Below are positions 1-64,000 of a stretch of DNA of 64,000 bases, one piece after another. The notes under the pieces are model-generated. The model did no database searches, was not told the origin of the DNA, and worked only from the letters and a program-made list of their open reading frames with translations. The position numbers were made by a program, and so were the translations under genes. The stretch is from Caproiciproducens galactitolivorans. Its GTDB lineage: Bacteria > Bacillota > Clostridia > Oscillospirales > Acutalibacteraceae. Where the stretch lies: positions 434,001 through 498,000 of the forward strand of contig NZ_SRMQ01000001.1 of the NCBI RefSeq assembly GCF_004768785.1, written 5' to 3'. The stretch's first letter is position 1. Each line of letters opens with the position of its first letter.

Positions 1-3000
1 GGCGACAGCGAATACTTAATCAATAAGGCCGCAGTACGGCTGAAGGATATTAACGAGCTGTTCATGGATACCGGTTTGGGGTGCGATGGGTATTCGATTA
101 TTGGACAGGGCAAAATTGACAGTATCGTTGCCGCGCGTTCCGAAGACCGCCGCGAAATATTCGAAGAAGCCGCGGGGATTTCCCGTTTTCGTTACAGAAA
201 GGAAGAATCGGAGCGCAAACTGAACCAGGCGCAGGAAAACCTGCTCCGGTTGAACGACATTCTGTCCGAGCTGGAAAGCCGAGTGGGACCGCTAAAGGAG
301 CAGGCGGAAAAAGCGGAACAATATCTGGAATGGGCCGGAGAAAAACGCACGCTGGAAATTGGGCTGTGGCTCAATACGCTTAAAAAATTCGGTCAGATTC
401 TGCGGGAGCATGAGGATAAAATCCTCATTGCCAGAAACCAGCACGAAACGTCCGAGCAGGAACTGGACGATATCGACCGGCAGATTGAAGAAAATTACAG
501 GAAATCGGGCGAGTGCACCGCAAGGATGGATGAAATTCGCCAGCAAGCGGCGCAATTGGAAGAAAGCGCCGCAAAAAAAGACGGAGAAGCTTCCGTTTTG
601 CAGAACGATATCCTTCATCACAACGAAAACATTGAGCGAATCCGAAGGGAAATCGAGCAAAGCAATCTTTCCGGCCAGGATATGGACCGGGATATTCTTG
701 AAAAAAACAGGCATATTGAAGAAAAAAGCCAATACATAAACGATCAGGCGGCACAGGCAAAAAAGTTTGAAGAACAAATTGAGCAAATCCGGAAGGATAT
801 GAGCGAAACAGCGGAAAAGATCGACGATTACACGCGTCAGATTGCTAAACTTACCGCGCAGGCAACCGAAGCAAAGGTTGCGAAAATGACCGCTGTTTCC
901 TCGATTGCCGAAATCCAGCTCCGAATCTCCCAGATTGCTGAATCCGTCCGTTCAAAAAAGCTTCAGACCGAAAAGCTGCAAAATGCGGAAAAAGAAGCGA
1001 AAAAGAAGCTTGCCGAAGCCGACGAGCGCATCCATGCGCTTTCGAATTCGGTTAAGGGCTACGAAATGCGGCTTGCAACACGCCGCAAACGAATGGAAGA
1101 CCTGAAAAAACAGAGCGACGCCCTGTATCTGGATGCACAGGAGCATTCCCGACGCGCTCATCTTCTCGAAGAGTTGGAACGCAATCTGGAAGGATTCTCC
1201 CAAAGTGTCAAGGTGATTATGAAGGGAGCGCGCCGCGGTACGATCAGCGGGATTCACGGGCCGGTTTCTCGCTTAATCAAGGTGCCGCACCAATACGCGG
1301 TTGCAATTGAAACAGCGCTCGGCGCGGCAATGCAGAACATTGTCGTCGGCAATGAGCAGGATGCAAAACGCGCAATCCAACTTTTAAAGCAACGCGATTC
1401 CGGTCGTGCAACCTTTCTTCCGCTTTCCACAATCCGCGGCAGGGAGCTGCAAGAGACGGGACTTGAAGAATGTCCGGGCTATATTGGAACTGCGGTCAGC
1501 CTGTGCGGCTGCGATGAAAAATATAAGGATATTTTGAATTCCCTTCTGGGGCGCATCGCCGTTGCGGAGGATTTGGACAGCGCCGTTGCCATGGCAAAAC
1601 GTTATGGGTATCGTTTCCGGATTGTCACGTTGGACGGGCAGGTTGTCAACGCGGGCGGCTCGCTGACGGGCGGTTCGCTTGTGAAAAATGCCGGCCTTCT
1701 CAGCCGTGCTTCGGAGATCGAGCGGATGAAAGCGCAGGCTGCCGAACTTCAGGCGAAGGCGCAGGAAGCTGCGGCGGCTCTCAAATCCGCAACGGAAGAG
1801 GTTTCCGCTGCCGAAGCGTCGCTTTCCGCTTCAAAGGGTGAGCTAGCCACAGCGCAGGAGGAACGTTTCAAAATGGACGCGGAACGCGGCAGGACGGCTG
1901 CGGATTTAACCGCCGTCCGCAACGACCTCCTTGCATTGCAGGAAGAAGAAAAGGCTGCGACACTCCGGCTTAACGGCCAACGGGAAGCGCAGACAGACGC
2001 ACAGGCACGGGAGGAGGAAATTTCCCGGAAGCAGGCTTTCTTGCAGGCGGAGCTGGATAAAATCAGCGGCAGCCGCAGCGGATTGAACCGAACGGTGGAT
2101 GAGCTGAACGCCCGGCTGCAGGAAATCCGGATGGCCTGTTTGTCCGCAGAGAAAGACGTGGAGTCCCTGCGCGCGGCAATTGCGGATATTGAACGCCGCA
2201 AGCTTGATCACGCAGGGAGGGAGCAGTCGTTAAAGGAAGAAATAAAGGCCGCGCAGGAAGAGTGCGTCAAGCTTCGCGGTCAGATAGAAAGCCTGAGGCA
2301 GGAAGCGCAGAATATGCGTGAAACGGCTAAAAAATGCAGCGGTCAGATTGAAGAATTGAACGCGAAACGCATGGAATATGAACGCCTGTCGGTTGAACTG
2401 CGCGCGAAAGAGCATGAGAAATCGGCCGAAAAGGAGAAAATCGGCCATGAACTTGCCCGTTTGGAAGAGCGCAAAGAAAACCTACAAAAGGAATATGATG
2501 AAATAATCAGCCGCCTATGGGAAGAATATGAATTGACGCGCCGTGAAGCGGAGGAAGTCGGCGCGAAAATTGAAAACCCGCTGCAGGCACAGAAACGGCT
2601 GAATGAACTGAAAAGCAAAATCAAGGCGCTGGGTACGGTCAATTTGGCCGCGGTTGAGGAATACAAAGAGGTTTCCGAGCGCTATGAATTTATGAAGGCA
2701 CAGGTTGCCGACGTGGAAAAGAGCCGCGAAGAGCTGAAAAAGCTGATTGGCGATCTCACCCACCAGATGCATGAGCTGTTCCTTTCCCGTTTTAAGCAGA
2801 TTAACGAAAACTTCAAAAGCACCTTCCGGGAGCTGTTCGGCGGCGGCAACGCGGAGCTTTCGCTCTGTGATCCGGAAGATATTTTAAATAGCGGAATTGA
2901 TATTTCCGTTCAGCCTCCGGGCAAAATCATTACGCACCTGGAATCCCTTTCCGGCGGGGAAAAAGCGCTGGTAGCAATTGCGCTTTATTTCGCTATTATG

Positions 3001-3252
3001 AAGGTAAAACCGCCGCCGTTCTGTGTTCTGGATGAAATCGAGGCCGCGCTGGACGATGTGAATGTCAACCGGTTTGCCGCTTACCTGCGGCGCATGACAA
3101 AAAATACGCAGTTTATTGCAATTACTCACCGCCGCGGTACAATGGAGGAGGCCGACGTGCTGTATGGCGTGACTATGCAGGATGAAGGAATCTCCAAGCT
3201 GCTTGAATTGCGAATTTCGGAAATCGAAGCAAAACTCGGCATGAAGGAATAA
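1..3252 (+). CDS. smc: Chromosome segregation ATPase SMC (5' end missing)
   Basis: Structural maintenance of chromosomes protein, which compacts and segregates the nucleoid together with ScpA/ScpB. The frame is open from base 1, so the N-terminal Walker A region lies outside the window. Visible parts, in order: the end of the N-terminal ATPase lobe (QGKID, EEAAGISRFRYRKEESER), a long Glu/Lys/Ala-rich coiled coil, the hinge (GISGIHGPVSRLIKVPHQYA to NAGGSLTGGS), a second coiled coil, and the C-terminal ATPase lobe with the ABC signature LSGGEKALVAIALYFA and Walker B FCVLDEIEAALDD. The stop is 21 bases before ftsY, which has its own AAGGAG site. The smc-ftsY order is typical of Firmicutes. Identification is secure. 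Confidence 0.97.
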   Translation, partial: GDSEYLINKAAVRLKDINELFMDTGLGCDGYSIIGQGKIDSIVAARSEDRREIFEEAAGISRFRYRKEESERKLNQAQENLLRLNDILSELESRVGPLKEQAEKAEQYLEWAGEKRTLEIGLWLNTLKKFGQILREHEDKILIARNQHETSEQELDDIDRQIEENYRKSGECTARMDEIRQQAAQLEESAAKKDGEASVLQNDILHHNENIERIRREIEQSNLSGQDMDRDILEKNRHIEEKSQYINDQAAQAKKFEEQIEQIRKDMSETAEKIDDYTRQIAKLTAQATEAKVAKMTAVSSIAEIQLRISQIAESVRSKKLQTEKLQNAEKEAKKKLAEADERIHALSNSVKGYEMRLATRRKRMEDLKKQSDALYLDAQEHSRRAHLLEELERNLEGFSQSVKVIMKGARRGTISGIHGPVSRLIKVPHQYAVAIETALGAAMQNIVVGNEQDAKRAIQLLKQRDSGRATFLPLSTIRGRELQETGLEECPGYIGTAVSLCGCDEKYKDILNSLLGRIAVAEDLDSAVAMAKRYGYRFRIVTLDGQVVNAGGSLTGGSLVKNAGLLSRASEIERMKAQAAELQAKAQEAAAALKSATEEVSAAEASLSASKGELATAQEERFKMDAERGRTAADLTAVRNDLLALQEEEKAATLRLNGQREAQTDAQAREEEISRKQAFLQAELDKISGSRSGLNRTVDELNARLQEIRMACLSAEKDVESLRAAIADIERRKLDHAGREQSLKEEIKAAQEECVKLRGQIESLRQEAQNMRETAKKCSGQIEELNAKRMEYERLSVELRAKEHEKSAEKEKIGHELARLEERKENLQKEYDEIISRLWEEYELTRREAEEVGAKIENPLQAQKRLNELKSKIKALGTVNLAAVEEYKEVSERYEFMKAQVADVEKSREELKKLIGDLTHQMHELFLSRFKQINENFKSTFRELFGGGNAELSLCDPEDILNSGIDISVQPPGKIITHLESLSGGEKALVAIALYFAIMKVKPPPFCVLDEIEAALDDVNVNRFAAYLRRMTKNTQFIAITHRRGTMEEADVLYGVTMQDEGISKLLELRISEIEAKLGMKE

Positions 3253-3273
3253 CATTAAAGAAGGAGAAATAAG

Positions 3274-4191
3274 ATGGGCTTTTTTTCAAAAATAAAAGAA
3301 GGATTAAAGAAAACAAGAGAAAAAATGAGCTCTTCGGTGGAGTCCATGCTGCACTCCTTTACAACGATTGACGAATCGCTGTTTGAAGAACTGGAAGAAC
3401 TGCTCGTTATGGGCGACGTAGGCGTTCCCACAGCGGAGCATATTTGCCAGGAGCTTCGGAAAAAAGTAAAAGAAAAAGGCGTTACCGACCCGAATGAAAT
3501 TATGGGGATGCTGCGGGAAACCGTAGCGGAAATGCTTCGGGGCGGGGAGGAGCTCCAAATCGGAACAAAGCCGTCCGTCATTCTGGTAATCGGCGTGAAC
3601 GGTGTAGGCAAGACCACGACAATCGGCAAAATCGCTTCCCGCCTGACAAAGGACGGGAAAAAGGTGATTTTGGGCGCGGCGGATACTTTTCGCGCCGCCG
3701 CAATCGAGCAATTGGAAGTATGGGCAGAACGCTCCGGTACCGATATGATTAAGCAGGCAGAGGGTAGCGACCCTGCTTCTGTTGTGTTTGATACCATTGC
3801 CGCAGCAAAGGCGAGAAACGCGGATGTCATCATTTGCGACACAGCCGGCCGCCTTCATAATAAAAAGAACCTGATGGACGAACTTGCGAAAATCAGGCGT
3901 ATAATCGACCGGGAACTGCCCGATGCCGATAAGGAAGTCCTTCTCGTCCTTGATGCAACCACAGGCCAAAACGCTGTGAGCCAGGCCCGTGAATTTCAGG
4001 CGGCGGCAGGGATTACCGGTATTGTACTTACGAAGCTTGACGGAACCGCGCGCGGTGGCGTTGTGCTTGCCATACGTGAAAGCCTTGGAATTCCGGTGAA
4101 ATTTATTGGCGTGGGCGAACAGGTGGACGACCTTCAGCCGTTCAATTCGGATGAATTTGCCGAAGCCCTTTTTGCCAGACAGGAGGACTGA
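3274..4191 (+). CDS. ftsY: Signal recognition particle receptor FtsY
   Basis: SRP receptor GTPase that docks ribosome-nascent chain-SRP complexes at the membrane. The 305-residue form lacks the long acidic A domain of enterobacteria, as is usual in Firmicutes. The N domain covers about residues 1-95. The G domain carries GVNGVGKTTTIGK (P-loop, near residue 108), DTFRAAA, DTAGRLHNKKNLMDEL and TKLDGTARGG. The ATG follows AAGGAG. The TGA is directly abutted by the ATG of rdgB, so the two are co-translated in one operon. Confidence 0.97.
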   Translation: MGFFSKIKEGLKKTREKMSSSVESMLHSFTTIDESLFEELEELLVMGDVGVPTAEHICQELRKKVKEKGVTDPNEIMGMLRETVAEMLRGGEELQIGTKPSVILVIGVNGVGKTTTIGKIASRLTKDGKKVILGAADTFRAAAIEQLEVWAERSGTDMIKQAEGSDPASVVFDTIAAAKARNADVIICDTAGRLHNKKNLMDELAKIRRIIDRELPDADKEVLLVLDATTGQNAVSQAREFQAAAGITGIVLTKLDGTARGGVVLAIRESLGIPVKFIGVGEQVDDLQPFNSDEFAEALFARQED

Positions 4192-4779
4192 ATGACCACA
4201 TTTGTACTCGCTTCCCATAATCAAAACAAGTTGAAGGAACTGGAGCGCATACTGGCTCCGCTGCATATTTCTGTATCCGCCGTACAGTTTGACGAAGTGG
4301 AGGAGACCGGAAAAACCTTTGCGCAGAATGCGTATTTAAAGGCAGAGGCGGCGTGCCGCAAAACCGGTTTGCCGGCTGTGGCGGACGATTCCGGCCTAAT
4401 GGTGGACGCATTGAACGGTGCGCCCGGCGTTTATTCCGCCCGTTACGCCGGAGCAAACGCAAGCGATATGGATCGTATTGAGAAGCTGTTGGACGCGTTG
4501 AGAGGCGTTCCGGAGCAGGCGCGCAAGGCAAAGTTTGTCTGTTCTATTTGCTGTGTATTCCCGGACGGTACGAAAATTACCGCGGAAGGGGAGTGCCATG
4601 GGAAAATAGCGTTCGAGCCTGTTGGAAACGGCGGGTTCGGTTACGATCCGGTTTTTCTGGTGGACGGAAAATCCTTTGCACAGCTCGGCGCACAGGAAAA
4701 AGATCAAATCAGCCACCGGGGCAAGGCACTTCGTGCATTTGCTGCCGAACTGGAAAAAAGAAAGGAAATTTACCGATGA
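4192..4779 (+). CDS. rdgB: XTP/dITP pyrophosphatase (HAM1/RdgB family)
   Basis: House-cleaning nucleotide pyrophosphatase that hydrolyses dITP, XTP and ITP to monophosphates, keeping deaminated purines out of DNA and RNA. It has 195 residues, normal for the family. Diagnostic stretches are ASHNQNKLKELERIL near the N-terminus, ADDSGLMVDALNGAPGVYSA (metal and base binding), GFGYDPVF, and SHRGKALRAF near the C-terminus. It starts immediately after the ftsY stop, and its TGA overlaps the yhbY ATG as ATGA, so translation is coupled both ways. Confidence 0.96.
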   Translation: MTTFVLASHNQNKLKELERILAPLHISVSAVQFDEVEETGKTFAQNAYLKAEAACRKTGLPAVADDSGLMVDALNGAPGVYSARYAGANASDMDRIEKLLDALRGVPEQARKAKFVCSICCVFPDGTKITAEGECHGKIAFEPVGNGGFGYDPVFLVDGKSFAQLGAQEKDQISHRGKALRAFAAELEKRKEIYR

Positions 4780-5096
4780 TTACAAGTAAACAGCGTGCTT
4801 ACCTTCGCTCCCTTGCAAACGAACTGGATACCATATTGATGATTGGAAAATCTGGCGTCGGCGAGGATGTTATCAAACAAGCGGACGATGCATTAACCGC
4901 ACGCGAAATTATAAAAGCAAAGGTCTTGGAAACTTCTCCCGTGCCCGTGCGGGAAGTTGCCGAGCAGATTGCCAGGCGGACAAATGCGGAAGTGGTACAG
5001 GTAATCGGCGCGAAATTCGTTTTATACCGTAAAAATGAAAAGAATCCCAAAATTACGCTTCCCAAAGTCCCCAAAAAGGAATATGATATAGGGTGA
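4776..5096 (+). CDS. yhbY: YhbY family RNA-binding protein (CRM domain)
   Basis: Small CRM-domain protein of 106 residues; the family is associated with pre-50S ribosomal particles. The start MITSKQRAYLRSLAN fits the family, and its ATG overlaps the rdgB stop (ATGA); a longer upstream reading would run through rdgB out of frame and is rejected. The CRM loop LMIGKSGVGEDVIKQ (GxxG type) and the region AEQIARRTNAEVVQVIG are visible. A short Lys-rich tail ends four bases before nadD. Its role in ribosome assembly is known for the family, not shown here. Confidence 0.93.
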   Translation: MITSKQRAYLRSLANELDTILMIGKSGVGEDVIKQADDALTAREIIKAKVLETSPVPVREVAEQIARRTNAEVVQVIGAKFVLYRKNEKNPKITLPKVPKKEYDIG

Positions 5097-5100
5097 AACT

Positions 5101-5706
5101 ATGCAAAAGATAGCTGTGCTGGGCGGAACCTTCAACCCGATCCATAACGGCCATCTGCATATTGCAAGGCAGTATGCACAGCGGCTTGGTGTTGACAGGG
5201 TTTTCCTGATACCCACCTATCAGCCGCCGCACAAGCAGGCACCGAACCTTGCGCCGGCCGAAGACCGGCTTCAAATGTGCCGCCTTGCGGCGGAAGAAAG
5301 CAAAGTATTCGAAGCCTGCGGGATGGAAATTTGCAGGCGGGGCAAAAGCTATACCTCAGATACCCTGCGCGAGCTGAAGGCGCTGTACCCGGATTCCGAG
5401 CTGTATCTGATAACGGGGGAGGATATGTTTCTCACCTTTGAGCAGTGGCACGAGCCCGAAACCATTTTTCAGCTTGCCGTGCTTTGCGCCGCGCCGCGCA
5501 GCCCGAACGGCCTTGCGCCGCTCCTGCGGTATGCACGCCGGCTGAAACAGAAGGGTGCGAAAACAGTCATACAAAATATCGAATATCTTCCGATCTCATC
5601 AACGATGGTCCGCGACGCTGTAAAAAACGGTCAGAGCATAGCGGGGCTTGTACCGCCGTTGGTGGCTAAATATATCATAAAGAACAAGTTGTATTTGGAG
5701 CGGTAA
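5101..5706 (+). CDS. nadD: Nicotinate-nucleotide adenylyltransferase
   Basis: Adenylates nicotinate mononucleotide to deamido-NAD in NAD biosynthesis. It has 201 residues with the nucleotidyltransferase signature GGTFNPIHNGHLHIA at residues 8-22 and the C-terminal ISSTMVRD (ISSTxxR) motif. It starts four bases after yhbY and ends one base before yqeK. The nadD-yqeK-rsfS order is a conserved Firmicutes arrangement and supports the call. Confidence 0.97.
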   Translation: MQKIAVLGGTFNPIHNGHLHIARQYAQRLGVDRVFLIPTYQPPHKQAPNLAPAEDRLQMCRLAAEESKVFEACGMEICRRGKSYTSDTLRELKALYPDSELYLITGEDMFLTFEQWHEPETIFQLAVLCAAPRSPNGLAPLLRYARRLKQKGAKTVIQNIEYLPISSTMVRDAVKNGQSIAGLVPPLVAKYIIKNKLYLER

Positions 5707-5707
5707 A

Positions 5708-6280
5708 ATGAATAGAACGGATTATGAAGCAATTATAAAGCCATTTTTAAGCCAAAAGCGTTATGAACATTCGCTTTGCGTTTGTGATGAGGCGGTTCGT
5801 CTGGCAAAGATTTACGACGCAAATGAACAGAAAGCGGAAACTGCCGGGATTCTTCATGATATTATGAAGGATATACCCCCGGATGAACAGCTAAAAATGA
5901 TGATGCGTTATCACATTTTACTTACCGACGTGGAGCGCAGCGCGCAAAAACTGTGGCATGCCATGCTCGGAGCGACTTATATTGAAAATGAGTTACATAT
6001 TTCTGATACAGAAATATTGAACGCGATACGGTATCACACGACGGGGCGGGGGCAAATGACAATCATGGACAAGATCGTTTTTGTGGCCGATTTTATCTCT
6101 GCAGACCGTGATTATGATGGAGTTGAGGAATTGCGGAAGGCTGCCGCCATAAGCTTGGATCAGGCTGTGGTTGACGGGCTTACCTTTACCATTAAGGATT
6201 TGGTTCAGGCTGGAAAACCGATTCATCCGGATACCATTGACGCGTATAACCATGCAATACTGAATTTACAACAAAACTGA
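5708..6280 (+). CDS. yqeK: YqeK family HD-domain phosphohydrolase
   Basis: HD-superfamily metal-dependent phosphohydrolase of 190 residues. Characterised YqeK proteins split diadenosine tetraphosphate symmetrically to ADP. The metal-binding residues are laid out as YEHSLCVCDEAVRLA, the HD pair in ETAGILHDIMKDI, HAMLGATYIEN, and RYHTTGRGQMTIMDKIVFVADFI, which is the usual YqeK pattern. The gene lies between nadD and rsfS, as in Bacillus. Confidence 0.94.
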   Translation: MNRTDYEAIIKPFLSQKRYEHSLCVCDEAVRLAKIYDANEQKAETAGILHDIMKDIPPDEQLKMMMRYHILLTDVERSAQKLWHAMLGATYIENELHISDTEILNAIRYHTTGRGQMTIMDKIVFVADFISADRDYDGVEELRKAAAISLDQAVVDGLTFTIKDLVQAGKPIHPDTIDAYNHAILNLQQN

Positions 6281-6297
6281 TAGGAAAGGTTAGGTTG

Positions 6298-6657
6298 ATG
6301 AGTATGACGCCACTTGAACTTGCGAAAAAGGCTGCAAAAATCCTAGATGACAAAAAAGCGATTGACCTGAAAATTATCAGTATTAAAGATATCTCCGTAT
6401 TGGCTGATTATTTTGTACTGGCGACCGGAACAAGTAGCACCCACGTAAAATCCCTTGCGGACGAGATCGAGTTTCAGCTTAAACAGCTTGGCAAAAGCCC
6501 GGACCATGTCGAAGGCTACCGTTCCAATTCCTGGGTGCTTTTGGACTATGGTAGTGTTATCATTCATGTCTTTACGTCCGACGCACGTGAATTTTACAAC
6601 CTTGACCGCTTGTGGCAGGATGGGGAAATCGTAGATATTTCCGATATTCAGAAATGA
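6298..6657 (+). CDS. rsfS: Ribosomal silencing factor RsfS
   Basis: Binds 50S protein uL14 and blocks subunit joining when nutrients are scarce. About 119 residues with the family pattern IISIKDISVLADYFVLATG, then STHVKSLADEIE and LLDYGSVIIHVF. I start at ATG 6298, downstream of AGGAAAGGTTAGG; a TTG three bases upstream and an ATG at 6304 are alternatives that change only the first residues. It is in an operon with yqeK and leuS. Confidence 0.95.
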   Translation: MSMTPLELAKKAAKILDDKKAIDLKIISIKDISVLADYFVLATGTSSTHVKSLADEIEFQLKQLGKSPDHVEGYRSNSWVLLDYGSVIIHVFTSDAREFYNLDRLWQDGEIVDISDIQK

Positions 6658-6684
6658 TCGAAATGAACAGGAGCGAAAGTAAAA

Positions 6685-9093
6685 ATGAAATACGACCATA
6701 AACCCATTGAGAAAAAGTGGCAGGAAAAATGGGAACAATCCGGTGTTTTCCATGCCTCCAACAACTCCGATAAACCAAAGTATTACGCGCTGGTCGAATT
6801 CCCCTATCCTTCCGGGCAGGGGCTGCATGTCGGCCATCCGCGTTCCTATACTGCTCTTGATATCATCGCGCGGAAACGCCGCATGCAGGGGTATAACGTC
6901 CTTTATCCGATCGGCTGGGACGCGTTTGGCCTGCCGACAGAAAATTTTGCAATTAAAAACCATGTGCACCCGGCGGAGGTAACGAAGAAAAATATTGCCC
7001 GCTTTAAGCAGCAGCTTCAATCCCTCGGCATTTCTTTTGACTGGTCACGTGAAATCAACACGACGGATCCCGAATATTATAAATGGACCCAGTGGATTTT
7101 CCTCCAGCTTTTTAAGCGCGGCCTTGCCTATAAGAAAGAAATGGCGGTCAACTGGTGCACTTCCTGCAAATGTGTGCTCGCCAATGAAGAAGTGGTCAAC
7201 GGCGTTTGCGAGCGTTGCGGAAGCGAAGTGATCCGCAAGGTAAAGTCCCAGTGGATGCTTAAAATTACCGAATACGCCCAGCGCTTGATCGACGACCTTG
7301 ACCTTGTTGATTATCCCGAACGCGTGAAAGCGCAGCAGATTAACTGGATCGGGCGTTCCACAGGCGCAGAGGTCGATTTCCGTACCACTACGGGCGACAA
7401 GCTTACGGTTTACACAACCCGGCCCGACACGCTTTACGGCGTGACCTACATGGTTGTTTCACCGGAGCATCCCATGCTTGAAAAGTGGGCGGACAAGCTC
7501 CGCAATATGGAGGAAATCCGGGCTTATCAGGCGGAGGCCGCCAGAAAATCCGATTTTGAACGCACCGAAGTGGCGAAGGACAAGACAGGTGTGCGCCTGG
7601 ATGGCGTTTCGGCCATCAACCCGGTAACGGGGAGGGAAATTCCGATTTTCATTTCCGATTATGTCCTTGTTTCCTACGGAACGGGCGCGATTATGGCTGT
7701 TCCGGCTCACGATACCCGCGACTGGGAATTTGCGAAGAAATTCGGCCTTCCGATTATTGAGGTTGTAAAAGGCGGTGATGTGCAGAAGGAAGCCTTCACC
7801 GACTGCGCAACCGGGGTAATGGTGAATTCCGGTATCCTTGACGGCTTGACAGTGGAAGAAGCGAAGAAAAAGATTATCGAATATCTGACGGAAAAGGAAA
7901 TCGGCCATTCGAAAGTGAATTTCAAGCTTCGTGACTGGGTGTTCTCCCGCCAGCGCTACTGGGGCGAACCGATTCCGATTGTTTACTGCGAAAAATGCGG
8001 GTATGTTCCGTTGCCGGAAAGCGAGCTTCCGCTGAAGCTTCCGGAAGTGAAATCCTACGAGCCAACCGATAACGGCGAATCGCCGCTTGCCTGCATGACG
8101 GATTGGGTAAATACGACTTGCCCGCACTGCGGCGGTAAGGCAAAGCGCGAAACGGACACCATGCCGCAGTGGGCCGGTTCATCTTGGTATTTCTTGCGCT
8201 ATATGGATCCGCACAACAGCGAGGCGTTTGCCGGAAAGGACGCTTTAAAGTACTGGACGCCGGTTGACTGGTATAACGGCGGAATGGAACATACCACACT
8301 CCACCTGCTTTACAGCCGTTTCTGGCATAAGTTCCTCTACGATATCGGCGAAGTTCCGACGCCGGAACCGTATGCGAAACGTACAAGCCATGGGATGATT
8401 CTGGGCGAAAATGGGGAAAAGATGAGCAAATCCCGCGGAAACGTTGTAAACCCGGACGAAATTGTGGACACCTACGGCGCGGATACCATGCGCCTCTATG
8501 AAATGTTTATCGGCGACTTTGAAAAAGCGGCGCCGTGGAGTTCTGCGGGAATTAAAGGCTGCCGCCGCTTTTTGGAGCGTTACTGGAATTTGCAGAACAT
8601 ACTTACCGATGAAAAGGGCGTGCGCAAAAGCCTGGAAATCGCTTTCAATAAGACGATCAAAAAAGTCGGCGAAGATATCGAAGCCCTGAAATTTAATACC
8701 GCGATCGCAGCGCTGATGGCTTTGATGAATGATATTTCTGACGCAGGTTCCATTACTTCGGATGAACTGAAGATTTATACCATCCTTTTGAATCCCTTTG
8801 CCCCGCATGTAACGGAGGAAATTTGGGAAACGTTGCAGCTCGGGAGCGGAATGGTTTGCCAGCAGGAGTGGTCGAAGTACGATGAGGCAAAATGCGTAGA
8901 AGACACCATTGAGATTGCTGTTCAGGTGAATGGCAAGGTGCGTGCGCACTTGAGTGTTGCGGCAGACATCGAGAAAGACGCGGCTCTTTCTGCGGCAAAG
9001 GCAGAAGAAAAAATCGCCGCAGAAATTAGCGGCAAAAAGATTGTTAAGGAAATTTATGTTCCGGGCAAATTGGTTAATATCGTAGCAAAATAA
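6685..9093 (+). CDS. leuS: Leucyl-tRNA synthetase
   Basis: Class I synthetase charging tRNA-Leu, 802 residues, full length. The HIGH-type motif is [12 protein letters not shown] near residue 49 and the KMSKS motif is [10 protein letters not shown] near residue 579. The CP1 editing domain lies between ([20 protein letters not shown] and [19 protein letters not shown]), and a zinc-ribbon-like CEKCGYVP stretch follows it. It is the last gene of the smc-leuS operon, followed by a hairpin at 9108-9140. No T-box leader fits in the 27-base gap before it, so any leucine control must act further upstream. Confidence 0.98.
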
Positions 9094-9107
9094 ATGAAGA
9101 AATAAAA

Positions 9108-9140
9108 AAATCGACACCGGTTAAAAGCCGGTGCCGATTT
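9108..9140. terminator. Bidirectional terminator between leuS and udk
   Basis: Arms TCGACACCGG (9111-9120) and CCGGTGCCGA (9128-9137) pair around a seven-base loop, with an A-run to the left and TTTTATT to the right. The single mismatch on the plus transcript becomes a G-U pair on the minus transcript. It can end both leuS and the convergent udk. Confidence 0.85.
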
Positions 9141-9251
9141 TATTATGTCCGTTTTCAAGTTCCTAAAAGCAATTTCTTGCAATGCCCCAACAATAAAATT
9201 GCCGCCGGCGAAAAGACGCCGCGGCGCATAGGTAAGACTTTTGATAGATTA

Positions 9252-9893
9252 TTATTCCGATAGATCCCCGTGTTTCTGTTTGATAAGTGCATTAATACGG
9301 TCAATAAGCATATGGAGCGCAACGAGATTCTGTCCGCCGCGGGGAATGATGATATCCGCTTTCTTTTTATAGGGTTCAACAAATTGCTCATGCATGGGCT
9401 TTACGGTCTTTATGTATTGTGTAATAACAGAATCAAGGGTTCTTCCGCGTGTTTTGACGTCGCGGGAGAGACGCCGGATCAGACGGATGTCGGCATCCGT
9501 ATCGACAAACACTTTGATATCCATTAAATCGAGCAGGTCCTTGTTTTCAAAAATCAAGATACCCTCAACGATAATTACTTCCGCCGGTTCCACATGTACG
9601 GTCTCGTTCGTGCGAGTGTACGTAACAAAAGAATATTGCGGATGGTCAATTGGTTTTCCGTTTTTCAGCTTTTTGATGTCTTCAACCAGCAATTCGGTTT
9701 CAAAAGCATCGGGATGGTCATAATTCATTTTTATACGCTGCTCATATGGAATATCCGTGTTGGCACGATAATAGAAATCATGCGATAAGATAATGACATT
9801 ACCGGCGATTCCCTGCTTGAGCTTTGTTGCGAGCGTCGTTTTTCCGGAACCGGTGCCGCCCGCAACACCGATTACTAAGGGTGAATATTCCAT
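9252..9893 (-). CDS. udk: Uridine/cytidine kinase
   Basis: Pyrimidine nucleoside salvage kinase converting uridine and cytidine to UMP and CMP. It has 213 residues with the P-loop GVAGGTGSGKTTLATKL at residues 8-24, DFYYRANTDIPYEQR, the substrate-binding YDHPDAFETELL, and VIVEGILIFENKDLLDLMD. It is a monocistronic minus-strand gene converging on leuS. The length is normal for Udk. Confidence 0.96.
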   Translation of the reverse strand: MEYSPLVIGVAGGTGSGKTTLATKLKQGIAGNVIILSHDFYYRANTDIPYEQRIKMNYDHPDAFETELLVEDIKKLKNGKPIDHPQYSFVTYTRTNETVHVEPAEVIIVEGILIFENKDLLDLMDIKVFVDTDADIRLIRRLSRDVKTRGRTLDSVITQYIKTVKPMHEQFVEPYKKKADIIIPRGGQNLVALHMLIDRINALIKQKHGDLSE

Positions 9894-9998
9894 AGCTGCC
9901 TCCCGAATTATATGTTCATAAAATATTTATAATTAAAAACTTTATCACAAAACCCGAAAATCATGATTCTTCTGCGAATATTTGCCGCAGAGATAAAG

Positions 9999-10034
9999 AC
10001 TTTTCAAAACCCCGTTTAACAAGTATTGAAAAGC
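9999..10034 (-). terminator. Possible terminator of the BofC-like gene
   Basis: On the minus strand GCTTTTCAA and TTGAAAAGT can pair around a loop of about 18 bases, followed by CTTT. It lies 12 bases past the stop at 10046. The long loop makes it weak. Confidence 0.35.
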
Positions 10035-10045
10035 CTTTTTTACTG

Positions 10046-10432
10046 CTAACTTTCATAGTCTTCAATAATGCTGTTGAGACGGTCGGTATCCGTAACTTTT
10101 ATCCCTTCCTTTAAGAGCTTGCGATCCGCTTCCGGAAGGGAGGATACATCCACCTGTATTTCCTCATAGGGCTTGCTTTCATCGTTAAAAAATATGCCGA
10201 TATGCCCCTTGTATTCTTTAACAATATATACGTCGCTCTTGCTTGTCATGGTTATAATTTCGCTGCTTCCTTGACTTGATGGCGCTTTTGGGGTAGAATT
10301 ATCTAATATATCTGAGCTTGACGTCACAGGTGTACCAGATATATGGTTCTGTGAAAAAACGATTGCCAGTCCAGCAATCATTATAATAACAGCGCACAGC
10401 AGCACAATCCAGTTCTTTTTCAAATGGATCAC
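10046..10432 (-). CDS. Membrane-anchored protein with BofC-like C-terminal domain
   Basis: 128 residues: an uncleaved signal/membrane helix (WIVLLCAVIIMIAGLAIVF, residues 8-26), a Ser/Thr/Pro-rich linker, and a compact C-terminal domain ending LPEADRKLLKEGIKV then LNSIIEDYES. The pattern YIVKEYKGHIGIFF, then LPxxDRxxLxxGI, then xxIxEDYxS matches the C-terminal domain of BofC-like proteins as I recall it. BofC restrains sigma-K activation in Bacillus, but in Clostridia such proteins have no assigned role. It is divergent from the PBP gene across 83 bases, so it probably acts at the cell surface. The family call is from memory. Confidence 0.7.
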   Translation of the reverse strand: MIHLKKNWIVLLCAVIIMIAGLAIVFSQNHISGTPVTSSSDILDNSTPKAPSSQGSSEIITMTSKSDVYIVKEYKGHIGIFFNDESKPYEEIQVDVSSLPEADRKLLKEGIKVTDTDRLNSIIEDYES

Positions 10433-10515
10433 CTCTTAGGTATTATTTGAAAAATATGGAAATCTATTCACTTCTTAGTTATATTTAAGAAATTTTTCCC
10501 GAAAAGGTGGGGCCG

Positions 10516-12846
10516 ATGAGAAAAACCGATATTAATAAGTACGCTGGTTCACACGGAAGCGGCGCATCGAAATCAATCGGCAGAATCGTTTCCAAAAGCC
10601 TTCTTACAATTTTCACCATAGTATTCATTACCGGCCTGATTGTTTCCATTTCGCTTTTTTCATTTATTTTCAGCTTGAAAAATGAAACGATGGATTATGA
10701 TCTGCGTAAATTGCAACTGAACTATACCAGTTTTATTTATGTAAACGGCCCGGGTGACGACAGCGCTCATCCGGTGCAGTATCAGAGCCTTTACAGCAAC
10801 GAAAACCGTGTATGGGTGAACTATGACAAGATTCCGAAGGCGATGAAGGATGCGATTGTTGCCATTGAGGACAAGCGTTTCTGGGAGCATAGAGGTGTCG
10901 ACTGGAAACGAACCTTAGGCGCAGTTACAACCCTGTTTTCAAAAGGGAGCAGCTACGGCGGCTCCACCATTACCCAGCAACTTATCAAAAACGTTACCGG
11001 GGATAAGGACGTGAGCCTTACCCGTAAGGTTAAGGAAATTTTCCGCGCGCTGAATCTGGAAAAGAAGTATTCGAAAGAGGAAATCCTCACCGCTTATCTG
11101 AATATTGTTAATTTTGGAAGCGGCTGCAACGGAGTGCAGTCCGCAGCGAATCTGTATTTTGGAAAGAATATTCAGGACTGTGATATTGCGGAATGTGCTG
11201 CGATAGCCGGCATTACGCAAAATCCGTCCAAATATTCACCGCTTGTTCACCCGGAACTGAATAAAGAGCGTCAGCAGACGGTATTAAAAGAAATGCACGA
11301 TCAGGGACAGATTACCGATACGGAATACCAGACGGCTATGAAAAAATCGGAGCATATGACGTTTGTAGGAAAGAAATCCGAGAATGTCGTGAATAATGTC
11401 CCGATCTGGAACTGGTATGTCGACACCCTGTTTGAAGACGTAAAAGAGGCCTTGATGGAGCATTACAACTGTTCCAGCGAAAAGGCGGTGGACATGCTGT
11501 ATCATGACGGATTAAAGATTTACGCTGCAATGGATCCGGATATGCAGGCGGCTGCGGAGGAAGTTCTAAAATCCGATAATGTTTTTGGCAGCGATAAAAA
11601 GCTTCAGGCCGGTTATATCGCGATGGATTATAACGGGCGGGTGTTGGCTGCCATTGGTTCGAGGGGCGAAAAGAAGAGCAACCGCCTTCTTAACCTTGCA
11701 ACAACCTCCAAAAGGCAGCCCGGTTCTACCATTAAGCCTTTGGCTGTTTACAGCCCGGCGATCGAATCGGGAAAATATACCTTTTCCTCCTTGGTGAATG
11801 ACAGTCCGCTACCGAACTGGTTCAGTGACGGCAGGCCCGGCCCAAAAAACTGGGGCCCGGGCAATACCAGCGGAAAATACTGGGGAAAAATACCTTTGAC
11901 GTGGGCGTTGGAACGCTCCCTGAACGCTTCTGCCGCTCAGATCGGGTCTGCGATTACGCCAAATGTCAGCTATAATTTTTTGAGGGACAAATTATCCTTT
12001 ACAAGCCTTGTCCCTGCCGATAACGACCGTGCGCCAATGGCCGTAGGCGGTCTCAGCGAAGGTGTGACCGTGCGCGAAATGACGTCGGGATTTGCAATGT
12101 TTGGAAACGGTGGGAAATACTATAAGCCTTATACCTTTTATCATGTGGATGACCATGACGGAAACGTCATCCTTGATAATCGGGGGCAAATTCCCACGCA
12201 GGCAATTCGTTCAACAACCGCTTCGATTATGCATCGGCTTTTAAATAATGTTGTAACCGGTGCGCACGGTACCGGGCGCGGGGCGGCAATCAGCGGCTGG
12301 GAAGTTTTTGGAAAGACCGGTACTACCAATGACGAAAAAGACAGTTGGTTTATCGGCGGCACACCCTATGCGGTAGCTGGTATCTGGACAGGCTATCTGA
12401 CGCCTAAGCATCTTACAAATACGACCTATGCAGTATCGACATGGAAAAAGATTATGTCGAAATATTTGCAGAATAAGCCCAAAGTGAAATTTACCTATGA
12501 TCCCAATGTCGTGTCCGCTTATTTCTGCACGAAAACCGGTTTGCTTGCAAATCCTCATTCGGATGGGGATACACAGCTTGGGTGGTATGACAAGAATAAT
12601 ATGCCTGCAACTTGTGATGGTGTCCATGCGGGAGTCGGTTCTGCATATACATCACTTTCGAATGAATCAAGTTCCAATGGCGAACAGGAAAATCTGTCCG
12701 ATCCCGGCGACGATTCAGTTCCTCCGGAAGGATCACAAAATTCTGTTCCGAATGAGGACTCTCGAGCGTCCTCCCCGCCTAATTCCCGTAAGGAGCAGCA
12801 AACGCAGAATGAACGTACCACGCATTCAATTGTTCCGGCTGGATAA
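10516..12846 (+). CDS. Class A penicillin-binding protein (transglycosylase/transpeptidase)
   Basis: Bifunctional peptidoglycan synthase of 776 residues. A membrane helix sits near residues 32-55. The GT51 glycosyltransferase follows (catalytic EDKRFWEHRGVDWKR, then GGSTITQQLIKN). The transpeptidase carries QPGSTIKPLAVYSP (SxxK), ERSLNASAAQIG (SxN) and FGKTGTTNDEKDSWF (KTG). The last 70 or so residues are a Ser/Asn/Glu-rich tail outside the catalytic fold. I choose ATG 10516, spaced from AAGGTGGGG; an in-frame GTG at 10507 lies inside that site. It is PBP1A-like; the exact paralogue cannot be fixed from sequence alone. Confidence 0.95.
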   Translation: MRKTDINKYAGSHGSGASKSIGRIVSKSLLTIFTIVFITGLIVSISLFSFIFSLKNETMDYDLRKLQLNYTSFIYVNGPGDDSAHPVQYQSLYSNENRVWVNYDKIPKAMKDAIVAIEDKRFWEHRGVDWKRTLGAVTTLFSKGSSYGGSTITQQLIKNVTGDKDVSLTRKVKEIFRALNLEKKYSKEEILTAYLNIVNFGSGCNGVQSAANLYFGKNIQDCDIAECAAIAGITQNPSKYSPLVHPELNKERQQTVLKEMHDQGQITDTEYQTAMKKSEHMTFVGKKSENVVNNVPIWNWYVDTLFEDVKEALMEHYNCSSEKAVDMLYHDGLKIYAAMDPDMQAAAEEVLKSDNVFGSDKKLQAGYIAMDYNGRVLAAIGSRGEKKSNRLLNLATTSKRQPGSTIKPLAVYSPAIESGKYTFSSLVNDSPLPNWFSDGRPGPKNWGPGNTSGKYWGKIPLTWALERSLNASAAQIGSAITPNVSYNFLRDKLSFTSLVPADNDRAPMAVGGLSEGVTVREMTSGFAMFGNGGKYYKPYTFYHVDDHDGNVILDNRGQIPTQAIRSTTASIMHRLLNNVVTGAHGTGRGAAISGWEVFGKTGTTNDEKDSWFIGGTPYAVAGIWTGYLTPKHLTNTTYAVSTWKKIMSKYLQNKPKVKFTYDPNVVSAYFCTKTGLLANPHSDGDTQLGWYDKNNMPATCDGVHAGVGSAYTSLSNESSSNGEQENLSDPGDDSVPPEGSQNSVPNEDSRASSPPNSRKEQQTQNERTTHSIVPAG

Positions 12847-12863
12847 AATTTCTGACAAACTTA

Positions 12864-12892
12864 TGCGGATGCCTTCTTTAAGGCATCTGCAT
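12864..12892 (+). terminator. Terminator after the PBP gene
   Basis: GCGGATGCCT and AGGCATCTGC pair around CTTTA with one G-U pair, followed by ATTTCGTTTAATTT. It separates the PBP gene from the hom operon. Confidence 0.75.
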
Positions 12893-12909
12893 TTCGTTTA
12901 ATTTGCAAG

Positions 12910-12938
12910 TTGAATGTTGCGCTAATTCATGGTAAACT
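12910..12938 (+). promoter_or_regulatory. Putative promoter of hom-thrB-lysC
   Basis: TTGAAT (12910-12915), 17 bases, TAAACT (12933-12938), 58 bases before the hom ATG. It fits a vegetative promoter. I saw no T-box or riboswitch fold in the short leader. Confidence 0.5.
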
Positions 12939-12995
12939 GTTAAAGTGCTTATTACAATTTTTAAATTTAAGTGGAAATAACAGGAGGTGCTACAT

Positions 12996-14240
12996 ATGGT
13001 AAAAATAGCAGTAATGGGGTATGGCGTAGTTGGCTCCGGTGTGGTGGAAGTATTGACCAATCACTCGGAAAATATTGCAAGACGAGCGAAAGAAGAAATC
13101 AGCATTAAATATATACTGGACTTGCGGGATTTCCCCGGAAGCCCGTTTGGAAGTAAATTTACAAAATCTTTTGAGACCATTCTTAATGATCCCGAGGTTA
13201 AGATTGTGGTAGAAGTGATGGGCGGACTCCATCCTTCCTTTGAATATGTGAAAGCCTGTCTAGAAGCGGGGAAGAGCGTTGTTACCTCGAATAAAGAGCT
13301 TGTTGCTGCAAAAGGTGCCGAGCTACTGAAAATTGCACAGAAAAACAACCTGAACTTCCTGTTTGAAGCAAGCGTCGGCGGCGGTATTCCGATTATCCGG
13401 CCGATCAGCCAATGCCTTGCTGCAAATGATGTAGTGGAAATTGCAGGTATTCTGAACGGTACAACCAATTTTATACTGACGAAAATGATCCGCGAACAGA
13501 TGACCTTTGAGGACGCTTTGGCTCTGGCGCAAAAGCTTGGCTATGCGGAGCGCAATCCCGCTGCGGATATCGAGGGTTCCGACGCCTGCCGCAAAATTTG
13601 TATCCTTGCTTCCCTGGCGTATGGGAAGCACGTTTACCCGGAGCAGGTGCACACGGAGGGCATTACCAAAATCGCGCTGGCAGATGTGGAATATGCAGCG
13701 GCGTGGGGCGGTGTGGTCAAGCTGATCGGGCAGGTTCGCGCGTTGGAAAATGGAAAACTGCAAATTATTGTTTGCCCGATGTTTATTCCAAGGGAAAGCC
13801 AGCTTGCTACGGTGGACGACGTATTTAACGGCATAATGGTGCGCGGAGACTCCACCGGCGACGTTGTGTTTTATGGCAAGGGAGCCGGCAAGCTTCCGAC
13901 TGCAAGCGCTGTCGTAGCGGATGTTATTGACTGCGTGAAGCATTTTAAGGCAAGAAAATATCTGTATTGGGAGGACGGTTCCGAGGATTATGTTGAGGAT
14001 TACCGCCTCAATGTAATTTCCATGTATGTTCGTGCGAAAACCGAAGACGAAGCGGTCGCTCTGAAAAATGTCAAGCAGATTTTCGGCGAAGTCACGCGGC
14101 TTTCACGTAAAAACGCGGAAAACGGGGAATTTGCGTTTGTAACCAACAGCATGAAGGAAGAAGAAATCCTGACAAAGCTGGAAAAATTGAAATCAATGGG
14201 AATTTGTGTGGAGAATACAATCCGCATAGGAAACTTATAA
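12996..14240 (+). CDS. hom: Homoserine dehydrogenase
   Basis: Reduces aspartate semialdehyde to homoserine, the branch point to threonine and methionine. 414 residues from ATG 12996, preceded by AGGAGG at 12982; the longer GTG reading would start inside that site. The NAD(P)-binding GYGVVGSGVVEVL is at the N-terminus. The catalytic domain shows NGTTNFILTKM and EGSDACRKICILASLAYG. An ACT-type C-terminal domain (about residues 345-414) is the usual threonine sensor. It is followed 24 bases later by thrB. Confidence 0.96.
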   Translation: MVKIAVMGYGVVGSGVVEVLTNHSENIARRAKEEISIKYILDLRDFPGSPFGSKFTKSFETILNDPEVKIVVEVMGGLHPSFEYVKACLEAGKSVVTSNKELVAAKGAELLKIAQKNNLNFLFEASVGGGIPIIRPISQCLAANDVVEIAGILNGTTNFILTKMIREQMTFEDALALAQKLGYAERNPAADIEGSDACRKICILASLAYGKHVYPEQVHTEGITKIALADVEYAAAWGGVVKLIGQVRALENGKLQIIVCPMFIPRESQLATVDDVFNGIMVRGDSTGDVVFYGKGAGKLPTASAVVADVIDCVKHFKARKYLYWEDGSEDYVEDYRLNVISMYVRAKTEDEAVALKNVKQIFGEVTRLSRKNAENGEFAFVTNSMKEEEILTKLEKLKSMGICVENTIRIGNL

Positions 14241-14264
14241 ATTCAAATATAGGATGTTGATGAA

Positions 14265-15161
14265 ATGATAAGAATTCAAGTGCCGGCAACCAGCGCAAAT
14301 CTTGGTTCCGGATTTGACTCGCTGGGAATAGCTTTGAATTTATATAATCAGGTTTGGATGGAAGAATCCGATACCATTGATATTTCCAGCAAGGATACTA
14401 TTGAAATACCAACCGATGACAGCAATCTGATTTACTGGGCGGCAAAACAGGTTTACGAAAAATGCGGGAGGAAACTTCCCGGACTCAAAATCGTACAGTT
14501 GAATAATATTCCGATGGCGCGCGGCCTTGGAAGCAGCTCGGCATGTATTGTTGCGGGCATTCTGGGCGCGAACCGCCTTTTGGGAAGCCCTCTTTCGCAA
14601 CAGGAACTGATCAACCTAGCCGCTGCAATCGAGGGGCATCCGGACAACACGACCCCCGCTATTGAAGGCGGGCTTGCCGCCTCGGCTATGGAAGCGGGCA
14701 GGGTTTACAGCGTAAGTGTTCCTGTTTCGGAAAAAATCCGGTTTGCGATTTTTATTCCACCCTTTGAATTGAAAACAGAAAAAGCACGCTCCGTTCTTCC
14801 GCAGGAGTATTCGCGGAGCGACGCGGTATACAATCTTTCCCGATCCGCGCTCATGGCGGCCTCTCTGTTTTCCGGAAAGCTTGAAAACCTGCGTGTAGCG
14901 GTTCAGGATAAAATCCACCAGCCCTACAGGGCAAGCCTGATCGACCATTTGGACGACGTTTTTCGCCTGAGCTACGAACTCGGTTCGCTGGGAACCTACG
15001 TCAGCGGGGCGGGGCCCACCATTGTTTCGATGATTGATGCGGCGGATACAGATGTATTTGCGAAATATGCGGCAAACCATCTGGAGGAAAAGGGGATTAC
15101 CGGCTGGCAGATTAAGGTATTGGCCACCGATTCCGACGGAGCGCAGATATCCATTGAATAA
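14265..15161 (+). CDS. thrB: Homoserine kinase
   Basis: GHMP-family kinase making O-phosphohomoserine for threonine synthase. 298 residues. It starts VPATSANLGSGFDSLGIALN, has the GHMP glycine/serine loop MARGLGSSSACIVAGILG near residue 84, and ends with the TYVSGAGPTIVSM motif. It sits between hom and lysC in one operon. threonine synthase (thrC) is not in the window. Confidence 0.96.
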   Translation: MIRIQVPATSANLGSGFDSLGIALNLYNQVWMEESDTIDISSKDTIEIPTDDSNLIYWAAKQVYEKCGRKLPGLKIVQLNNIPMARGLGSSSACIVAGILGANRLLGSPLSQQELINLAAAIEGHPDNTTPAIEGGLAASAMEAGRVYSVSVPVSEKIRFAIFIPPFELKTEKARSVLPQEYSRSDAVYNLSRSALMAASLFSGKLENLRVAVQDKIHQPYRASLIDHLDDVFRLSYELGSLGTYVSGAGPTIVSMIDAADTDVFAKYAANHLEEKGITGWQIKVLATDSDGAQISIE

Positions 15162-15190
15162 TTCTTAATTGATATGGGAGATGGAACCTA

Positions 15191-16411
15191 ATGAGTCTAA
15201 TAGTACAGAAATTTGGCGGCACTTCCGTTGCAAATGCCGAGCGGCTATATAATGTGGCGGATATTGTTACAAAGACCTATTCACAGGGGAACAACGTGAT
15301 TGTGGTTGTCTCCGCTCAGGGCGACACAACGGACGATTTAATTGAAAAGGCAAACGAGATTAATCCCAATGCATCAAAGCGAGAAATGGATATGCTACTG
15401 ACTTCAGGCGAACAGATTTCGGCTTCCCTTTTGGCGATGGCGATTGAAAAGCTGGGATATCCGGTTGTGTCGCTTTTGGGATGGCAGGCTGGTTTTTATA
15501 CCAGTTCGGCATATGGCAGCGCAAGGATTAAACGCGTAGTGCCGGATCGTATTCAAAAGGAACTTGATAAGAGAAATATTGTGGTTGTAACAGGATTCCA
15601 GGGCATTAACCGCTATAATGATATGACGACGCTGGGGCGCGGTGGTTCGGACACCAGCGCGGTTGCAATCGCAGCGGTAATGAAAGCGGATCTATGTCAG
15701 ATTTACACGGATGTGGAAGGAGTTTTTACAGCCGATCCTCGTAAAGTGAAAAATGCAAGAAAGCTTGATCATATTTCATACGACGAAATGCTGGAGCTGG
15801 CGACGCTTGGAGCGCAGGTGCTTAATAATCGTTCCGTTGAAATGGCAAAGAAATACGGTATCCAGCTTGAAGTTCTTTCCAGTTTGACAAAAAAACCAGG
15901 CACAATCGTTAAGGAGGCAACAAAAGTGGAAAAAATGCTTATCAGCGGTATCGCAAAGGACGACGACGTCGCCCGTGTTTCAATTATTGGTGTTCCGGAT
16001 CGTCCGGGCCTCGCTTTCAAAATTTTCTCAAAACTCTCTGCGAAAAATATTAATGTCGATATTATTCTTCAATCCGTGGGCAGAAACGGTACAAAAGATA
16101 TCAGCTTTACGGTCAGCCAGGCAAACCTGAAAGAAACCATCGACATCCTCAACCCGTATGTGGAACTCATCGGCGCGAACAGCGTGGTATACGATGAAAA
16201 TGTGGCCAAGGTCTCCATTGTCGGCGCAGGAATGGAAACGCATCCCGGCACAGCCGCCGAAATGTTTGAAGCGCTGTATGAGGCCAATATCAATATTCAG
16301 ATGATTGCGACGAGTGAAATTAAGATTTCTGTTTTGATTGACCGCTGCGATGCAGACAAGGCTGTTACGGCGGTTCACAACAAATTCTTCAGCGAAGCAA
16401 TCGATGTTTGA
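15191..16411 (+). CDS. lysC: Aspartate kinase
   Basis: First enzyme of the aspartate family pathway, making 4-phosphoaspartate. 406 residues with the kinase motif VQKFGGTSVANAER at the start, GRGGSDTSAVAIAA near residue 152, and two C-terminal ACT repeats (VSIIGVPDRPGLAFKIFSKL and VSIVGAGMETHPGTAAEMF), expected to bind lysine and/or threonine. No catalytic fusion partner is present. It is the last gene of the hom operon, followed by a strong terminator. Confidence 0.96.
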   Translation: MSLIVQKFGGTSVANAERLYNVADIVTKTYSQGNNVIVVVSAQGDTTDDLIEKANEINPNASKREMDMLLTSGEQISASLLAMAIEKLGYPVVSLLGWQAGFYTSSAYGSARIKRVVPDRIQKELDKRNIVVVTGFQGINRYNDMTTLGRGGSDTSAVAIAAVMKADLCQIYTDVEGVFTADPRKVKNARKLDHISYDEMLELATLGAQVLNNRSVEMAKKYGIQLEVLSSLTKKPGTIVKEATKVEKMLISGIAKDDDVARVSIIGVPDRPGLAFKIFSKLSAKNINVDIILQSVGRNGTKDISFTVSQANLKETIDILNPYVELIGANSVVYDENVAKVSIVGAGMETHPGTAAEMFEALYEANINIQMIATSEIKISVLIDRCDADKAVTAVHNKFFSEAIDV

Positions 16412-16431
16412 TTACCTGTAAATGACGAATG

Positions 16432-16479
16432 GCATGTAAGGGAATTTCATGAACTGAGATTCTTTTGCATGCTTTTTTT
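16432..16479 (+). terminator. Rho-independent terminator of the hom-thrB-lysC operon
   Basis: A 14-base-pair stem, GCATGTAAGGGAAT (16432-16445) with ATTCTTTTGCATGC (16459-16472), includes G-U pairs and is followed directly by seven Ts. Confidence 0.88.
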
Positions 16480-16559
16480 CGTTTGTTTTTGCAGCTTCTC
16501 AAAACGTCCTGTCAGGAATATTTTAAGGAAACAAATACGCTTTTCAAGTAGTTAAAAAC

Positions 16560-16590
16560 AACCTACCGCCCTGTCACAGGGTGGTAGGTT
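16560..16590 (-). terminator. Terminator of the small minus-strand gene at 16613
   Basis: Near-perfect 14-base-pair hairpin AACCTACCGCCCTG / CAGGGTGGTAGGTT with a three-base loop. On the minus strand it is followed by a T-rich run (GTTTTTAAC), so it faces the 63-residue gene. Confidence 0.8.
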
Positions 16591-16612
16591 GGGCAGAAGA
16601 AAGAGTTTAATT

Positions 16613-16804
16613 TCATTTTCTGCTGCAAAGAAGCCTTTCAATGATGTCTTCCAGTAAGCGCAAGTCATCATTGTTGAGATTATCTAGCAAACCAAGAATC
16701 CGTTTTAATGCCCTTGCGCTTTCCACGCCGCAGCCCTTGCTTTCACAATTATTGCTGCTGGCAGCGGCAATATCGGAAGAGTTTGTATAACAGGTTAGAC
16801 TCAT
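16613..16804 (-). CDS. Small hypothetical protein with helical C-terminus
   Basis: 63 residues from ATG 16804, chosen because AAAGGAA lies nine bases upstream; an ATG at 16813 is too close to that site. The N-terminal half is Ser/Asn/Cys-rich with three Cys (LTCYTNSS, NNCESKGCG). The C-terminal half (ARALKRILGLLDNLNNDDLR, then LLEDIIERLL) is an amphipathic helix pair. It has its own terminator and no co-oriented neighbour. I do not recognise the family. Confidence 0.6.
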   Translation of the reverse strand: MSLTCYTNSSDIAAASSNNCESKGCGVESARALKRILGLLDNLNNDDLRLLEDIIERLLCSRK

Positions 16805-16973
16805 ATGGGACATTCCTTTCATGTGTGATGTCCCATAGTATGACCATGGATTTGAAACTGTCAATATCGTGCATTGGAATGCCAAGTAGTAAAAAACAGC
16901 AGCTCAAGCCGCAGGCAAAAGCCGCGAAAGCACAAATTCTGTAATCGTTTTGCAAATGTAATACTGGAAATGA

Positions 16974-16999
16974 AAAACCGCCCATTGCTGGGCGGTTTT
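16974..16999 (-). terminator. Terminator-like hairpin, minus strand
   Basis: Perfect 11-base-pair stem AAAACCGCCCA / TGGGCGGTTTT with a TTGC loop. The minus strand continues with further Ts. It would end the minus-strand unit driven by the promoter at 17371-17400. Bases 16886-16973 hold nothing I can identify. Confidence 0.7.
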
Positions 17000-17178
17000 C
17001 TCAAAAGTGATTTCATTGTGCAGGATTATTACCTGCACGGTGACGCGTGTGAATGGAATGATTCAACTATAAACAAGGAATGTGAAGATTATGTGAACAA
17101 ACGTGTGACAATTTATGGAAATTTTTCTGCAGGAAGGCTCCGTAATCCGCTAAACAGCAGAATACGAAGCCCTTATCA

Positions 17179-17331
17179 TTAGAACCAACAGCAACGGCAC
17201 CGGTTTTGGCATCCCCGTCGATTGCAGCAGCCGAACCAACGGCGGCAGTTAAAGAACCCACAGCATCCGGATTGACCAAACCAGCCGCAGTACCTGCACC
17301 ATCCGCAGCGGCGGCAACGATTCCAACACAT
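17179..17331 (-). CDS. Candidate 50-residue Cys/Arg-rich peptide, or a frameshifted small gene
   Basis: The minus strand has a promoter (17371-17400), AGGAGG at 17343-17348 and ATG at 17331. That ATG opens 50 residues with 14 Cys and 10 Arg, starting MCWNRCRRCGWCRYCGWFG. Another frame over the same bases is open to 17067 and reads Gly/Ala/Val-rich (for example GLVNPDAVGSLTAAVGSAAA), with purine-first codons typical of real coding. It has no normal start codon; only ATA sits at the right place. Either the Cys-rich frame is the product, or this is a small gene with a frameshift near its start. The transcription unit looks real; the product is unresolved. Confidence 0.4.
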   Translation of the reverse strand: MCWNRCRRCGWCRYCGWFGQSGCCGFFNCRRWFGCCNRRGCQNRCRCCWF

Positions 17332-17370
17332 ATCTTTTATCACCTCCTGTTGAAAATAAAGGGGTAATAC

Positions 17371-17400
17371 ATGATATGTGTGGAAGAGGGAGCTTGTCAA
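17371..17400 (-). promoter_or_regulatory. Promoter of the minus-strand small unit
   Basis: On the minus strand TTGACA (17395-17400), 18 bases, TATCAT (17371-17376), ending about 22 bases before the AGGAGG site. It is a near-consensus vegetative promoter. Confidence 0.6.
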
Positions 17401-17618
17401 TTTGAGAGATTAGACTTGATATTAACTCATTATTGCCAAAGAGCCCGCTGCCAAGAGCCACCGCAAAGCGCGTATACCGCAGTTTAAACCCGGCTTCATT
17501 ATTTTGTTTCGAAACAGAACGTCACGGGCGGTTTTATTTAAAATACTGAAATAAAAAAATACGCTGATATTCTATACGGCTTAATAATATATTTACTACA
17601 AAGGCAGGTGTTGGATAC

Positions 17619-18425
17619 GTGTACATTACAATTGGGAAAAAACAAATAGCAATTGTGTTGGTGTGCTTTGTCCTACTTTTGGCAGTGGTGATAAGGTTTA
17701 ACCGTCCGCAGACGACGGCTACCGTGGAAACCTTAGCTGCGAATACGAACTGGGGGCTTGGTTATAGCGAAAATGGAAAACAGCCTACGGGGAATGCTTC
17801 GTCCGATTTTTTGAAGCAATATAACGCATATTTTGTAGGTTCGGCAGACAAAAAAGTGATCTATCTGACATTTGACGCCGGCTATGAAGCCGGGTATACG
17901 CCGGCAATTTTGGACGTTCTGAAAAAGCACAACGTGAAGTCGGCCTTTTTTGTCGTGGGAAATTATCTCAATACAAGCCCGGATTTGGTGAAACGGATGA
18001 TTGCGGAGGGCCATATTGTAGGGAATCATACCAATACGCATCCGGATATGTCGAAAATATCGGATATGGAGGCGTTTAAAAAGGAAATATCCGCCGTGGA
18101 AATCAAATTCAAGGAAATTACCGGAAAGGATATGCAGAAATATTATCGGCCTCCCCAAGGGAAATACAGCGTTGATAATTTGAAGCAAGCCAATAAACTT
18201 GGGTATAAAACGATCTTCTGGAGCCTTGCCTATGTGGATTGGTACAGGGATAAGCAGCCTACAAAGGAGCAGGCCTTTAATAAGCTTCTACCGCGGATTC
18301 ATCCGGGCGCGGTTGTGCTGCTTCATAGCACGTCCAAAACCAATTCGGAAATCTTGGATGAGTTGCTTTCCAAGTGGGAAGCGATGGGGTATACCTTTGG
18401 AACCTTGCACGAACTGGCCGGGTGA
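17619..18425 (+). CDS. PdaA-like polysaccharide deacetylase (NodB domain)
   Basis: 268 residues with an N-terminal membrane anchor or signal helix (AIVLVCFVLLLAVVI) and one NodB carbohydrate esterase 4 domain. The motifs are TFDAGYEAGYT (catalytic Asp), HTNTHP (HxxxxH zinc site), YYRPPQGKYS and the C-terminal LLHSTSKTN. The Asn-Trp-Gly-Leu start of the mature part (NTNWGLGYS) is typical of PdaA-type N-acetylmuramic acid deacetylases needed for muramic-delta-lactam in spore cortex. The spore protein gene nearby agrees with that. The start is GTG 17619, after an AGGTG; the exact paralogue is inferred. Confidence 0.88.
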   Translation: MYITIGKKQIAIVLVCFVLLLAVVIRFNRPQTTATVETLAANTNWGLGYSENGKQPTGNASSDFLKQYNAYFVGSADKKVIYLTFDAGYEAGYTPAILDVLKKHNVKSAFFVVGNYLNTSPDLVKRMIAEGHIVGNHTNTHPDMSKISDMEAFKKEISAVEIKFKEITGKDMQKYYRPPQGKYSVDNLKQANKLGYKTIFWSLAYVDWYRDKQPTKEQAFNKLLPRIHPGAVVLLHSTSKTNSEILDELLSKWEAMGYTFGTLHELAG

Positions 18426-18527
18426 TAAAGCCGGAAAGCACCGGCACGGAAATCCGGGCGAGTGCCTTGTATTGTAAAATATGGAATTGTAAATTATAAT
18501 GGTAATCAATAAAAAGGAGTGGGGAAA

Positions 18528-18749
18528 ATGGCCAGAATCATGGATATACGCAAATGTGACCGGGAAATTCGGGTGAACAGCAGAACGGTTATGGATGTTC
18601 AGTACAATGATGAATATTTCTCAATGTGGGTATATAAAGCGGGGCAGGAGCGCGGCTTGGATCTTTGTCCGCTCAGTATTCAGTTGGATGCTGAAATTGC
18701 CGGACGCCTTGTAAACTATCTCAATCAGTTTTTAAAAAATAAAAATTAA
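18528..18749 (+). CDS. Small hypothetical protein (73 residues)
   Basis: Opens at ATG 18528 behind AAAAAGGAGTGG. It is mixed, neutral and soluble, with pattern RIMDIRKCDREIRVNSR, MDVQYNDEYFSMWVYKAG and LVNYLNQFLKNKN. A short beta-rich fold with a C-terminal helix is likely. I recognise no family. It follows the deacetylase by about 100 bases holding only a weak five-base-pair hairpin. Confidence 0.6.
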   Translation: MARIMDIRKCDREIRVNSRTVMDVQYNDEYFSMWVYKAGQERGLDLCPLSIQLDAEIAGRLVNYLNQFLKNKN

Positions 18750-18826
18750 CCAATTTTAATTGTTACATACTTTCCGCGCAGCAGCAAATAATGTTTATTA
18801 GACTTTATGGAAAGCGGGCGTAAAGA

Positions 18827-19369
18827 ATGATAAACATTATTTTGTGCGGCAAATTGATCGACACAGCTGTTTCATGCACTCTGCTTCCCACATTGGAAAG
18901 ATATGGCGGCGCTCAGTATTTCAGTGAAAAAAGCCTGAAAAAGTATGGGGGCGAAGGGATAAAATACCTTGTATATGATTGCGAAAAACTTCCGCAGATT
19001 GAGCTTGGAAAGGGAATTATTCTATTTAAAAACAGCTTTATTTCCTCGGAAAAAATGAATATTCCGAACGGCTTCTTATGTATTCTTGAAATGAAAAATT
19101 CCCATGCTGCGGAGATCCTGAACGGAACGCAAGCCGCGGCGATCACTTGCGGCACAAGCGCAAAAGACACCCTGAGTATTGCGGGTCTGGATGAGGTGAG
19201 CGCTACTTTAAGCCTTCAGAGAAGTGTTCCGACAATTGACGGAAAGATTCTGGAGCCGCATGATTTTACAGTAAAGCTGCTGTCAAAGTTAAGCCCGACG
19301 AGAATCCTGGCCGTATGTGCGGCATTGCTTCTTTCCGGCGAGGACTCGACAGTAGGATATGTCATTTAA
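18827..19369 (+). CDS. Conserved hypothetical protein (180 residues)
   Basis: Soluble protein with no signal or membrane helix. It starts MINIILCGKLIDTAVSC. The centre reads FLCILEMKNSHAAEIL and AITCGTSAKDTLSIAGLD, and the end TRILAVCAALLLSGED. The ITCG-S-KDT stretch followed by a short beta domain (ATLSLQRSVPTIDGKILEP) recalls uncharacterised proteins from related Clostridia, but I cannot attach a function. It lies just before the spore protein gene; whether it has a spore role is unknown. Confidence 0.6.
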   Translation: MINIILCGKLIDTAVSCTLLPTLERYGGAQYFSEKSLKKYGGEGIKYLVYDCEKLPQIELGKGIILFKNSFISSEKMNIPNGFLCILEMKNSHAAEILNGTQAAAITCGTSAKDTLSIAGLDEVSATLSLQRSVPTIDGKILEPHDFTVKLLSKLSPTRILAVCAALLLSGEDSTVGYVI

Positions 19370-19481
19370 TTTTCAAAATATTTACACTCATAAATGCTTT
19401 TACGGTACACAAAATAGGAATGCAAACGCAAGACAGAAAAAAATTTGAAATTAATTAAATGAACTAAGGAGTGTTTTGATT

Positions 19482-19679
19482 ATGTCTTCCAGAAGTAATA
19501 GGAATGTTGTTCCTGAAGCACGAGAAGCCCTTGATAAGTTTAAGATGGAAGCCGCTTCCGAAGTGGGCGTTAACTTAAAGCAGGGTTATAACGGCGATCT
19601 GACTTCTAAAGAGGCTGGATCTGTCGGTGGCCAGATGGTCAAAAATATGATTAAAAGCTACGAACAGAATATGAAGTAA
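19482..19679 (+). CDS. Alpha/beta-type small acid-soluble spore protein
   Basis: 65 residues, coats DNA in the dormant spore and shields it from UV and depurination, then is degraded at germination. Family blocks are visible: NVVPEAREALDKFKMEAASE (the germination protease site region) and GYNGDLTSKEAGSVGGQMV near the C-terminus. ATG 19482 follows AAGGAG by ten bases. I could not confidently place the expected sigma-G promoter upstream. A terminator follows. Confidence 0.95.
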   Translation: MSSRSNRNVVPEAREALDKFKMEAASEVGVNLKQGYNGDLTSKEAGSVGGQMVKNMIKSYEQNMK

Positions 19680-19692
19680 ATTTTCTAAAAAT

Positions 19693-19730
19693 AAGCGTCA
19701 CGCCCAAAAGCGTGGCGCTTTGTTTTATTT
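19693..19730 (+). terminator. Terminator of the spore protein gene
   Basis: AAGCGTCACGC and GCGTGGCGCTT pair around CCAAAA with one G-U pair, followed by TGTTTTATTTG. Confidence 0.85.
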
Positions 19731-19738
19731 GTTCTATA

Positions 19739-20392
19739 TTATTTATACTTGACAGTAATGCCCCAAAGCCCGATTAAATCCGCCGCTTGGAACATATTGA
19801 TTATGGCTCCCTTTAATTCAACGGGAGGGGTGGATACGATTGGCGCGGCAAACTCATTTTCGGTAAAGTCCATTGCTGCCAGCATTGTTTTGAAGAAGTT
19901 ATTCTTAACAAATTTCGATTGATTTGCAGTAAATTTTTTTAGATTGCATTCCGCCATAGACGATTCGGTAAAATCAATATGGTCGAATGAAACTTCTGTT
20001 AATTTGGCTTTGTTAAAGTTAGAATATTGCACTTTTGATTTTTCAAGAACCGTCTGTTTCAGAATTGTTTCGTTCATATTAATTCCAATGCATTTACAGG
20101 AAACAAACCGGCATCGTTCAAAATAGGCTCCCGTAAATCTGCTGTTGGACAGGTCGCAATTTTGGAATACAACGTCGACAAAGCTTGCATTTTCAAAATC
20201 ACAATTGCGCAAAGCGCAGTTTTCTAAAACGCAATTCTGCATTTCTATTTTATAAAAATCAGCAGTTTCCAACTGCTCTTTCGAACATTTTATGCCGGAA
20301 ATCACGGATTCTTCCAACAGGAAATCTCGGACGTAAGCAGAAAAATCACGAATGGGAACAAGCTCTTTTGTTATTTGTGGATTTATATTCAT
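19739..20392 (-). CDS. Pentapeptide-repeat protein
   Basis: 217 residues. From about residue 45 the sequence falls into five-residue repeats with a central Leu/Phe (CVLENCALRNCDFENASF, CDLSNSRFTGAYFERCRF, SNFNKAKLTEVSF, DFTESSMAECNLKKF), which should fold as a right-handed quadrilateral beta-helix. The repeats are broken around residues 95-115. There is no signal peptide. Some relatives protect DNA gyrase from quinolones by mimicking DNA, but this protein has an unusual number of Cys and Asn in the repeats and no feature that proves that role. Confidence 0.88.
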   Translation of the reverse strand: MNINPQITKELVPIRDFSAYVRDFLLEESVISGIKCSKEQLETADFYKIEMQNCVLENCALRNCDFENASFVDVVFQNCDLSNSRFTGAYFERCRFVSCKCIGINMNETILKQTVLEKSKVQYSNFNKAKLTEVSFDHIDFTESSMAECNLKKFTANQSKFVKNNFFKTMLAAMDFTENEFAAPIVSTPPVELKGAIINMFQAADLIGLWGITVKYK

Positions 20393-20529
20393 TTTGATAT
20401 TCCTTTTGTTTTTTGTTTTGAAATACTTTCATAGAAAAACAGTTACCAATATTTCCTATAATCAAGTATACAATACCTTTCCGGTATTATCAAGTTAATC
20501 TAAATCAGAAAAATATTTATAAAAAAATA

Positions 20530-20554
20530 GGGAGCAAATTTTCTATCTGCTCCC
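20530..20554 (-). terminator. Terminator of the 175-residue protein gene
   Basis: GGGAGCA and TGCTCCC pair around an 11-base loop. The minus strand continues TATTTTTTTATA. Confidence 0.75.
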
Positions 20555-20579
20555 AAATGAGATTTTTTTACCCCGTTTG

Positions 20580-21107
20580 TTAATCGAATTGCCTCTTAAT
20601 GCCTTTTGCCATATAATCCGCCATCATTAAGGCTTGGTCTTCGATAATGTCATACAACGCGATATCTTTCGCATATTGGCCCATAAGCCGGTTAGTTGCT
20701 TCATCCTCCGTCAGCTTCAAGTGTTCGTGCAGCATGATCTTCCATTGGTTTTCCGACCAGTACGGGTTGATATTTGCTAAGAATCTGGCAATTTGATCTG
20801 CATTCGAATACCATTTTCTTCTTTCTTCGTTGGCCGTTTCCGAATCGCCGGCTTTTGCGGACTTCACCAGTCTGCTGGCTATTAGAAGATGATCCGTCAA
20901 AAGCTTTTCAAACCTTCTTGCTTTTTCTTCGCCATAATGAGGTTTTAAAGCATTATAAAAATCGGTGGGATTCCGTAAAAGCCTTTTTGTAACGTATTGC
21001 AGATCCCCTAAATCCGCCGCAGTACTGATAATAAATGATCTTGTCCATTGAATATGATCTTGCCATAATTTTCGAAAAAGATTTGTAAATTCGCAGTTAT
21101 CGTTCAT
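20580..21107 (-). CDS. Conserved all-helical protein, function unknown (175 residues)
   Basis: No signal or membrane helix. It is strongly helical, with two similar halves: LFRKLWQDHIQWTRSFIIS near the N-terminus and ANINPYWSENQWKIMLHEHL near the middle, each followed by a Leu/Ala-rich helix. Conserved-looking Trp, His and Asn-Pro-Tyr-Trp positions suggest a helical bundle. Similar small proteins in Clostridia are sometimes labelled acetylglutamate kinase, but no kinase motif is present here and I do not accept that name. The own terminator suggests a single-gene unit. Confidence 0.65.
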   Translation of the reverse strand: MNDNCEFTNLFRKLWQDHIQWTRSFIISTAADLGDLQYVTKRLLRNPTDFYNALKPHYGEEKARRFEKLLTDHLLIASRLVKSAKAGDSETANEERRKWYSNADQIARFLANINPYWSENQWKIMLHEHLKLTEDEATNRLMGQYAKDIALYDIIEDQALMMADYMAKGIKRQFD

Positions 21108-21220
21108 ATACTTTGTCCCCTTTATGGTATTATACTGGTACTATATTATGCAGTTCGTATGTTTTGATCGACTGTGATTGCAAAAACCGGACTGGCATTT
21201 GGTGATAAAAAAGCAGAGGT

Positions 21221-21364
21221 TTAACCCTCTGCAACAATATTTTCCAGGCATTTAATTAAATCCTGAATGGTATATAGCTTGACGTCCCGTTTTAAAATTT
21301 CGTTTTTTAAGTCGATTGATAAGGATTCAAACTTGCTGCGAAGTTTTGGATCAATATAGGACAT
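21221..21364 (-). CDS. Small conserved-type protein (47 residues)
   Basis: Reads MSYIDPKLRSKFESLSIDLK, then NEILKRDVKLYTIQDLIKCL and ENIVAEG. The ATG at 21364 follows AAGAGGTGATTTT. The stop TAA lies inside the loop of a hairpin (GCAGAGG/CCTCTGC) that is followed by six Ts on the minus strand, so gene and terminator overlap. It is an amphipathic helical mini-protein. I recall similar short proteins in related Clostridia, without a function. Confidence 0.65.
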   Translation of the reverse strand: MSYIDPKLRSKFESLSIDLKNEILKRDVKLYTIQDLIKCLENIVAEG

Positions 21365-21424
21365 AAAATCACCTCTTGAATAGATTGCCCAGCCCGCGTG
21401 GTTTCATACCGTTTGGCAAATCAA

Positions 21425-21450
21425 AAAGCGGGACGTTTCCGTTCCGCTTT
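21425..21450 (-). terminator. Terminator, minus strand
   Basis: AAAGCGGGACG and CGTTCCGCTTT pair around TTTC. The minus strand ends TTTTTGATTT. It closes the proline-rich reading frame just upstream on that strand. Confidence 0.7.
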
Positions 21451-21452
21451 GT

Positions 21453-21551
21453 TTAATATTCGCGAGGAGGCCTTGGCTGAATTGGGGGACGGTGAGGCCT
21501 TGGTGGGGGAGGAGCCCCCGGCGGATAAGGATGCCTTGGCGGGCAGGTCAA
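21453..21551 (-). CDS. Proline-rich small reading frame, possible coat-type protein
   Basis: From a TTG at 21551 it reads 32 residues, MTCPPRHPYPPGAPPPPRPH then RPPIQPRPPREY. The same frame stays open upstream to about 21610 (including HPHWPDFLNFRCRKHG) but has no ATG or GTG. Pro/Tyr/His-rich tails of this kind occur in clostridial spore-surface proteins. It ends right at a terminator, which argues that it is transcribed. The start is uncertain and it may be a decayed gene. The rest of 21365-21672 shows nothing else. Confidence 0.35.
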   Translation of the reverse strand: MTCPPRHPYPPGAPPPPRPHRPPIQPRPPREY

Positions 21552-21672
21552 TCCGTGCTTTCTGCACCTGAAATTTAAAAAGTCCGGCCAATGTGGATGG
21601 AAAAACTTTATAGGATTTTATTCACTACTTTTTCGTAATTGCTAAAGGACACAACATTGAGAGCAATTCTCA

Positions 21673-22086
21673 TTAAGATGAATGCTGCAGGCTGATTAAA
21701 TACAGTAATCGTAAAGCATGAACATTTTCATCCATCTTGGCTCGGTAATAGGCGTTTTTCAATGTGTCGTTTTGGGTGGTCAGCAGATACTGTTCACCAT
21801 ATTTGCGGAAATCCCCGCTTTCATCCAATACCCTGTCCCTTAAAATATCATAATAAGGATTTTTCAATACAATCGGTTGAACGATGGGGTTATAGCTCCT
21901 CCCTGTCATAGCGCGATAGATCCGTTTGAATTCGTCCGCATGGGATTGCTCGTCTTCTGAAAATTCTATCAGGAGCTGACGATCCGTTTCGCTTGGTGCT
22001 ATTTTAGCAAGCTCTTTATATAGTGTTGCATCGTTTTCTTCCGCGTTAATATATGTTTGCAGTTTTTGAATTACAGACATTTCCAT
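21673..22086 (-). CDS. Ferritin-like (rubrerythrin-type) diiron protein
   Basis: 137 residues in a four-helix ferritin-like fold. Carboxylate/His ligands are visible in helix 1 (INAEENDATLYKELAK), helix 2 (FSEDEQSHADEFKRIY) and the last helix (AKMDENVHALRLLYL). There is no C-terminal rubredoxin domain, so it is not a complete rubrerythrin. ATG 22086 sits eight bases after AGGAGG. It is likely an oxidative or iron-stress protein; the exact reaction is not known. Confidence 0.8.
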   Translation of the reverse strand: MEMSVIQKLQTYINAEENDATLYKELAKIAPSETDRQLLIEFSEDEQSHADEFKRIYRAMTGRSYNPIVQPIVLKNPYYDILRDRVLDESGDFRKYGEQYLLTTQNDTLKNAYYRAKMDENVHALRLLYLISLQHSS

Positions 22087-22189
22087 AATGAAATCCTCCT
22101 TCCATGCCCGCTTTTACAGTATATGTGCCGCAGAGTAAATGTGTTATTGAGATAGATCTTAGAAATTTTTTATTTTTTTACAAAAGCAC

Positions 22190-22218
22190 TTGAAATGTTC
22201 TTAAAAATATGATATTAT
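22190..22218 (+). promoter_or_regulatory. Promoter of tRNA-Ala
   Basis: TTGAAA (22190-22195), 17 bases, TATTAT (22213-22218), 33 bases before the tRNA. Confidence 0.7.
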
Positions 22219-22251
22219 AACAAAGCTGTTTCAAAACAGTCACGAGTAAAC

Positions 22252-22327
22252 GGGGTATTAGCTCAGCTGGGAGAGCGCTACACTGGCAGTGTAGAGGTCA
22301 GCGGTTCGATCCCGCTATGCTCCACCA
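22252..22327 (+). tRNA. tRNA-Ala (GGC anticodon)
   Basis: 76 bases with encoded CCA. The acceptor stem GGGGTAT/ATGCTCC contains the G3-U70 pair that identifies alanine tRNAs. The anticodon stem CTACA/TGTAG encloses the loop CTGGCAG, giving anticodon GGC, which reads GCC and GCU. The T loop is GTTCGATCC. Confidence 0.97.
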
Positions 22328-22544
22328 ATGCAAGATTAACGCGAATCAGTTCGTCGTAAAGATGGATCGGTTTGCGTTAATCATTATCAGGCCGCATAAA
22401 GAACGGTATGTTAAAATAGCCTTATGTAAGCAATTCCAACGCTTGCATAAGGCTATACGTTTTAATGAATAGTAGTCTGAAAGCAACATGCTATTTTTGA
22501 TTCTGGGAACTTTGTAAAATGCCATCTTTATAGCTGTTGCTCTG

Positions 22545-22607
22545 ATGGAGTATGCGAAGGACACGAGCAAAGCCGGTCATGCCACACAGGTGGCAACGGA
22601 GAAATAG
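22545..22607 (+). other. Possible 3' remnant of a lost gene
   Basis: A frame open from 22518 ends AIFIAVALMEYAKDTSKAGH then ATQVATEK and a TAG, 14 bases before a strong hairpin. It resembles the tail of a longer gene, but no ribosome site or upstream coding remains. Otherwise 22328-22900 holds only AT-rich sequence and the hairpin at 22621. Confidence 0.2.
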
Positions 22608-22620
22608 TTTTTAATATTTG

Positions 22621-22663
22621 AAAGGTATCCCTTTCGGAGCAAAGCGCCGAAAGGGATACCTTT
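22621..22663. terminator. Long perfect hairpin, probable bidirectional terminator
   Basis: A 17-base-pair perfect stem, AAAGGTATCCCTTTCGG with its complement at 22647-22663, around a nine-base loop, with TTTTC to the right and an AT-rich run to the left. It is probably the end of the tRNA transcript. Confidence 0.7.
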
Positions 22664-22900
22664 TCTTTGTAACAAGCCATTTATTATTGTGGCTGAACGA
22701 ACATAAAAATGAAGGTGAGGATGTCTTTTTTAAAATAGATGTATAATGCGAAGAGATCAAAATATTGTATTCAATATTACAAATTAGTAACATAATATTA
22801 CAAATGATAACAAAAAGTTTATGTTTTGTGCTTTAATATACAAGGTTCATCAATTATATCGACTTAAACTTTATCGATTAGTGATTTGGAGGGTAGGGCG

Positions 22901-24379
22901 TTGTCCTTTGTCTCAATCGGTTTTCTCGTTTTACTTTTTGTTACAGTATTCGTATATTATGAAATTCCACACCAGTATCAATGGGCTTGTTTGCTTGTGG
23001 CCAGTTACGTCTTTTATTTTTTTTCCGGTCCGGTGTACGCCATATTCTTAATTGCCTCTACTGTGGTGACCTATAGTAGTGGGCTGCTGATCGGACGGGT
23101 AAACAGCGGAACAGGAAATCCTAAATATAAGAAGTTGATTGTTGCACTCAGTTTGTTGTTCAATATTGGAATTTTGGTGGCTTTTAAATATGCGGATTTC
23201 TTACGTAAGACATACTCCCACCTGCTAGCTCTGTTCGGGTTTAGTGTTGCTACCGAAGCGGTTCATTTGATTTTACCGGTCGGGATATCCTTCTATACGT
23301 TTCAGTCACTGAGTTATACAATCGATGTCTACCGCGGTGATGTGGAGCCCGAAGCCCATCTTGGCAAATACGCCTTGTTTGTTTCTTTTTTCCCGACTTT
23401 AATCTCGGGGCCAATCCAAAAATCAAAGGATTTTTTAAAAAAGATCGATGAGGATCATCCCTTTGACTATATTGGTGTCAAAAAGGGCGTCCTTCGCATG
23501 CTGTGGGGATATTTTGAGAAAATGGTAGTAGCGGACCGCCTGGCAATTCTGGTCAATACGGTATATGAAAATCCGGCTAAATACCATGGATTGGAATCTG
23601 TTTTGGCCAGCCTTTTTTATACGTTTCAGATTTACAGCGATTTTTCCGGCTATTCCAATATTGCAATTGGTGCGGCGGAAATGATGGGATTCCATTTGGC
23701 GGAAAACTTTAATTGCCCGTATTTTGCAAAGTCGATTCAGGAGTTTTGGCGCAGATGGCATATTTCCCTGAGCACGTGGTTCCGCGATTACCTTTATTTT
23801 CCCCTTGGCGGGAGCCGATGCTCGAAGTTTCGCCGCTGCCTGAATGTGCTGATTGTGTTCACGGTCTGCGGTTTCTGGCACGGCGTGTCCCTTACGTTCC
23901 TGTTTTGGGGACTGCTTCATGGAATCTACTAGGACATCGGTCTATTGCTGAAGCCGCATAAAGAGCGTGCGCAGGAAGCGCTGAGGATCAACAAACATTC
24001 TTTCGCATATCGTATCGCACAGATAGCCATCACCTTTCTGCTCGTCAATTTTGCATGGATTTTCTTCCGTGCGGATACCATGGAGAATGCCTTTTTGCTA
24101 ATCGGAAATATGTTCCAGTTTGACCCGGTCGTACTTTGGAACGGAGCACTCTTCCAACTTGGATTGACGGAGCCGGAGTTTATTGCGGCGATTCTGGGTG
24201 TAGCGATCGTCCTGTTGGTGGATATTCTGAAAAAACGGATCGATTTGAGGATGGCTTTCATGCGTAAAAACGTTGTTGTGCGTTGGACAGCTTATTTGGC
24301 TGCGGTGCTTATTCTTGTGTTGTTCGGGGTGTACGGGTCGGAATATAGTGCACAAAATTTTATCTATTTTCAGTTTTAA
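22901..24379 (+). pseudogene. MBOAT O-acyltransferase (AlgI/DltB-like), interrupted by in-frame TAG
   Basis: Multi-pass membrane O-acyltransferase that would acylate a cell-surface polymer with the next gene's product. The start is TTG 22901, seven bases after GGAGGG (MSFVSIGFLVLL). Family landmarks are PVGISFYTFQSLSYTIDVYR, FFPTLISGPI, YSDFSGYSNIAIG, FWRRWHISLSTWFRDYLYFP and the active-site His in FWHGVS. At 23930-23932 a TAG follows LLHGIY in the same frame, and the frame then continues with DIGLLLKP, NFAWIFFRA and FGVYGSEYSAQNFIYFQF to 24379. The position is probably a Gln (CAG) in relatives, so one C-to-T change explains it. The 5' part keeps the catalytic His but loses the last helices. 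Confidence 0.85.
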
Positions 24380-24392
24380 TGGGGTATGTGCT

Positions 24393-25418
24393 TTGAAAAG
24401 ATTCATACGAAAAGGTATCCTTTTTCTGGTTTTGCTGTTTACTATCTTCGGCTTGATCAGCCCTGTTTTTGTGTACAAAACGCAGCATATGGGTAAGCTG
24501 AAAGAAGGACTTTATTTGTCCGATGACCAGTATGATGTTGTTTTTATGGGCTCAAGCCATATGAACGGAGGCATGGATCCCAACGTGCTTTGGAAACAGC
24601 ATGGAATTACCAGCTTTAATTATGCCACCGGCGGTCAGCCGATTAACGTTACATATTACTTGTTGAAAGATGTCCTGAAAAAACATCAGCACCCGATTGT
24701 GGTTCTGGATGTTTTTTACCTTGGAATGACGAATCAATATGGGGAACGGGGGTTGGTGAGCAATGCGATTGACAATATGAAATTCTCGTTTAACAAGCTG
24801 GACGCCATTTGGAACTGCACTCCCCCGGAAGACCGGATTTCGTATCTTTTTCCCGTCTTAAAATATCATTTTCGGTGGTCGTCGCTGGAGTGGAAGGATT
24901 TTGGTTTCGATTGTTCTTCTGTTTATTATACTAAGGGGTTTGTGGCCGGTACGGATAAATACGGGAAGCCGATTTCAAAATGGGAAGATACGGACAGCCG
25001 GATTGACATTCCTCAAAAGTCTTTGGAATATCTGAATAAGATTATCGAACTTTCCAAAACGGAAGACTTTCAGCTGATACTGGTGAATATGCCTTGCGAT
25101 TACAGCGGACCGAATCAGCAAAGCGGCTGGATCAATGACTGCGAGGCGCTGTTTAATACAGTGGCAGACTATGCAGAAAGCAATCAGATTCCTTTTCTGG
25201 ACCTGTATGATCTGGCTGAAGATATCGGTATTGACTTTGCCAACGATATGAACAATTCCGGCCATCTGAATCTTTGGGGAGCCTATAAGGTCGGCACTTA
25301 TTTCGGTGATTACCTGGCGCAAAACTATGATTTGACCGATCACCGCTCCGACAGCGCTTATGCCCAGTGGAATGAAGATTACAAATATTCGCAGGTCGCT
25401 ACTATTCTGAAAAAATAA
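24393..25418 (+). CDS. SGNH/GDSL-type membrane-anchored protein, MBOAT partner
   Basis: 341 residues from TTG 24393, 13 bases after the MBOAT stop. One N-terminal helix (GILFLVLLFTIFGLISPVFVY) anchors a domain outside the cell. Block I is VVFMGSSHMNGGMDP and the C-terminal block is NNSGHLNLWGAYKVG, the spaced motifs of SGNH-like proteins such as those paired with AlgI-type acyltransferases. It may transfer or remove acyl groups on an exopolysaccharide or teichoic acid; the substrate is not known. If the MBOAT is truly dead, this gene may be left without a partner. Confidence 0.75.
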   Translation: MKRFIRKGILFLVLLFTIFGLISPVFVYKTQHMGKLKEGLYLSDDQYDVVFMGSSHMNGGMDPNVLWKQHGITSFNYATGGQPINVTYYLLKDVLKKHQHPIVVLDVFYLGMTNQYGERGLVSNAIDNMKFSFNKLDAIWNCTPPEDRISYLFPVLKYHFRWSSLEWKDFGFDCSSVYYTKGFVAGTDKYGKPISKWEDTDSRIDIPQKSLEYLNKIIELSKTEDFQLILVNMPCDYSGPNQQSGWINDCEALFNTVADYAESNQIPFLDLYDLAEDIGIDFANDMNNSGHLNLWGAYKVGTYFGDYLAQNYDLTDHRSDSAYAQWNEDYKYSQVATILKK

Positions 25419-25457
25419 GCGCCCGTTTTCGGACAGGCCGCTTATTACCTACTGCTT

Positions 25458-25499
25458 TACGAACGATCCCGGTCGCCAAGCGCCGCCGGATCATTCGTA
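25458..25499 (+). terminator. Possible terminator after the SGNH gene
   Basis: TACGAACGATCCCGG and CCGGATCATTCGTA pair imperfectly around about 13 bases, followed by TTTG. The weak T-run makes it tentative. Bases 25500-25642 show nothing else. Confidence 0.4.
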
Positions 25500-25642
25500 T
25501 TTGAAATGCTTCGCTTTACCGAAGAAAAGTTTAGACGAGTATTTTCTCTGGCGGAAACAAGAAGGGTTGGATCGCTGATTCTTTACTGCTAGTCCAGCGC
25601 CCTCCAAATGAGCGAATACCCCTAGCCTGTTGAAACGGCAAC

Positions 25643-25692
25643 AAAAATCCCGAAAACCGTTCGGTTAGCGTTCATAGGGACATTTTATGACC
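25643..25692 (+). repeat. Left terminal inverted repeat (putative attL arm)
   Basis: Matches the complement of 45422-45471 at 38 of 50 bases without gaps. Conserved blocks from the outside in are AAAAATCCCG, AAACCG, GGTTA, CATAGG, ACA, TTT and TGACC. It lies 50 bases beyond the recombinase stop, where a serine recombinase site is expected. Confidence 0.6.
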
Positions 25693-25707
25693 ACACCTTA
25701 TGCAAAG

Positions 25708-25733
25708 GGGCGGGCAGCGGGAGCTGCCCGCCC
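25708..25733 (-). terminator. Terminator of the recombinase gene
   Basis: Perfect 11-base-pair stem GGGCGGGCAGC / GCTGCCCGCCC with a GGGA loop. The minus strand then reads CCTTTGC, a short T-run. Confidence 0.6.
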
Positions 25734-25742
25734 TAACGCTGT

Positions 25743-27431
25743 TTATGCCAACAGCCGGATAATGTCTTCTTCGCTCCTGATTGCCGGTGCGATGTGCGGC
25801 TCCTGCTCGCCGGGCTGCATTGGACTGTCCATAGCGCCGATGTCGCGGTAAACGATCTTGATGCTCTGCATGGCACTGTGGGAATACTTAACTGAGCGCT
25901 CTCCAATTTCAATGCGCTGAATAAACAATCGCACCAGCTCCGGGGTCAGCTCGTCGATGGTGGTGTAGCGCTTTGCCTTTTCAATGAAGGCGTCCACATT
26001 AGCTGCCGATGCTTTCAGCTTTTCCAGCCGTGCTTCCTTCTCCGGGATGGATCCCTCCAGCGTTTTTTGCTCGGCATTGTAGTCGGCGGAGAGCATACGG
26101 AACTGCTCGTTGGTCACGCGACCGAGAACATTGTCCTCATAGAGGCGCTTAAACAGGGCGGAGAGCTCGCCGCTTCTGCGGCGCATGGTGTCCAGCTCTT
26201 GTTGTAGCGAGTTCATCTCCCTGCGCAATTCCAGCGTGTTTTTCTGGTTGATGTAGGCCGCGAACTGCCGCTCCTTCAGCCGCGCAAAATGCGTGATCCG
26301 GCGCAGGTCATCCAGCACCACCTGCATGAGATCCTGCTCTCGGATATGGTGCGGGGAGCATTCCGCCTTGCCGCGCTTGCCGTAGGTATAGCACTTGAAG
26401 CAGTATTGCGACTCCTTGATCGTGCTTGCCCTGTACAGCACCATGGGCTTACCGCAGTCGGCGCAGAAGGCAAGGCCGGAGAACATATTCGGCGCGTCCA
26501 TGTGCTTGGGCGTGCGCTTTTTATGCATGCGCACATCCTGCACGATGTCCCACTGCCCCTGTGTGATCAAAGCCTCGTGGGTGTTCTCCACAAGCAGCTG
26601 CTCACTTTCCGGTTTGCGGATGAGCTTCTTGTTTTTGTAGGACAGTGAGGTGGTGCGCAGCCCCGGCATATGCCCGAGATAGACCTTGTTGTCGAGAATG
26701 CCGGTCACGCTGCTGCCGCACCATGCATACGGTCTTGTGGTGTCCAGCCCGACATGGGACGCGCCGGTTTTGCGGTAATAATAGTTCGCCGGCGTCAGCA
26801 CCTGCTCCGCTGTGAGGATGCGGGCAATCTGGCTGGGTCCCTTGCCGGAGGCGCACAGGTCGAAGATGCGTTTGACCACCGCCGCCGCTTCCTCATCCGG
26901 AACGATGTCCTTGGTGTCGGCGGCCTTCTTTTTGTAGCCGTAGGGCGCTTTACCGCCCAGACGCTCGCCGCGTTCTGCCTGCATTCTTTTCACCGAGCGA
27001 ACCTTTTTACTGGTATCCTTGGCATGAAGCTCATTGGCCCAGTTGCGGATGGGATTGAAATCGTTGCTGCTCTCAACCAGAGAATCCACACCGTCGTTGA
27101 CGGCAATAAAGCGCACGCCCTTTTCCGGAAAATATAGTTCCGTGTACTGACCCACCTGCAAATACTCGCGGCCCAGACGGCTGAGATCCTTGACGATGAG
27201 TGTGGAAACCTCATCTCGCTCAATCATGGCAATGATCTTTTTCCACGAGGGACGCTCGAAGTTGGTGCCGGAGTAGCCATCGTCAGCGAGGAAAATGGTG
27301 TTGTCGAAGCCGTTATCCTCGGCGTACTTTTCGAGGAATATTTTTTGGTTGTGGATAGAGTTGGACTCGCCCTGGCGCTCGTCCTCCTGACTGAGTCTGC
27401 CGTAGAGTAAATTATATTTTTGGCTTGCCAT
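25743..27431 (-). CDS. Large serine recombinase (Tn4451/TndX type)
   Basis: 562 residues. The resolvase domain starts YNLLYGRLSQEDERQGES, with the catalytic Ser in RLS at residue 14, and continues DDGYSGTNFERPSWKKI and VKDLSRLGREYLQVG. The recombinase domain follows (GKAPYGYKKK, FDLCASGKGPSQIARIL). A zinc ribbon (FCADCGKPM with CFKCYTYG) and a long coiled coil near residues 380-480 come next. It should cut and rejoin the element ends. ATG 27431 follows AAGGAGG. It reads toward the left end, as expected for the element's own integrase/excisionase. Confidence 0.95.
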   Translation of the reverse strand: MASQKYNLLYGRLSQEDERQGESNSIHNQKIFLEKYAEDNGFDNTIFLADDGYSGTNFERPSWKKIIAMIERDEVSTLIVKDLSRLGREYLQVGQYTELYFPEKGVRFIAVNDGVDSLVESSNDFNPIRNWANELHAKDTSKKVRSVKRMQAERGERLGGKAPYGYKKKAADTKDIVPDEEAAAVVKRIFDLCASGKGPSQIARILTAEQVLTPANYYYRKTGASHVGLDTTRPYAWCGSSVTGILDNKVYLGHMPGLRTTSLSYKNKKLIRKPESEQLLVENTHEALITQGQWDIVQDVRMHKKRTPKHMDAPNMFSGLAFCADCGKPMVLYRASTIKESQYCFKCYTYGKRGKAECSPHHIREQDLMQVVLDDLRRITHFARLKERQFAAYINQKNTLELRREMNSLQQELDTMRRRSGELSALFKRLYEDNVLGRVTNEQFRMLSADYNAEQKTLEGSIPEKEARLEKLKASAANVDAFIEKAKRYTTIDELTPELVRLFIQRIEIGERSVKYSHSAMQSIKIVYRDIGAMDSPMQPGEQEPHIAPAIRSEEDIIRLLA

Positions 27432-27479
27432 AATTTTTAACCTCCTTCATATCGGGGCAAGCCGGTACGGGGTACGCAC

Positions 27480-27508
27480 AGTATACCGCACCAGCTTGCA
27501 CAAGTCTA
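27480..27508 (-). promoter_or_regulatory. Promoter of the recombinase gene
   Basis: On the minus strand TAGACT (27503-27508), 17 bases, TATACT (27480-27485), about 50 bases before the recombinase ATG. Confidence 0.5.
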
Positions 27509-27516
27509 TTGGAACA

Positions 27517-27801
27517 TCAGGCGCTGTGAGCTTCTTTTGCAAGGTCTGCGTCGATGAGCGACAGCAGCTTGTCCGTGGGGGTTGCGCTGACCTCTGTCGG
27601 AAACACCGAGGTCACCTGAAAGACCTTCCCGCCGATGAGCATCTGCCGTTCACTGACCGCGTGATCGTCTTTTAGCCAGTACGCGGTATCTCGGAAGCTT
27701 GTGGCGACCGAGCCATTGCCGTCGTCCCGCAGCACGGCGCGTTCCGGGCGGTAACCACCCAGCATTCCTGTATCTCTGTATTCCTCATATTCAGTTCTCA
27801 T
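27517..27801 (-). CDS. TnpW-like element protein
   Basis: 94 residues from ATG 27801 behind AGAAAGGA. An alternative ATG at 27834 overlaps the relaxase stop but has no ribosome site. The C-terminal block MLIGGKVFQVTSVFPTEVSA then TPTDKLLSLIDADL resembles the TnpW family of Tn4451-type elements as I recall it (a short beta hairpin, then a helix). TnpW has no settled function. It lies between relaxase and recombinase, as in related elements. Confidence 0.6.
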   Translation of the reverse strand: MRTEYEEYRDTGMLGGYRPERAVLRDDGNGSVATSFRDTAYWLKDDHAVSERQMLIGGKVFQVTSVFPTEVSATPTDKLLSLIDADLAKEAHSA

Positions 27802-27834
27802 AAAAATCCTTTCTGCCATATTCGGCTGTATCAT

Positions 27835-28983
27835 TTACATCATGGTCATGGTGAAACCGAACTGTTCCTGCGCGTCCTCGTAGTCGATGCAGTTTTCCGG
27901 TTCCTGCTTCAGTTCATCAATAAAATCATTTAAGTTTTGGTCGTTGATCTGCTCATGGTCAGCGTTGGCGATGGCGTCCAGCAGCAGATACACGCCTGCG
28001 AAGGACAGCGCCGTAAGTGCGGCCAGCTCGGTGATGGCTTCCAGTTCGTCGTCCTCGCTGACGCCCTGCTCCAGATATTTGGCGTGGTGCAGAATCTCGT
28101 CCGTGAGCTTTCTGCCCTGTCTGGGCGCAGGTGCATCGACTACCGGCGCAGGCTTTGGCTTCAGCGCATCACGCTGCCATTCCCAGCCGGTGGCTCTCTC
28201 CGGTTCTTTTTTCTGCTCTCTGTAATCGAACTCCAACTCCATGTTGGTCTTGGAGTATCGCTCTCCGAACAACCGGTCGTCACGGCAGGGTTTTCCGTTG
28301 GGGCAGGTGTAGGTGATGGTTTTGCGGGTGTCCGACCACTTGACGAAGTATCCTTGGCGCTCCATATTGAAAATAAAATCCTCGCGGGTTTTGCTTTTGG
28401 CCATGGCGTCATCGATGGTCTGCTGGAGCTTATCCTTCCAACTGTTGCCCCGTGCCTGCGCCCTGCGCTGGGCACGGCTCGGTGTTTTGCTGCGCCCGAA
28501 GGTATAGGTGGGCAGTATTTCAAAGCCGTGCGCCTGACAGATCTCATCGGAGGACAGCCGCAGCCTGCGAATCGTGTCCGGGGCCTGATGCAGTTTTCGT
28601 CCGTTCTCAAAACTCACGGAGTTGATGATGAGATGCGAGTGAATGTGGGGCGCGTCGGTATGCGTAGCGATGAGGACTTCATAGTCCGGATAATTTTTCC
28701 GAGCGAACTCGCAGGCGATCTCATGCGCAGTCTGCGGAGAGATGTTTTCTCCCACCTTGAAGCTTTGGGTGTAATGGTAAAATTGAACGTCTCCGGTCTT
28801 TTGGTACTGTGCCTTGGTGGAGAGAAACTCTGAGATCGCCGTTTCCGTACAACAGTTCTGTCCGGTGATGAGGCGGGGGCCATCCGGCAGAAGCGTTTTG
28901 CTCTTTTGGCAGACATACCCGATCACGCCGCGCAGGGTGAAAGCGGACTGTTTTTTGTAGGGGATGTAATTAACGGTTGCCAT
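27835..28983 (-). CDS. Relaxase (MobA/VirD2-type mobilization nuclease)
   Basis: 382 residues. Nicks the element at oriT and pilots the strand during transfer. The three-His metal site is THTDAPHIHSHLIINS near residue 105-120. A candidate catalytic Tyr is in the N-terminal part (FYHYTQSF or VNYIPYKK). The N-terminal 230 residues carry the nuclease; the C-terminal part is acidic and Ala/Leu-rich. Its start overlaps the mobC end by 14 bases, so the two are translationally coupled. Confidence 0.92.
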   Translation of the reverse strand: MATVNYIPYKKQSAFTLRGVIGYVCQKSKTLLPDGPRLITGQNCCTETAISEFLSTKAQYQKTGDVQFYHYTQSFKVGENISPQTAHEIACEFARKNYPDYEVLIATHTDAPHIHSHLIINSVSFENGRKLHQAPDTIRRLRLSSDEICQAHGFEILPTYTFGRSKTPSRAQRRAQARGNSWKDKLQQTIDDAMAKSKTREDFIFNMERQGYFVKWSDTRKTITYTCPNGKPCRDDRLFGERYSKTNMELEFDYREQKKEPERATGWEWQRDALKPKPAPVVDAPAPRQGRKLTDEILHHAKYLEQGVSEDDELEAITELAALTALSFAGVYLLLDAIANADHEQINDQNLNDFIDELKQEPENCIDYEDAQEQFGFTMTMM

Positions 28984-29413
28984 GCGGTACCTCCGAGATT
29001 CCGAACAGCTCCATCATCTGGCGGCGGCGGTCAACTACGATTGGAGAAGGTGTCGGCTCACATTTAACTGCCTGTTCCGGCTCCGTTTGCGGTTCCGCTA
29101 CCAACGGAGCCGCACTCCCACTGCACAGTGCGGTGAGCCTGTCGAAGATACCGCCGAGAGCATCCTTGGTTTCACTCAGATCGACTGCCCGGAGTTGTCC
29201 CATGTTGGCGCGTACAGTCAGCTGGTTCAGGTTGTTGCCGATGGCTTTCAGTTCCCTTGTGAGCTCGTGGAGACCATCGATCACAACGATTTCCTTGTTA
29301 AAAATCGCGTGCCGGATGAAATCTGACTTGCTCATATTTGCTTTTCGTGCCAGAGTCTTTAGCGCCTGCCGTTCCTTTTCACAGGCCCTGAAGGTTTCAA
29401 ATTTGTCTTTCAT
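28970..29413 (-). CDS. MobC-like relaxosome protein
   Basis: 147 residues. The N-terminal ribbon-helix-helix-like part (KERQALKTLARKANMSKSDF) and the helix IGNNLNQLTVRANMGQ, typical of MobC, help the relaxase melt oriT. The C-terminal 50 residues are Pro/Glu-rich and probably disordered. It lies directly between the candidate oriT and the relaxase. Confidence 0.85.
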   Translation of the reverse strand: MKDKFETFRACEKERQALKTLARKANMSKSDFIRHAIFNKEIVVIDGLHELTRELKAIGNNLNQLTVRANMGQLRAVDLSETKDALGGIFDRLTALCSGSAAPLVAEPQTEPEQAVKCEPTPSPIVVDRRRQMMELFGISEVPHGNR

Positions 29414-29465
29414 TCAAGCGTTCTCCTTCTTATCAATTGTCGTTCCCCGCATCCGAAAGTGGGCA

Positions 29466-29578
29466 CGGGCTTCTGCCCGAAAACAGGCGAGGCGCAGGCG
29501 TATATACGCCTGCTCTGCTCGCCCCACCCTCGTCGGAGCAAAGTCCGCTTCAACTTGAAACGCCCTGCGAGGGTGGGC
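29466..29578. other. Candidate origin of transfer (oriT)
   Basis: The 277-base gap upstream of mobC holds a dense set of inverted repeats: CGGGC-TTCT-GCCCG (29467-29480), a perfect 20-base palindrome GCAGGCGTATATACGCCTGC (29494-29513), and CCCACCCTCG (29523-29532) paired with CGAGGGTGGG (29568-29577). This is the expected place and structure for oriT. The nick site cannot be read from sequence. Confidence 0.5.
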
Positions 29579-29690
29579 ATTTCTCGTCCGCTTTCTTGCT
29601 CCTCCTCTCAAAATCGAACCCGCTGCGCTGGGCTTCAATTTTGGCAATGGCAAAATGCAGAGAAAAGAAGAATGCAAGGATGCAGCCTCC

Positions 29691-30671
29691 TTAAACCGTT
29701 ACATCCTTACATCCTTGACCGGGCATCCGCCAGTACCAGCGTTCGCCCTGCTTCTCGGAAATCACGCCGAGATTCTTTTTCGCAATCATCAGCGTCCGCT
29801 GAGAGATGTCCAGCTCCGATGCTCGCTTCTGCACTTCCTCCGCAGGCGTTGGTTGGGTGAGCAGTTCCCGAAGGGCATCCTCCATCAGCATCGTCTTGGT
29901 CTGCACTGTGCCGCTGCCGGATAGAAGCTGCTCCACCGTCGTGTCGCAGCAGCCCTTCCACTGGAAGCCGGTGTCCGGGTCAAGCTCGAACGCGATGGAC
30001 GCGCCCTCCGGCGCGAGGCTGCTCTTGTCGTGAGCGACAACACGGATGTGCGGCTCATCCTTCAGCCTGCCCACCACCAAAACGCTTCGCGCCGCCGCGC
30101 GGAAGTCGATGGAGCCGAGACCGCGATACGAGGCCTTCTGCCCCTGCATCTTGTTCATGTGCCCGATGAGGATGACCGCACAGCCTGTCCGTTCCGCCAT
30201 GGCGCACAGCCGCTTAAAGATGGGGCGTATCTCGTTGGCGCGGTGCATATCCACATCGCTGCCGAGATAGGCCTGCAGCGGGTCGAGCACGATCAGCCTT
30301 GCGCCGGTTTCTCTCACGGCGGCCTCCAGCCGTTCGTCACTGAGCGTTAGCTCTTTTCTGCTCTCGTCGATGACCAGCACGCGGGAACAGTCTGCCCCAA
30401 ACGAGTCCAGCCTCGGCCTGATGGTATCCGCCAATCCATCCTCTGCCGTCTGATAGATTGCGCTCATGGGTTCCGCCGCCGTATCGCGCTCCGGCAGCGG
30501 CTCGCCCCGCGTGAGCAGCGCAATCATCGCCAGCACGAAGGTAGTCTTGCCCTCGCCTGGGTCGCCCTGAATGATCGTTACCTTTCCCAGCGGGATATAC
30601 GGATACCACAGCCACTTCACCTCCTCCGCCTGCACGTCGCTCATGGAGATGAGCTTGAGATCCTGTTTCAT
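29691..30671 (-). CDS. RepA-like RecA-fold ATPase (hexameric replicative helicase type)
   Basis: 326 residues. Walker A is IIQGDPGEGKTTFVLAMIAL near residue 34, Walker B ARLIVLDPLQAYLG, and further motifs are VILIGHMNKMQG and YRGLGSIDFRAAARSVLVVG. The C-terminal 80 residues form a winged-helix-like domain (TPAEEVQKRASELDISQRTL). It resembles RepA helicases of plasmids and the AAA ATPases of Clostridia mobile elements, so it may support replication of the excised circle. Confidence 0.85.
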   Translation of the reverse strand: MKQDLKLISMSDVQAEEVKWLWYPYIPLGKVTIIQGDPGEGKTTFVLAMIALLTRGEPLPERDTAAEPMSAIYQTAEDGLADTIRPRLDSFGADCSRVLVIDESRKELTLSDERLEAAVRETGARLIVLDPLQAYLGSDVDMHRANEIRPIFKRLCAMAERTGCAVILIGHMNKMQGQKASYRGLGSIDFRAAARSVLVVGRLKDEPHIRVVAHDKSSLAPEGASIAFELDPDTGFQWKGCCDTTVEQLLSGSGTVQTKTMLMEDALRELLTQPTPAEEVQKRASELDISQRTLMIAKKNLGVISEKQGERWYWRMPGQGCKDVTV

Positions 30672-30806
30672 TGATTGTTCGTCCTTTCAAAAAAAGTAGG
30701 AGCGAATTTCTTCGCCCCTCTACTATGATTGTGTCGAAAAATATGGTAGTCTTATAGAAGGCAAGGACAATTAAAATAACAGGCAGGACAAATAACGGAG
30801 GCGGCT

Positions 30807-31802
30807 ATGGACGGCGACATTGTTTTCTATACCCACGACGATCTCATCGAACTAAACGGTACACTGCTGCGCGCCGGTGAGCTGACTGTGGACATCCTCA
30901 ATCTCACGCCGGACGAGTATGCCGTCATGGCTGATACGTTCAAGCGAGCGCAGGCAGCGGAGGATGACTGTGGGCTGGACGCGCTGGATGCGCTTCTGCG
31001 CCGTCGGAAGCTGTTTGCGCTCCTCGCGCCGTGGCAGTGGGAGGACTTTCAGCACAGGCTTACCCGCTATGAGCGGTATCTCCACGACATCCGCGTATTC
31101 AACACCACTATCCAGAACTTCATTCAGCATCTGGTTTCGCACCTGCTGAAAAACGATCCGGAGAACTATGCCGCCGCCCTGCACGACTTTTACACCGAGC
31201 CGCGCTTTGTGCAGAAATATATCGTCACGCCGCTGACCCACGGCACCGACTGCTACACGACCCATGACCGCTACGCGCTCTCCTATGTCCCGCGGGAGAT
31301 GGCGGACGGGCACTTCGCCATCTGCGAGGAGCAGATTACCGACAGCATACAGGCGGTGCTGAAAGCGGATTATATGCACGCGCTGAACGCCGGCAGGAAC
31401 ATCCTCCGCTGCAAGGTCTGCGGGAATTATTTCATGTTAAAGGGCGGGGCCCACGCGCTCTATTGTGAGGGAACCAGTCCCTACGACAGTCGCTTTACCT
31501 GCCGGCAGTTCGGAACCCATGAGGTGCAGAAGGAGCTTGCGCGGGATATCCCCAAGCTGCGCGTCAAGCTCACAGCCTTTGAACGCATCACCAAGGATAT
31601 GCGCCGGGAGGTCATTACCCGTGAGGAGGCCCGCATCGCCAAGGATACTGTGCGGGACGCGCTCTACGACGCGCTGCGCCGGAGCGACCTTTCGCTGGAT
31701 GATTTTGAGCGTGAGGTATCCTCCGAGTCTGTCTACACCCGCTGCGGCATCACGCGGAAAGCGAAGCCCCGCGGCAGGCCGAAAAAGGACGGCGCGCCAT
31801 GA
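30807..31802 (+). CDS. DUF6076-like element protein with zinc-finger and AT-hook-like tail
   Basis: 331 residues, divergent from the RepA-like gene. A mostly helical N-terminal region leads to a Cys cluster (ILRCKVCGNYFMLKGGAHAL then YCEG and FTCRQFG), which should bind zinc. The very end reads KAKPRGRPKKDGAP, an AT-hook-type minor-groove motif. The overall pattern fits the DUF6076 family as I remember it, common on Clostridia elements next to a sigma-factor gene. The ATGA overlap with that gene shows coupled expression. A regulatory or DNA-binding role is inferred. Confidence 0.7.
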   Translation: MDGDIVFYTHDDLIELNGTLLRAGELTVDILNLTPDEYAVMADTFKRAQAAEDDCGLDALDALLRRRKLFALLAPWQWEDFQHRLTRYERYLHDIRVFNTTIQNFIQHLVSHLLKNDPENYAAALHDFYTEPRFVQKYIVTPLTHGTDCYTTHDRYALSYVPREMADGHFAICEEQITDSIQAVLKADYMHALNAGRNILRCKVCGNYFMLKGGAHALYCEGTSPYDSRFTCRQFGTHEVQKELARDIPKLRVKLTAFERITKDMRREVITREEARIAKDTVRDALYDALRRSDLSLDDFEREVSSESVYTRCGITRKAKPRGRPKKDGAP

Positions 31803-32713
31803 AGCTCGGCGTAACTAACGAGGAGTTGATGACGCGCTATGCGGAGGGAGATTGCTCGGCTCAGGATGCCCTGTGTGAACAGAATCGGGGACTGATCCAT
31901 GACCGCGCCGAGAGAATTGCTTTTCTCTATAACTGCTATCGCTTCAATGACCGGGGGAATCCCACGGCCTACACGATCGAGCTGCTCTCCGATCTGGAGA
32001 GTGAGGGGATGGCTGCATTCATCGAATGTACCTGCGGCGGCGGATACATCCCCTCCAAGGGAATGCTGACCACCTATGCCGTGCCGTTTATCGACGGCGC
32101 CATGCGGCGATATCTGGAATCCAGCATGGGCACACTGGCCATTGACCGGGGCAGCATGACGCTGGTGCGAAAAGCGCAGGAGCTGTACCATGTCCAAAGA
32201 ATGACAGTGGATGAGATTGCGTCCGAGCTGAACATTCCCCTGTGGCTGGCCGCGAAGCATATCAAATACGCGACGCACTTTCTCTCCGTCTATGACCTTG
32301 CGCACCATGACGATGACGACGACAGCGGTGATTACGGTGACGACGTCTACGACTACATTGCGGAGCAAACCACGCTTGATCCGCCTGATACAGCTCTCCG
32401 CAAAAAGTTTCGGCATGAGTACCTGCAGGGGCTGTTCCAAAAGCTGTCCAAGAAGGAGCAGGACATTCTCGGCAAGTGCTACGGCGTGTTCGGCTACGCG
32501 CGGGCACCGCTGGACGAGATCGCCATGTATCACTTCATGAAAACCGACGGGGTGGAGAAGGCGCGTGTCCGGGCGCTCGGGAAACTGCAAAAGCTCATGC
32601 GCGAGTATCCGAATCCGTATGCACTGGCAGAGGCGACTGTTCACAGAGCCGTTCGGGAGTACGACGCTGATGAGGACTATTCCACGCCGCAGGGCGCATG
32701 GTATGAGGCGTAA
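31799..32713 (+). CDS. Sigma-70-like factor of the element
   Basis: 304 residues. Region 2-like helices carry LLSDLESEGMAAFIECTCGG and MLTTYAVPFIDGAMRRYLE. A region 3-like HTH follows (MTVDEIASELNIPLWLAAKH), then an Asp-rich linker (AHHDDDDDSGDYGDDVYD) and a region 4-like helix set (LSKKEQDILGKCYGVFGY, KARVRALGKLQKLMREY). It overlaps the upstream gene as ATGA. It probably directs transcription of element genes. A 27-residue Arg/Lys-rich frame overlapping its end (32702-32785) is too short to call. Confidence 0.8.
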   Translation: MKLGVTNEELMTRYAEGDCSAQDALCEQNRGLIHDRAERIAFLYNCYRFNDRGNPTAYTIELLSDLESEGMAAFIECTCGGGYIPSKGMLTTYAVPFIDGAMRRYLESSMGTLAIDRGSMTLVRKAQELYHVQRMTVDEIASELNIPLWLAAKHIKYATHFLSVYDLAHHDDDDDSGDYGDDVYDYIAEQTTLDPPDTALRKKFRHEYLQGLFQKLSKKEQDILGKCYGVFGYARAPLDEIAMYHFMKTDGVEKARVRALGKLQKLMREYPNPYALAEATVHRAVREYDADEDYSTPQGAWYEA

Positions 32714-32886
32714 CAAAAGTAGCGGCCGTGACCACGCAGGAGAAGCGCAGAACCGGCGCAAAGGCAAATATAAAAAGATCGTCTAATATTTACGATGGGC
32801 CTGTGATAACTGTTGTCGCAGGCCCATTGACGTCCAGATAAAGAAATCAGTGGGCCATCTTGACTCACTGATTCTCACAGTGGTAT

Positions 32887-33612
32887 TCAATCCATGATCC
32901 TCGCATTCGGATCATCCGGCGGCGTGGTGTCCGGCTTGTAGTCGGGTGGGGTACCGCTTTTCTCCGGTACGCCATTGATACTCTGGTCGATGACCTCGCC
33001 GGTCGGCTCCTGGCAGTCGTCAGGTTGTGCTGGTGTGGAGATGTGCGTCGGCGTTTCGTCCTCGCCGCCCATGATGCCCACCTTGTTGCCGTTTTCGTAC
33101 ATGGTGTAGTCCTCCGTCCGCTGATTTGGCCCGCTCCATTCGATCAGGCCGAAGCCGGGAACGTCGTAGTAAGCATGACCGTCAATCCAGATTGTGTCCG
33201 GGCCAAAGGTAGTTGGATAGGTAGTCTTTTTGCCGATAAGGTTACCCTCGCTATCGTAGAGATATTCTTCCGAATAGACATTTTCCGGGTAGACATCGGT
33301 GTGGTAGGGATCGCCATTATCCGCAACTGTTGTGATGGAAGTTGCGAGCGTTGGAGCCTGTCTCGATTTCGGCGCCGGAGTGGGTGCATCGCCATCAAGC
33401 TGCTTTTCTTTCTCTGCCGTTGGTTCCGTGGGCAGTTCAAGCATATCAGCCGTGGGTTCGGACGGCGCTTTCGTCCCGACTTCTTCTGCAGAAATTGCGC
33501 TGGAAACGACCTCGGCGGATACTTTCTCGCCAGTGCTGCGCTGCGGCCACACAAGGGCGTACAGCGCCCCACAGGCGGCAAGTATCACGACGACTGCAAC
33601 AATTCTTTTCAT
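32887..33612 (-). CDS. Secreted or membrane-anchored element protein (DUF6550-like)
   Basis: 241 residues with an N-terminal hydrophobic segment (IVAVVVILAACGALYALVW), a Thr/Pro/Glu-rich low-complexity linker, a Tyr/Gly-rich middle (YPENVYSEEYLYDSEGNLIG) and a Pro/Asp-rich tail. It has no catalytic motif. Proteins of this shape, which I recall as DUF6550, recur beside DUF6809-like genes on Clostridia elements. Its start overlaps the stop of the upstream gene (ATGA). It acts outside the cytoplasm. The 173 bases after it hold only weak inverted repeats. Confidence 0.55.
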   Translation of the reverse strand: MKRIVAVVVILAACGALYALVWPQRSTGEKVSAEVVSSAISAEEVGTKAPSEPTADMLELPTEPTAEKEKQLDGDAPTPAPKSRQAPTLATSITTVADNGDPYHTDVYPENVYSEEYLYDSEGNLIGKKTTYPTTFGPDTIWIDGHAYYDVPGFGLIEWSGPNQRTEDYTMYENGNKVGIMGGEDETPTHISTPAQPDDCQEPTGEVIDQSINGVPEKSGTPPDYKPDTTPPDDPNARIMD

Positions 33613-33926
33613 ACCTTTTCTCCTTCTTCCAATACAAAATGAGCGCTCCGCTCGACCTCGTCAGTCAAAGCGGAACGCTCATGTTCCAGATGGTTTAATT
33701 CAGTTGTCAGCTTCCACGCCAATTCAAATCCGCAGAGAAAGCTGTCCAGTGACACCGCGTTTGCGATGGCGGTCTCATCATCGATAAGCCGCAGCACCAG
33801 CTTTCGTTCCGGCTTTCCGAGCCGCAGCCGCAGCAGATTATGATTTGCCTCCACCGATGCCTGCAGCGCCGCCAGTTTCGTCTTCTCATAGAATTGGTCG
33901 TACAGCGATTCCAGTATCTTTTCCAT
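33609..33926 (-). CDS. Small helical element protein (DUF6809-like)
   Basis: 105 residues, almost entirely helical: ILESLYDQFYEKTKLAALQA, an Arg/Leu-rich middle, then FLCGFELAWKLTTELNHLEH. The pattern, with its Phe-x-x-Gly-Phe-x-x-Ala turn, fits what I recall as DUF6809. No function is known. It is coupled to the DUF6550-like gene and lies 67 bases downstream of res. Confidence 0.6.
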   Translation of the reverse strand: MEKILESLYDQFYEKTKLAALQASVEANHNLLRLRLGKPERKLVLRLIDDETAIANAVSLDSFLCGFELAWKLTTELNHLEHERSALTDEVERSAHFVLEEGEKV

Positions 33927-33993
33927 GTGCCTCGCCCTCCTTTAGCAAGACACAATACCACAGGAAGCAAGGAATAGCTATCGGTTTGTGGAT

Positions 33994-36990
33994 TTATTGC
34001 ACATAATTTTCAACAAACTTATCGTAATCATCAGCTTTAACAAATTTGGCTCCCTGCCCCAGCGCTGCGAAATGTTTTTCGCCACAGCGAATCTTCGCAC
34101 TCTCGGTGGGTCGCAGAGCATCAGCCAGAATATTGCCTTTTGTCTCTACTACGAAGTATAGCCTATTCTGCCCGTTGTCCTCGATGACCACCGCCCAGTC
34201 CGGGTTGTAACTGCCCAGCGGGGTGGCGATCTTGAACCAATCCGGCAGCTTGGCGTAGACCTTGACGCTCTCGTTGCCCTCGAAACGTTCGGCAAAGCTG
34301 CGCTCCACCTCGCTGTCGTAGACCACATAGTTATATACGCTGCGCTGGCTCTCAATCATATTCCGATTCAGATAGCCGGTCAGTTCCTCAGAATCAAACA
34401 GCTCCTGGGCATAGAACTCACTGTCTCCCAGCTTCGTATACTTGATGCCGTCCACGATCAGCAGGCGCATTACCGAGGCAATCGTTTTGGCGGCATCCTC
34501 CATATATGCCTGCGGGTTTTTCTTGAACAGCGGCAGCGTTTTGCTGCGGGTGAGAATCTCCACAATAGTACGTCTGGTCAGGTTGGTGCGGTTTTGCAGA
34601 TAGGTCACAATGTCCGGCAGGTTTTCCTTGACATCTGCCGCCAGCACCGAAAGCCGCTGCGTCTCGGCTGCGGCTACGCCGCCCTCAGTCACACTGACCT
34701 TCGCCTTGGAATACACCAGCTTGGCCGCGCCCACATTCAGGTTCATCTGCAGATTGTCGCAGCATTTTTGAATCAATTCTTCGGAATCAAAGTCCACCCG
34801 GTAGGTGGTTTTATACTTGATCTTTTCCCACAGGGCCTTAAAATCCTCGCCTAAAAACAGCTCCTTGTTCAGCGCTACCACACGCTTGTCCGCCGCCGGC
34901 TTGATATTCAGGTTGCCGCTGGCCTTCTTGCAGACTGCCGCAATGGCGTCGCGCTGCTCGGCGACTGCTTCCGGCACGGTAAGCGTGTTGCTTTTCAGCG
35001 CTGTCTTCAGCGTATCCGTTACCTGATCCTTGCCGTCGATATAGCCGCAAGCCTTGAACGCATGATAGATAAGCTCCGATTTTTCCGCACCGAGGTAGGC
35101 AGCGCTGCCATCGGCCTGCTTGACCGGGATATTGGCAAAGCTGTGGCTTTCCAGCACGCCGAAACGAATACCCTCGTCGGTTTCATACTCGCTTTGCAGC
35201 TTCTTGGCAAAAACATCGTAACTCTCGTTTGCCATGACCGTCAGCGTGTTAATGGCAAAGCCGTGCTGGCGTTCACCGTTCTGATTGACGCACAGGCGCA
35301 GACCGCGCCCGATCTCCTGCCGCTTTTTCACATCGCTCTTGGTTTCGTTCAGCGTGCAGATCTGGAACACATTGGGGTTGTCCCAGCCCTCACGCAGGGC
35401 GGAGTGAGAAAAGATAAAGCGCAGGGGACATTCAAAAGAAAGCAGCCATTCCTTATTCCGCATAATCGTATTAAATGCCGTTTCGTCATCAGCATTTGCG
35501 CGGATATTTCCGGTTTTATCTTCTTTGCTGTCCTTAAATTGTTTTGTCTTTTTATCTATAGAAAAGTATCCGTCATGTACCTTTTCCACCGGGGTATCCA
35601 CGTCCACATCCTCAAACAGGGTGCGATATTTGGGGCGGGCAATCAGTTCCTTGTAGCTGCGCTCAAAAATCACGGCATAAGGGCCCTTGCAGGCATTGCC
35701 GTTCTCGTCGTAATAGCGGTAGTTTGCCACTCGGTCGATAAAGAACAGGCTCAGCACCTTGATGCCGCGATGGTTCAGCGCCAGTTCCTTGTTCAGATGT
35801 TCCTCAATGGTCTTGCGGATCTGCTGCTCTTTAATGGCAAGGTCATCAATGTCGCCCACGGCCTCGCCGATGCGCAGAATCGTGGGCTTGGTAGAAAAGC
35901 TGACATATTCGTTGCCCTGTTCGCAGTAGATTTCATCCACAAGGTAGTTATCATAGACCTCGCGGCCGCCGGTGAGCTGCTGCAAATCGTCCCCGGCGCG
36001 CGCAGTCACGCTCTTGCGTTTGACCGCACCCTTCACTTCACAGTCCAGCTCAATTTTCGCCGTAATGGGCGATTTTTTGTTGTCCACACTCAGCAGCTTC
36101 ATGTAGGCGTTGTTGTGATAGTCCACGCTCTCAAAGCTGGCCACCTCGATCTGCTTCACCAGCTCCATGTCAAAGGCGTCCACCGCGTCCAACTTATAGA
36201 CCAGATTGTGTTTTACCACATGGGTGGCGGAAAAGCGCAGAGTACATAGGGCGTTCAGCGACGCCATGGCCTTTTTGGATGCCACCGCACCATTTCCCTC
36301 CACCGACTGCGGCTCGTCCACAATGACAAAGGGGCGTGTTTCCTGAATCAGCTCGATGGGGCGCATACCGTTGAGCTTGTCGTTCTGGCGGTGGATGATG
36401 TTGGCTTTGTTTTCCTTGTCCGGGTCGTCAAAGCTCTTGCGGAACGCGTCAATGTTAATGACCATGATGGAAATATGATCGCTGACGGCGAAGGAGCGCA
36501 CCTGCTCCAGCTTGTTGCTGTCGTAGATGAAGTAGTCGTATACCGTGTTGTCGTAGAGGTTGCCGAAATGCTCCTGCGTGATTTGCAGGTTTTTATAGAC
36601 GCCCTCTTTGATGGCGATGCTGGGCACCACGATAACAAACTTGGAAAAGCCGTAGGCCTTATTCAGCTCGAAAATGGTGCGCAGATACACATAGGTCTTG
36701 CCGGTGCCGGTCTCCATCTCCACGTCGAAATCGTATGTATTCTTTTTCAGCGCCTTGGTCTGGGGCAGGCCGTTGCGTAACTGCACCGCCTGCAAATTGG
36801 CGAGAAGCTCATCCTCGGTCAGCTCCAGCTTGTTGCCGATGCCGTGGTTCGTGTCCTCCATGCCGACCTGCCCGGCGTAGGCGGATACGGTGAAGTTGGA
36901 CTGCTTGGGCGTCTGGCCCCGAAAGAGGTCGACCACAGAGGAAATCGCCTGCTCCTGATATTGGAGGTTCGCGTCAAATTGAAGTTTCAT
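33994..36990 (-). CDS. Type III restriction endonuclease subunit (Res)
   Basis: 998 residues. Superfamily 2 helicase motor: Walker A in VEMETGTGKTYVYLRTIFEL near residue 120, motif II VDEPQSVEG, motif III RFSATHV, motif VI EIGRGLRLCVN. The C-terminal PD-(D/E)xK nuclease is visible as NPDWAVVIED followed by YFVVETKGN. With Mod it would translocate along DNA and cut next to unmodified sites lying head-to-head. Its ATG overlaps the end of the HEPN-like gene, so it is the last member of the operon. The length is normal for Res. Confidence 0.95.
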   Translation of the reverse strand: MKLQFDANLQYQEQAISSVVDLFRGQTPKQSNFTVSAYAGQVGMEDTNHGIGNKLELTEDELLANLQAVQLRNGLPQTKALKKNTYDFDVEMETGTGKTYVYLRTIFELNKAYGFSKFVIVVPSIAIKEGVYKNLQITQEHFGNLYDNTVYDYFIYDSNKLEQVRSFAVSDHISIMVINIDAFRKSFDDPDKENKANIIHRQNDKLNGMRPIELIQETRPFVIVDEPQSVEGNGAVASKKAMASLNALCTLRFSATHVVKHNLVYKLDAVDAFDMELVKQIEVASFESVDYHNNAYMKLLSVDNKKSPITAKIELDCEVKGAVKRKSVTARAGDDLQQLTGGREVYDNYLVDEIYCEQGNEYVSFSTKPTILRIGEAVGDIDDLAIKEQQIRKTIEEHLNKELALNHRGIKVLSLFFIDRVANYRYYDENGNACKGPYAVIFERSYKELIARPKYRTLFEDVDVDTPVEKVHDGYFSIDKKTKQFKDSKEDKTGNIRANADDETAFNTIMRNKEWLLSFECPLRFIFSHSALREGWDNPNVFQICTLNETKSDVKKRQEIGRGLRLCVNQNGERQHGFAINTLTVMANESYDVFAKKLQSEYETDEGIRFGVLESHSFANIPVKQADGSAAYLGAEKSELIYHAFKACGYIDGKDQVTDTLKTALKSNTLTVPEAVAEQRDAIAAVCKKASGNLNIKPAADKRVVALNKELFLGEDFKALWEKIKYKTTYRVDFDSEELIQKCCDNLQMNLNVGAAKLVYSKAKVSVTEGGVAAAETQRLSVLAADVKENLPDIVTYLQNRTNLTRRTIVEILTRSKTLPLFKKNPQAYMEDAAKTIASVMRLLIVDGIKYTKLGDSEFYAQELFDSEELTGYLNRNMIESQRSVYNYVVYDSEVERSFAERFEGNESVKVYAKLPDWFKIATPLGSYNPDWAVVIEDNGQNRLYFVVETKGNILADALRPTESAKIRCGEKHFAALGQGAKFVKADDYDKFVENYVQ

Positions 36991-37667
36991 TCGTGGTCAC
37001 CTCCGTTTGGAAATAAAGCTTTGGTAAACATTTCTACCACTGCCTTACTGCAAGCATCCATAGCTTCATTGTAATTTTCTTGAATAAAGTCTGTCTCCTT
37101 GCCCTCTAACGCCATAAGCGTTTCTTTAAGAGTGCTATAACTAAGCATCTCATCATCAATATTCTTAAATACAAACTCAGTTTGATACATTAGGTCTGTA
37201 TAGTTTGGAACTTCTGATGTTGGAACTATTGAAACTGGATGGGGTTTTGTGTGGACAATATCGTTTCTTTTCTTCATCAGCGAATCAAGTCGAGAGTAGG
37301 CTTTGTTGCCTGTTGGGTAACACTTGCCAAGAACATCTTTACAAATAGACTTTAGTTTTCCAAGAGTCGTTGCACCCTTAAAATCATACTTGCTATAAAA
37401 AGTATCATTTCCAACCTTTTGAGTTCCATATAAATTCACAAATGCTTCAATTGACAGTGCCTGAAACACAATGGCTGCAATAGCTGAATGTAACCGCATT
37501 GATTGTGCAGTGCAGTATTTTTCATTTTCATCATATGTATGTGAAATCAAATCCCAAGAACCGCATTTAAGAGATTTTAGATATTCTGTTGCATCCTTGT
37601 ATTGAGCATAAAAGCTTTGAGACATTCCGTTGTAATTTTCACACAGCATCGGATAAACATCCATCAT
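36987..37667 (-). CDS. HEPN-like protein inserted between mod and res
   Basis: 226 residues from ATG 37667 (MMDVYPML, just downstream of the mod stop). The protein is helical, with a hydrophobic helix AAIVFQALSIEAFVNLYG and a motif SLMKKRNDIVH. The R-N-D-I-V-H spacing (R, four residues, H, with polar N after R) is the catalytic R-x4-6-H signature of HEPN ribonucleases. The sequence is visibly AT-richer than mod and res. In a defence locus a HEPN domain could act as an abortive RNase. Family assignment rests on the motif and helix pattern only; it may be a non-catalytic relative. Confidence 0.6.
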   Translation of the reverse strand: MMDVYPMLCENYNGMSQSFYAQYKDATEYLKSLKCGSWDLISHTYDENEKYCTAQSMRLHSAIAAIVFQALSIEAFVNLYGTQKVGNDTFYSKYDFKGATTLGKLKSICKDVLGKCYPTGNKAYSRLDSLMKKRNDIVHTKPHPVSIVPTSEVPNYTDLMYQTEFVFKNIDDEMLSYSTLKETLMALEGKETDFIQENYNEAMDACSKAVVEMFTKALFPNGGDHE

Positions 37668-37674
37668 CCTCACC

Positions 37675-39564
37675 TCACACTGTCGTAAATGCGTCCTCGT
37701 CGAGGCCGGCGCATTTGAGGATTTCTTTGATGTTGACCTTGGCACTGTCGTCGGCAAAGCCGTTGTCCTTGAACACGACCTTCCAGGTTTCCGGGGCGAG
37801 CTCCTTGTGGAGCGCCACCATGCCCTCTGCCACGTCGGGGGTGATATGGTCGTCCAGACAGATCATCAGCGCGCCCATGCCAATGGCATAGACGTTTTTG
37901 CCGCCGTAGGTGCGGGTTTCCAGCGGCCATGTCAGGTCAAGGCCCATCTTGAGCATGATTTCATAGACCACATCCAGCTCGGAGCGGCCATCCACATAGT
38001 TGCTGATGCTGTCAAACAGGCTCTGCTCCAAATCGTCCGCGTCCGGCTGCCACTTGCGCAGGTTGGAGGTGTCCAGCTTGAAGTCCTTGAAGCCGATGTC
38101 CGGTACCTTTTTCGGCTCCTCGCCGATTTTGAGCTGGGCGTTCTGCTCCTCAACCTCGGCTTTGATTTTCTCGCCCGCGCGGCGAATGCGCTCCTTGCCG
38201 ATTTCGCAGATATTTTTGTAACCGGCCTTGGCGGCTTCCGTTCCCTCGGCGCAGAGCTCCGGCAATTGCACCATGATGTATTTGCGGTTGCCGCCATCCT
38301 CGGCGTTGAGCTGCATAACGGCATGGGCGGTGGTGGCAGAACCGGAGAAGAAGTCGAGAATGATGGAGCCCGTATCTGAATAGAGTTGAACACAACGCTC
38401 AATTAACCCTACTGATTTTGGATAATCAAACAAAGCTATACCGTCAAATAGCTGCTTCAATTTTTGAGCCGCATCTTGCGAGTGCCCAACTTCCGCGTAT
38501 TTCCAAATTGTCATTGGGGTTATGCCTTGTTTAACTTCTGATAAAAACCGCTTGATTGATGGAACGTTATTCCCGTCACTTCCAAACCAAATCCGATTAT
38601 CATCTACAAATTCTTTGAATCTCCCTTTATCTAACCGCCAGCAATAACCATTTGGAGGCAAAACACGCCGCCCACTTGGTGTTGTGATTTCGTATACTTT
38701 AGAAGCAATAGCGGGTCCGACAGACAGATCACTTGACTTCCAGGGTCCGCGTGGGTCATTATCAGGGTTATCATACCTGTCGTTTGCTTCATCGCTGCGG
38801 GGCAATCCATTGCAGACTGCGACTTCTGCATTTTTTGCATAGCACAAGATATAGTCATGGCTCTCAGAAAAGTGCTTTTTCAAATTTACCGGAGAATATG
38901 CGCGTTCCCAAATGACTTGTGCCAAGAAATTTGACTCGCCAAACACTTCACCACATAGTTTCTTCATATTTTCATCTTCATTATCATCAATGCTAATAAA
39001 AATAACGCCGTCATCGGTCAGTAGGTTTCTTGCCAGCCTTAGCCGGGGGTACATCATGTTCAGCCAGTCGGTATGGTAGCGGCCGTTGGCCTCGGTGTTG
39101 GTGCTGACCTTGCGTCCCTCGGCGTCCACCTGACCGGTGATCTCCTTGTAGTTTTCCAGACTGTCGGAAAAATCGTCCGGATACACAAAGTCATTGCCGG
39201 TGTTGTAGGGCGGGTCTATGTATATCATTTTCACTTTTCCGTGGTAGCTCTTTTGCAGCAGCTTGAGCACTTCCAGATTGTCGCCCTCGATATAGAGGTT
39301 CTGGGTGTCGTCCCAGTTTTTGCTCTCCGCCTTGCAGGGGCGCAGCGTCCCCATGGACGGCGTTTGGCTCAGCCGCAGCGCCTGCCCCTTGCCGTTCCAA
39401 GTGAAGTTATACCGCTCGGCGCTGTCGTCGGTGTACTCGCCCAGCACCTGCTTGAGCTTGTCAAAATCCACCTTGCCCTCGCAGCAAACCTCCGGAAACA
39501 GCTCCCGCAGCGCCGCAATGTTGTCCTTCAATATATCCTCGGATTGCCCGTTAAGTTTTGTCAT
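37675..39564 (-). CDS. Type III DNA methyltransferase (Mod)
   Basis: 629 residues, adenine-N6 methyltransferase and sequence-recognition subunit of a Type III system. Motif IV is MIYIDPPYNTGNDFVYPDDF near residue 135; motif I lies later (DFFSGSATTAHAVM), the beta-class order. The target recognition region is roughly residues 215-385. Its bases, about 38.4-38.95 kb, are AT-richer than the flanks, a sign of past recognition-domain exchange. Its ATG overlaps the upstream gene's stop (ATGA). Confidence 0.95.
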   Translation of the reverse strand: MTKLNGQSEDILKDNIAALRELFPEVCCEGKVDFDKLKQVLGEYTDDSAERYNFTWNGKGQALRLSQTPSMGTLRPCKAESKNWDDTQNLYIEGDNLEVLKLLQKSYHGKVKMIYIDPPYNTGNDFVYPDDFSDSLENYKEITGQVDAEGRKVSTNTEANGRYHTDWLNMMYPRLRLARNLLTDDGVIFISIDDNEDENMKKLCGEVFGESNFLAQVIWERAYSPVNLKKHFSESHDYILCYAKNAEVAVCNGLPRSDEANDRYDNPDNDPRGPWKSSDLSVGPAIASKVYEITTPSGRRVLPPNGYCWRLDKGRFKEFVDDNRIWFGSDGNNVPSIKRFLSEVKQGITPMTIWKYAEVGHSQDAAQKLKQLFDGIALFDYPKSVGLIERCVQLYSDTGSIILDFFSGSATTAHAVMQLNAEDGGNRKYIMVQLPELCAEGTEAAKAGYKNICEIGKERIRRAGEKIKAEVEEQNAQLKIGEEPKKVPDIGFKDFKLDTSNLRKWQPDADDLEQSLFDSISNYVDGRSELDVVYEIMLKMGLDLTWPLETRTYGGKNVYAIGMGALMICLDDHITPDVAEGMVALHKELAPETWKVVFKDNGFADDSAKVNIKEILKCAGLDEDAFTTV

Positions 39565-40247
39565 TTCTTCTTATCCTCCATACCCAGCCGTTTCTGGCTA
39601 CTCATATTGTAGATGTATAGATTTACGGTTCTGCTACATTCTTCTTCATCTGTTTGATCAAATTCTTCTACTAATTTGTAGGTAATTATTTGACTATACC
39701 TATAGCCAATTATATTTTGATAGAAGATTTCTTGTTCCATCAATTTATTAATGTTCTTTTCAGTACCAGCAACCGAGAGCGCAATTTCCAAAACATCCCC
39801 AGCCTGCACTGAATAACATTTTGTCTCATCGTCCTTGATGCGTATGGTGGGCCGCCCTCCCAAATACATCTTAGGTTCATAAGTGAGCCCACTTGCGATT
39901 CCTTGACCAATATTCCTAACAAACACTTTGGCTGACTTTGAATTTACAGCTACATAATGATTATCTTCAAATACTGCCTCTTTTTTGTCCTTTCCGATAA
40001 TTTTCGATACCTCCAAAAATGGACATAGAGTATCGGCAGCATTTAGATCGGCATCATCTTTATTTCTCAGTTCGTTTTGAAAAAAAGCTACAAATCCTAA
40101 AAATGTAGTGCCACAGTAACCCATGTAGGCGTACCAAAAAGAGCTTCGACAAAGATATCCTGTGCATGCTGCTACAATAATAGGCAACGCTATGAAAAAT
40201 GAAGCAATCAAAAACTTTTCATTACCAATCCTTGATTTTCTTTTCAT
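39561..40247 (-). CDS. Two-helix membrane protein of the R-M operon
   Basis: 228 residues. Two transmembrane helices (FLIASFFIALPIIVAACTGYL and the stretch WYAYMGYCGTTFLGFVAFF) lie at residues 12-57, followed by about 170 soluble residues of beta-type character (VRNIGQGIASGLTYEPKMYL, CYSVQAGDVLEIALSVAG). No enzyme motif is recognised. It overlaps the DUF4391 gene upstream and mod downstream (ATGA both sides), so it is firmly part of the operon. It is AT-rich. A sensor or membrane effector role is possible but unproven. Confidence 0.7.
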   Translation of the reverse strand: MKRKSRIGNEKFLIASFFIALPIIVAACTGYLCRSSFWYAYMGYCGTTFLGFVAFFQNELRNKDDADLNAADTLCPFLEVSKIIGKDKKEAVFEDNHYVAVNSKSAKVFVRNIGQGIASGLTYEPKMYLGGRPTIRIKDDETKCYSVQAGDVLEIALSVAGTEKNINKLMEQEIFYQNIIGYRYSQIITYKLVEEFDQTDEEECSRTVNLYIYNMSSQKRLGMEDKKK

Positions 40248-40972
40248 AAGGTCTGCCTCTCTTTCTCCAATATCTTAATCTCCATATTGATTTCAACCTT
40301 CCGGTTAAACTGGGTTTCTCTTTTCAGCTCCGCACGCAGGGCGGCGATTTTGGCTTCCGTGGCCTGCCGCTTTGCCAGCAGCTCCCGCGCCTGCTCGCCG
40401 GTCAAGTTCTCGCAATTATGAATTATGCATTGTGAATTATGCATTAACTCTCGTGCATTATGAATTGAAATCCTGTCCACCAAGTCGCTGTACAGCTCAT
40501 AAAAGTTCCCGTGCCGCAGCGTCTGGAAGTCCAACTCCACACTCAACTCTCCAAACTCCGCACTGTCCATCCACCCGGTGCAGACCGGCTCCTCCAGCAC
40601 GTTTTTCTCGCTGTCGTTCTGGCTGCTGCGCTGGTGCGCCGCCCAAAGCTGCGTCTGGTTTTCGCACTGCAGCACCAGCAGCATGGGGTACGGGATGGTG
40701 CGCATGATGATCTCGGCAATGCGTCGTTCGCCGGCTTGCCGGGTCAGCGCCACTTCGATGAGCTCCACCTCGCCATACTCCCGCGTCGCGTCCTTGTAGG
40801 GTTTTACAAAGCAGTTGTCGGGCTTGAGGGAATACCGCCATGTGATTTTATCAATCCCCTCGGAAAACAGCTTTTTATCCGCCGCCGAGAGCACGCCGTT
40901 TTCATAAAACAGCTTCTTATAAATAACATTATCCACCTTGCAGGCGGCAGGAATATGCAGCGCGTCGTACAT
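40244..40972 (-). CDS. DUF4391-like protein
   Basis: 242 residues from ATG 40972 behind AAGGGAGTG. Features are IPAACKVDNVIYKKLFYENG, WRYSLKPDNCFVKPYKDA, the strand pair MRTIPYPMLLVLQCENQTQL and a charged C-terminal coiled coil (EQARELLAKRQATEAKIAAL). It matches my memory of DUF4391, a family seen next to helicases and Type III-like methylases. Residues about 178-198 are encoded by an AT-rich repetitive stretch (repeats of a TGAATTATGCAT unit at 40424-40470), probably an in-frame insertion. No biochemical role is known. Confidence 0.7.
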   Translation of the reverse strand: MYDALHIPAACKVDNVIYKKLFYENGVLSAADKKLFSEGIDKITWRYSLKPDNCFVKPYKDATREYGEVELIEVALTRQAGERRIAEIIMRTIPYPMLLVLQCENQTQLWAAHQRSSQNDSEKNVLEEPVCTGWMDSAEFGELSVELDFQTLRHGNFYELYSDLVDRISIHNARELMHNSQCIIHNCENLTGEQARELLAKRQATEAKIAALRAELKRETQFNRKVEINMEIKILEKERQTL

Positions 40973-40989
40973 GGTTTCACTCCCTTGCT

Positions 40990-41667
40990 TTAGTACCACT
41001 TTAATCGCCTGTTTTCCATTGCCCTGCTCTCTTTTCTTAATTCTTGAACAAGGAATACTCTTTCAGATTTGTTTAGTTGAAAATCGAACAAATTATACGG
41101 AATGTTGACAATAGTGTTACGCCAGCCTACATAGATTTGTCTCAGATCCGCGCTTGAATTGTAAATTCTTGACATCTCTTGCCGCAAATAATTCAAAGCC
41201 CTATCATTACCATTTAGATAGCACCAGTCTGTACTAAAAATAGCGTCTTGAATATTTCTCCAGTCTTCTCTTTTCCCTGTATGGAAATTGCTCATAGATA
41301 TGCGAATAACAGGTATCGTATAAGAATTACAAACAGCTATAATGACAATCGGATATGGTATTGCAGCAAAAATTGGGCGCATCAACTCATTAAACTGATT
41401 ACGATAAAACTTTTGGAATTTCATTTTCACCTGGATTACCTGTATTTCAGGATAATCGTATTCATCGCACGTAACCGGAATCTTTTGCGCTTTTTCTGGC
41501 GTAAGATTATACAACACTTGTGCCTTTGCAATATTTGCAGCAAGGTCATACAATTTTTTGCCATGGATATTTGCATACTTCTCAAAGTCGGTTCTCGTTA
41601 TGGGAACACCTGAAATCACTTCTTTAGGGACATCTAAAAAACCCACCAGCAAATTTCTGATATCCAA
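40990..41667 (-). CDS. Second DUF4391-like protein, divergent
   Basis: 225 residues. The middle reads PIFAAIPYPIVIIAVCNSYT then IPVIRISMSNFH, which lines up with IPYPMLLVLQCENQTQL of the next gene, and both are of similar length and followed by charged helices. It is therefore probably a distant paralogue. The N-terminal part (DVPKEVISGVPITRTDFEKY) and C-terminal part (LNKSERVFLVQELRKESR) show no catalytic motif. It starts nine bases after the SNF2 gene ends. AT-rich. Confidence 0.5.
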   Translation of the reverse strand: MDIRNLLVGFLDVPKEVISGVPITRTDFEKYANIHGKKLYDLAANIAKAQVLYNLTPEKAQKIPVTCDEYDYPEIQVIQVKMKFQKFYRNQFNELMRPIFAAIPYPIVIIAVCNSYTIPVIRISMSNFHTGKREDWRNIQDAIFSTDWCYLNGNDRALNYLRQEMSRIYNSSADLRQIYVGWRNTIVNIPYNLFDFQLNKSERVFLVQELRKESRAMENRRLKWY

Positions 41668-41676
41668 GCAATCACC

Positions 41677-44600
41677 CTATTTCAGAACCAAGAAAGTAAT
41701 CAGTTCAAAATCATCCATGCCATCATTTAGTGCTTTTTGCAGAGAAGTGCCGCCCTTACTGAAAAGGCTGGCCACGCCGATCTCCTGCTTTTTGCCCACC
41801 AGATTTTCAATGGCGGTCTCCAGCAGCGCAGAGTAGGCTTTCATGTTGCTGCCGTCCTGAGTTTCGGCGTTGAACTGCGCCGCCAGCTCCGTGAGCACTT
41901 CGCCTTGCCCGGAGCAGAGCTTTTTGTAAGCATCCAGAATCTTTTTGGCGTGGAGGAAAGAGAGCTTCACCTCGCCGCTTTGCGTGACATAGAGCAGATA
42001 ATAGGGGAACAGCGCGTTCTGCTCCCGTGTCTGCGCCGCACCGTGTACCTGCCGCAGGGTAAAGATCACGCCGGGGGACAGCTCGCCTTGCAGTTCGGTC
42101 GGAATCTGCGCCACGGCGTACATCCCGGAAGGCGCCTGCGCCAGCTCCTTTTTGTGGTCTTTGAGATAGCCCATCAGGTCGGTTTTGAAGTCATTGAAGG
42201 TCATATCCGTGATGGAAATACCGCCGGAGATGTCTTCCAGATCCACCACTTGGTTTTGCAGGCTCTTGAGCTGCTTGCGGCGATACTCCAAGTCCTTCAT
42301 CTCACGGCTGCCCTCGTCGATGACATTTTCTTCGCCGGTGGCGGAAACATCCAGCAGCACCATGCGCCCCTGCACCCGCTGCTGCAGGTTGATGTATTCG
42401 TCCAAGTCCTGCATAGGCCAGAAATTGACCAGCTGGATGACCTGATTGGTGGAGCCGATGCGGTCGATTCGGCCAAAGCGCTGGATAATGCGCACCGGGT
42501 TCCAGTGGATGTCGTAGTTTATGAGATAGTCGCAGTCCTGCAGGTTCTGACCTTCGGAAATACAGTCGGTGGCGATCAGTACATCAATTTCGCCGGCCAC
42601 ATCCGGGAATATCTTCTCCTTGTTTTTGGAACGCGGGGAGAACAGGGTCAGCACCGTGTTGAGGTCGCTGATTTTCACCCGGCCGCGCTGGCCAGATGGA
42701 ATTTTAAGCGTGGTTTTATTATCGCCGCTGCCGGTCACCATGGCAGCAGTCAGACCGAGCCCGGACAAAAAGGGCGTCAAGTTTTCATACAGGTAGTTGG
42801 CGGTATCCGCAAAGGCGGAGAAAATAACCAGCTTCCGGTTTTCGCCGTTGAGGGGGTTTTTCACCTTATCGGAAATCAGCGTCTTGAGGTCGGAGAGCTT
42901 CTCGTCCCGGTCAGGCGTCACCTGACGGGCAATCTGCAAAATCTGTTCCAGATTTGCGCGGTCACTCAAAAGGTCGTCCTTCCAGCGGATCAGATCCATA
43001 TCCTGCAGCAGCACTTTGACTGATTTGCCCACGGCCAGATCGTCAAGCTCCGGGTCATCCAGATCAATGTCGCCGATGCTGACATCTGCCGGTTCGGACA
43101 GCATTTTGCTGTCGGCAAGGGATAGGGCGTGGTCGATGCCGTGCAGAATCTTGTCTACCGTCAGAGAAAAGGAATGAATGGAGCTTTCCATGCGCTTGAG
43201 GATACCCACGCGCATGAGGTTGACCAGGCTGCTTTCGCGGTCGATCTGCTTAAAGACGCCGCTGCCCACCTGAGCGTCATAGCGCTTGCTGTATTCCGCG
43301 CGCTTTTCCGGCAGAAGATAGGCCAGAGGTGAATAGACGCAGAGGGTCAGGCGCTTGATCATCGTGTTGACGTCGCCGATAGGCGGGAATTCATTTTTAC
43401 TGTCCACACCAGAATAGAGGTTTTTCGGCGGCAGGCGTTTGGGGAACTGACCGATCTCCGCAATGTTGTAGTATTTTTCAATGTGCTTGCGGCTGCGGGC
43501 GATGGTGATGGTATCCAGCAGCTTGAAGTAGCTTAAATCCATCATTTCCACAAAGGTGTCGGAGGTGCGCTCCTCATCCGGCAGCTCCGACCAGCGGTTA
43601 AACACCAGCTGCGCCTTGCGCAGAACGTGCTCAATGCTGGGAATGCCCACCTCGGAAAACGCGTCGTTTTTGCCCTCGGTGATAAAGGCGATCTGATTCT
43701 TGATATCGTTCATCCGGTTATTGACCGGCGTTGCAGACAGCATGAGAACGCGGGTTTTAACGCCCGCGCGAATAATATCTTCCATCAGCCGCTCGTAGCG
43801 GGTGATATGCCCCTTGACGGGCGGATTGTTGCGGAAATTGTGGCTCTCGTCTATGACCACAAGGTCATAGTTGCCCCAGTTGACCGTGGCAAGGTCGATG
43901 TCGCCGCTCTTACCGCTTTCGCGGGAGAGGTCGGTGTGATTGAGCACATCGTAGTGGAAGCGATCAGCAGAAAAAAGGTTGCGTCGATCATTCAGAGTGT
44001 AAATGCTCCAGTTTTCCCGCAGCTTTTTGGGGGCCAACACCAGCACCCGGTCGTTGCGCAGCTCATAGTATTTGATGACCGCAAGCGCGGTAAAGGTTTT
44101 GCCGAGGCCGACGCTGTCTGCGAGAATACAGCCGCCGAACTTCTCGATTTTTTCAATAATACCGATGGCACCGTCTTTTTGGAATTGATAGAGTTTGTTC
44201 CAAATTTCGGTTTCCTTGATACCGGTGCGGGACTTCATAATGTGGTCTTCGGACAGCTCATCCAGATACTGATTAAAGATGTGGTAGAGTGTAACAAAGT
44301 AGATGAACTCAGGCGTGTTTTCCTTATAGAGCACCTGCACCTGCCGGAGCACCTCGTCCTTGATATCCTCAACCGCAGAGCCATCATTCCAGAGATCGTC
44401 AAACATTTTCAGAAACTGTGCTGTGCAGTCGCTTCCGTACATACAGAGGTTGCTGTCCGCTCGGCTGGACGGAGTCAGGCCGAGGCCTTCCGTGGTAAAA
44501 TCCACAGTGCCGTTGATGGAGACAGAATCGACTCCGTTGTCGATATACACAAGGCGCGGCTGTGCGGAGTTTGGGGATGTAAACATTTTGATCTGTGCTT

Positions 44601-44937
44601 TTCGCTCCAGCCATTGGGCACATTCCCGTGCGACGGAGGCCTGACACATTTCATTACGCAGTTTGATTTCGTATTGATTGCCCGAGAGAGCCTGTCCTGC
44701 AGGATGATCTATGTAATATTCACGGCTGGGTTCTTCCTCATTTTTGACAAAAACCGGATCAGTGAACAGCATCCGCACGCCGTCCACCTTCATGAGTTCT
44801 TTTTTTAGCTCCGCAAAAGCATAGATAGTGAAGTAGGCCGTCATTACCGACAGCTTGGAGCCTTTGCTTATATTTTCCCGCAGTTCGTCTGCAACGTTGC
44901 CATTGCGTTTATTGTCAAGCATCTTTGGTGGCTTCAT
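41677..44937 (-). CDS. SNF2-family helicase with N-terminal PLD-like domain
   Basis: 1086 residues. The first 190 residues resemble a phospholipase-D-type nuclease domain (LSVMTAYFTIYAFAELK, VSINGTVDFTTEGLGL), but the usual HxK pair is not visible, so it may be inactive. The SF2/SNF2 motor follows: Walker A LADSVGLGKTFTALAVIKY, motif II VIDESHNFRNNP, motif III LMLSATPVNNRM, and motif VI RIIQRFGRIDRIGST. It likely moves along or remodels DNA for the Type III system. It overlaps the small HTH gene upstream. Confidence 0.9.
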   Translation of the reverse strand: MKPPKMLDNKRNGNVADELRENISKGSKLSVMTAYFTIYAFAELKKELMKVDGVRMLFTDPVFVKNEEEPSREYYIDHPAGQALSGNQYEIKLRNEMCQASVARECAQWLERKAQIKMFTSPNSAQPRLVYIDNGVDSVSINGTVDFTTEGLGLTPSSRADSNLCMYGSDCTAQFLKMFDDLWNDGSAVEDIKDEVLRQVQVLYKENTPEFIYFVTLYHIFNQYLDELSEDHIMKSRTGIKETEIWNKLYQFQKDGAIGIIEKIEKFGGCILADSVGLGKTFTALAVIKYYELRNDRVLVLAPKKLRENWSIYTLNDRRNLFSADRFHYDVLNHTDLSRESGKSGDIDLATVNWGNYDLVVIDESHNFRNNPPVKGHITRYERLMEDIIRAGVKTRVLMLSATPVNNRMNDIKNQIAFITEGKNDAFSEVGIPSIEHVLRKAQLVFNRWSELPDEERTSDTFVEMMDLSYFKLLDTITIARSRKHIEKYYNIAEIGQFPKRLPPKNLYSGVDSKNEFPPIGDVNTMIKRLTLCVYSPLAYLLPEKRAEYSKRYDAQVGSGVFKQIDRESSLVNLMRVGILKRMESSIHSFSLTVDKILHGIDHALSLADSKMLSEPADVSIGDIDLDDPELDDLAVGKSVKVLLQDMDLIRWKDDLLSDRANLEQILQIARQVTPDRDEKLSDLKTLISDKVKNPLNGENRKLVIFSAFADTANYLYENLTPFLSGLGLTAAMVTGSGDNKTTLKIPSGQRGRVKISDLNTVLTLFSPRSKNKEKIFPDVAGEIDVLIATDCISEGQNLQDCDYLINYDIHWNPVRIIQRFGRIDRIGSTNQVIQLVNFWPMQDLDEYINLQQRVQGRMVLLDVSATGEENVIDEGSREMKDLEYRRKQLKSLQNQVVDLEDISGGISITDMTFNDFKTDLMGYLKDHKKELAQAPSGMYAVAQIPTELQGELSPGVIFTLRQVHGAAQTREQNALFPYYLLYVTQSGEVKLSFLHAKKILDAYKKLCSGQGEVLTELAAQFNAETQDGSNMKAYSALLETAIENLVGKKQEIGVASLFSKGGTSLQKALNDGMDDFELITFLVLK

Positions 44938-45122
44938 CTTGCCACCTCTGTTTCATGACTTGCAGTACGCGGGTCGGCAGGCTTTTTCGCGTCTGGTGGC
45001 AAGAGCCATGTCTTACCAGCCTTTACTGTACCGGGAATGCGCCCCTGTGCACAAAGAATTGCCACTCTGCGGGGAGATATTCCCCAAAGCTGAGCTGCCT
45101 GCTTTGTTGTTAGAAACTCCAT
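44934..45122 (-). CDS. MerR/excisionase-type helix-turn-helix protein, operon leader
   Basis: 62 residues from ATG 45122 behind GAGGTG. The winged HTH core is EFLTTKQAAQLWGISPRRVA then ILCAQGRIPGTVKAGKTWLL, the DNA-binding fold of MerR/excisionase proteins. The Pro/Lys tail is short, with no ligand domain. Its stop overlaps the helicase ATG (ATGA). It could autoregulate the operon or act as the element's excision factor. A palindrome 90 bases upstream is a candidate operator. Confidence 0.8.
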   Translation of the reverse strand: MEFLTTKQAAQLWGISPRRVAILCAQGRIPGTVKAGKTWLLPPDAKKPADPRTASHETEVAR

Positions 45123-45158
45123 AATTCGCACCTCGCCGACTATATTTCGATAGATAAT

Positions 45159-45187
45159 AGTATATTCTTTTATCTGAATATTTACAA
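45159..45187 (-). promoter_or_regulatory. Promoter of the defence operon
   Basis: On the minus strand TTGTAA (45182-45187), 17 bases, TATACT (45159-45164), 36 bases before the HTH gene. It is the only good promoter seen for the overlapping genes down to res. Confidence 0.65.
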
Positions 45188-45211
45188 GCGCTTTTTTGCA
45201 GATTGAGGTTA

Positions 45212-45225
45212 TAGATATTTATCTA
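45212..45225. promoter_or_regulatory. Palindrome upstream of the defence operon promoter
   Basis: TAGATATTTATCTA, a perfect 14-base palindrome 25 bases upstream of the -35 box. A related half (ATAGATAATAGTATA) overlaps the -10 region. Candidate operator for the HTH protein. Confidence 0.35.
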
Positions 45226-45235
45226 CTAAACTGCA

Positions 45236-45273
45236 GAAGCCGCCTAAAACTTTCGTTTTAGACGGCTTTTTAA
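45236..45273 (+). terminator. Terminator-like hairpin inside the right end of the element
   Basis: AGCCGCCTAAAAC and GTTTTAGACGGCT pair around TTTC with one mismatch, followed by TTTTAAG. No plus-strand gene ends just before it, so it may shield the operon promoter from outside transcription. Bases 45274-45409 show no gene. Confidence 0.5.
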
Positions 45274-45421
45274 GTGTTGGCATTCCTTGGATACATACTT
45301 GGTGGATATAAATAGATTTCTTTCAAATAGGCTTAACAAGTAATAATAAATATGAGCAGCCAGGTAAGGATTGTCCTTGGCATCTGTCCATATTTCCCCG
45401 TACACGGCATTAAGCCCCATA

Positions 45422-45471
45422 GGTCACAAAGTGTACCTATGGGGCTTAACCCTTCGGTTTCCGGGATTTTT
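45422..45471 (-). repeat. Right terminal inverted repeat (putative attR arm)
   Basis: Inverted partner of 25643-25692 (38/50). Its inner half lies in a longer perfect hairpin at 45410-45449 (TTAAGCCCCATAGGT and complement). The outer edge is 11 bases from the arginase-family stop codon, so the insertion spared that gene. Confidence 0.6.
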
Positions 45472-45482
45472 TCGTTATATGC

Positions 45483-46316
45483 CTACAATTTTACAGATAA
45501 ATTATGTTCACGGCGATGAACCTTTGGCAATTTCGGATTATCGCTCTGCTTTGCGGAATCCGGGCCGGGGAGATGCCGTTTCCACAATTGCAGCAGTTCG
45601 TGATTTGCCTGATTGTTTTTCTGGTTTGCCGTGTTTGAAACAAACAGGTTTCCATAGATTGCAGGGAATTCCCCACAGACGTCCATTCCTACCACACTGT
45701 GGCTTTCGGCAACCGCGCAGAAAGCCTCCGAAAACTGGTGGAGCTCCATGATACCCTGATTCCAGTTTGTCCATGCTGCGTTTTTGCTGAATACGTCCTT
45801 ATCAACAGAGAAGTAGACCGGATAAAGAATGGCCTGTTCCAGTTCTCTAACCCAATTTGTGCCCCCGGAAATCGTGCCTCCGGGGAAAAGCGTTATCTTC
45901 TTTGAATTTGGCAGTTCAGCCAATTCGGCGTCGTTCACGCCCACCAAAACGATCTGTTTCAGATGTGGCAGATGTTCCGCAGCCTGCCGTAACCAGTTTC
46001 CGCAGGAAAGAAGGTTGCCGAAGGCAGGGCGCTTCATGTCGCTGTGATGGTCGCACAAAACAAGTGCAAAATCTTCCCGGATCTTTTCCGCCAGAAAAAA
46101 AGTTATATAGTGGTAGTTCCCGGAACCGAGAAAGGCAAGTACCGGCCGGCCTATGTCTTTGATACGCTCGCGCAATTGATTTCGCGCTTGCGGATCGCAA
46201 TATGTACAGACTCCGGGCATATGTTTTTTATGAATCCATCGGCATTTTTCCCGGCTGTAGAAATTTTGCGTCCGATAGACCCCGTCGAAGTCAAACAGCA
46301 ATATGGTGCTTTCCAT
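45483..46316 (-). CDS. Arginase-family (ureohydrolase-fold) protein
   Basis: 277 residues. Metal-binding blocks of the arginase/agmatinase/deacetylase fold are visible: FALVLCDHHSDMKRP (D-H-x-x-D), YFSVDKDVFS and VVGMDVCGEFP. The N-terminal part has a Cys/His set (HKKHMPGVCTYCDP) and GSGNYHYITFFLA. It differs enough from true arginase and agmatinase that the substrate cannot be told; such proteins are often uncharacterised. It is a chromosomal gene next to the element's right end. Confidence 0.7.
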   Translation of the reverse strand: MESTILLFDFDGVYRTQNFYSREKCRWIHKKHMPGVCTYCDPQARNQLRERIKDIGRPVLAFLGSGNYHYITFFLAEKIREDFALVLCDHHSDMKRPAFGNLLSCGNWLRQAAEHLPHLKQIVLVGVNDAELAELPNSKKITLFPGGTISGGTNWVRELEQAILYPVYFSVDKDVFSKNAAWTNWNQGIMELHQFSEAFCAVAESHSVVGMDVCGEFPAIYGNLFVSNTANQKNNQANHELLQLWKRHLPGPDSAKQSDNPKLPKVHRREHNLSVKL

Positions 46317-46643
46317 TCCTGATCAGGCCTCCAAACAAAAGCGCCGGGAAGCATATCGGAGGGACCGACGATATGCTTCCCGGCATTGCGGTGTAATTTG
46401 ACCAATGTTTGCATTGAACATGTGGGTCGGCCGAAACTTCCTTCGGATATCCCGGACGAAAAGTCCCCACCAGCCCGTCCTATAACCAATTGGATATCCC
46501 TGTACAAAACACCCGGCATTTCGGCCTTGAAGATGATTCCATGTTGGGCTAACTGCAACATGCCCTCGAAAAGTTCTCGTGTGAAAGGGCTATCCGAAAG
46601 CAGAACAGTTGCTTCCCATTACATCGGGTTTCAAAGCAATCAT
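46317..46643 (-). pseudogene. Possible frameshifted remnant
   Basis: On the minus strand AAGGAG and ATG 46643 open MIALKPDVMGSNCSAFG, then TAG. A one-base shift continues as SDSPFTRELFEGMLQLAQHG, IIFKAEMPGVLYRDIQLVIG and GSFGRPTCSMQTLVKLHRN toward 46330, where it runs into the arginase-family gene. It reads like one protein with a single frameshift, but I do not recognise the family. Confidence 0.3.
46343..46384. other. Perfect 16-base-pair inverted repeat
   Basis: GCCGGGAAGCATATCG (46343-46358) and its complement (46369-46384) around ten bases, 27 bases upstream of the arginase-family gene and inside the frameshifted remnant. Without a T-run it looks more like an RNA leader structure or operator than a terminator. 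Confidence 0.5.
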
Positions 46644-46939
46644 AGGCAACAACTCCTTGCTTTCTATTTGATTATATATCCAGAGGATAGCACTCACAGC
46701 CCACAAGTGCTAACCTTCTATTATTTTATATAGCACTGCTTTTTAAAAATGTCAATACCTTTTTTCATGGAGTTGTTTCAGAAAAATTTTGCCTGCAAAT
46801 CATTTTTATAAATTGTATTGAAGAAATCGTGAGTTTTTAAGAGGTTTATTGGGATAATTTAACATAATAGCTCTATTTCAAGAATATTAGCCAAATTTCA
46901 ATATTGCCAACGGCAAAATATCAGGTTAACATAATTATA

Positions 46940-46966
46940 TTAGCACTCAGTAATATCGAGTGCCAA
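46940..46966 (+). promoter_or_regulatory. CIRCE operator (HrcA binding site)
   Basis: TTAGCACTC, nine bases, GAGTGCCAA: one base away from the CIRCE consensus TTAGCACTC-N9-GAGTGCTAA that HrcA binds at heat-shock genes. A weak promoter (TTGCCA 46904, TAACAT 46927) lies just before it. Downstream are only a 40-residue frame (46973-47095, weak ribosome site) and then the GH130 operon at 47164. No hrcA, groESL, dnaK or hsp20 gene is nearby. The rest of 46650-47163 is AT-rich and holds nothing else I can name. Confidence 0.75.
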
Positions 46967-47163
46967 GTGAGAATGGCTTATGCTTTGCTAACGTATAAAT
47001 TAAAGGAAAGTCGGATTGATAAAGAAAAAGCGGCACTTCAAACAAACACCTTAATGAAGCGATCCAGAACACCGGGTTTTACAGTTGCTGTATGAAGTGA
47101 CCGTAAGGCCCGGTAATTTTTAACCATTCGTACAGAAGCCTAGACGAAGGAAAGGAGAATGAA

Positions 47164-48132
47164 ATGAACCATTTTGAAACGCGGCTGAGGGCCGGACACA
47201 ATACTTACAAAGAACTTTTCCGGCGCTATCCCTTTAACCCGATCCTTACGGCCAAGGACTGGCCCTATCCGGTGAACGTAGTGCTCAACCCGGCGGCAAC
47301 GATGTTCAACGGAAAGGTGCTGCTGCTTGCCCGCGTGGAGGATCGACGCGGGTTCTCCCATTTGACGAAAGCGGTTAGTGACGACGGCGTCAGCAATTGG
47401 ATTATTGACAAGTCTCCTACCATGGCACCGGACCCGGATCATCCGGAAGAAGCCTGGGGCATTGAAGACCCACGCATTACCTACATACCAGAGCTGAAAA
47501 AATATGCCATTGTCTACACGGCCTATTCGAAATCCGGCGCAGTTGTGAGCATGGCAATGACGGAGGATTTCGAACACTTCGAGCGGCTGGGTGCGATCAT
47601 GCCGCCGGAGGATAAGGACGCGACGATTTTTCCGCGCCGATTCGGAAATCGCTGGATGCTGATCCACCGACCGATCGAGCGCGGTGCGAACATCTGGATT
47701 TCCTGCTCTGAAAACCTCCGGTATTGGGGCGACCATAATATTCTGATCAATTCCCGCGGAGGAAGCTGGTGGGATGGCTGGAAGGTGGGCGTCTGCGCAC
47801 AGCCCCTCGAAACTCCGGAGGGCTGGCTGCTCATGTACCATGGCGTCCGGCAGACAGCTTCCGGTGCGGTTTACCGCTTGGGCCTTGCACTACTGGACCG
47901 GGACGATCCGCTGAAGGTGCTCCACCGCAGCGACGAATGGATTTTCGGTCCGCAGGAGGTTTACGAAAAGGAAGGCGACGTGCAGGATGTTGTCTTCCCC
48001 TGCGGCTGGGTGTTGGACAAGGAAACCGGCAAGATCAAGATGTACTACGGCGCTGCGGATACCTGCATCGCGCTGGCGACCGCATCTTTGGACGAGGTGC
48101 TCGACTATATCCTCAGTTGCCCGGTGCCTTAG
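47164..48132 (+). CDS. GH130 family beta-mannoside phosphorylase/hydrolase
   Basis: 322 residues, five-bladed beta-propeller glycosidase family acting on beta-mannosides, usually by phosphorolysis. Motifs are NPAATMFNGKVLLLARVEDR and WGIEDPRITYIPE, where the Asp of EDPR is the general acid, then YTAYSKSGAVVSMAMTEDF, DKDATIFPRRFGNRW and WKVGVCAQPLETPEGWLLMY. There is no signal peptide, so it works in the cytoplasm. AAGGAG precedes the ATG. The substrate (mannobiose, mannosyl-glucose or an oligomannan) cannot be decided from sequence. Confidence 0.9.
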   Translation: MNHFETRLRAGHNTYKELFRRYPFNPILTAKDWPYPVNVVLNPAATMFNGKVLLLARVEDRRGFSHLTKAVSDDGVSNWIIDKSPTMAPDPDHPEEAWGIEDPRITYIPELKKYAIVYTAYSKSGAVVSMAMTEDFEHFERLGAIMPPEDKDATIFPRRFGNRWMLIHRPIERGANIWISCSENLRYWGDHNILINSRGGSWWDGWKVGVCAQPLETPEGWLLMYHGVRQTASGAVYRLGLALLDRDDPLKVLHRSDEWIFGPQEVYEKEGDVQDVVFPCGWVLDKETGKIKMYYGAADTCIALATASLDEVLDYILSCPVP

Positions 48133-48182
48133 CGGCCTCGCATGATCGAATTAATTAGTGGGACGTAAAAGGAGGAATACTT

Positions 48183-49235
48183 ATGAAAGCACTATTTCTG
48201 GTGGGCGGCCTGGGAACACGGCTTCGCCCCTTGACCGACCGGATGCCGAAACCGATGGTGCCGGTGATGGGCAAACCACTACTGGAGCGGAACATGGAAG
48301 CTCTGAAGCTGCACGGGATACGTGAAATCGTGCTGAGCACCTGTTATCGGCCGGAGGTTATCGAACAGTATTTTGGCAACGGGTCGGATTTCGGTTTGAA
48401 AATCCGCTATGTCTGTGAAGAGTCCCCGCTCGGGACGGGCGGCGCGATCAAAAACTGTGAGCAATATTTTGATGATACGTTCCTGGTGTTTAACGCCGAC
48501 ATCCTTAGCAACATCAATTATAGCGAAATGCTCCGCTACCATAAGCGGAAGAAAGCGGACGTTACAATCGCGGTAACACAGGTTGAAAATCCCTCCGCCT
48601 ATGGAGTGATCGAATATGACGAGGACGGATATGCTTATCTGTTCAAGGAAAAGCCGGCCCCGCATGAGGTCGTTTCCCATTTCATCAACGCGGGCGTTTA
48701 CGTCTTTGAACCCTCGGTGCTCTGGAAGATTGCTTCCGGAAGGCCGGTTTCGGTCGAGCGGGAGGTCTTTCCGAAGCTGCTCGAGCAGGGGCGGAAGATC
48801 GCCGTTTACAAGGGCTGCAATTACTGGCTGGATATTGGAACGCCTGAAAAATACATCCAGGCCCACCGGGACGGCTTCGAAGGACGGCTGCACCTGCCGG
48901 AGATCAATTTCCATGAGCGCGCCGTGTACAGCGCCTCAGACCCCCATATCAGCGGAACGGCCGTGCTGCGGGGCCCGGTCTGCCTTGGTCGCAACGTGCG
49001 CATTGAAGCCGGAGCGGCCGTTGGCCCCAACGTGGTAATTGGGGACAACGGCCAAATCGGGAAAAAATGTAAAGTTGCCAATAGCATTCTATGGAACAAC
49101 GTGGTTCTGGAGGACGGAGCCGAACTGTCGGAATGCATTGTGACCGATGGGAGCACCGTGGAAGGCGCGTCGAAGCTTAAGCATTCTATCTACACGCCCG
49201 ATATGATTAAATCGGCCAAACACCTGGCTGTCTGA
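48183..49235 (+). CDS. Sugar-1-phosphate nucleotidyltransferase (mannose-1-phosphate guanylyltransferase-like)
   Basis: 350 residues. The N-terminal nucleotidyltransferase carries GGLGTRLRPLTDRMPKPM at residues 8-25 and FLVFNADILSNINYSEM. The last 110 residues form a left-handed beta-helix of hexapeptide repeats (VLRGPVCLGRNVRIEAGAAV, VVIGDNGQIGKK). The overall type makes GDP-mannose or a related nucleotide sugar, which fits the mannoside enzyme just upstream and the glycosyltransferase downstream. AGGAGG lies before the ATG. Confidence 0.88.
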   Translation: MKALFLVGGLGTRLRPLTDRMPKPMVPVMGKPLLERNMEALKLHGIREIVLSTCYRPEVIEQYFGNGSDFGLKIRYVCEESPLGTGGAIKNCEQYFDDTFLVFNADILSNINYSEMLRYHKRKKADVTIAVTQVENPSAYGVIEYDEDGYAYLFKEKPAPHEVVSHFINAGVYVFEPSVLWKIASGRPVSVEREVFPKLLEQGRKIAVYKGCNYWLDIGTPEKYIQAHRDGFEGRLHLPEINFHERAVYSASDPHISGTAVLRGPVCLGRNVRIEAGAAVGPNVVIGDNGQIGKKCKVANSILWNNVVLEDGAELSECIVTDGSTVEGASKLKHSIYTPDMIKSAKHLAV

Positions 49236-49257
49236 TGATTCGGCCGAGAACGGAGGA

Positions 49258-50460
49258 ATGAATTTGGAATCGAAGGAAAAACGTTTACATATTGCCTTTT
49301 TAAGCACCTATCCGCCGCGCGAATGCGGCATTGCCACCTTTACGCAGGATCTTGTTCGGGAGTTGAAAAAGAAAGATAATCTGAAAACCAGCGTTATTGC
49401 AATCAGCGACGGGAAGTATTCCTATGACGGCGATGTGTTGTTCGACTTTCCGCAGCAGAACTGCACAAGCTACCTGAAAGCTGCGGAGCGGATCAATGCC
49501 TCCGACATTGATTTCCTCGTCGTGGAGCACGAATACGGTATCTACGGCGGCAACTGGGGGGATTATCTGCTGGAACTGGCCAAACGGGTGAAAAAACCAA
49601 TCATCTCCACCTTGCATACCATCCTGCCTGACCCGAGCGAGAAACAGCGGGAGGTTTTGCGGGAGCTATGCCGCAGGAGCAAAAAGGTTGTGACGATGGC
49701 GTCCAACTCGTGCAGGATTCTCGAGGAAGCCTATGGGGTTGATTCCTCCAAGATTGTGATGATTCCTCACGGCGTTCCCTCCTTTGACCTGCCGCCGAGA
49801 GAGGCGCTGAAAAAGGAACTGCATCTGGAAGGCCGTACGGTCATCAGCACTTTCGGACTGATCAGTCCCGGCAAGGGTTTGGAATACGGCATTGAAGCAA
49901 TCGCCCAGGTTGTGCAAAAGCATCCCGATGTGCTGTACTTCATTCTGGGTCAGACCCATCCTGTCGTGCGCAAGCAGTACGGTGAATCCTACCGCGAGAG
50001 TCTGGAAAAGAAGGTTCGGGAATTTGGGCTGGAAAACAACGTCCGGTTTGTGAACAAATATCTGACGAAGGAGGAAATCGTCCGGGGGCTGCAGCTTTCT
50101 GACATCTATATGACGCCGTACCTTAACCGCGATCAGGCGGTCAGCGGAACCCTCGCCTATGCGGCGGGATACGGCAGGGTGATCGTTTCCACGCCCTACC
50201 TCTACGCGGAGGAAATGCTTGCGGACGGCCGCGGCCTACTTGCTGATTTTAAGGACTCCCGGTCACTTGGCGAGGCTATCAATCTTCTGATCGAACATCC
50301 TGAAAAACGGAAGGAGATGGAGGCAAAGACCCTGTGCTTCGGTAAAACAATGCGCTGGGATGCCGTTGCGGATCGTTACGCCACAACCTTCCGTCAGACG
50401 CGCCAAGAAGCTTGCGAAAGGAGCGAGGCTGAGCATGAAAGACTTAAGATTGCCGAATGA
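49258..50460 (+). CDS. GT4-type glycosyltransferase
   Basis: 400 residues, GT-B fold. The N-terminal domain reads IAFLSTYPPRECGIATFTQD and ISTLHTILPDPSEKQREVLR; the C-terminal domain has STFGLISPGKGLEYGIEAIA and the donor site PYLNRDQAVSGTLAYAAGYG. ATG 49258 sits only one base after GGAGGA, so TTG 49264 is a better-spaced alternative. It overlaps the next gene by 26 bases. It probably transfers mannose or a related sugar from the donor made by the upstream enzyme. Confidence 0.9.
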   Translation: MNLESKEKRLHIAFLSTYPPRECGIATFTQDLVRELKKKDNLKTSVIAISDGKYSYDGDVLFDFPQQNCTSYLKAAERINASDIDFLVVEHEYGIYGGNWGDYLLELAKRVKKPIISTLHTILPDPSEKQREVLRELCRRSKKVVTMASNSCRILEEAYGVDSSKIVMIPHGVPSFDLPPREALKKELHLEGRTVISTFGLISPGKGLEYGIEAIAQVVQKHPDVLYFILGQTHPVVRKQYGESYRESLEKKVREFGLENNVRFVNKYLTKEEIVRGLQLSDIYMTPYLNRDQAVSGTLAYAAGYGRVIVSTPYLYAEEMLADGRGLLADFKDSRSLGEAINLLIEHPEKRKEMEAKTLCFGKTMRWDAVADRYATTFRQTRQEACERSEAEHERLKIAE

Positions 50461-51454
50461 CGCCTATATCTTCCGCATGACCGACGACACCGGCATGTTT
50501 CAGCATGCAAAACGTTCCGTACCCGATCCGTGCGAGGGCTACACCACCGACGACAACGCGCGGGCGCTCATCATGGCTTCGTTGCTCTACGAGCTGACAA
50601 AGAAACAGAAATATCTGGAACTGGCGGTCCGCTATCTCGGCTTCCTGCTCTATGCCAAAAACGGAGCATGGTTCCGCAACTTTATGGATTATGACCGCCG
50701 CTTTTCAGAGGAAAAAGGCTCGCAGGACTGCTTTGGGCGCTGCATGTGGGCGCTGGGCTTCACGACGTCCCGATCCGACCTGCCGGAAGAAATTCGCGGT
50801 GTGGCGGATGACCTTTTGCGCCAGACGGTATCCGGTTGCAACGAGCTTACATATCTTAGGTCGAAAGCCTACGCTGTGATCGGATTGAATTACTGGAAAG
50901 ACAGCGGTTCCCGCGAACTCGTGATCCGTCTTGCCTCCGAAATCAGCGATGCCTATGAGCACTGTGCTGCTCCGAACTGGAAATGGTTTGAGGATAAAAT
51001 CACATACTGCAATTCCATCCTGCCATGGGCGATGCTGATTGCATATGAAACAACAGGGGAAAAAAGGTATCGCGAAATCGGCTTTGAAAGTCTCGACTTT
51101 CTTCTGGAGAAAACCTTTGTCGGAGATATCTTTCGTCCGGTGGGCTGCAAAGGCTGGTTCCTGAAAGGGCAGCAGCCGGCTGAATACGACCAGCAGCCGG
51201 TAGAGGCATGCGAAACGCTTCTCGTCTGCCTGAAAGCCCATGAGTTGACCGATGAGTCACGCTACCTGGATCGAGCCAGGCAGTGCCTTGGCTGGTACAC
51301 CGGGCAAAACATCCGGAAGGTTTCCCTCATTGATCCGGACACGGGCGGCTGCAGGGACGGTATTACCGCCGGAGAGCCAAATCAGAACGAGGGCGCGGAA
51401 AGCCTTGTTTCATGGATAATTGCATCGCTTACGTGGCTGATTCATTTGGGATAG
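50435..51454 (+). CDS. Alpha/alpha-barrel glycosidase-like protein
   Basis: 339 residues from ATG 50435, behind AAAGGAG. Repeated helix pairs with aromatic loops mark an (alpha/alpha)6 barrel: EGYTTDDNARALIMASLLYE, KGSQDCFGRCMWALGFTTS, CNSILPWAMLIAYETTGEK, DQQPVEACETLLVCLKAHEL, PNQNEGAESLVSWIIASLTW. Acidic residues line the expected cleft, but the catalytic pair cannot be named. No signal peptide. Always-cytoplasmic partners of GT4/GH130 genes of this type are poorly studied. Confidence 0.75.
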   Translation: MKDLRLPNDAYIFRMTDDTGMFQHAKRSVPDPCEGYTTDDNARALIMASLLYELTKKQKYLELAVRYLGFLLYAKNGAWFRNFMDYDRRFSEEKGSQDCFGRCMWALGFTTSRSDLPEEIRGVADDLLRQTVSGCNELTYLRSKAYAVIGLNYWKDSGSRELVIRLASEISDAYEHCAAPNWKWFEDKITYCNSILPWAMLIAYETTGEKRYREIGFESLDFLLEKTFVGDIFRPVGCKGWFLKGQQPAEYDQQPVEACETLLVCLKAHELTDESRYLDRARQCLGWYTGQNIRKVSLIDPDTGGCRDGITAGEPNQNEGAESLVSWIIASLTWLIHLG

Positions 51455-51578
51455 GAAAACTAGAAAACTCAATAGCAATCAATAACGCCAATGAAAAATG
51501 AAGCGTAAAAAAGGCTGCAACTATTGAACTGGTTCAAGCAAATAGACACAAAAATCGTAGAATAGCAATGGATTTAAG

Positions 51579-51620
51579 CCGTCTGGCTCTATTTTTTCAA
51601 AGGAGTCAGGCGGTTTTCGT
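51579..51620 (+). terminator. Terminator of the mannoside cluster
   Basis: CCGTCTGGCT and AGTCAGGCGG pair (two G-U pairs) around about 15 bases, followed by TTTTCGTTT. Confidence 0.6.
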
Positions 51621-51728
51621 TTAAAACGTGCGCAGGGTATTCACGACCAGTTAATAATTATCGTGTAGAATAAAAAAATAGCGAATACATTCGAAAAATA
51701 GTACGAAAGCAAGAAGGAGTGTCTTATT

Positions 51729-52304
51729 ATGCAAGAGATCATTTTAAATGCGATGGAAAGAAGCGAAAGCACAAAGAAAGTGAGGAGTGCCGGTTTTGTC
51801 CCGGGTGTTCTTAATGGACCGGGGGCCGTTTCCACCCCAGTAAAGTTTGAATATTCCGCGATGAACAAAATAATCGCGAAACATGGGGCAAACGCGAAAT
51901 TGTGGGTTGCGTTCGGGGACAAAAAAGAATTTGGTTTTATTAAGGAAGTACAAAAACACCCCGTAGACAATAAAATTCTGCATGTTTCCGTTCAACTGGC
52001 CGAGAAGGATCAAAATGTTCGAATGATTTTGCCGATTCATTTCAATGGCCAATCGGAATTGGAAAGCAGATTATTACAGTTACAGGTTCTTAAACCGGAA
52101 GTTGAGGTGGAAGGAAAGACTGCGCTGATACCGAACGAGGTAGCCGCGGATATCTCAAAGAAAAATTCCGGAGAAAATGTCACCGGCGTTGATTTCAACC
52201 TGCCCGCAGAGGTTAAAATACTCGATCCGGAAGATGAAGTTTATGCGGTTATTAAGACCGACAAAAGAAAATTATCAGGGAACAATGAGAATGAAGCGGG
52301 CTAA
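51729..52304 (+). CDS. rplY: Ribosomal protein L25/general stress protein Ctc
   Basis: 191 residues. The N-terminal L25 domain binds 5S rRNA (SESTKKVRSAGFVPGVLNGP, the typical Arg-x-x-Gly-x-Pro-x-Val region), followed by the Ctc/TL5 C-terminal beta domain (LPIHFNGQSELESRLLQLQV, DPEDEVYAVIK). The length fits the two-domain form. AGAAGGAGTG precedes the ATG. A monocistronic gene. Confidence 0.93.
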   Translation: MQEIILNAMERSESTKKVRSAGFVPGVLNGPGAVSTPVKFEYSAMNKIIAKHGANAKLWVAFGDKKEFGFIKEVQKHPVDNKILHVSVQLAEKDQNVRMILPIHFNGQSELESRLLQLQVLKPEVEVEGKTALIPNEVAADISKKNSGENVTGVDFNLPAEVKILDPEDEVYAVIKTDKRKLSGNNENEAG

Positions 52305-52409
52305 TGCCGGCTTCTCCATAGAAGAGCCCAAGCTTTGCGATTTCCAGTTCTTATTCCAGCATAGCCATTGGGATTTCTCCAAAATCAAAAATCCAAGAAT
52401 AAAACTCAG

Positions 52410-52448
52410 CCATGAAAAAGCCGCCCTTGACGGACGGCTTTTTCATGG
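52410..52448 (+). terminator. Terminator of rplY
   Basis: Perfect 14-base-pair stem CCATGAAAAAGCCG / CGGCTTTTTCATGG with an 11-base loop and an internal T-run. Confidence 0.75.
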
Positions 52449-52630
52449 AAATTAAGCAATATTTCAAAAAAGGTTCTTGTAATCGATTGAATTATATTTA
52501 TTATATCCCTTTTTCTGTTTGGTTGGTGATTTATGGCAATAATACGATAATTTAATAAAAAATTAATGAAGGAAATATAGATTTGCAATATTTCCGACCG
52601 TTGCAGGAAAAAACGGGATTTGCTGGAAAT

Positions 52631-52854
52631 TTACATGGATTGGCATTGCGTCGCGCATTTATCACATTCTTCCGCACATTTGATACAATGTTCATCCTTA
52701 AACAGTTCACATTCGTTGCCGCATCCCTAAAGCACACAGCCTGCACAGACCATGGCATATGGCAGGAATCCATAGCCATGAATGAAGCTGATTCCCTGCA
52801 GATGCATGCACATTCGTAAAGCTTAGAAATTTTTTGCGTTCCGCAACATCCGGT
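52631..52854 (-). pseudogene. Decayed four-helix-bundle copper-binding protein (DUF326-type)
   Basis: The minus strand shows the Cys-rich pattern of DUF326 proteins split over two frames. One frame reads KLYECACICRESASFMAMDS. The other reads YAMVCAGCVL, then a TAG, then GCGNECELFKDEHCIKCAEE and CDKCATQCQSM to a TAA at 52631. A frameshift near MDSC and an in-frame TAG separate the halves, and the 5' end is missing. It was probably once a copper or metal stress protein. The rest of 52449-53000 holds nothing else. Confidence 0.65.
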
Positions 52855-53000
52855 TCAAGCATAAATTATGAATGAATTTTAACTTTAGAATTAAATTTTG
52901 AGTTAGTCGTGATACACATATATTGAAAAAAATGGAAATTGCTGTTAAAATGATAACTAATGTTACCTGTTGCTTACCAATCTTCTACAGGAGTATAAAA

Positions 53001-53609
53001 ATGTCTGATTCACTGATTACCAAAAATGCAATAGCGGCATCAATCAAGGAATTAATGCGGAAAAAGCCGCTTGAAAAAATATCGGTTTCCGATATTATGC
53101 AAAACAGTAAAATAAACCGGCAGACTTTTTACTACCATTTTAAGGATAAGTACGATCTGGTAGATTGGATCTATTATAATGAAGTGGTTTCCGTCCTAAC
53201 GCAGCACCGTACCTTTAAAGAATGGGATGAAGTGGTGCTGGAAATACTGAAGACTATGAAAAGCGAGCAGTATTTTTATACGAATGCATTAAGCGTGACA
53301 GGGCAGAATGCCTTTCAGGATTATTTTTTCAAGGTGACAAAGGGGCTTCTGGAAGAAATTATCGATGTTCTTTCCCAGGGGCAGATTGATGGTGCGGATA
53401 AGGAGTTTACCGCTGACTTTTATTCCTTCGGGCTGGTAGGGATTGTGGTCCAGTGGGCGCGTGGGGGCATGAAACAGCCGCCCGAAGAGATTGTCCAACG
53501 GTTGATGCATTTTGTGAACGACAGCAAATATAACGCCGCCGCCCGTTATTTAAAAGAGCACGAAGAGGAAAAAATTGACACTCCCGTTTTTAAAAGCGAT
53601 TTTGACTGA
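53001..53609 (+). CDS. TetR-family regulator
   Basis: 202 residues from ATG 53001 behind ACAGGAG; the longer upstream reading lacks a site. N-terminal TetR DNA-binding domain: ITKNAIAASIKELMRKKPLE, ISVSDIMQNSKINRQTFYYH, FKDKYDLVDWIYY. The C-terminal ligand domain is of the short TetR_C_8/DhaS-like sort (LVGIVVQWARGGMKQPPEEI). The target is unknown; no divergent partner gene is present, only the decayed copper gene upstream. Confidence 0.88.
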   Translation: MSDSLITKNAIAASIKELMRKKPLEKISVSDIMQNSKINRQTFYYHFKDKYDLVDWIYYNEVVSVLTQHRTFKEWDEVVLEILKTMKSEQYFYTNALSVTGQNAFQDYFFKVTKGLLEEIIDVLSQGQIDGADKEFTADFYSFGLVGIVVQWARGGMKQPPEEIVQRLMHFVNDSKYNAAARYLKEHEEEKIDTPVFKSDFD

Positions 53610-53650
53610 AAGAATTTGAGAAAATAGACGGATATCCGGCAGTTTTCATC

Positions 53651-53678
53651 TTTAAAAAAAGGAACATTATGATATAAT
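53651..53678 (+). promoter_or_regulatory. Putative promoter of the GT2 gene
   Basis: TTTAAA (53651-53656), 16 bases, TATAAT (53673-53678), 38 bases before the GT2 start. Confidence 0.5.
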
Positions 53679-53715
53679 TATATGCACAGGGCAGACGCAG
53701 GAAAGGAGTTCGGCG

Positions 53716-54684
53716 ATGCAGATTACGAAACTTTCTGTCATTATTCCAGTCAAAAATATCGAACGGGAAATAACGGGGGTTTTGCGCTTTGTTGCAGCGC
53801 AGGTGTCCGGGCTGGAAGCGGAATTTATCGTAGTCGATATGGGCTCGTCGGATAAAACGGTTTTGGCAGCGGTTCAATTTATAAAAGAAAAAAAGCTTCG
53901 TGGCTTTGTAATCCAGAACGGGGACGGGCCGGTTGCCGCGGCTTTGAATACGGGCCTGCAAAAATCGGGCGGCGACTATATTACTTTTATATTTGCACGA
54001 AGGCTCTACCGTGATTTCCTTCAGGGTTATCTTGAAACCGCTGCCCGCACTTCTGCTGATTTTGTTTTCGGAAGTTTGAATGAAGAAGAAGCCAATGCGG
54101 CGGAACGCCGAATGAGCAAGGCAGTTTGTACTGAGCCGGGCACGCAATATATAAAGAATATTATAAAAAATACCATTCACATTGATATATCGGCAATATT
54201 GATCAAACGAAAATTCCTATTCGAACGGAAGATCCGCTTTTTTGATACCTGCTCGCACGGTTACGCGGAAGAGTTTGTTTACAACTGTTTGCTGTCCGCT
54301 GAGGTTATTGTGCAATCGCCCACAATTTTAAAACGCGACAATATTATTGAATTAAAAAGGGGCAAACTAAAACCGGTTGGTAAGAATATTTTTCAGCATA
54401 CCGACGCTATGTTGCGCATCTACGATATCCTTAAGACAAATTATCGGGACGATGTCGAGTTGATACGGCTGTTTGAACGGCAAAAGCTTCCGCTTACCAT
54501 TATGAACGGGGTGGATATCCTTCTGCAAGAGGGAATGGGTTATAACGCGATTCGCGGGTATCTCCGCGTGGCGGGGTACGACAAGCTTCTGGTCACCGGG
54601 AAGCAGACGGATAAGGATTTGAAGCGCAGGATTACCATTTGGCGGGCGATTCCCTGGATGTACAAAGTAAAAAAGATAAAGTGA
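53716..54684 (+). CDS. GT2-type glycosyltransferase, atypical metal site
   Basis: 322 residues with the GT-A start LSVIIPVKNIEREITGVLRF and EFIVVDMGSSDKTVLAAVQF, then GPVAAALNTGLQKSGGDYIT. The position where the D-x-D metal motif is expected reads FIFARRLYRDF, so the usual acidic pair is missing. The C-terminal 130 residues are helical and basic. It may be a relative with another metal site or none. AAGGAG lies before the ATG. Alone in its unit. Confidence 0.8.
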   Translation: MQITKLSVIIPVKNIEREITGVLRFVAAQVSGLEAEFIVVDMGSSDKTVLAAVQFIKEKKLRGFVIQNGDGPVAAALNTGLQKSGGDYITFIFARRLYRDFLQGYLETAARTSADFVFGSLNEEEANAAERRMSKAVCTEPGTQYIKNIIKNTIHIDISAILIKRKFLFERKIRFFDTCSHGYAEEFVYNCLLSAEVIVQSPTILKRDNIIELKRGKLKPVGKNIFQHTDAMLRIYDILKTNYRDDVELIRLFERQKLPLTIMNGVDILLQEGMGYNAIRGYLRVAGYDKLLVTGKQTDKDLKRRITIWRAIPWMYKVKKIK

Positions 54685-54703
54685 AAAGATTATGTGGCAA
54701 ATC

Positions 54704-54735
54704 GCCCTGCGGTTCGGTGAGCCGCGGGGCTTTGT
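54704..54735 (+). terminator. Terminator of the GT2 gene
   Basis: GCCCTGCGG and CCGCGGGGC pair around nine bases with one G-U pair, followed by TTTGTGCATTTT. Confidence 0.65.
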
Positions 54736-54745
54736 GCATTTTGCC

Positions 54746-54774
54746 TTGAAGTGATTTCCGCAACATGGTATAAT
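54746..54774 (+). promoter_or_regulatory. Promoter of the miaB operon (first of two)
   Basis: TTGAAG (54746-54751), 17 bases, TATAAT (54769-54774). A second TGGTATAATA box at 54831-54840 (TATAAT 54834-54839) has no clear -35 and may be a tandem start. Confidence 0.7.
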
Positions 54775-54875
54775 AGCCCAAACGGCAATTATGCAATTTA
54801 TAAATATATCGCAGCGGCACTTTGCGCCTGTGGTATAATAATATAAAAACCATATATTGTAGGAGGTAAACCTTT

Positions 54876-56300
54876 TTGTCAGAACATTTTCCGGTTCAAA
54901 TGCCGCCGCAGACCCGGTCGCAATCCGATTATATCCGCGATTTGGCGCAAATTATGGCGGTCAGGAAGCGCGGCCCCGTCCCCATGGCGCTCGTGCACAC
55001 GTACGGCTGCCAGCAGAATGTGGCGGACGGCGAAAAAATCAAGGGCCTTCTTTCGGAGATGGGCTTTTCTTTTACGGATAAAGAGGAAGAAGCCGATCTT
55101 ATACTCTATAATACCTGTGCCGTCCGCGAGCATGCGGAGAACCGGGTTTTCGGCAATGTGGGCGCCTTAAAAAATGTAAAGCGCCGCAATCCGTCGCTCA
55201 TTATCGCGCTTTGTGGCTGCATGATGGAACAGGAACATGTTTCCGAACGGATACGCAAGAGTTTCCCGTTTGTCAATCTGGTTTTCGGCACGCATGTAAT
55301 CCACCGGCTGCCGGAGCTTTTGTACACCGCGATTACCGACGGTCGCCGCGTGTTTGAACGCGGGGACGAAAGCGAGGATCAGCAGATTGTGGAGGGCTTG
55401 CCGGTCCGCCGCGACGGAACCGTTAAAGCGTGGCTTACCGTTATGTACGGATGCGATAATTTTTGCTCCTACTGCGTAGTGCCCTATGTGCGCGGGCGGG
55501 AGCGTAGCCGGACGCCGGAAGCGATTTTTGATGAGTTTTCCGCTCTTGTTAAGGAAGGCTATAAGGATATCACCCTTCTTGGGCAAAATGTCAATTCGTA
55601 TGGCAAAAATCTTAAAGAGCCGGTGAATTTTTCACAGATACTCCGGATGCTTGACGAGGTGGAGGGCGATTACCGCATCCGCTTTATGACTTCGCACCCG
55701 AAAGACGCAACGCATGAGCTGATCGACACCATTGCAAACGGGAAGCACATCAGCCACCATCTGCATCTGCCGTTCCAATCCGGGAACAACCGGGTGCTGC
55801 GGGAAATGAACCGGGGATACACCCGGGAAAAGTACCTTGAACTTGTCGAATACGCAAAGGAGAAAATTCCCGACCTGTCCCTTACTTCCGACGTGATCGT
55901 CGGTTTTCCTGGGGAAACGTATGAGGAATTTTTGGATACGGTTGACTTGATTCAAAAGGTTGGCTTTACGTCGCTTTATACATTTATCTATTCGCCCCGC
56001 GTGGGTACAAGGGCGGCGAAAATGCCAGACCCCGTTCCGGCGGAGGAAAAATCAAAGTGGTTTGCGCAGCTTTGTAAGACACAGGAGCAAATCGCCGCGC
56101 GGCGGTGTACCGCCATGGTTGGCACCACTCAGCGTGTGCTTGTCGAGGATCGGAATCCCAAAACGGGACTTTTAGCCGGTCGAACTGACGGCAACATTAT
56201 CGTGGATTTCCAAGGGGACGAAAGCCTAATCGGCAGCTTCCAAAATGTACGCATTACCTCCGCGCGCAACTGGGTTTTAAGCGGAGAGCGAATAAAATAA
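54876..56300 (+). CDS. miaB: tRNA-2-methylthio-N6-dimethylallyladenosine synthase MiaB
   Basis: 474 residues, radical-SAM methylthiotransferase acting on tRNA A37 after MiaA. The N-terminal UPF0004 domain has Cys ligands in VHTYGCQQNVADGE, LYNTCAVREHAEN and ALCGCMMEQE; the radical-SAM cluster is GCDNFCSYCVVPYVRGRERS; a TRAM domain lies at the C-terminus. The start is TTG 54876, nine bases after AGGAGG. First gene of the miaB-ylbF-mutS-mutL-miaA run. Confidence 0.97.
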   Translation: MSEHFPVQMPPQTRSQSDYIRDLAQIMAVRKRGPVPMALVHTYGCQQNVADGEKIKGLLSEMGFSFTDKEEEADLILYNTCAVREHAENRVFGNVGALKNVKRRNPSLIIALCGCMMEQEHVSERIRKSFPFVNLVFGTHVIHRLPELLYTAITDGRRVFERGDESEDQQIVEGLPVRRDGTVKAWLTVMYGCDNFCSYCVVPYVRGRERSRTPEAIFDEFSALVKEGYKDITLLGQNVNSYGKNLKEPVNFSQILRMLDEVEGDYRIRFMTSHPKDATHELIDTIANGKHISHHLHLPFQSGNNRVLREMNRGYTREKYLELVEYAKEKIPDLSLTSDVIVGFPGETYEEFLDTVDLIQKVGFTSLYTFIYSPRVGTRAAKMPDPVPAEEKSKWFAQLCKTQEQIAARRCTAMVGTTQRVLVEDRNPKTGLLAGRTDGNIIVDFQGDESLIGSFQNVRITSARNWVLSGERIK

Positions 56301-56317
56301 CTTTAAGGAGTTTCAAC

Positions 56318-56725
56318 ATGGACATTATCAGCCTCGCGAGAGAAATCGGCAAGGAAATTCAGAAGGATGACCGGTATCTGAACTGGCAACTTGCAAAGCA
56401 GAACAGCGACGACGATCAGGAACTTCAAAGATTAATCGGCGAATTTAATTTAAAGAGAATCGCAATAAGCAACGAAGCGTCAAAGCCGGAGCAGGACACC
56501 GAAAAAATGAAGCTGCTTAATCAAGAGCTGCGCCACATTTATGCCAAGATTATGCAGAATCCGAACATGACTGCTTACAATAAAGCAAAGGAAGAAATGG
56601 ACGCCCTTTTGCAGCGCATTGAAGCAATCATCCGGCAGTCTGCCGATGGCGAAGACCCGGAGACAACCGATTACGAGCCGTCCTCCTGCGGCGGGAACTG
56701 CTCGTCCTGCGGCGGGTGCCATTAA
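56318..56725 (+). CDS. YlbF-family protein with Cys-rich tail
   Basis: 135 residues. Helical core LAREIGKEIQKDDRYLNWQL, LQRLIGEFNLKRIAI, MQNPNMTAYNKAKEEMDALL matches the YlbF/YmcA family, subunits of a complex with YaaT that assists mRNA turnover by RNase Y. The tail SSCGGNCSSCGGCH adds four Cys and a His, which could hold an iron-sulfur cluster or zinc. AAGGAG precedes the ATG. The gene sits between miaB and mutS. Confidence 0.88.
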   Translation: MDIISLAREIGKEIQKDDRYLNWQLAKQNSDDDQELQRLIGEFNLKRIAISNEASKPEQDTEKMKLLNQELRHIYAKIMQNPNMTAYNKAKEEMDALLQRIEAIIRQSADGEDPETTDYEPSSCGGNCSSCGGCH

Positions 56726-56750
56726 ATTGAAAGATTTATAAGGAGATGAA

Positions 56751-59378
56751 GTGCAGGCGATGGCAAATCTGTCACCAATGATGCAACAGTATTTTGAAAT
56801 AAAAAAACAGAATCCCAATACAATATTGTTTTTCCGACTTGGTGATTTCTATGAAATGTTTTATGATGACGCCAAGCTTGCATCGAAAGAACTGGATTTA
56901 ACGCTGACGGGGCGCGACTGCGGACAGGAGGAACGCGCCCCCATGTGCGGCGTGCCTTTTCACAGCTATGAAAGCTATGTGGCCCGCCTTGTTGCCAAAG
57001 GGTACAAGGTGGCGATCTGTGAGCAGATGGAAGACCCCGCCTCAGCCAAAGGTTTGGTAAAACGTGATATTGTCCGCGTCATTACGCCCGGTACCGTGCT
57101 GGAAAGCAGCATGCTTGACGAAACGCGCAATAACTACATTTGCTCGCTCTGCGTTGAAGGCGCGGAGGCGGGCATTTGCTTTGCGGATATATCCACCGGG
57201 GAACTGCATGCCACCACCCTCAGCGGCGGAGATTTATCCGAAAAGCTAAAAAATGAGCTAGCGCGCTTTTCTCCGCGGGAAATCCTGATTAACCCGAATG
57301 TCCTAGGTTTTTCGGAGCTCCCGAAGTTTATCCGGGAACGCCTTTCCGCCAGCATGGAATTGCTTGACCACGAGGACTTCGAAAAGGAGATCTGTTCGTC
57401 CCTGGTTCTACAGCATTTCCATGAAGAAAATCTGGAAGCTTTAGATCTTTCCGGTAAGGAGAATATCGTCCGCGCCCTCGGCGCGCTGTTCTGCTATTTG
57501 AAACAGACGCAGCGCACCGGAATCGAACGGATTAATACGATAGATCTTTACACCGGAAAACAATTTATGCATTTAGACCTAAATACGCGCCGCAACCTGG
57601 AATTGCTTGAAACCATGCGTAACAAGGAAAAGCGGGGTTCGCTTCTTTGGGTGCTCGATAAAACGCGCACGGCTATGGGTAAGCGTTTAATCCGGAATTG
57701 GATTGAGCAGCCGCTTTTAAGTCCGGCTCAAATCAGCAGGCGGCTAAACGCGGTCCAGGAACTGGTGGACGACCCTATTCTGCGCGGCGGTATTTCCGAA
57801 CAGCTGACTGGAATCCATGATCTTGAACGCCTGATGTCCCGTATTGTTTACGGTTCTGCAAACGGAAGGGAGCTTCGTTCACTTTCCTCTGCGGCGGCAA
57901 GGCTTCCGGGTTTAAAGAATATGCTGAAAGAGGTAAAGTCGAATCTCCTTGCGGAAATTTATCAGGACATTGATGTGCTTGACGATATTTCGCAGTTGAT
58001 TGAACGTTCCATCGTGGAGGACCCGCCGTTTTCCATCCGGGAGGGCGGTATCATTAAGCCGGGCTACAATGAAGAACTGGATCTTCTCAAGGGGGATATG
58101 AGCGACGGACGTGGGATTATCGCCCAAATCGAAGCACAGGAACGGGAACGGACCGGAATTCCAAAGCTGAAAGTTGGATATAACCGCGTTTTCGGTTACT
58201 ATATTGAAATCAGCAACAGCTATAAGAACCAGGCGCCGCCGGAATACATACGAAAGCAAACGCTTACAAACTGCGAACGGTTTATTACCCCTCAACTGAA
58301 AGAGCTGGAGGGAAAAATCCTCGGCGCGCATGATAAATCCGTACAGCTCGAATTTCAGCTTTTCGACGCGATACGGAAAGAAGTCGCCGCACAGCTTACC
58401 CGCGTGCAGAAAACGGCGCATGCTGTGGCACGGCTTGATGTTCTGGCTTCCTTTGCGCAGGTGTCGGCGGACAACCATTATGTTCGCCCGATTGTGAATC
58501 TGGATGGAAAGCTGATTCTGAAGGAAAGCCGCCATCCGGTGGTGGAAGCTTTGCTCGACGCTCCTTTCGTTCCAAACGACGTTATGCTCGACAAAAACGA
58601 AAACCGCGTGGCTATTATTACCGGACCGAATATGGCGGGAAAATCCACCTATATGCGGCAGGTGGCGCTCATTGTTATTATGGCGCAGATCGGGTGCTTT
58701 GTTCCGGCTTCTTATGCGGAAATCGGCATTACGGACAGCATTTTTACACGTGTGGGCGCATCGGATGATTTGGCGTCGGGACAGTCCACTTTTATGGTAG
58801 AAATGTCCGAGGTTGCCGATATCCTGAAAAATGCAACCCCGAACAGCCTGCTGATTCTGGATGAGATCGGACGCGGCACGTCCACCTTTGACGGAATGAG
58901 CATTGCGCGTGCTGTTTTGGAGTATGTTGCCGATAAAAAGCTTCTTGGCGCAAAAACGCTTTTTGCAACGCATTATCATGAGCTTACCGAGCTGGAAGAG
59001 CTGGTAGACGGCGTGAAAAATTATAATATTGCCGTGAAGAAGCGCGGGGACGATATTACCTTTCTTCGCCGGATTGTGCGCGGCGGAGCGGATGACAGCT
59101 TCGGCATTGAAGTTGCGAAGCTTGCCGGCGTTCCGGAGAAAATCGTGAACCGTGCGAAGCAGGTTCTGGCGGAGCTGGAAAGCGGCCAGGAGGTTTCGAT
59201 GCCGAAAAAACGCGGCAGGCGCAGTACACAGGATGAACAGGAAGAAATACAGCTTTCGATTACGCCCCCAAATGAAGCGGAAGTGTTGGATAGGCTGAGA
59301 AGGCTCGACGTAAACACGCTGACGCCGATCGAATGCATGAATACGCTGTTTGAGCTGACCGCCTTGGCAAAAGAATAG
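56751..59378 (+). CDS. mutS: DNA mismatch repair protein MutS
   Basis: 875 residues, recognises mispairs and small loops. The mismatch-binding domain carries FFRLGDFYEMFYDDA, with the Phe-x-Glu (FYE) wedge. The ATPase carries GPNMAGKSTYMRQVALIV, LILDEIGRGTSTFDGMSIA and ATHYHELTEL. I start at GTG 56751, five bases after AGGAG; an ATG nine bases later is too far from the site. TAG stop. It works with MutL 123 bases downstream. Confidence 0.97.
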   Translation: MQAMANLSPMMQQYFEIKKQNPNTILFFRLGDFYEMFYDDAKLASKELDLTLTGRDCGQEERAPMCGVPFHSYESYVARLVAKGYKVAICEQMEDPASAKGLVKRDIVRVITPGTVLESSMLDETRNNYICSLCVEGAEAGICFADISTGELHATTLSGGDLSEKLKNELARFSPREILINPNVLGFSELPKFIRERLSASMELLDHEDFEKEICSSLVLQHFHEENLEALDLSGKENIVRALGALFCYLKQTQRTGIERINTIDLYTGKQFMHLDLNTRRNLELLETMRNKEKRGSLLWVLDKTRTAMGKRLIRNWIEQPLLSPAQISRRLNAVQELVDDPILRGGISEQLTGIHDLERLMSRIVYGSANGRELRSLSSAAARLPGLKNMLKEVKSNLLAEIYQDIDVLDDISQLIERSIVEDPPFSIREGGIIKPGYNEELDLLKGDMSDGRGIIAQIEAQERERTGIPKLKVGYNRVFGYYIEISNSYKNQAPPEYIRKQTLTNCERFITPQLKELEGKILGAHDKSVQLEFQLFDAIRKEVAAQLTRVQKTAHAVARLDVLASFAQVSADNHYVRPIVNLDGKLILKESRHPVVEALLDAPFVPNDVMLDKNENRVAIITGPNMAGKSTYMRQVALIVIMAQIGCFVPASYAEIGITDSIFTRVGASDDLASGQSTFMVEMSEVADILKNATPNSLLILDEIGRGTSTFDGMSIARAVLEYVADKKLLGAKTLFATHYHELTELEELVDGVKNYNIAVKKRGDDITFLRRIVRGGADDSFGIEVAKLAGVPEKIVNRAKQVLAELESGQEVSMPKKRGRRSTQDEQEEIQLSITPPNEAEVLDRLRRLDVNTLTPIECMNTLFELTALAKE

Positions 59379-59419
59379 GCAGTACTGCCTTCGTATTTGG
59401 AAACAAGGGTGTTTTAAAA

Positions 59420-59527
59420 ATGCGATCGCGTGCAGCAGTAAAGCTGTTCAAAGACATCAATTTCGAGGAATTCTTTGATAAATTCGTAAAGGAGGGAAAG
59501 AATGGGGATAATCAACGTACTGGATAA
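59420..59527 (+). CDS. Possible 35-residue peptide between mutS and mutL
   Basis: ATG 59420 follows AAGGGTG at a fair distance. It reads MRSRAAVKLFKDINFEEFFD then KFVKEGKNGDNQRTG and overlaps the first 26 bases of mutL in another frame. The mutL ribosome site lies inside it, so it could couple translation. It is too short to prove from sequence. Confidence 0.3.
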   Translation: MRSRAAVKLFKDINFEEFFDKFVKEGKNGDNQRTG

Positions 59528-61370
59528 ACATGTCGCCGAGCTGATTGCGGCGGGTGAAGTCGTTGAGCGCCCTGCCTCCGTCGTTAAAGAGCTGGTTGAA
59601 AATGCAGTTGACGCGGGTGCCTCTGCGGTTACTGTGGAAATAAAAAACGGCGGAATAACCTATATGCGGGTTACGGACAACGGAAGCGGTATTTTTCGCG
59701 ACGATGTCGCCGTTTCCTTTTTACGCCATGCCACCAGCAAGGTACACAGCCAGGATGATTTGGATACCATTTCTACCCTGGGTTTTCGCGGTGAAGCGCT
59801 AGCTTCGATTGCGGCGGTATCCCATGTGGAGATGCTGACGCGCACGAAGGACGAGCTTGCCGGTACGCGCTATGTCATTGACGGCGGCGTTGAACAAATC
59901 TGTGAGGATGCCGGCTGCGCGCAGGGGACGACCATTGTGGTGCGCGACCTGTTTTATAATACCCCGGCGCGGATGAAATTTCTGAAAAAAGATGTGGTGG
60001 AAGCCAATGCGATCGCCTCGATCCTTGACCGGATCGCGCTTTCCCACCCGGAGGTTTCCCTGCGTTTTCTGCGCGACGGAAAAGAAACGCTGCACACCCC
60101 CGGGGACGGAAAACTGAAATCCGCCATTTACGCGGTTTATGGGAAAGAATTTACGTCAGGGTTAATCCCCGTCGATTATGAACTCAACGGGGTGGCGCTT
60201 TCGGGTTTTGTCAGCAAGCCGTCTGCAGCGCGCCCCAATCGGAGCATGCAGCAGTTTTTTATCAACGGCCGTTATGTGAAAAGCCGCACCGCAATGGTTG
60301 CCTTGGAAGAAGCTTTCAAGGGGTTCATTATGGTTGGAAAGGTTCCGGCATGTGTGCTTCATTTAAAAATTGCTTTTCATGCAGTAGACGTGAATGTTCA
60401 CCCCACGAAAATTGAAGTCCGTTTTATGAACGAAAAGCCGGTTTTTGATGTGGTGTACCATGGCGTAAAAACCGCATTGAATCAGGGGGATACGCCGAAT
60501 GTAATGACCTTGCCGAAACCGGCAGTCCCGGCATTTGAACAGCCGAAAGCGCCTGTTCAGATGGAATGGGGGATAAAGCCCCCGGTGCGGCCTTTTCAAA
60601 AAACAGAGGAATCTTCACGTCGGCTTGCCGTTAGCGACGTTCAGGTTCCACTTTACAATACCCTTTTTAAAGTGAAGAAGATTGAGGCTCCCGAGCCTGC
60701 GCCGGCTGAACCGGCTTCCAATATGCCCGCTGTGCAGAAAGCGGACGAAATTCCCGTCGAGCCGAAGGCGCCGCCGGCGGAGGAAATATCGCCGAAACCG
60801 AAAAAGCCGGGAAAGCTGGTTGGGGAGGCGTTCAGCACCTATATTCTTGTCCAGCGCGGGGAGGACGAGTTGGTCTTTATTGATAAGCACGCTGCCCATG
60901 AGAGGATGCTTTATGAAAAGCTGAAAGCAGAGGGTGGCCAGGCGGTTCAGCAAATGCTTCTGAAACCGGTCACGGTTACGTTGGAAAAAAACGAGTATGC
61001 TGCGATTCTGGAATCCCTTTCCCTTTGCGCCGAAGCGGGTTTTGAAATTGAGGATTTTGGCTCTGGTACCGTGCTGGTTCGTAGTGCGCCGATGATTTTA
61101 GAAGAAGATGTTGCCTCCGCAGTCATGGAAATTGCCGGATATTTGCAAAACGCAAAAAATGATATTATGACCGAAAAGCTCAACTGGCTGTACCATAATA
61201 TTGCGTGCCGCGCGGCGGTGAAGGCCGGGAACGAAAGCTCGCCGCAGGAGCTGGCCGCACTTGTTCAGCGGTTGGAGGATGAGGATATCCGCTATTGCCC
61301 GCACGGGCGGCCGGCGTATATCATCATGAAAAAGAAAGATTTGGAGCGCCAGTTTGGGCGGATACAATAG
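59502..61370 (+). CDS. mutL: DNA mismatch repair protein MutL
   Basis: 622 residues. GHKL ATPase: VKELVENAVDAGASAVTVEI, TDNGSGI, STLGFRGEALASIAAVSH. A Pro/Glu/Ala-rich linker covers about residues 335-440. The C-terminal domain has the endonuclease motif DKHAAHERMLYEKL (the DQHA-x2-E-x4-E form with Lys for Gln), ACRAAVKAG and YCPHGRPAYI, so it is the nicking type found in bacteria without MutH. AGGAGG precedes the ATG. Confidence 0.97.
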   Translation: MGIINVLDKHVAELIAAGEVVERPASVVKELVENAVDAGASAVTVEIKNGGITYMRVTDNGSGIFRDDVAVSFLRHATSKVHSQDDLDTISTLGFRGEALASIAAVSHVEMLTRTKDELAGTRYVIDGGVEQICEDAGCAQGTTIVVRDLFYNTPARMKFLKKDVVEANAIASILDRIALSHPEVSLRFLRDGKETLHTPGDGKLKSAIYAVYGKEFTSGLIPVDYELNGVALSGFVSKPSAARPNRSMQQFFINGRYVKSRTAMVALEEAFKGFIMVGKVPACVLHLKIAFHAVDVNVHPTKIEVRFMNEKPVFDVVYHGVKTALNQGDTPNVMTLPKPAVPAFEQPKAPVQMEWGIKPPVRPFQKTEESSRRLAVSDVQVPLYNTLFKVKKIEAPEPAPAEPASNMPAVQKADEIPVEPKAPPAEEISPKPKKPGKLVGEAFSTYILVQRGEDELVFIDKHAAHERMLYEKLKAEGGQAVQQMLLKPVTVTLEKNEYAAILESLSLCAEAGFEIEDFGSGTVLVRSAPMILEEDVASAVMEIAGYLQNAKNDIMTEKLNWLYHNIACRAAVKAGNESSPQELAALVQRLEDEDIRYCPHGRPAYIIMKKKDLERQFGRIQ

Positions 61371-61372
61371 CC

Positions 61373-62332
61373 ATGATGAACCGAAATGAAAAAATACCCG
61401 TCGTTGCGGTTGTCGGGCCGACCGCTTCCGGCAAGAGCCGCTTAGCGGTGTGGATCGCGCTGCAAACGGACGGCGAAGTCATATCCGCAGATTCCATGCA
61501 GATTTATAAAGGAATGGATATTGGAACGGCAAAGCCAACCAAAGAGGAAATGCGGGGTGTACCGCATCATCTGATTGATTTTGCCGACCCTTCCCGGCCG
61601 TTCAGCGTTGCGGATTACGTTTCGCTTGCTTCGGAATGCATTAGCGAAGTGTATTCGCGCGGGAAACTGCCGATTCTTGTCGGCGGAACCGGGCTTTATA
61701 TCCGTTCCCTCCTTCGGAATATTCAATTTATCGAAGCTGACAGGGATGAGAAATTACGGGAAGAACTTACCCGCAAGGCAGAAAGGGAAGGTCCCGAAGC
61801 GCTTGTTGCCGAGCTGGAAAGCTTTGACCCGGAATCCGCGAAGCGGATCGATCCGCATAATATCGTCCGCCTGGTCCGGGCAATTGAAATATACCGAACA
61901 TCGGGCATAACCATGACGGAGCAGCTAAGACGTTCGAAGGAAGCGCCCTCTCCGTACGACGCCTGTATGATTGGGCTGGACTTCAAGGATCGCCAAACGC
62001 TTTACAACCGGATAAACCTCCGCGTAGACAAAATGATGGAGGAAGGTTTGCTGCAGGAAGCGAAAGAGGTTCTGAGCCAATCGGGTTCGCAGGCCGCGCT
62101 GCAGGCAATCGGCTACAAGGAGCTGCTTCCGTATTTTAACGGCCAGTATTCTCTGGAGGAAGCGGTGGAAAAAATTAAACGGGAAACCCGCCGCTATGCA
62201 AAACGCCAGCTTACCTGGTTTCGACGCGATACGGATGTTCATTGGATTATAATAGACGAGTCCATGGATTTTGATTCGGTTGTGGAACAGGCCATGCAAT
62301 TTATCTATCGGAAAGGATGGTTCCATGAATAA
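61373..62332 (+). CDS. miaA: tRNA dimethylallyltransferase MiaA
   Basis: 319 residues from ATG 61373, two bases after the mutL stop. Adds the dimethylallyl group to A37, the substrate for MiaB at the other end of the operon. The P-loop is VVGPTASGKSRLAVWIAL, followed by SADSMQIYKGMDIGTAKPTK, then VGGTGLYIRSLL and YAKRQLTWFRRD. Its end overlaps the next gene by eight bases. Confidence 0.96.
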   Translation: MMNRNEKIPVVAVVGPTASGKSRLAVWIALQTDGEVISADSMQIYKGMDIGTAKPTKEEMRGVPHHLIDFADPSRPFSVADYVSLASECISEVYSRGKLPILVGGTGLYIRSLLRNIQFIEADRDEKLREELTRKAEREGPEALVAELESFDPESAKRIDPHNIVRLVRAIEIYRTSGITMTEQLRRSKEAPSPYDACMIGLDFKDRQTLYNRINLRVDKMMEEGLLQEAKEVLSQSGSQAALQAIGYKELLPYFNGQYSLEEAVEKIKRETRRYAKRQLTWFRRDTDVHWIIIDESMDFDSVVEQAMQFIYRKGWFHE

Positions 62333-63611
62333 CCAGTTTTTAAGAAGAGCCTCGTCGGTTATTTTAGCCATCCTTTTATACATTTATTTGGGGTACCAAA
62401 TTTATAACGCACATTATGAGCCGGTGCAGACGGAAACGGTTTCCTACGCCAGCACTTCTGATACCGTGCAGGTGAACGGTACGGCGATACGCAAGGAACG
62501 CCCGATTACCGCGCAGGTAAACGGCATTCTTACTTACGTCATCAACGACGGCGGAAAAGTCGGGGTGGGCGGAAAGGTTGCGCAGATTTATGCCAATGCA
62601 CAGAGCGCTGCCGTGCACCAGGAGCTTGAAAATCTGGACAGCCAGATTTCCGAACTGAAAAAGCTCAGTACGCCGGGTGATACGTATGCGGCAAATCCGG
62701 ATTCCATTGGAAAGCAAATTAATCTGAAGCTTACGGAGGTTCTTTTCAATTTGAATGCGGGCGAAACCGCTAAGCTTTCTAATGCCCGGAACGATTTGCT
62801 TTATTTAATGAACGAGCGGCAGATTGTTACAAACCGCTCTGTGAATTTCAGCGCCCGGATTGCGGCCTTGCAGGCGAAACGGGCCGCGCTCGCCGCATCC
62901 GCGGGAGCGGCTACGGGCTCCATAACCGCTCCTGCTTCAGGCTATTTTATTCGTTCTACCGACGGCTATGAATCCGTGTTTGATTACAACAATGTCCTTT
63001 CCCTTACGCCTGCCGCACTGGAAGCAAGTTTGAAAAAGGGGTCGGTTCCGCAAAATGAGGCGATCGGGAAAATATGCGAAAATTTCGACTGGTATTTTGC
63101 GTTTGTTATTCCGGGGAATCAGATTGTAAAATTTAGGCTGGGCAATAAGGTTACAATTAATTTCCCGTTTGCCTCTAGTGAAGCGGTTCCCGCGACCGTT
63201 GTTGCGGTTAATCAGCCGAATAAGGATTCGGAAGCGGTTGTTGTGTTAGAAAGCAATTTTATGAACTCCTCCATCGCTTCCATGCGCAACGCAGCCGCCC
63301 AGATACAGATCGGGCAGTATTCGGGGATACGGGTCAGCCAGAAAGCCGTCCATTTTGCTACGGTGACAAAAACGGTAAAAGACAAAAACAATAAAATGTT
63401 TACTGTAAAAAAAGAAGTTAAAGGCGTTTATACAATGCGCGGTAGTGAACTGGTGTTTAAACAGATCTTTCCGCTTCTCAGCACAGGGGATTATGTCATC
63501 TGTGACGCCGACCCGCCGAAGGACGAGCTGATGACAGCTTCCACTGTGAAACTGTTTGATGAAGTGGTTATAGAAGGGACAGATTTATATGATGGAAAAG
63601 TCGTTAAATGA
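62325..63611 (+). CDS. HlyD-like membrane-anchored protein
   Basis: 428 residues from ATG 62325 behind AAAGGATGG. One N-terminal helix (VILAILLYIYLGYQIYNAHY) anchors a protein with a split lipoyl/barrel-sandwich domain (VQVNGTAIRKERPITAQVNG, ending SITAPASGYFIRSTDGYES) around a coiled coil, like an adaptor of tripartite or ABC exporters. No partner transporter is nearby. In Clostridia this gene is commonly found before yggS and sepF, which points to an envelope or division role, but that is context only. Confidence 0.75.
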   Translation: MNNQFLRRASSVILAILLYIYLGYQIYNAHYEPVQTETVSYASTSDTVQVNGTAIRKERPITAQVNGILTYVINDGGKVGVGGKVAQIYANAQSAAVHQELENLDSQISELKKLSTPGDTYAANPDSIGKQINLKLTEVLFNLNAGETAKLSNARNDLLYLMNERQIVTNRSVNFSARIAALQAKRAALAASAGAATGSITAPASGYFIRSTDGYESVFDYNNVLSLTPAALEASLKKGSVPQNEAIGKICENFDWYFAFVIPGNQIVKFRLGNKVTINFPFASSEAVPATVVAVNQPNKDSEAVVVLESNFMNSSIASMRNAAAQIQIGQYSGIRVSQKAVHFATVTKTVKDKNNKMFTVKKEVKGVYTMRGSELVFKQIFPLLSTGDYVICDADPPKDELMTASTVKLFDEVVIEGTDLYDGKVVK

Positions 63612-64000
63612 GTTTGAACAGCGTTTTCGCAGTCTGGAAGAAAACTATAAGGTAATTCAGAATACGATTGCCGAGGCGGCGGTGAAATCCGGTCGCGACC
63701 TCAAGGATATTACGTTGCTTGCCGCAACAAAAACTGTTCCGGTTGAAGTGATAAACCATGGGATTGAGCTTGGAATCGACCACATCGGCGAGAACCGCGT
63801 GCAGGAACTTTGTGAAAAATATCCTTCCTATGATCTTGCCCATTGCGAGCTTCACTTTATTGGTCATTTGCAGACGAACAAGGTGAAAAAACTAATCGGG
63901 AAAGTCAGCATGATTCAATCGGTGGACAGCGTGAAGCTGGCGGAGGAAATTTCGCGGGTCTCCCTTTCCCGCAATCTTACAACAGATATACTGGTCGAAG
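63589..64000 (+). CDS. yggS: YggS-family PLP-binding protein (3' end missing)
   Basis: Pyridoxal-phosphate homeostasis protein, 137 residues visible before the window ends. The PLP lysine is in ITLLAATKTVPVEVINHGIE, followed by IDHIGENRVQELCEKYP and LHFIGHLQTNKVKKLIG, all canonical. Starts at ATG 63589 behind AAGGGA and overlaps the HlyD-like gene by 23 bases; a second ATG directly follows. Confidence 0.95.
   Translation, partial: MMEKSLNEFEQRFRSLEENYKVIQNTIAEAAVKSGRDLKDITLLAATKTVPVEVINHGIELGIDHIGENRVQELCEKYPSYDLAHCELHFIGHLQTNKVKKLIGKVSMIQSVDSVKLAEEISRVSLSRNLTTDILVE

What the first reader, a model, noticed from the sequence alone, without database searches (positions are those of the whole stretch)
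36987..37667. HEPN-type R-x4-H protein between mod and res
The motif RNDIVH in a helical protein matches the HEPN nuclease signature, with the polar residue after Arg. The gene is AT-richer than both neighbours: hand counts of two 60-base samples gave 37% and 42% GC against 55% in one res sample. It could make the system abort infection if restriction fails.
Basis: partly seen in the sequence, partly recalled or inferred. Interest (0 to 1): 0.65.

Follow-up and report, generated by a model that had tools for sequence, protein, structure and literature searches.

The report
Predicted RNA-cutting gene inside restriction operon
Between the two main genes of a bacterial DNA-restriction system sits a probably acquired gene for a protein that looks like an RNA-cutting toxin; its small family has no name in the libraries searched, but the general arrangement, a toxin tucked into a restriction operon, is already known.

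Summary
The 226-residue gene at 36987-37667 (-) carries R134-NDIV-H139 and has 36.6% GC, against 51.9% for mod and 53.1% for res. Eight relatives (20-33% identity) keep R, H, E74 and K141 at the same columns: 9 of 9 with the window. The predicted structure is all-helical (pLDDT 82.5); the 19 best rows of the structural comparison are HEPN-fold proteins, HepT toxins first (Z 9.9; three rows so classed from recall). No Pfam, NCBIfam or PADLOC model reaches its cut-off. I accept a HEPN protein, probably an active RNase.

The abortive-infection role is inference. The gene is missing from close relatives of the cassette (L080, L081), where mod and res lie 16 bp apart. It is one of three AT-rich extras among four GC-richer core genes. 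In related systems 14 of 42 mod-res junctions hold extra genes, AT-richer than both neighbours in 14 of 14; no recognised HEPN model fits the 13 loci scanned. A restriction gene was recognised beside only 1 of 8 family relatives, in a partial search. Best reading: acquired HEPN toxin in a type III operon, acting like PrrC or as independent defence cargo.

The parts
36987..37667 (-). HEPN-family protein, 226 aa, predicted metal-independent RNase; start at 37667 or the next ATG at 37664
37251..37268 (-). codons of R134-N-D-I-V-H139, the R-x4-H motif
   Evidence: R and H invariant in 9 of 9
37446..37448 (-). codon of E74, the invariant upstream acidic residue
36997..37004 (-). GGAGGTGA, Shine-Dalgarno-like sequence of res, inside the last codons of the HEPN gene
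   Evidence: compare L080, where a similar sequence lies between mod and res
36987..36990 (-). ATGA overlap: HEPN stop and res start
37668..37676 (-). GAGGTGAGG, ribosome-binding-like sequence overlapping the mod stop, directly before the HEPN start
37675..39564 (-). mod: type III DNA methyltransferase, DPPY at residue 117
33994..36990 (-). res: type III restriction subunit, helicase motifs plus RE_endonuc domain
39561..40247 (-). AT-rich extra gene with a hydrophobic N-terminus (read from the sequence), no family; relative in L093
40244..40999 (-). DUF4391 protein, core gene of the cassette
40990..41667 (-). second, divergent, AT-rich DUF4391 protein, an extra
41677..44937 (-). SNF2-type helicase, PADLOC label C3a139 HKD+Snf2, core gene of the cassette

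Best explanation
The gene encodes a single-domain HEPN protein, most likely an active metal-independent RNase toxin, acquired as an AT-rich gene and placed exactly between the stop of mod and the ribosome-binding site of res in a type III restriction cassette (SNF2 helicase, DUF4391, Mod, Res). It is probably co-translated with both neighbours. Proposed action: it is held quiet in the healthy cell and released when a phage blocks or overwhelms restriction, cutting RNA and stopping growth: a second line of defence working like PrrC in its type Ic operon. Shown by computation: gene, motif, conservation, HEPN-like predicted fold, absence from related cassettes, operon layout. Inferred: horizontal acquisition, RNase activity (about 0.8), role in phage defence (about 0.75), control by the restriction proteins rather than by a phage trigger of its own (about 0.5).
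For: R134, H139, E74 and K141 invariant in 9 of 9 sequences in an alignment with 30% mean column identity; N, D or H follows R in 9 of 9, as described for HEPN domains that keep the motif (PMC3710099 passage). AlphaFold model all-helical, pLDDT 82.5, pTM 0.77; rows 1-19 of the VIA comparison are HEPN-fold proteins (HepT Z 9.9, 5yep Z 9.6, Csm6 Z 7.3), the first unrelated row being row 20 at Z 7.0. Pfam HEPN_RiboL-PSP, E 0.0065, falls on residues 116-143, which contain the motif. Gene absent, and mod-res gap 14-16 bp, in close cassettes L080-L082; no match in the 4 other same-genus genomes listed. ATGA overlap with res and a res ribosome-binding-like sequence inside the HEPN tail. GC 36.6% against 51.9-53.2% for the core genes. 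No terminator-like site on the minus strand between 36700 and 41677. One relative lies beside a type I specificity gene. Mod DPPY and the Res and SNF2 helicase motifs are present.
Against: No RNase or toxicity data. Foldseek found no significant PDB or viral match (best E 0.74 and 0.05); phmmer finds only a Dps chain at E 0.46 and the family profile no PDB sequence at E up to 10. Z below about 13 can mean little for helical bundles (note). Some single members match unrelated Pfam models better than HEPN (DUF6548 E 0.00043, PARP 0.00085, one member each). The Ex3[KR] motif described for many HEPN families is only half present: E74 is invariant, but the residue at +4 is N in 7 and Y in 2 of 9. 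A restriction gene was recognised near only 1 of 8 relatives. In other cassettes the recognisable slot genes are of other kinds, which argues for general cargo rather than a dedicated sensor of this system. Promoter-like sites exceed the shuffled mean in the region (21 against 9.8), some inside this gene, so an own promoter is not excluded.
Confidence: 0.5

Rival explanations
1. Independent defence cargo: an active HEPN RNase that senses a phage component by itself, like Tha of S. aureus prophages, and merely shares the operon for co-expression and co-transfer, without contact with Mod or Res.
For: No restriction gene recognised near 7 of 8 relatives, in a partial search; no neighbour shared among the family loci, so no sign of a conserved antitoxin (68 sequences compared, 6 of them the window's operon proteins); the slot carries unrelated genes in other cassettes; Tha is a HEPN RNase with motif RNSIMH, activated by phage tail proteins (PMC11087260 passages).
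Against: The exact fit between mod stop and res ribosome-binding site with an ATGA overlap suggests coupled expression, which a free-standing sensor would not need. Tha has a long non-HEPN N-terminal part; this protein is matched to HEPN chains over most of its length (model residues 2-5 to 186-197 in the leading rows).
Confidence: 0.33
2. Non-catalytic or regulatory HEPN domain, for instance an RNA-binding or protein-binding adaptor of the restriction complex.
For: Some HEPN domains that lack the motif are thought to act without catalysis, such as MtlR (PMC3710099 abstract). No activity has been shown here.
Against: R, H and the polar residue after R are all kept in 9 of 9 sequences.
Confidence: 0.12
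3. Not a HEPN protein: an unrelated helical protein with a chance R-x4-H.
For: No family or Foldseek match reaches significance; R-x4-H alone is common (14 of 44 window ORFs).
Against: 19 of the 19 leading rows are HEPN-fold proteins, and the motif is invariant in 9 of 9.
Confidence: 0.05

Closest known systems
PrrC in the EcoprrI type Ic restriction locus
   Same: A HEPN RNase gene embedded in a restriction operon; known back-up when restriction is blocked, which is the role proposed here (PMC3710099 and PMC12707154: passages seen).
   Different: PrrC carries an N-terminal ABC-type NTPase and sits in a type I system; this protein is a single HEPN-like domain in a type III cassette.
HepT (SO_3166) of HEPN-MNT toxin-antitoxin pairs
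   Same: Leading structural matches, Z 9.6-9.9.
   Different: No MNT antitoxin gene among the 7 operon proteins scanned, and no sequence similarity to these chains detected.
Tha of Staphylococcus aureus prophages
   Same: Anti-phage HEPN RNase with an RN-type motif (RNSIMH); its HEPN part also resembles 5yep (DALI Z 9.9 in that paper; PMC11087260 passages; here 5yep gives VIA Z 9.6).
   Different: 301 aa with a long N-terminal part; prophage-borne, with an overlapping antisense inhibitor gene.
HEPN_RiboL-PSP, Pfam PF18735
   Same: Weak profile match on the stretch that contains the motif.
   Different: 16.8 bits against a cut-off of 28.4; 2 of 9 members match at E up to 1, best 0.0065.
HEPN genes linked to restriction systems in the 2013 survey (at least 16 clades, PMC3710099)
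   Same: Same kind of genomic context; that survey also notes RhuM-like genes in loci with PrrC-like and restriction genes (passages), and RhuM occurs in the slot here.
   Different: The passages I saw do not describe this family or a mod-res position; its two uses of the term type III concern CRISPR. Its supplement was not available.

Membership tests
HEPN superfamily | all-helical HEPN bundle | tested here: met
   Model all-helical; rows 1-19 HEPN-fold, Z 9.9 to 7.3 (1jog, 1wty and 1ylm so classed from recall). Foldseek itself not significant.
HEPN superfamily | conserved Rx4-6H motif | tested here: met
   R134 and H139 invariant in 9 of 9 aligned sequences.
HEPN superfamily | polar residue (N, D or H) right after R | tested here: met
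   N in 5, D in 2, H in 2 of 9.
HEPN superfamily | upstream acidic residue, typically in Ex3[KR] | tested here: inconclusive
   E74 invariant in 9 of 9, but the residue at +4 is N in 7 and Y in 2.
HEPN superfamily | metal-independent RNase activity | not testable with these tools
   needs the bench
HEPN superfamily | R and H placed in a dimer cleft | not tested
   monomer model only; residue pairs of the superposition were not shown
Pfam HEPN_RiboL-PSP (PF18735) | score over the curated cut-off | tested here: not met
   16.8 bits against 28.4; 2 of 9 members match at E up to 1.
PrrC/RloC | fusion to an ABC-type ATPase | tested here: not met
   226 aa, no ATPase domain by Pfam.
HEPN-MNT toxin-antitoxin pair | adjacent MNT nucleotidyltransferase gene | tested here: not met
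   Neighbours are Mod and Res; no nucleotidyltransferase among the 7 operon proteins scanned.
Tha | long N-terminal non-HEPN part | tested here: not met
   226 aa; the model aligns to HepT from residue 2-4 to 185-187.
type III restriction-modification system (host operon) | Mod methyltransferase with DPPY-type motif plus Res helicase-nuclease | tested here: met
   MTase_III E 1.6e-238 and REase_III E 0; DPPY, GTGKT, DEPQ present.
PrrC-like guardian of restriction | held inactive by restriction proteins, released when they are inhibited | not testable with these tools
   needs deletion and inhibitor tests

The most novel reading that the evidence does not exclude
The mod-res junction of SNF2-DUF4391-type III cassettes is an exchangeable cargo slot, and this HEPN protein, from a family without a name in the libraries searched, is a restriction guardian for a type III enzyme: it is held by Mod or Res and fires an RNase when a phage blocks them, extending the PrrC principle to type III systems with a single-domain effector that has no ATPase.
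Probability: 0.3. Interest if true: 0.62.

Novelty: new member of a known kind. Interest (0 to 1): 0.38.

Why it matters
If true, it gives a small, testable case of a restriction guardian in a type III system. It also points to a recognisable place, the mod-res junction, in which to look for new defence genes: 14 of 42 related loci carry extra genes there, and in 9 of the 13 of these loci that were scanned no slot gene scanned reached a Pfam cut-off. The HEPN identity alone is not surprising: HEPN genes in restriction operons were surveyed in 2013 (PMC3710099).

Tried and rejected
Relatives in viral contigs, plasmids and phages: none found. PADLOC and NCBIfam: no hit for the protein. phmmer against PDB sequences: one Dps chain at E 0.46; family profile: nothing at E up to 10. 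Pfam on the 9 members: HEPN_RiboL-PSP in 2 of 9; 13 other families in one member each, the best being DUF6548 (0.00043) and PARP (0.00085). PHROGs: no hit for the window protein; other members give scattered hits, best E 0.00028 to an unnamed family. Viral fold search: best E 0.05, an uncharacterized phage protein. A bridge through HEPN_RiboL-PSP relatives was dropped: of 79 genomes one has a match over the cut-off, with a stop inside. A chance motif was rejected because of conservation and fold. A shared neighbour (possible antitoxin) was looked for within 4 kb of the relatives and not found.

HEPN as the usual slot gene was not supported. Of the 14 loci with slot genes, 13 were scanned with Pfam (L103 was not; its sequence was read and is nearly the same as L104 over much of its length; of the two ORFs in L048 one was scanned). 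Over the cut-off: an ABC-three-component set (L044), RhuM (L100, L104) and YhcG (L107); nothing in the other 9. A possible second case, L042, has a partial HEPN-like gene (RNSFSH; pEK499_p136, E 0.0097, below cut-off) directly before res, but its contig ends there and mod was not seen. L046 has a 376-aa protein with RNDVMH before mod, without a HEPN match.

Rows dropped: L014 (gene broken by stops) from the alignment; L004 (short match with stops) from the family; 6 of 48 surveyed loci without a mod-res pair (L042, L050, L083, L084, L087, L110); genome G620 had Res matches but was not fetched. L040 (gap 342 bp, no ORF of 60 aa listed in it) and L038 (gap 192 bp, 87-aa ORF) were not counted as occupied slots. 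Gaps are estimated from the alignment of Res.
Full report
What is there. The window holds a minus-strand operon, in the direction of transcription: SNF2 helicase (41677-44937), a divergent DUF4391 protein (40990-41667), a DUF4391 protein (40244-40999), a protein with a hydrophobic N-terminus (39561-40247), mod (37675-39564), the gene of interest (36987-37667) and res (33994-36990). Mod and Res match type III models (PADLOC MTase_III E 1.6e-238, REase_III E 0; Pfam N6_N4_Mtase, ResIII, RE_endonuc). DPPY, GTGKT and DEPQ are present, so the restriction genes look intact; the SNF2 protein has GLGKT and DESH but no HxKx4D motif, although its best PADLOC model is labelled HKD+Snf2. No terminator-like site was found on the minus strand between 36700 and 41677, while promoter-like sites are more frequent than in shuffles (21 against 9.8 in 36700-45300), some of them inside this gene.

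The observation. RNDIVH is residues 134-139 of a 226-aa protein. GC is 36.6% (GC3 30.8%), against 51.9% for mod and 53.1% for res. The motif alone is not remarkable: R-x4-H appears in 6.4% of shuffles of this protein and in 14 of 44 window ORFs; the stricter R[NDH]x3H in 0.8% and in 2 of 44 (this gene counted in both).

Relatives. The family is rare. Counting the own genome, protein searches hit 2 of 300 genomes of the family, 3 of 391 of the class, one of these a short match with stops, and 2 of 398 of the phylum; a profile search at E up to 1e-4 hit 1 of 283 class genomes, the own one. These draws overlap in part. A scan of the genome collection gave 9 loci; 8 have an open frame over the motif (L012 without a start codon for its full length), and L014 is broken. 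L011, L012 and L013 hold the genes already seen. Nothing was found in viral contigs, plasmids or phages. In the alignment of 9 sequences (20-33% identity to the window protein) the invariant columns are F68, A70, E74, K104, I108, R134, H139 and K141, and the residue after R is N, D or H in 9 of 9.

Fold. AlphaFold2 on this alignment gives an all-helical model, pLDDT 82.5, pTM 0.77, with residues 144-159 poorly predicted. Foldseek against the PDB finds nothing significant (best E 0.74), and the profile finds no PDB sequence. The second look by VIA-align puts HEPN-fold proteins in rows 1-19: HepT complexes (Z 9.9-9.6), AF_0298 (9.1), HI0074 (9.0), Thermus proteins, further HEPN-MNT toxins, sacsin (8.2), YutE (7.9), P95883 (7.7 and, as a second entry, 7.3) and Csm6 (7.3); the first unrelated row is row 20 at Z 7.0. 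That 1jog, 1wty and 1ylm belong to the HEPN fold is recalled; 1wwp, 2hsb, 2q00 and the integron cassette protein 3jrt (row 26, Z 6.3) are named as HEPN in PMC3710099 (passage). The tool warns that Z under about 13 may mean little for helical bundles, so the weight lies in the unbroken run of one superfamily together with the motif, not in Z itself. As a yardstick, the paper on Tha, a HEPN RNase shown to degrade RNA in cells, reports DALI Z 9.9 to 5yep for its HEPN part (PMC11087260 passage); here 5yep gives Z 9.6. The residue pairs of the superposition were not shown, so I could not confirm directly that R134 and H139 fall on the HepT catalytic pair.

How it got there. I compared 48 loci around Res relatives from 47 of the 48 other genomes with a match. 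Of the 42 with a Mod-Res pair, 26 have a junction of 54 bp or less, 14 hold one or more ORFs of 100 aa or more, L040 has a 342-bp gap without a listed ORF and L038 an 87-aa ORF. Among the closest relatives, L080 and L081 (Res 67%) have SNF2, DUF4391, Mod, Res in order and 16 bp between mod and res, and L082 (Res 65%) has 14 bp. So the core is four genes and the window carries three extras: GC 36.6, 36.8 and 36.6%, against 51.9, 53.0, 53.1 and 53.2% for the core. The 4 other same-genus genomes listed have no match to the gene. In L080 a GGAGG-type sequence lies between mod stop and res start; in the window the HEPN gene begins 7 bp after the mod stop behind GAGGTGAGG, and its last codons contain GGAGGTGA, followed by an ATGA overlap with the res start. 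The insert thus sits between the mod stop and the res ribosome-binding site and is probably coupled in translation to both.

The slot. In the 14 related loci with slot genes, those genes are AT-richer than both mod and res (14 of 14, by 0.4 to 14.9 points below the lower of the two). Low GC is therefore a property of slot cargo, not of the HEPN gene alone. Thirteen of the 14 loci were scanned with Pfam: an ABC-three-component set (L044), RhuM (L100, L104) and the YhcG nuclease (L107) pass their cut-offs, and the other 9 show nothing over a cut-off; L103, not scanned, reads much like L104. A sub-threshold pEK499_p136-type HEPN fragment lies directly before res in L042, but mod is beyond the contig end.

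Neighbours of the family elsewhere. No ORF around the 8 relatives matches the window's restriction proteins. Pfam was run on 10 neighbour ORFs of 6 of these loci: one beside the L013 gene has a type I specificity domain, and L011 has a T5orf172 gene. No neighbour within 4 kb is shared between loci (68 sequences, 6 of them the window's own), so there is no sign of a conserved antitoxin. Several flanks are short and L010 and L012 neighbours were not scanned, so absence is soft.

How it works. I take the protein for an active HEPN RNase (about 0.8). Two routes to activation fit the data: control by the restriction proteins, as with PrrC, which its restriction partner keeps inactive until a phage inhibitor strikes (PMC3710099 and PMC12707154, passages), or a phage trigger of its own, as with Tha. 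The tight fit between mod and res favours the first; the relatives without recognised restriction genes and the mixed slot cargo favour the second. I give 0.5 to the first and 0.33 to the second.

Novelty. HEPN genes linked to restriction systems are known: at least 16 clades in 2013 (PMC3710099, passage), and a 2025 review speaks of guardian systems and toxin-like accessory genes of restriction loci (PMC12707154, passages). My searches of the open library for HEPN with type III restriction, for accessory or embedded genes, for the SNF2/phospholipase D combination and for DUF4391 showed no paper, among the titles and abstract starts listed (capped lists), that describes this family or this slot; subscription papers are not held. 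The family appears unnamed in the libraries searched; the kind is not new.

Noticed in passing
window 39561-40247 (-): AT-rich extra gene (36.8% GC) with a hydrophobic N-terminus and no family, between DUF4391 and mod; a 35% relative lies upstream of mod in L093.
   Followed up: partly
window 40990-41667 (-): A second, divergent DUF4391 protein (36.6% GC) beside the core DUF4391 gene (53.2% GC); DUF4391 appears in only one paper of the open library (listing).
   Followed up: partly
window 41677-44937 (-): The SNF2 helicase best matches the PADLOC model labelled HKD+Snf2 but has no HxKx4D motif.
   Followed up: no
L044 5813-9193: A whole ABC-three-component set (CTD8, MC2, AAA_23) sits between mod and res.
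   Followed up: partly
L042 4064-4279 (-): Partial HEPN-like gene (RNSFSH, weak pEK499_p136 match) directly before res at a contig end.
   Followed up: partly
L046 9002-10132 (+): 376-aa protein with RNDVMH between DUF4391 and mod, no HEPN family match.
   Followed up: partly
L047 3838-4566 and 6522-7301 (-): In a genome of the same genus the cassette carries two other extra genes, one between mod and res and one before mod, neither with a Pfam family.
   Followed up: partly
L014 7881-8400: A proteobacterial (Limnohabitans) member of the family, broken by stops.
   Followed up: no
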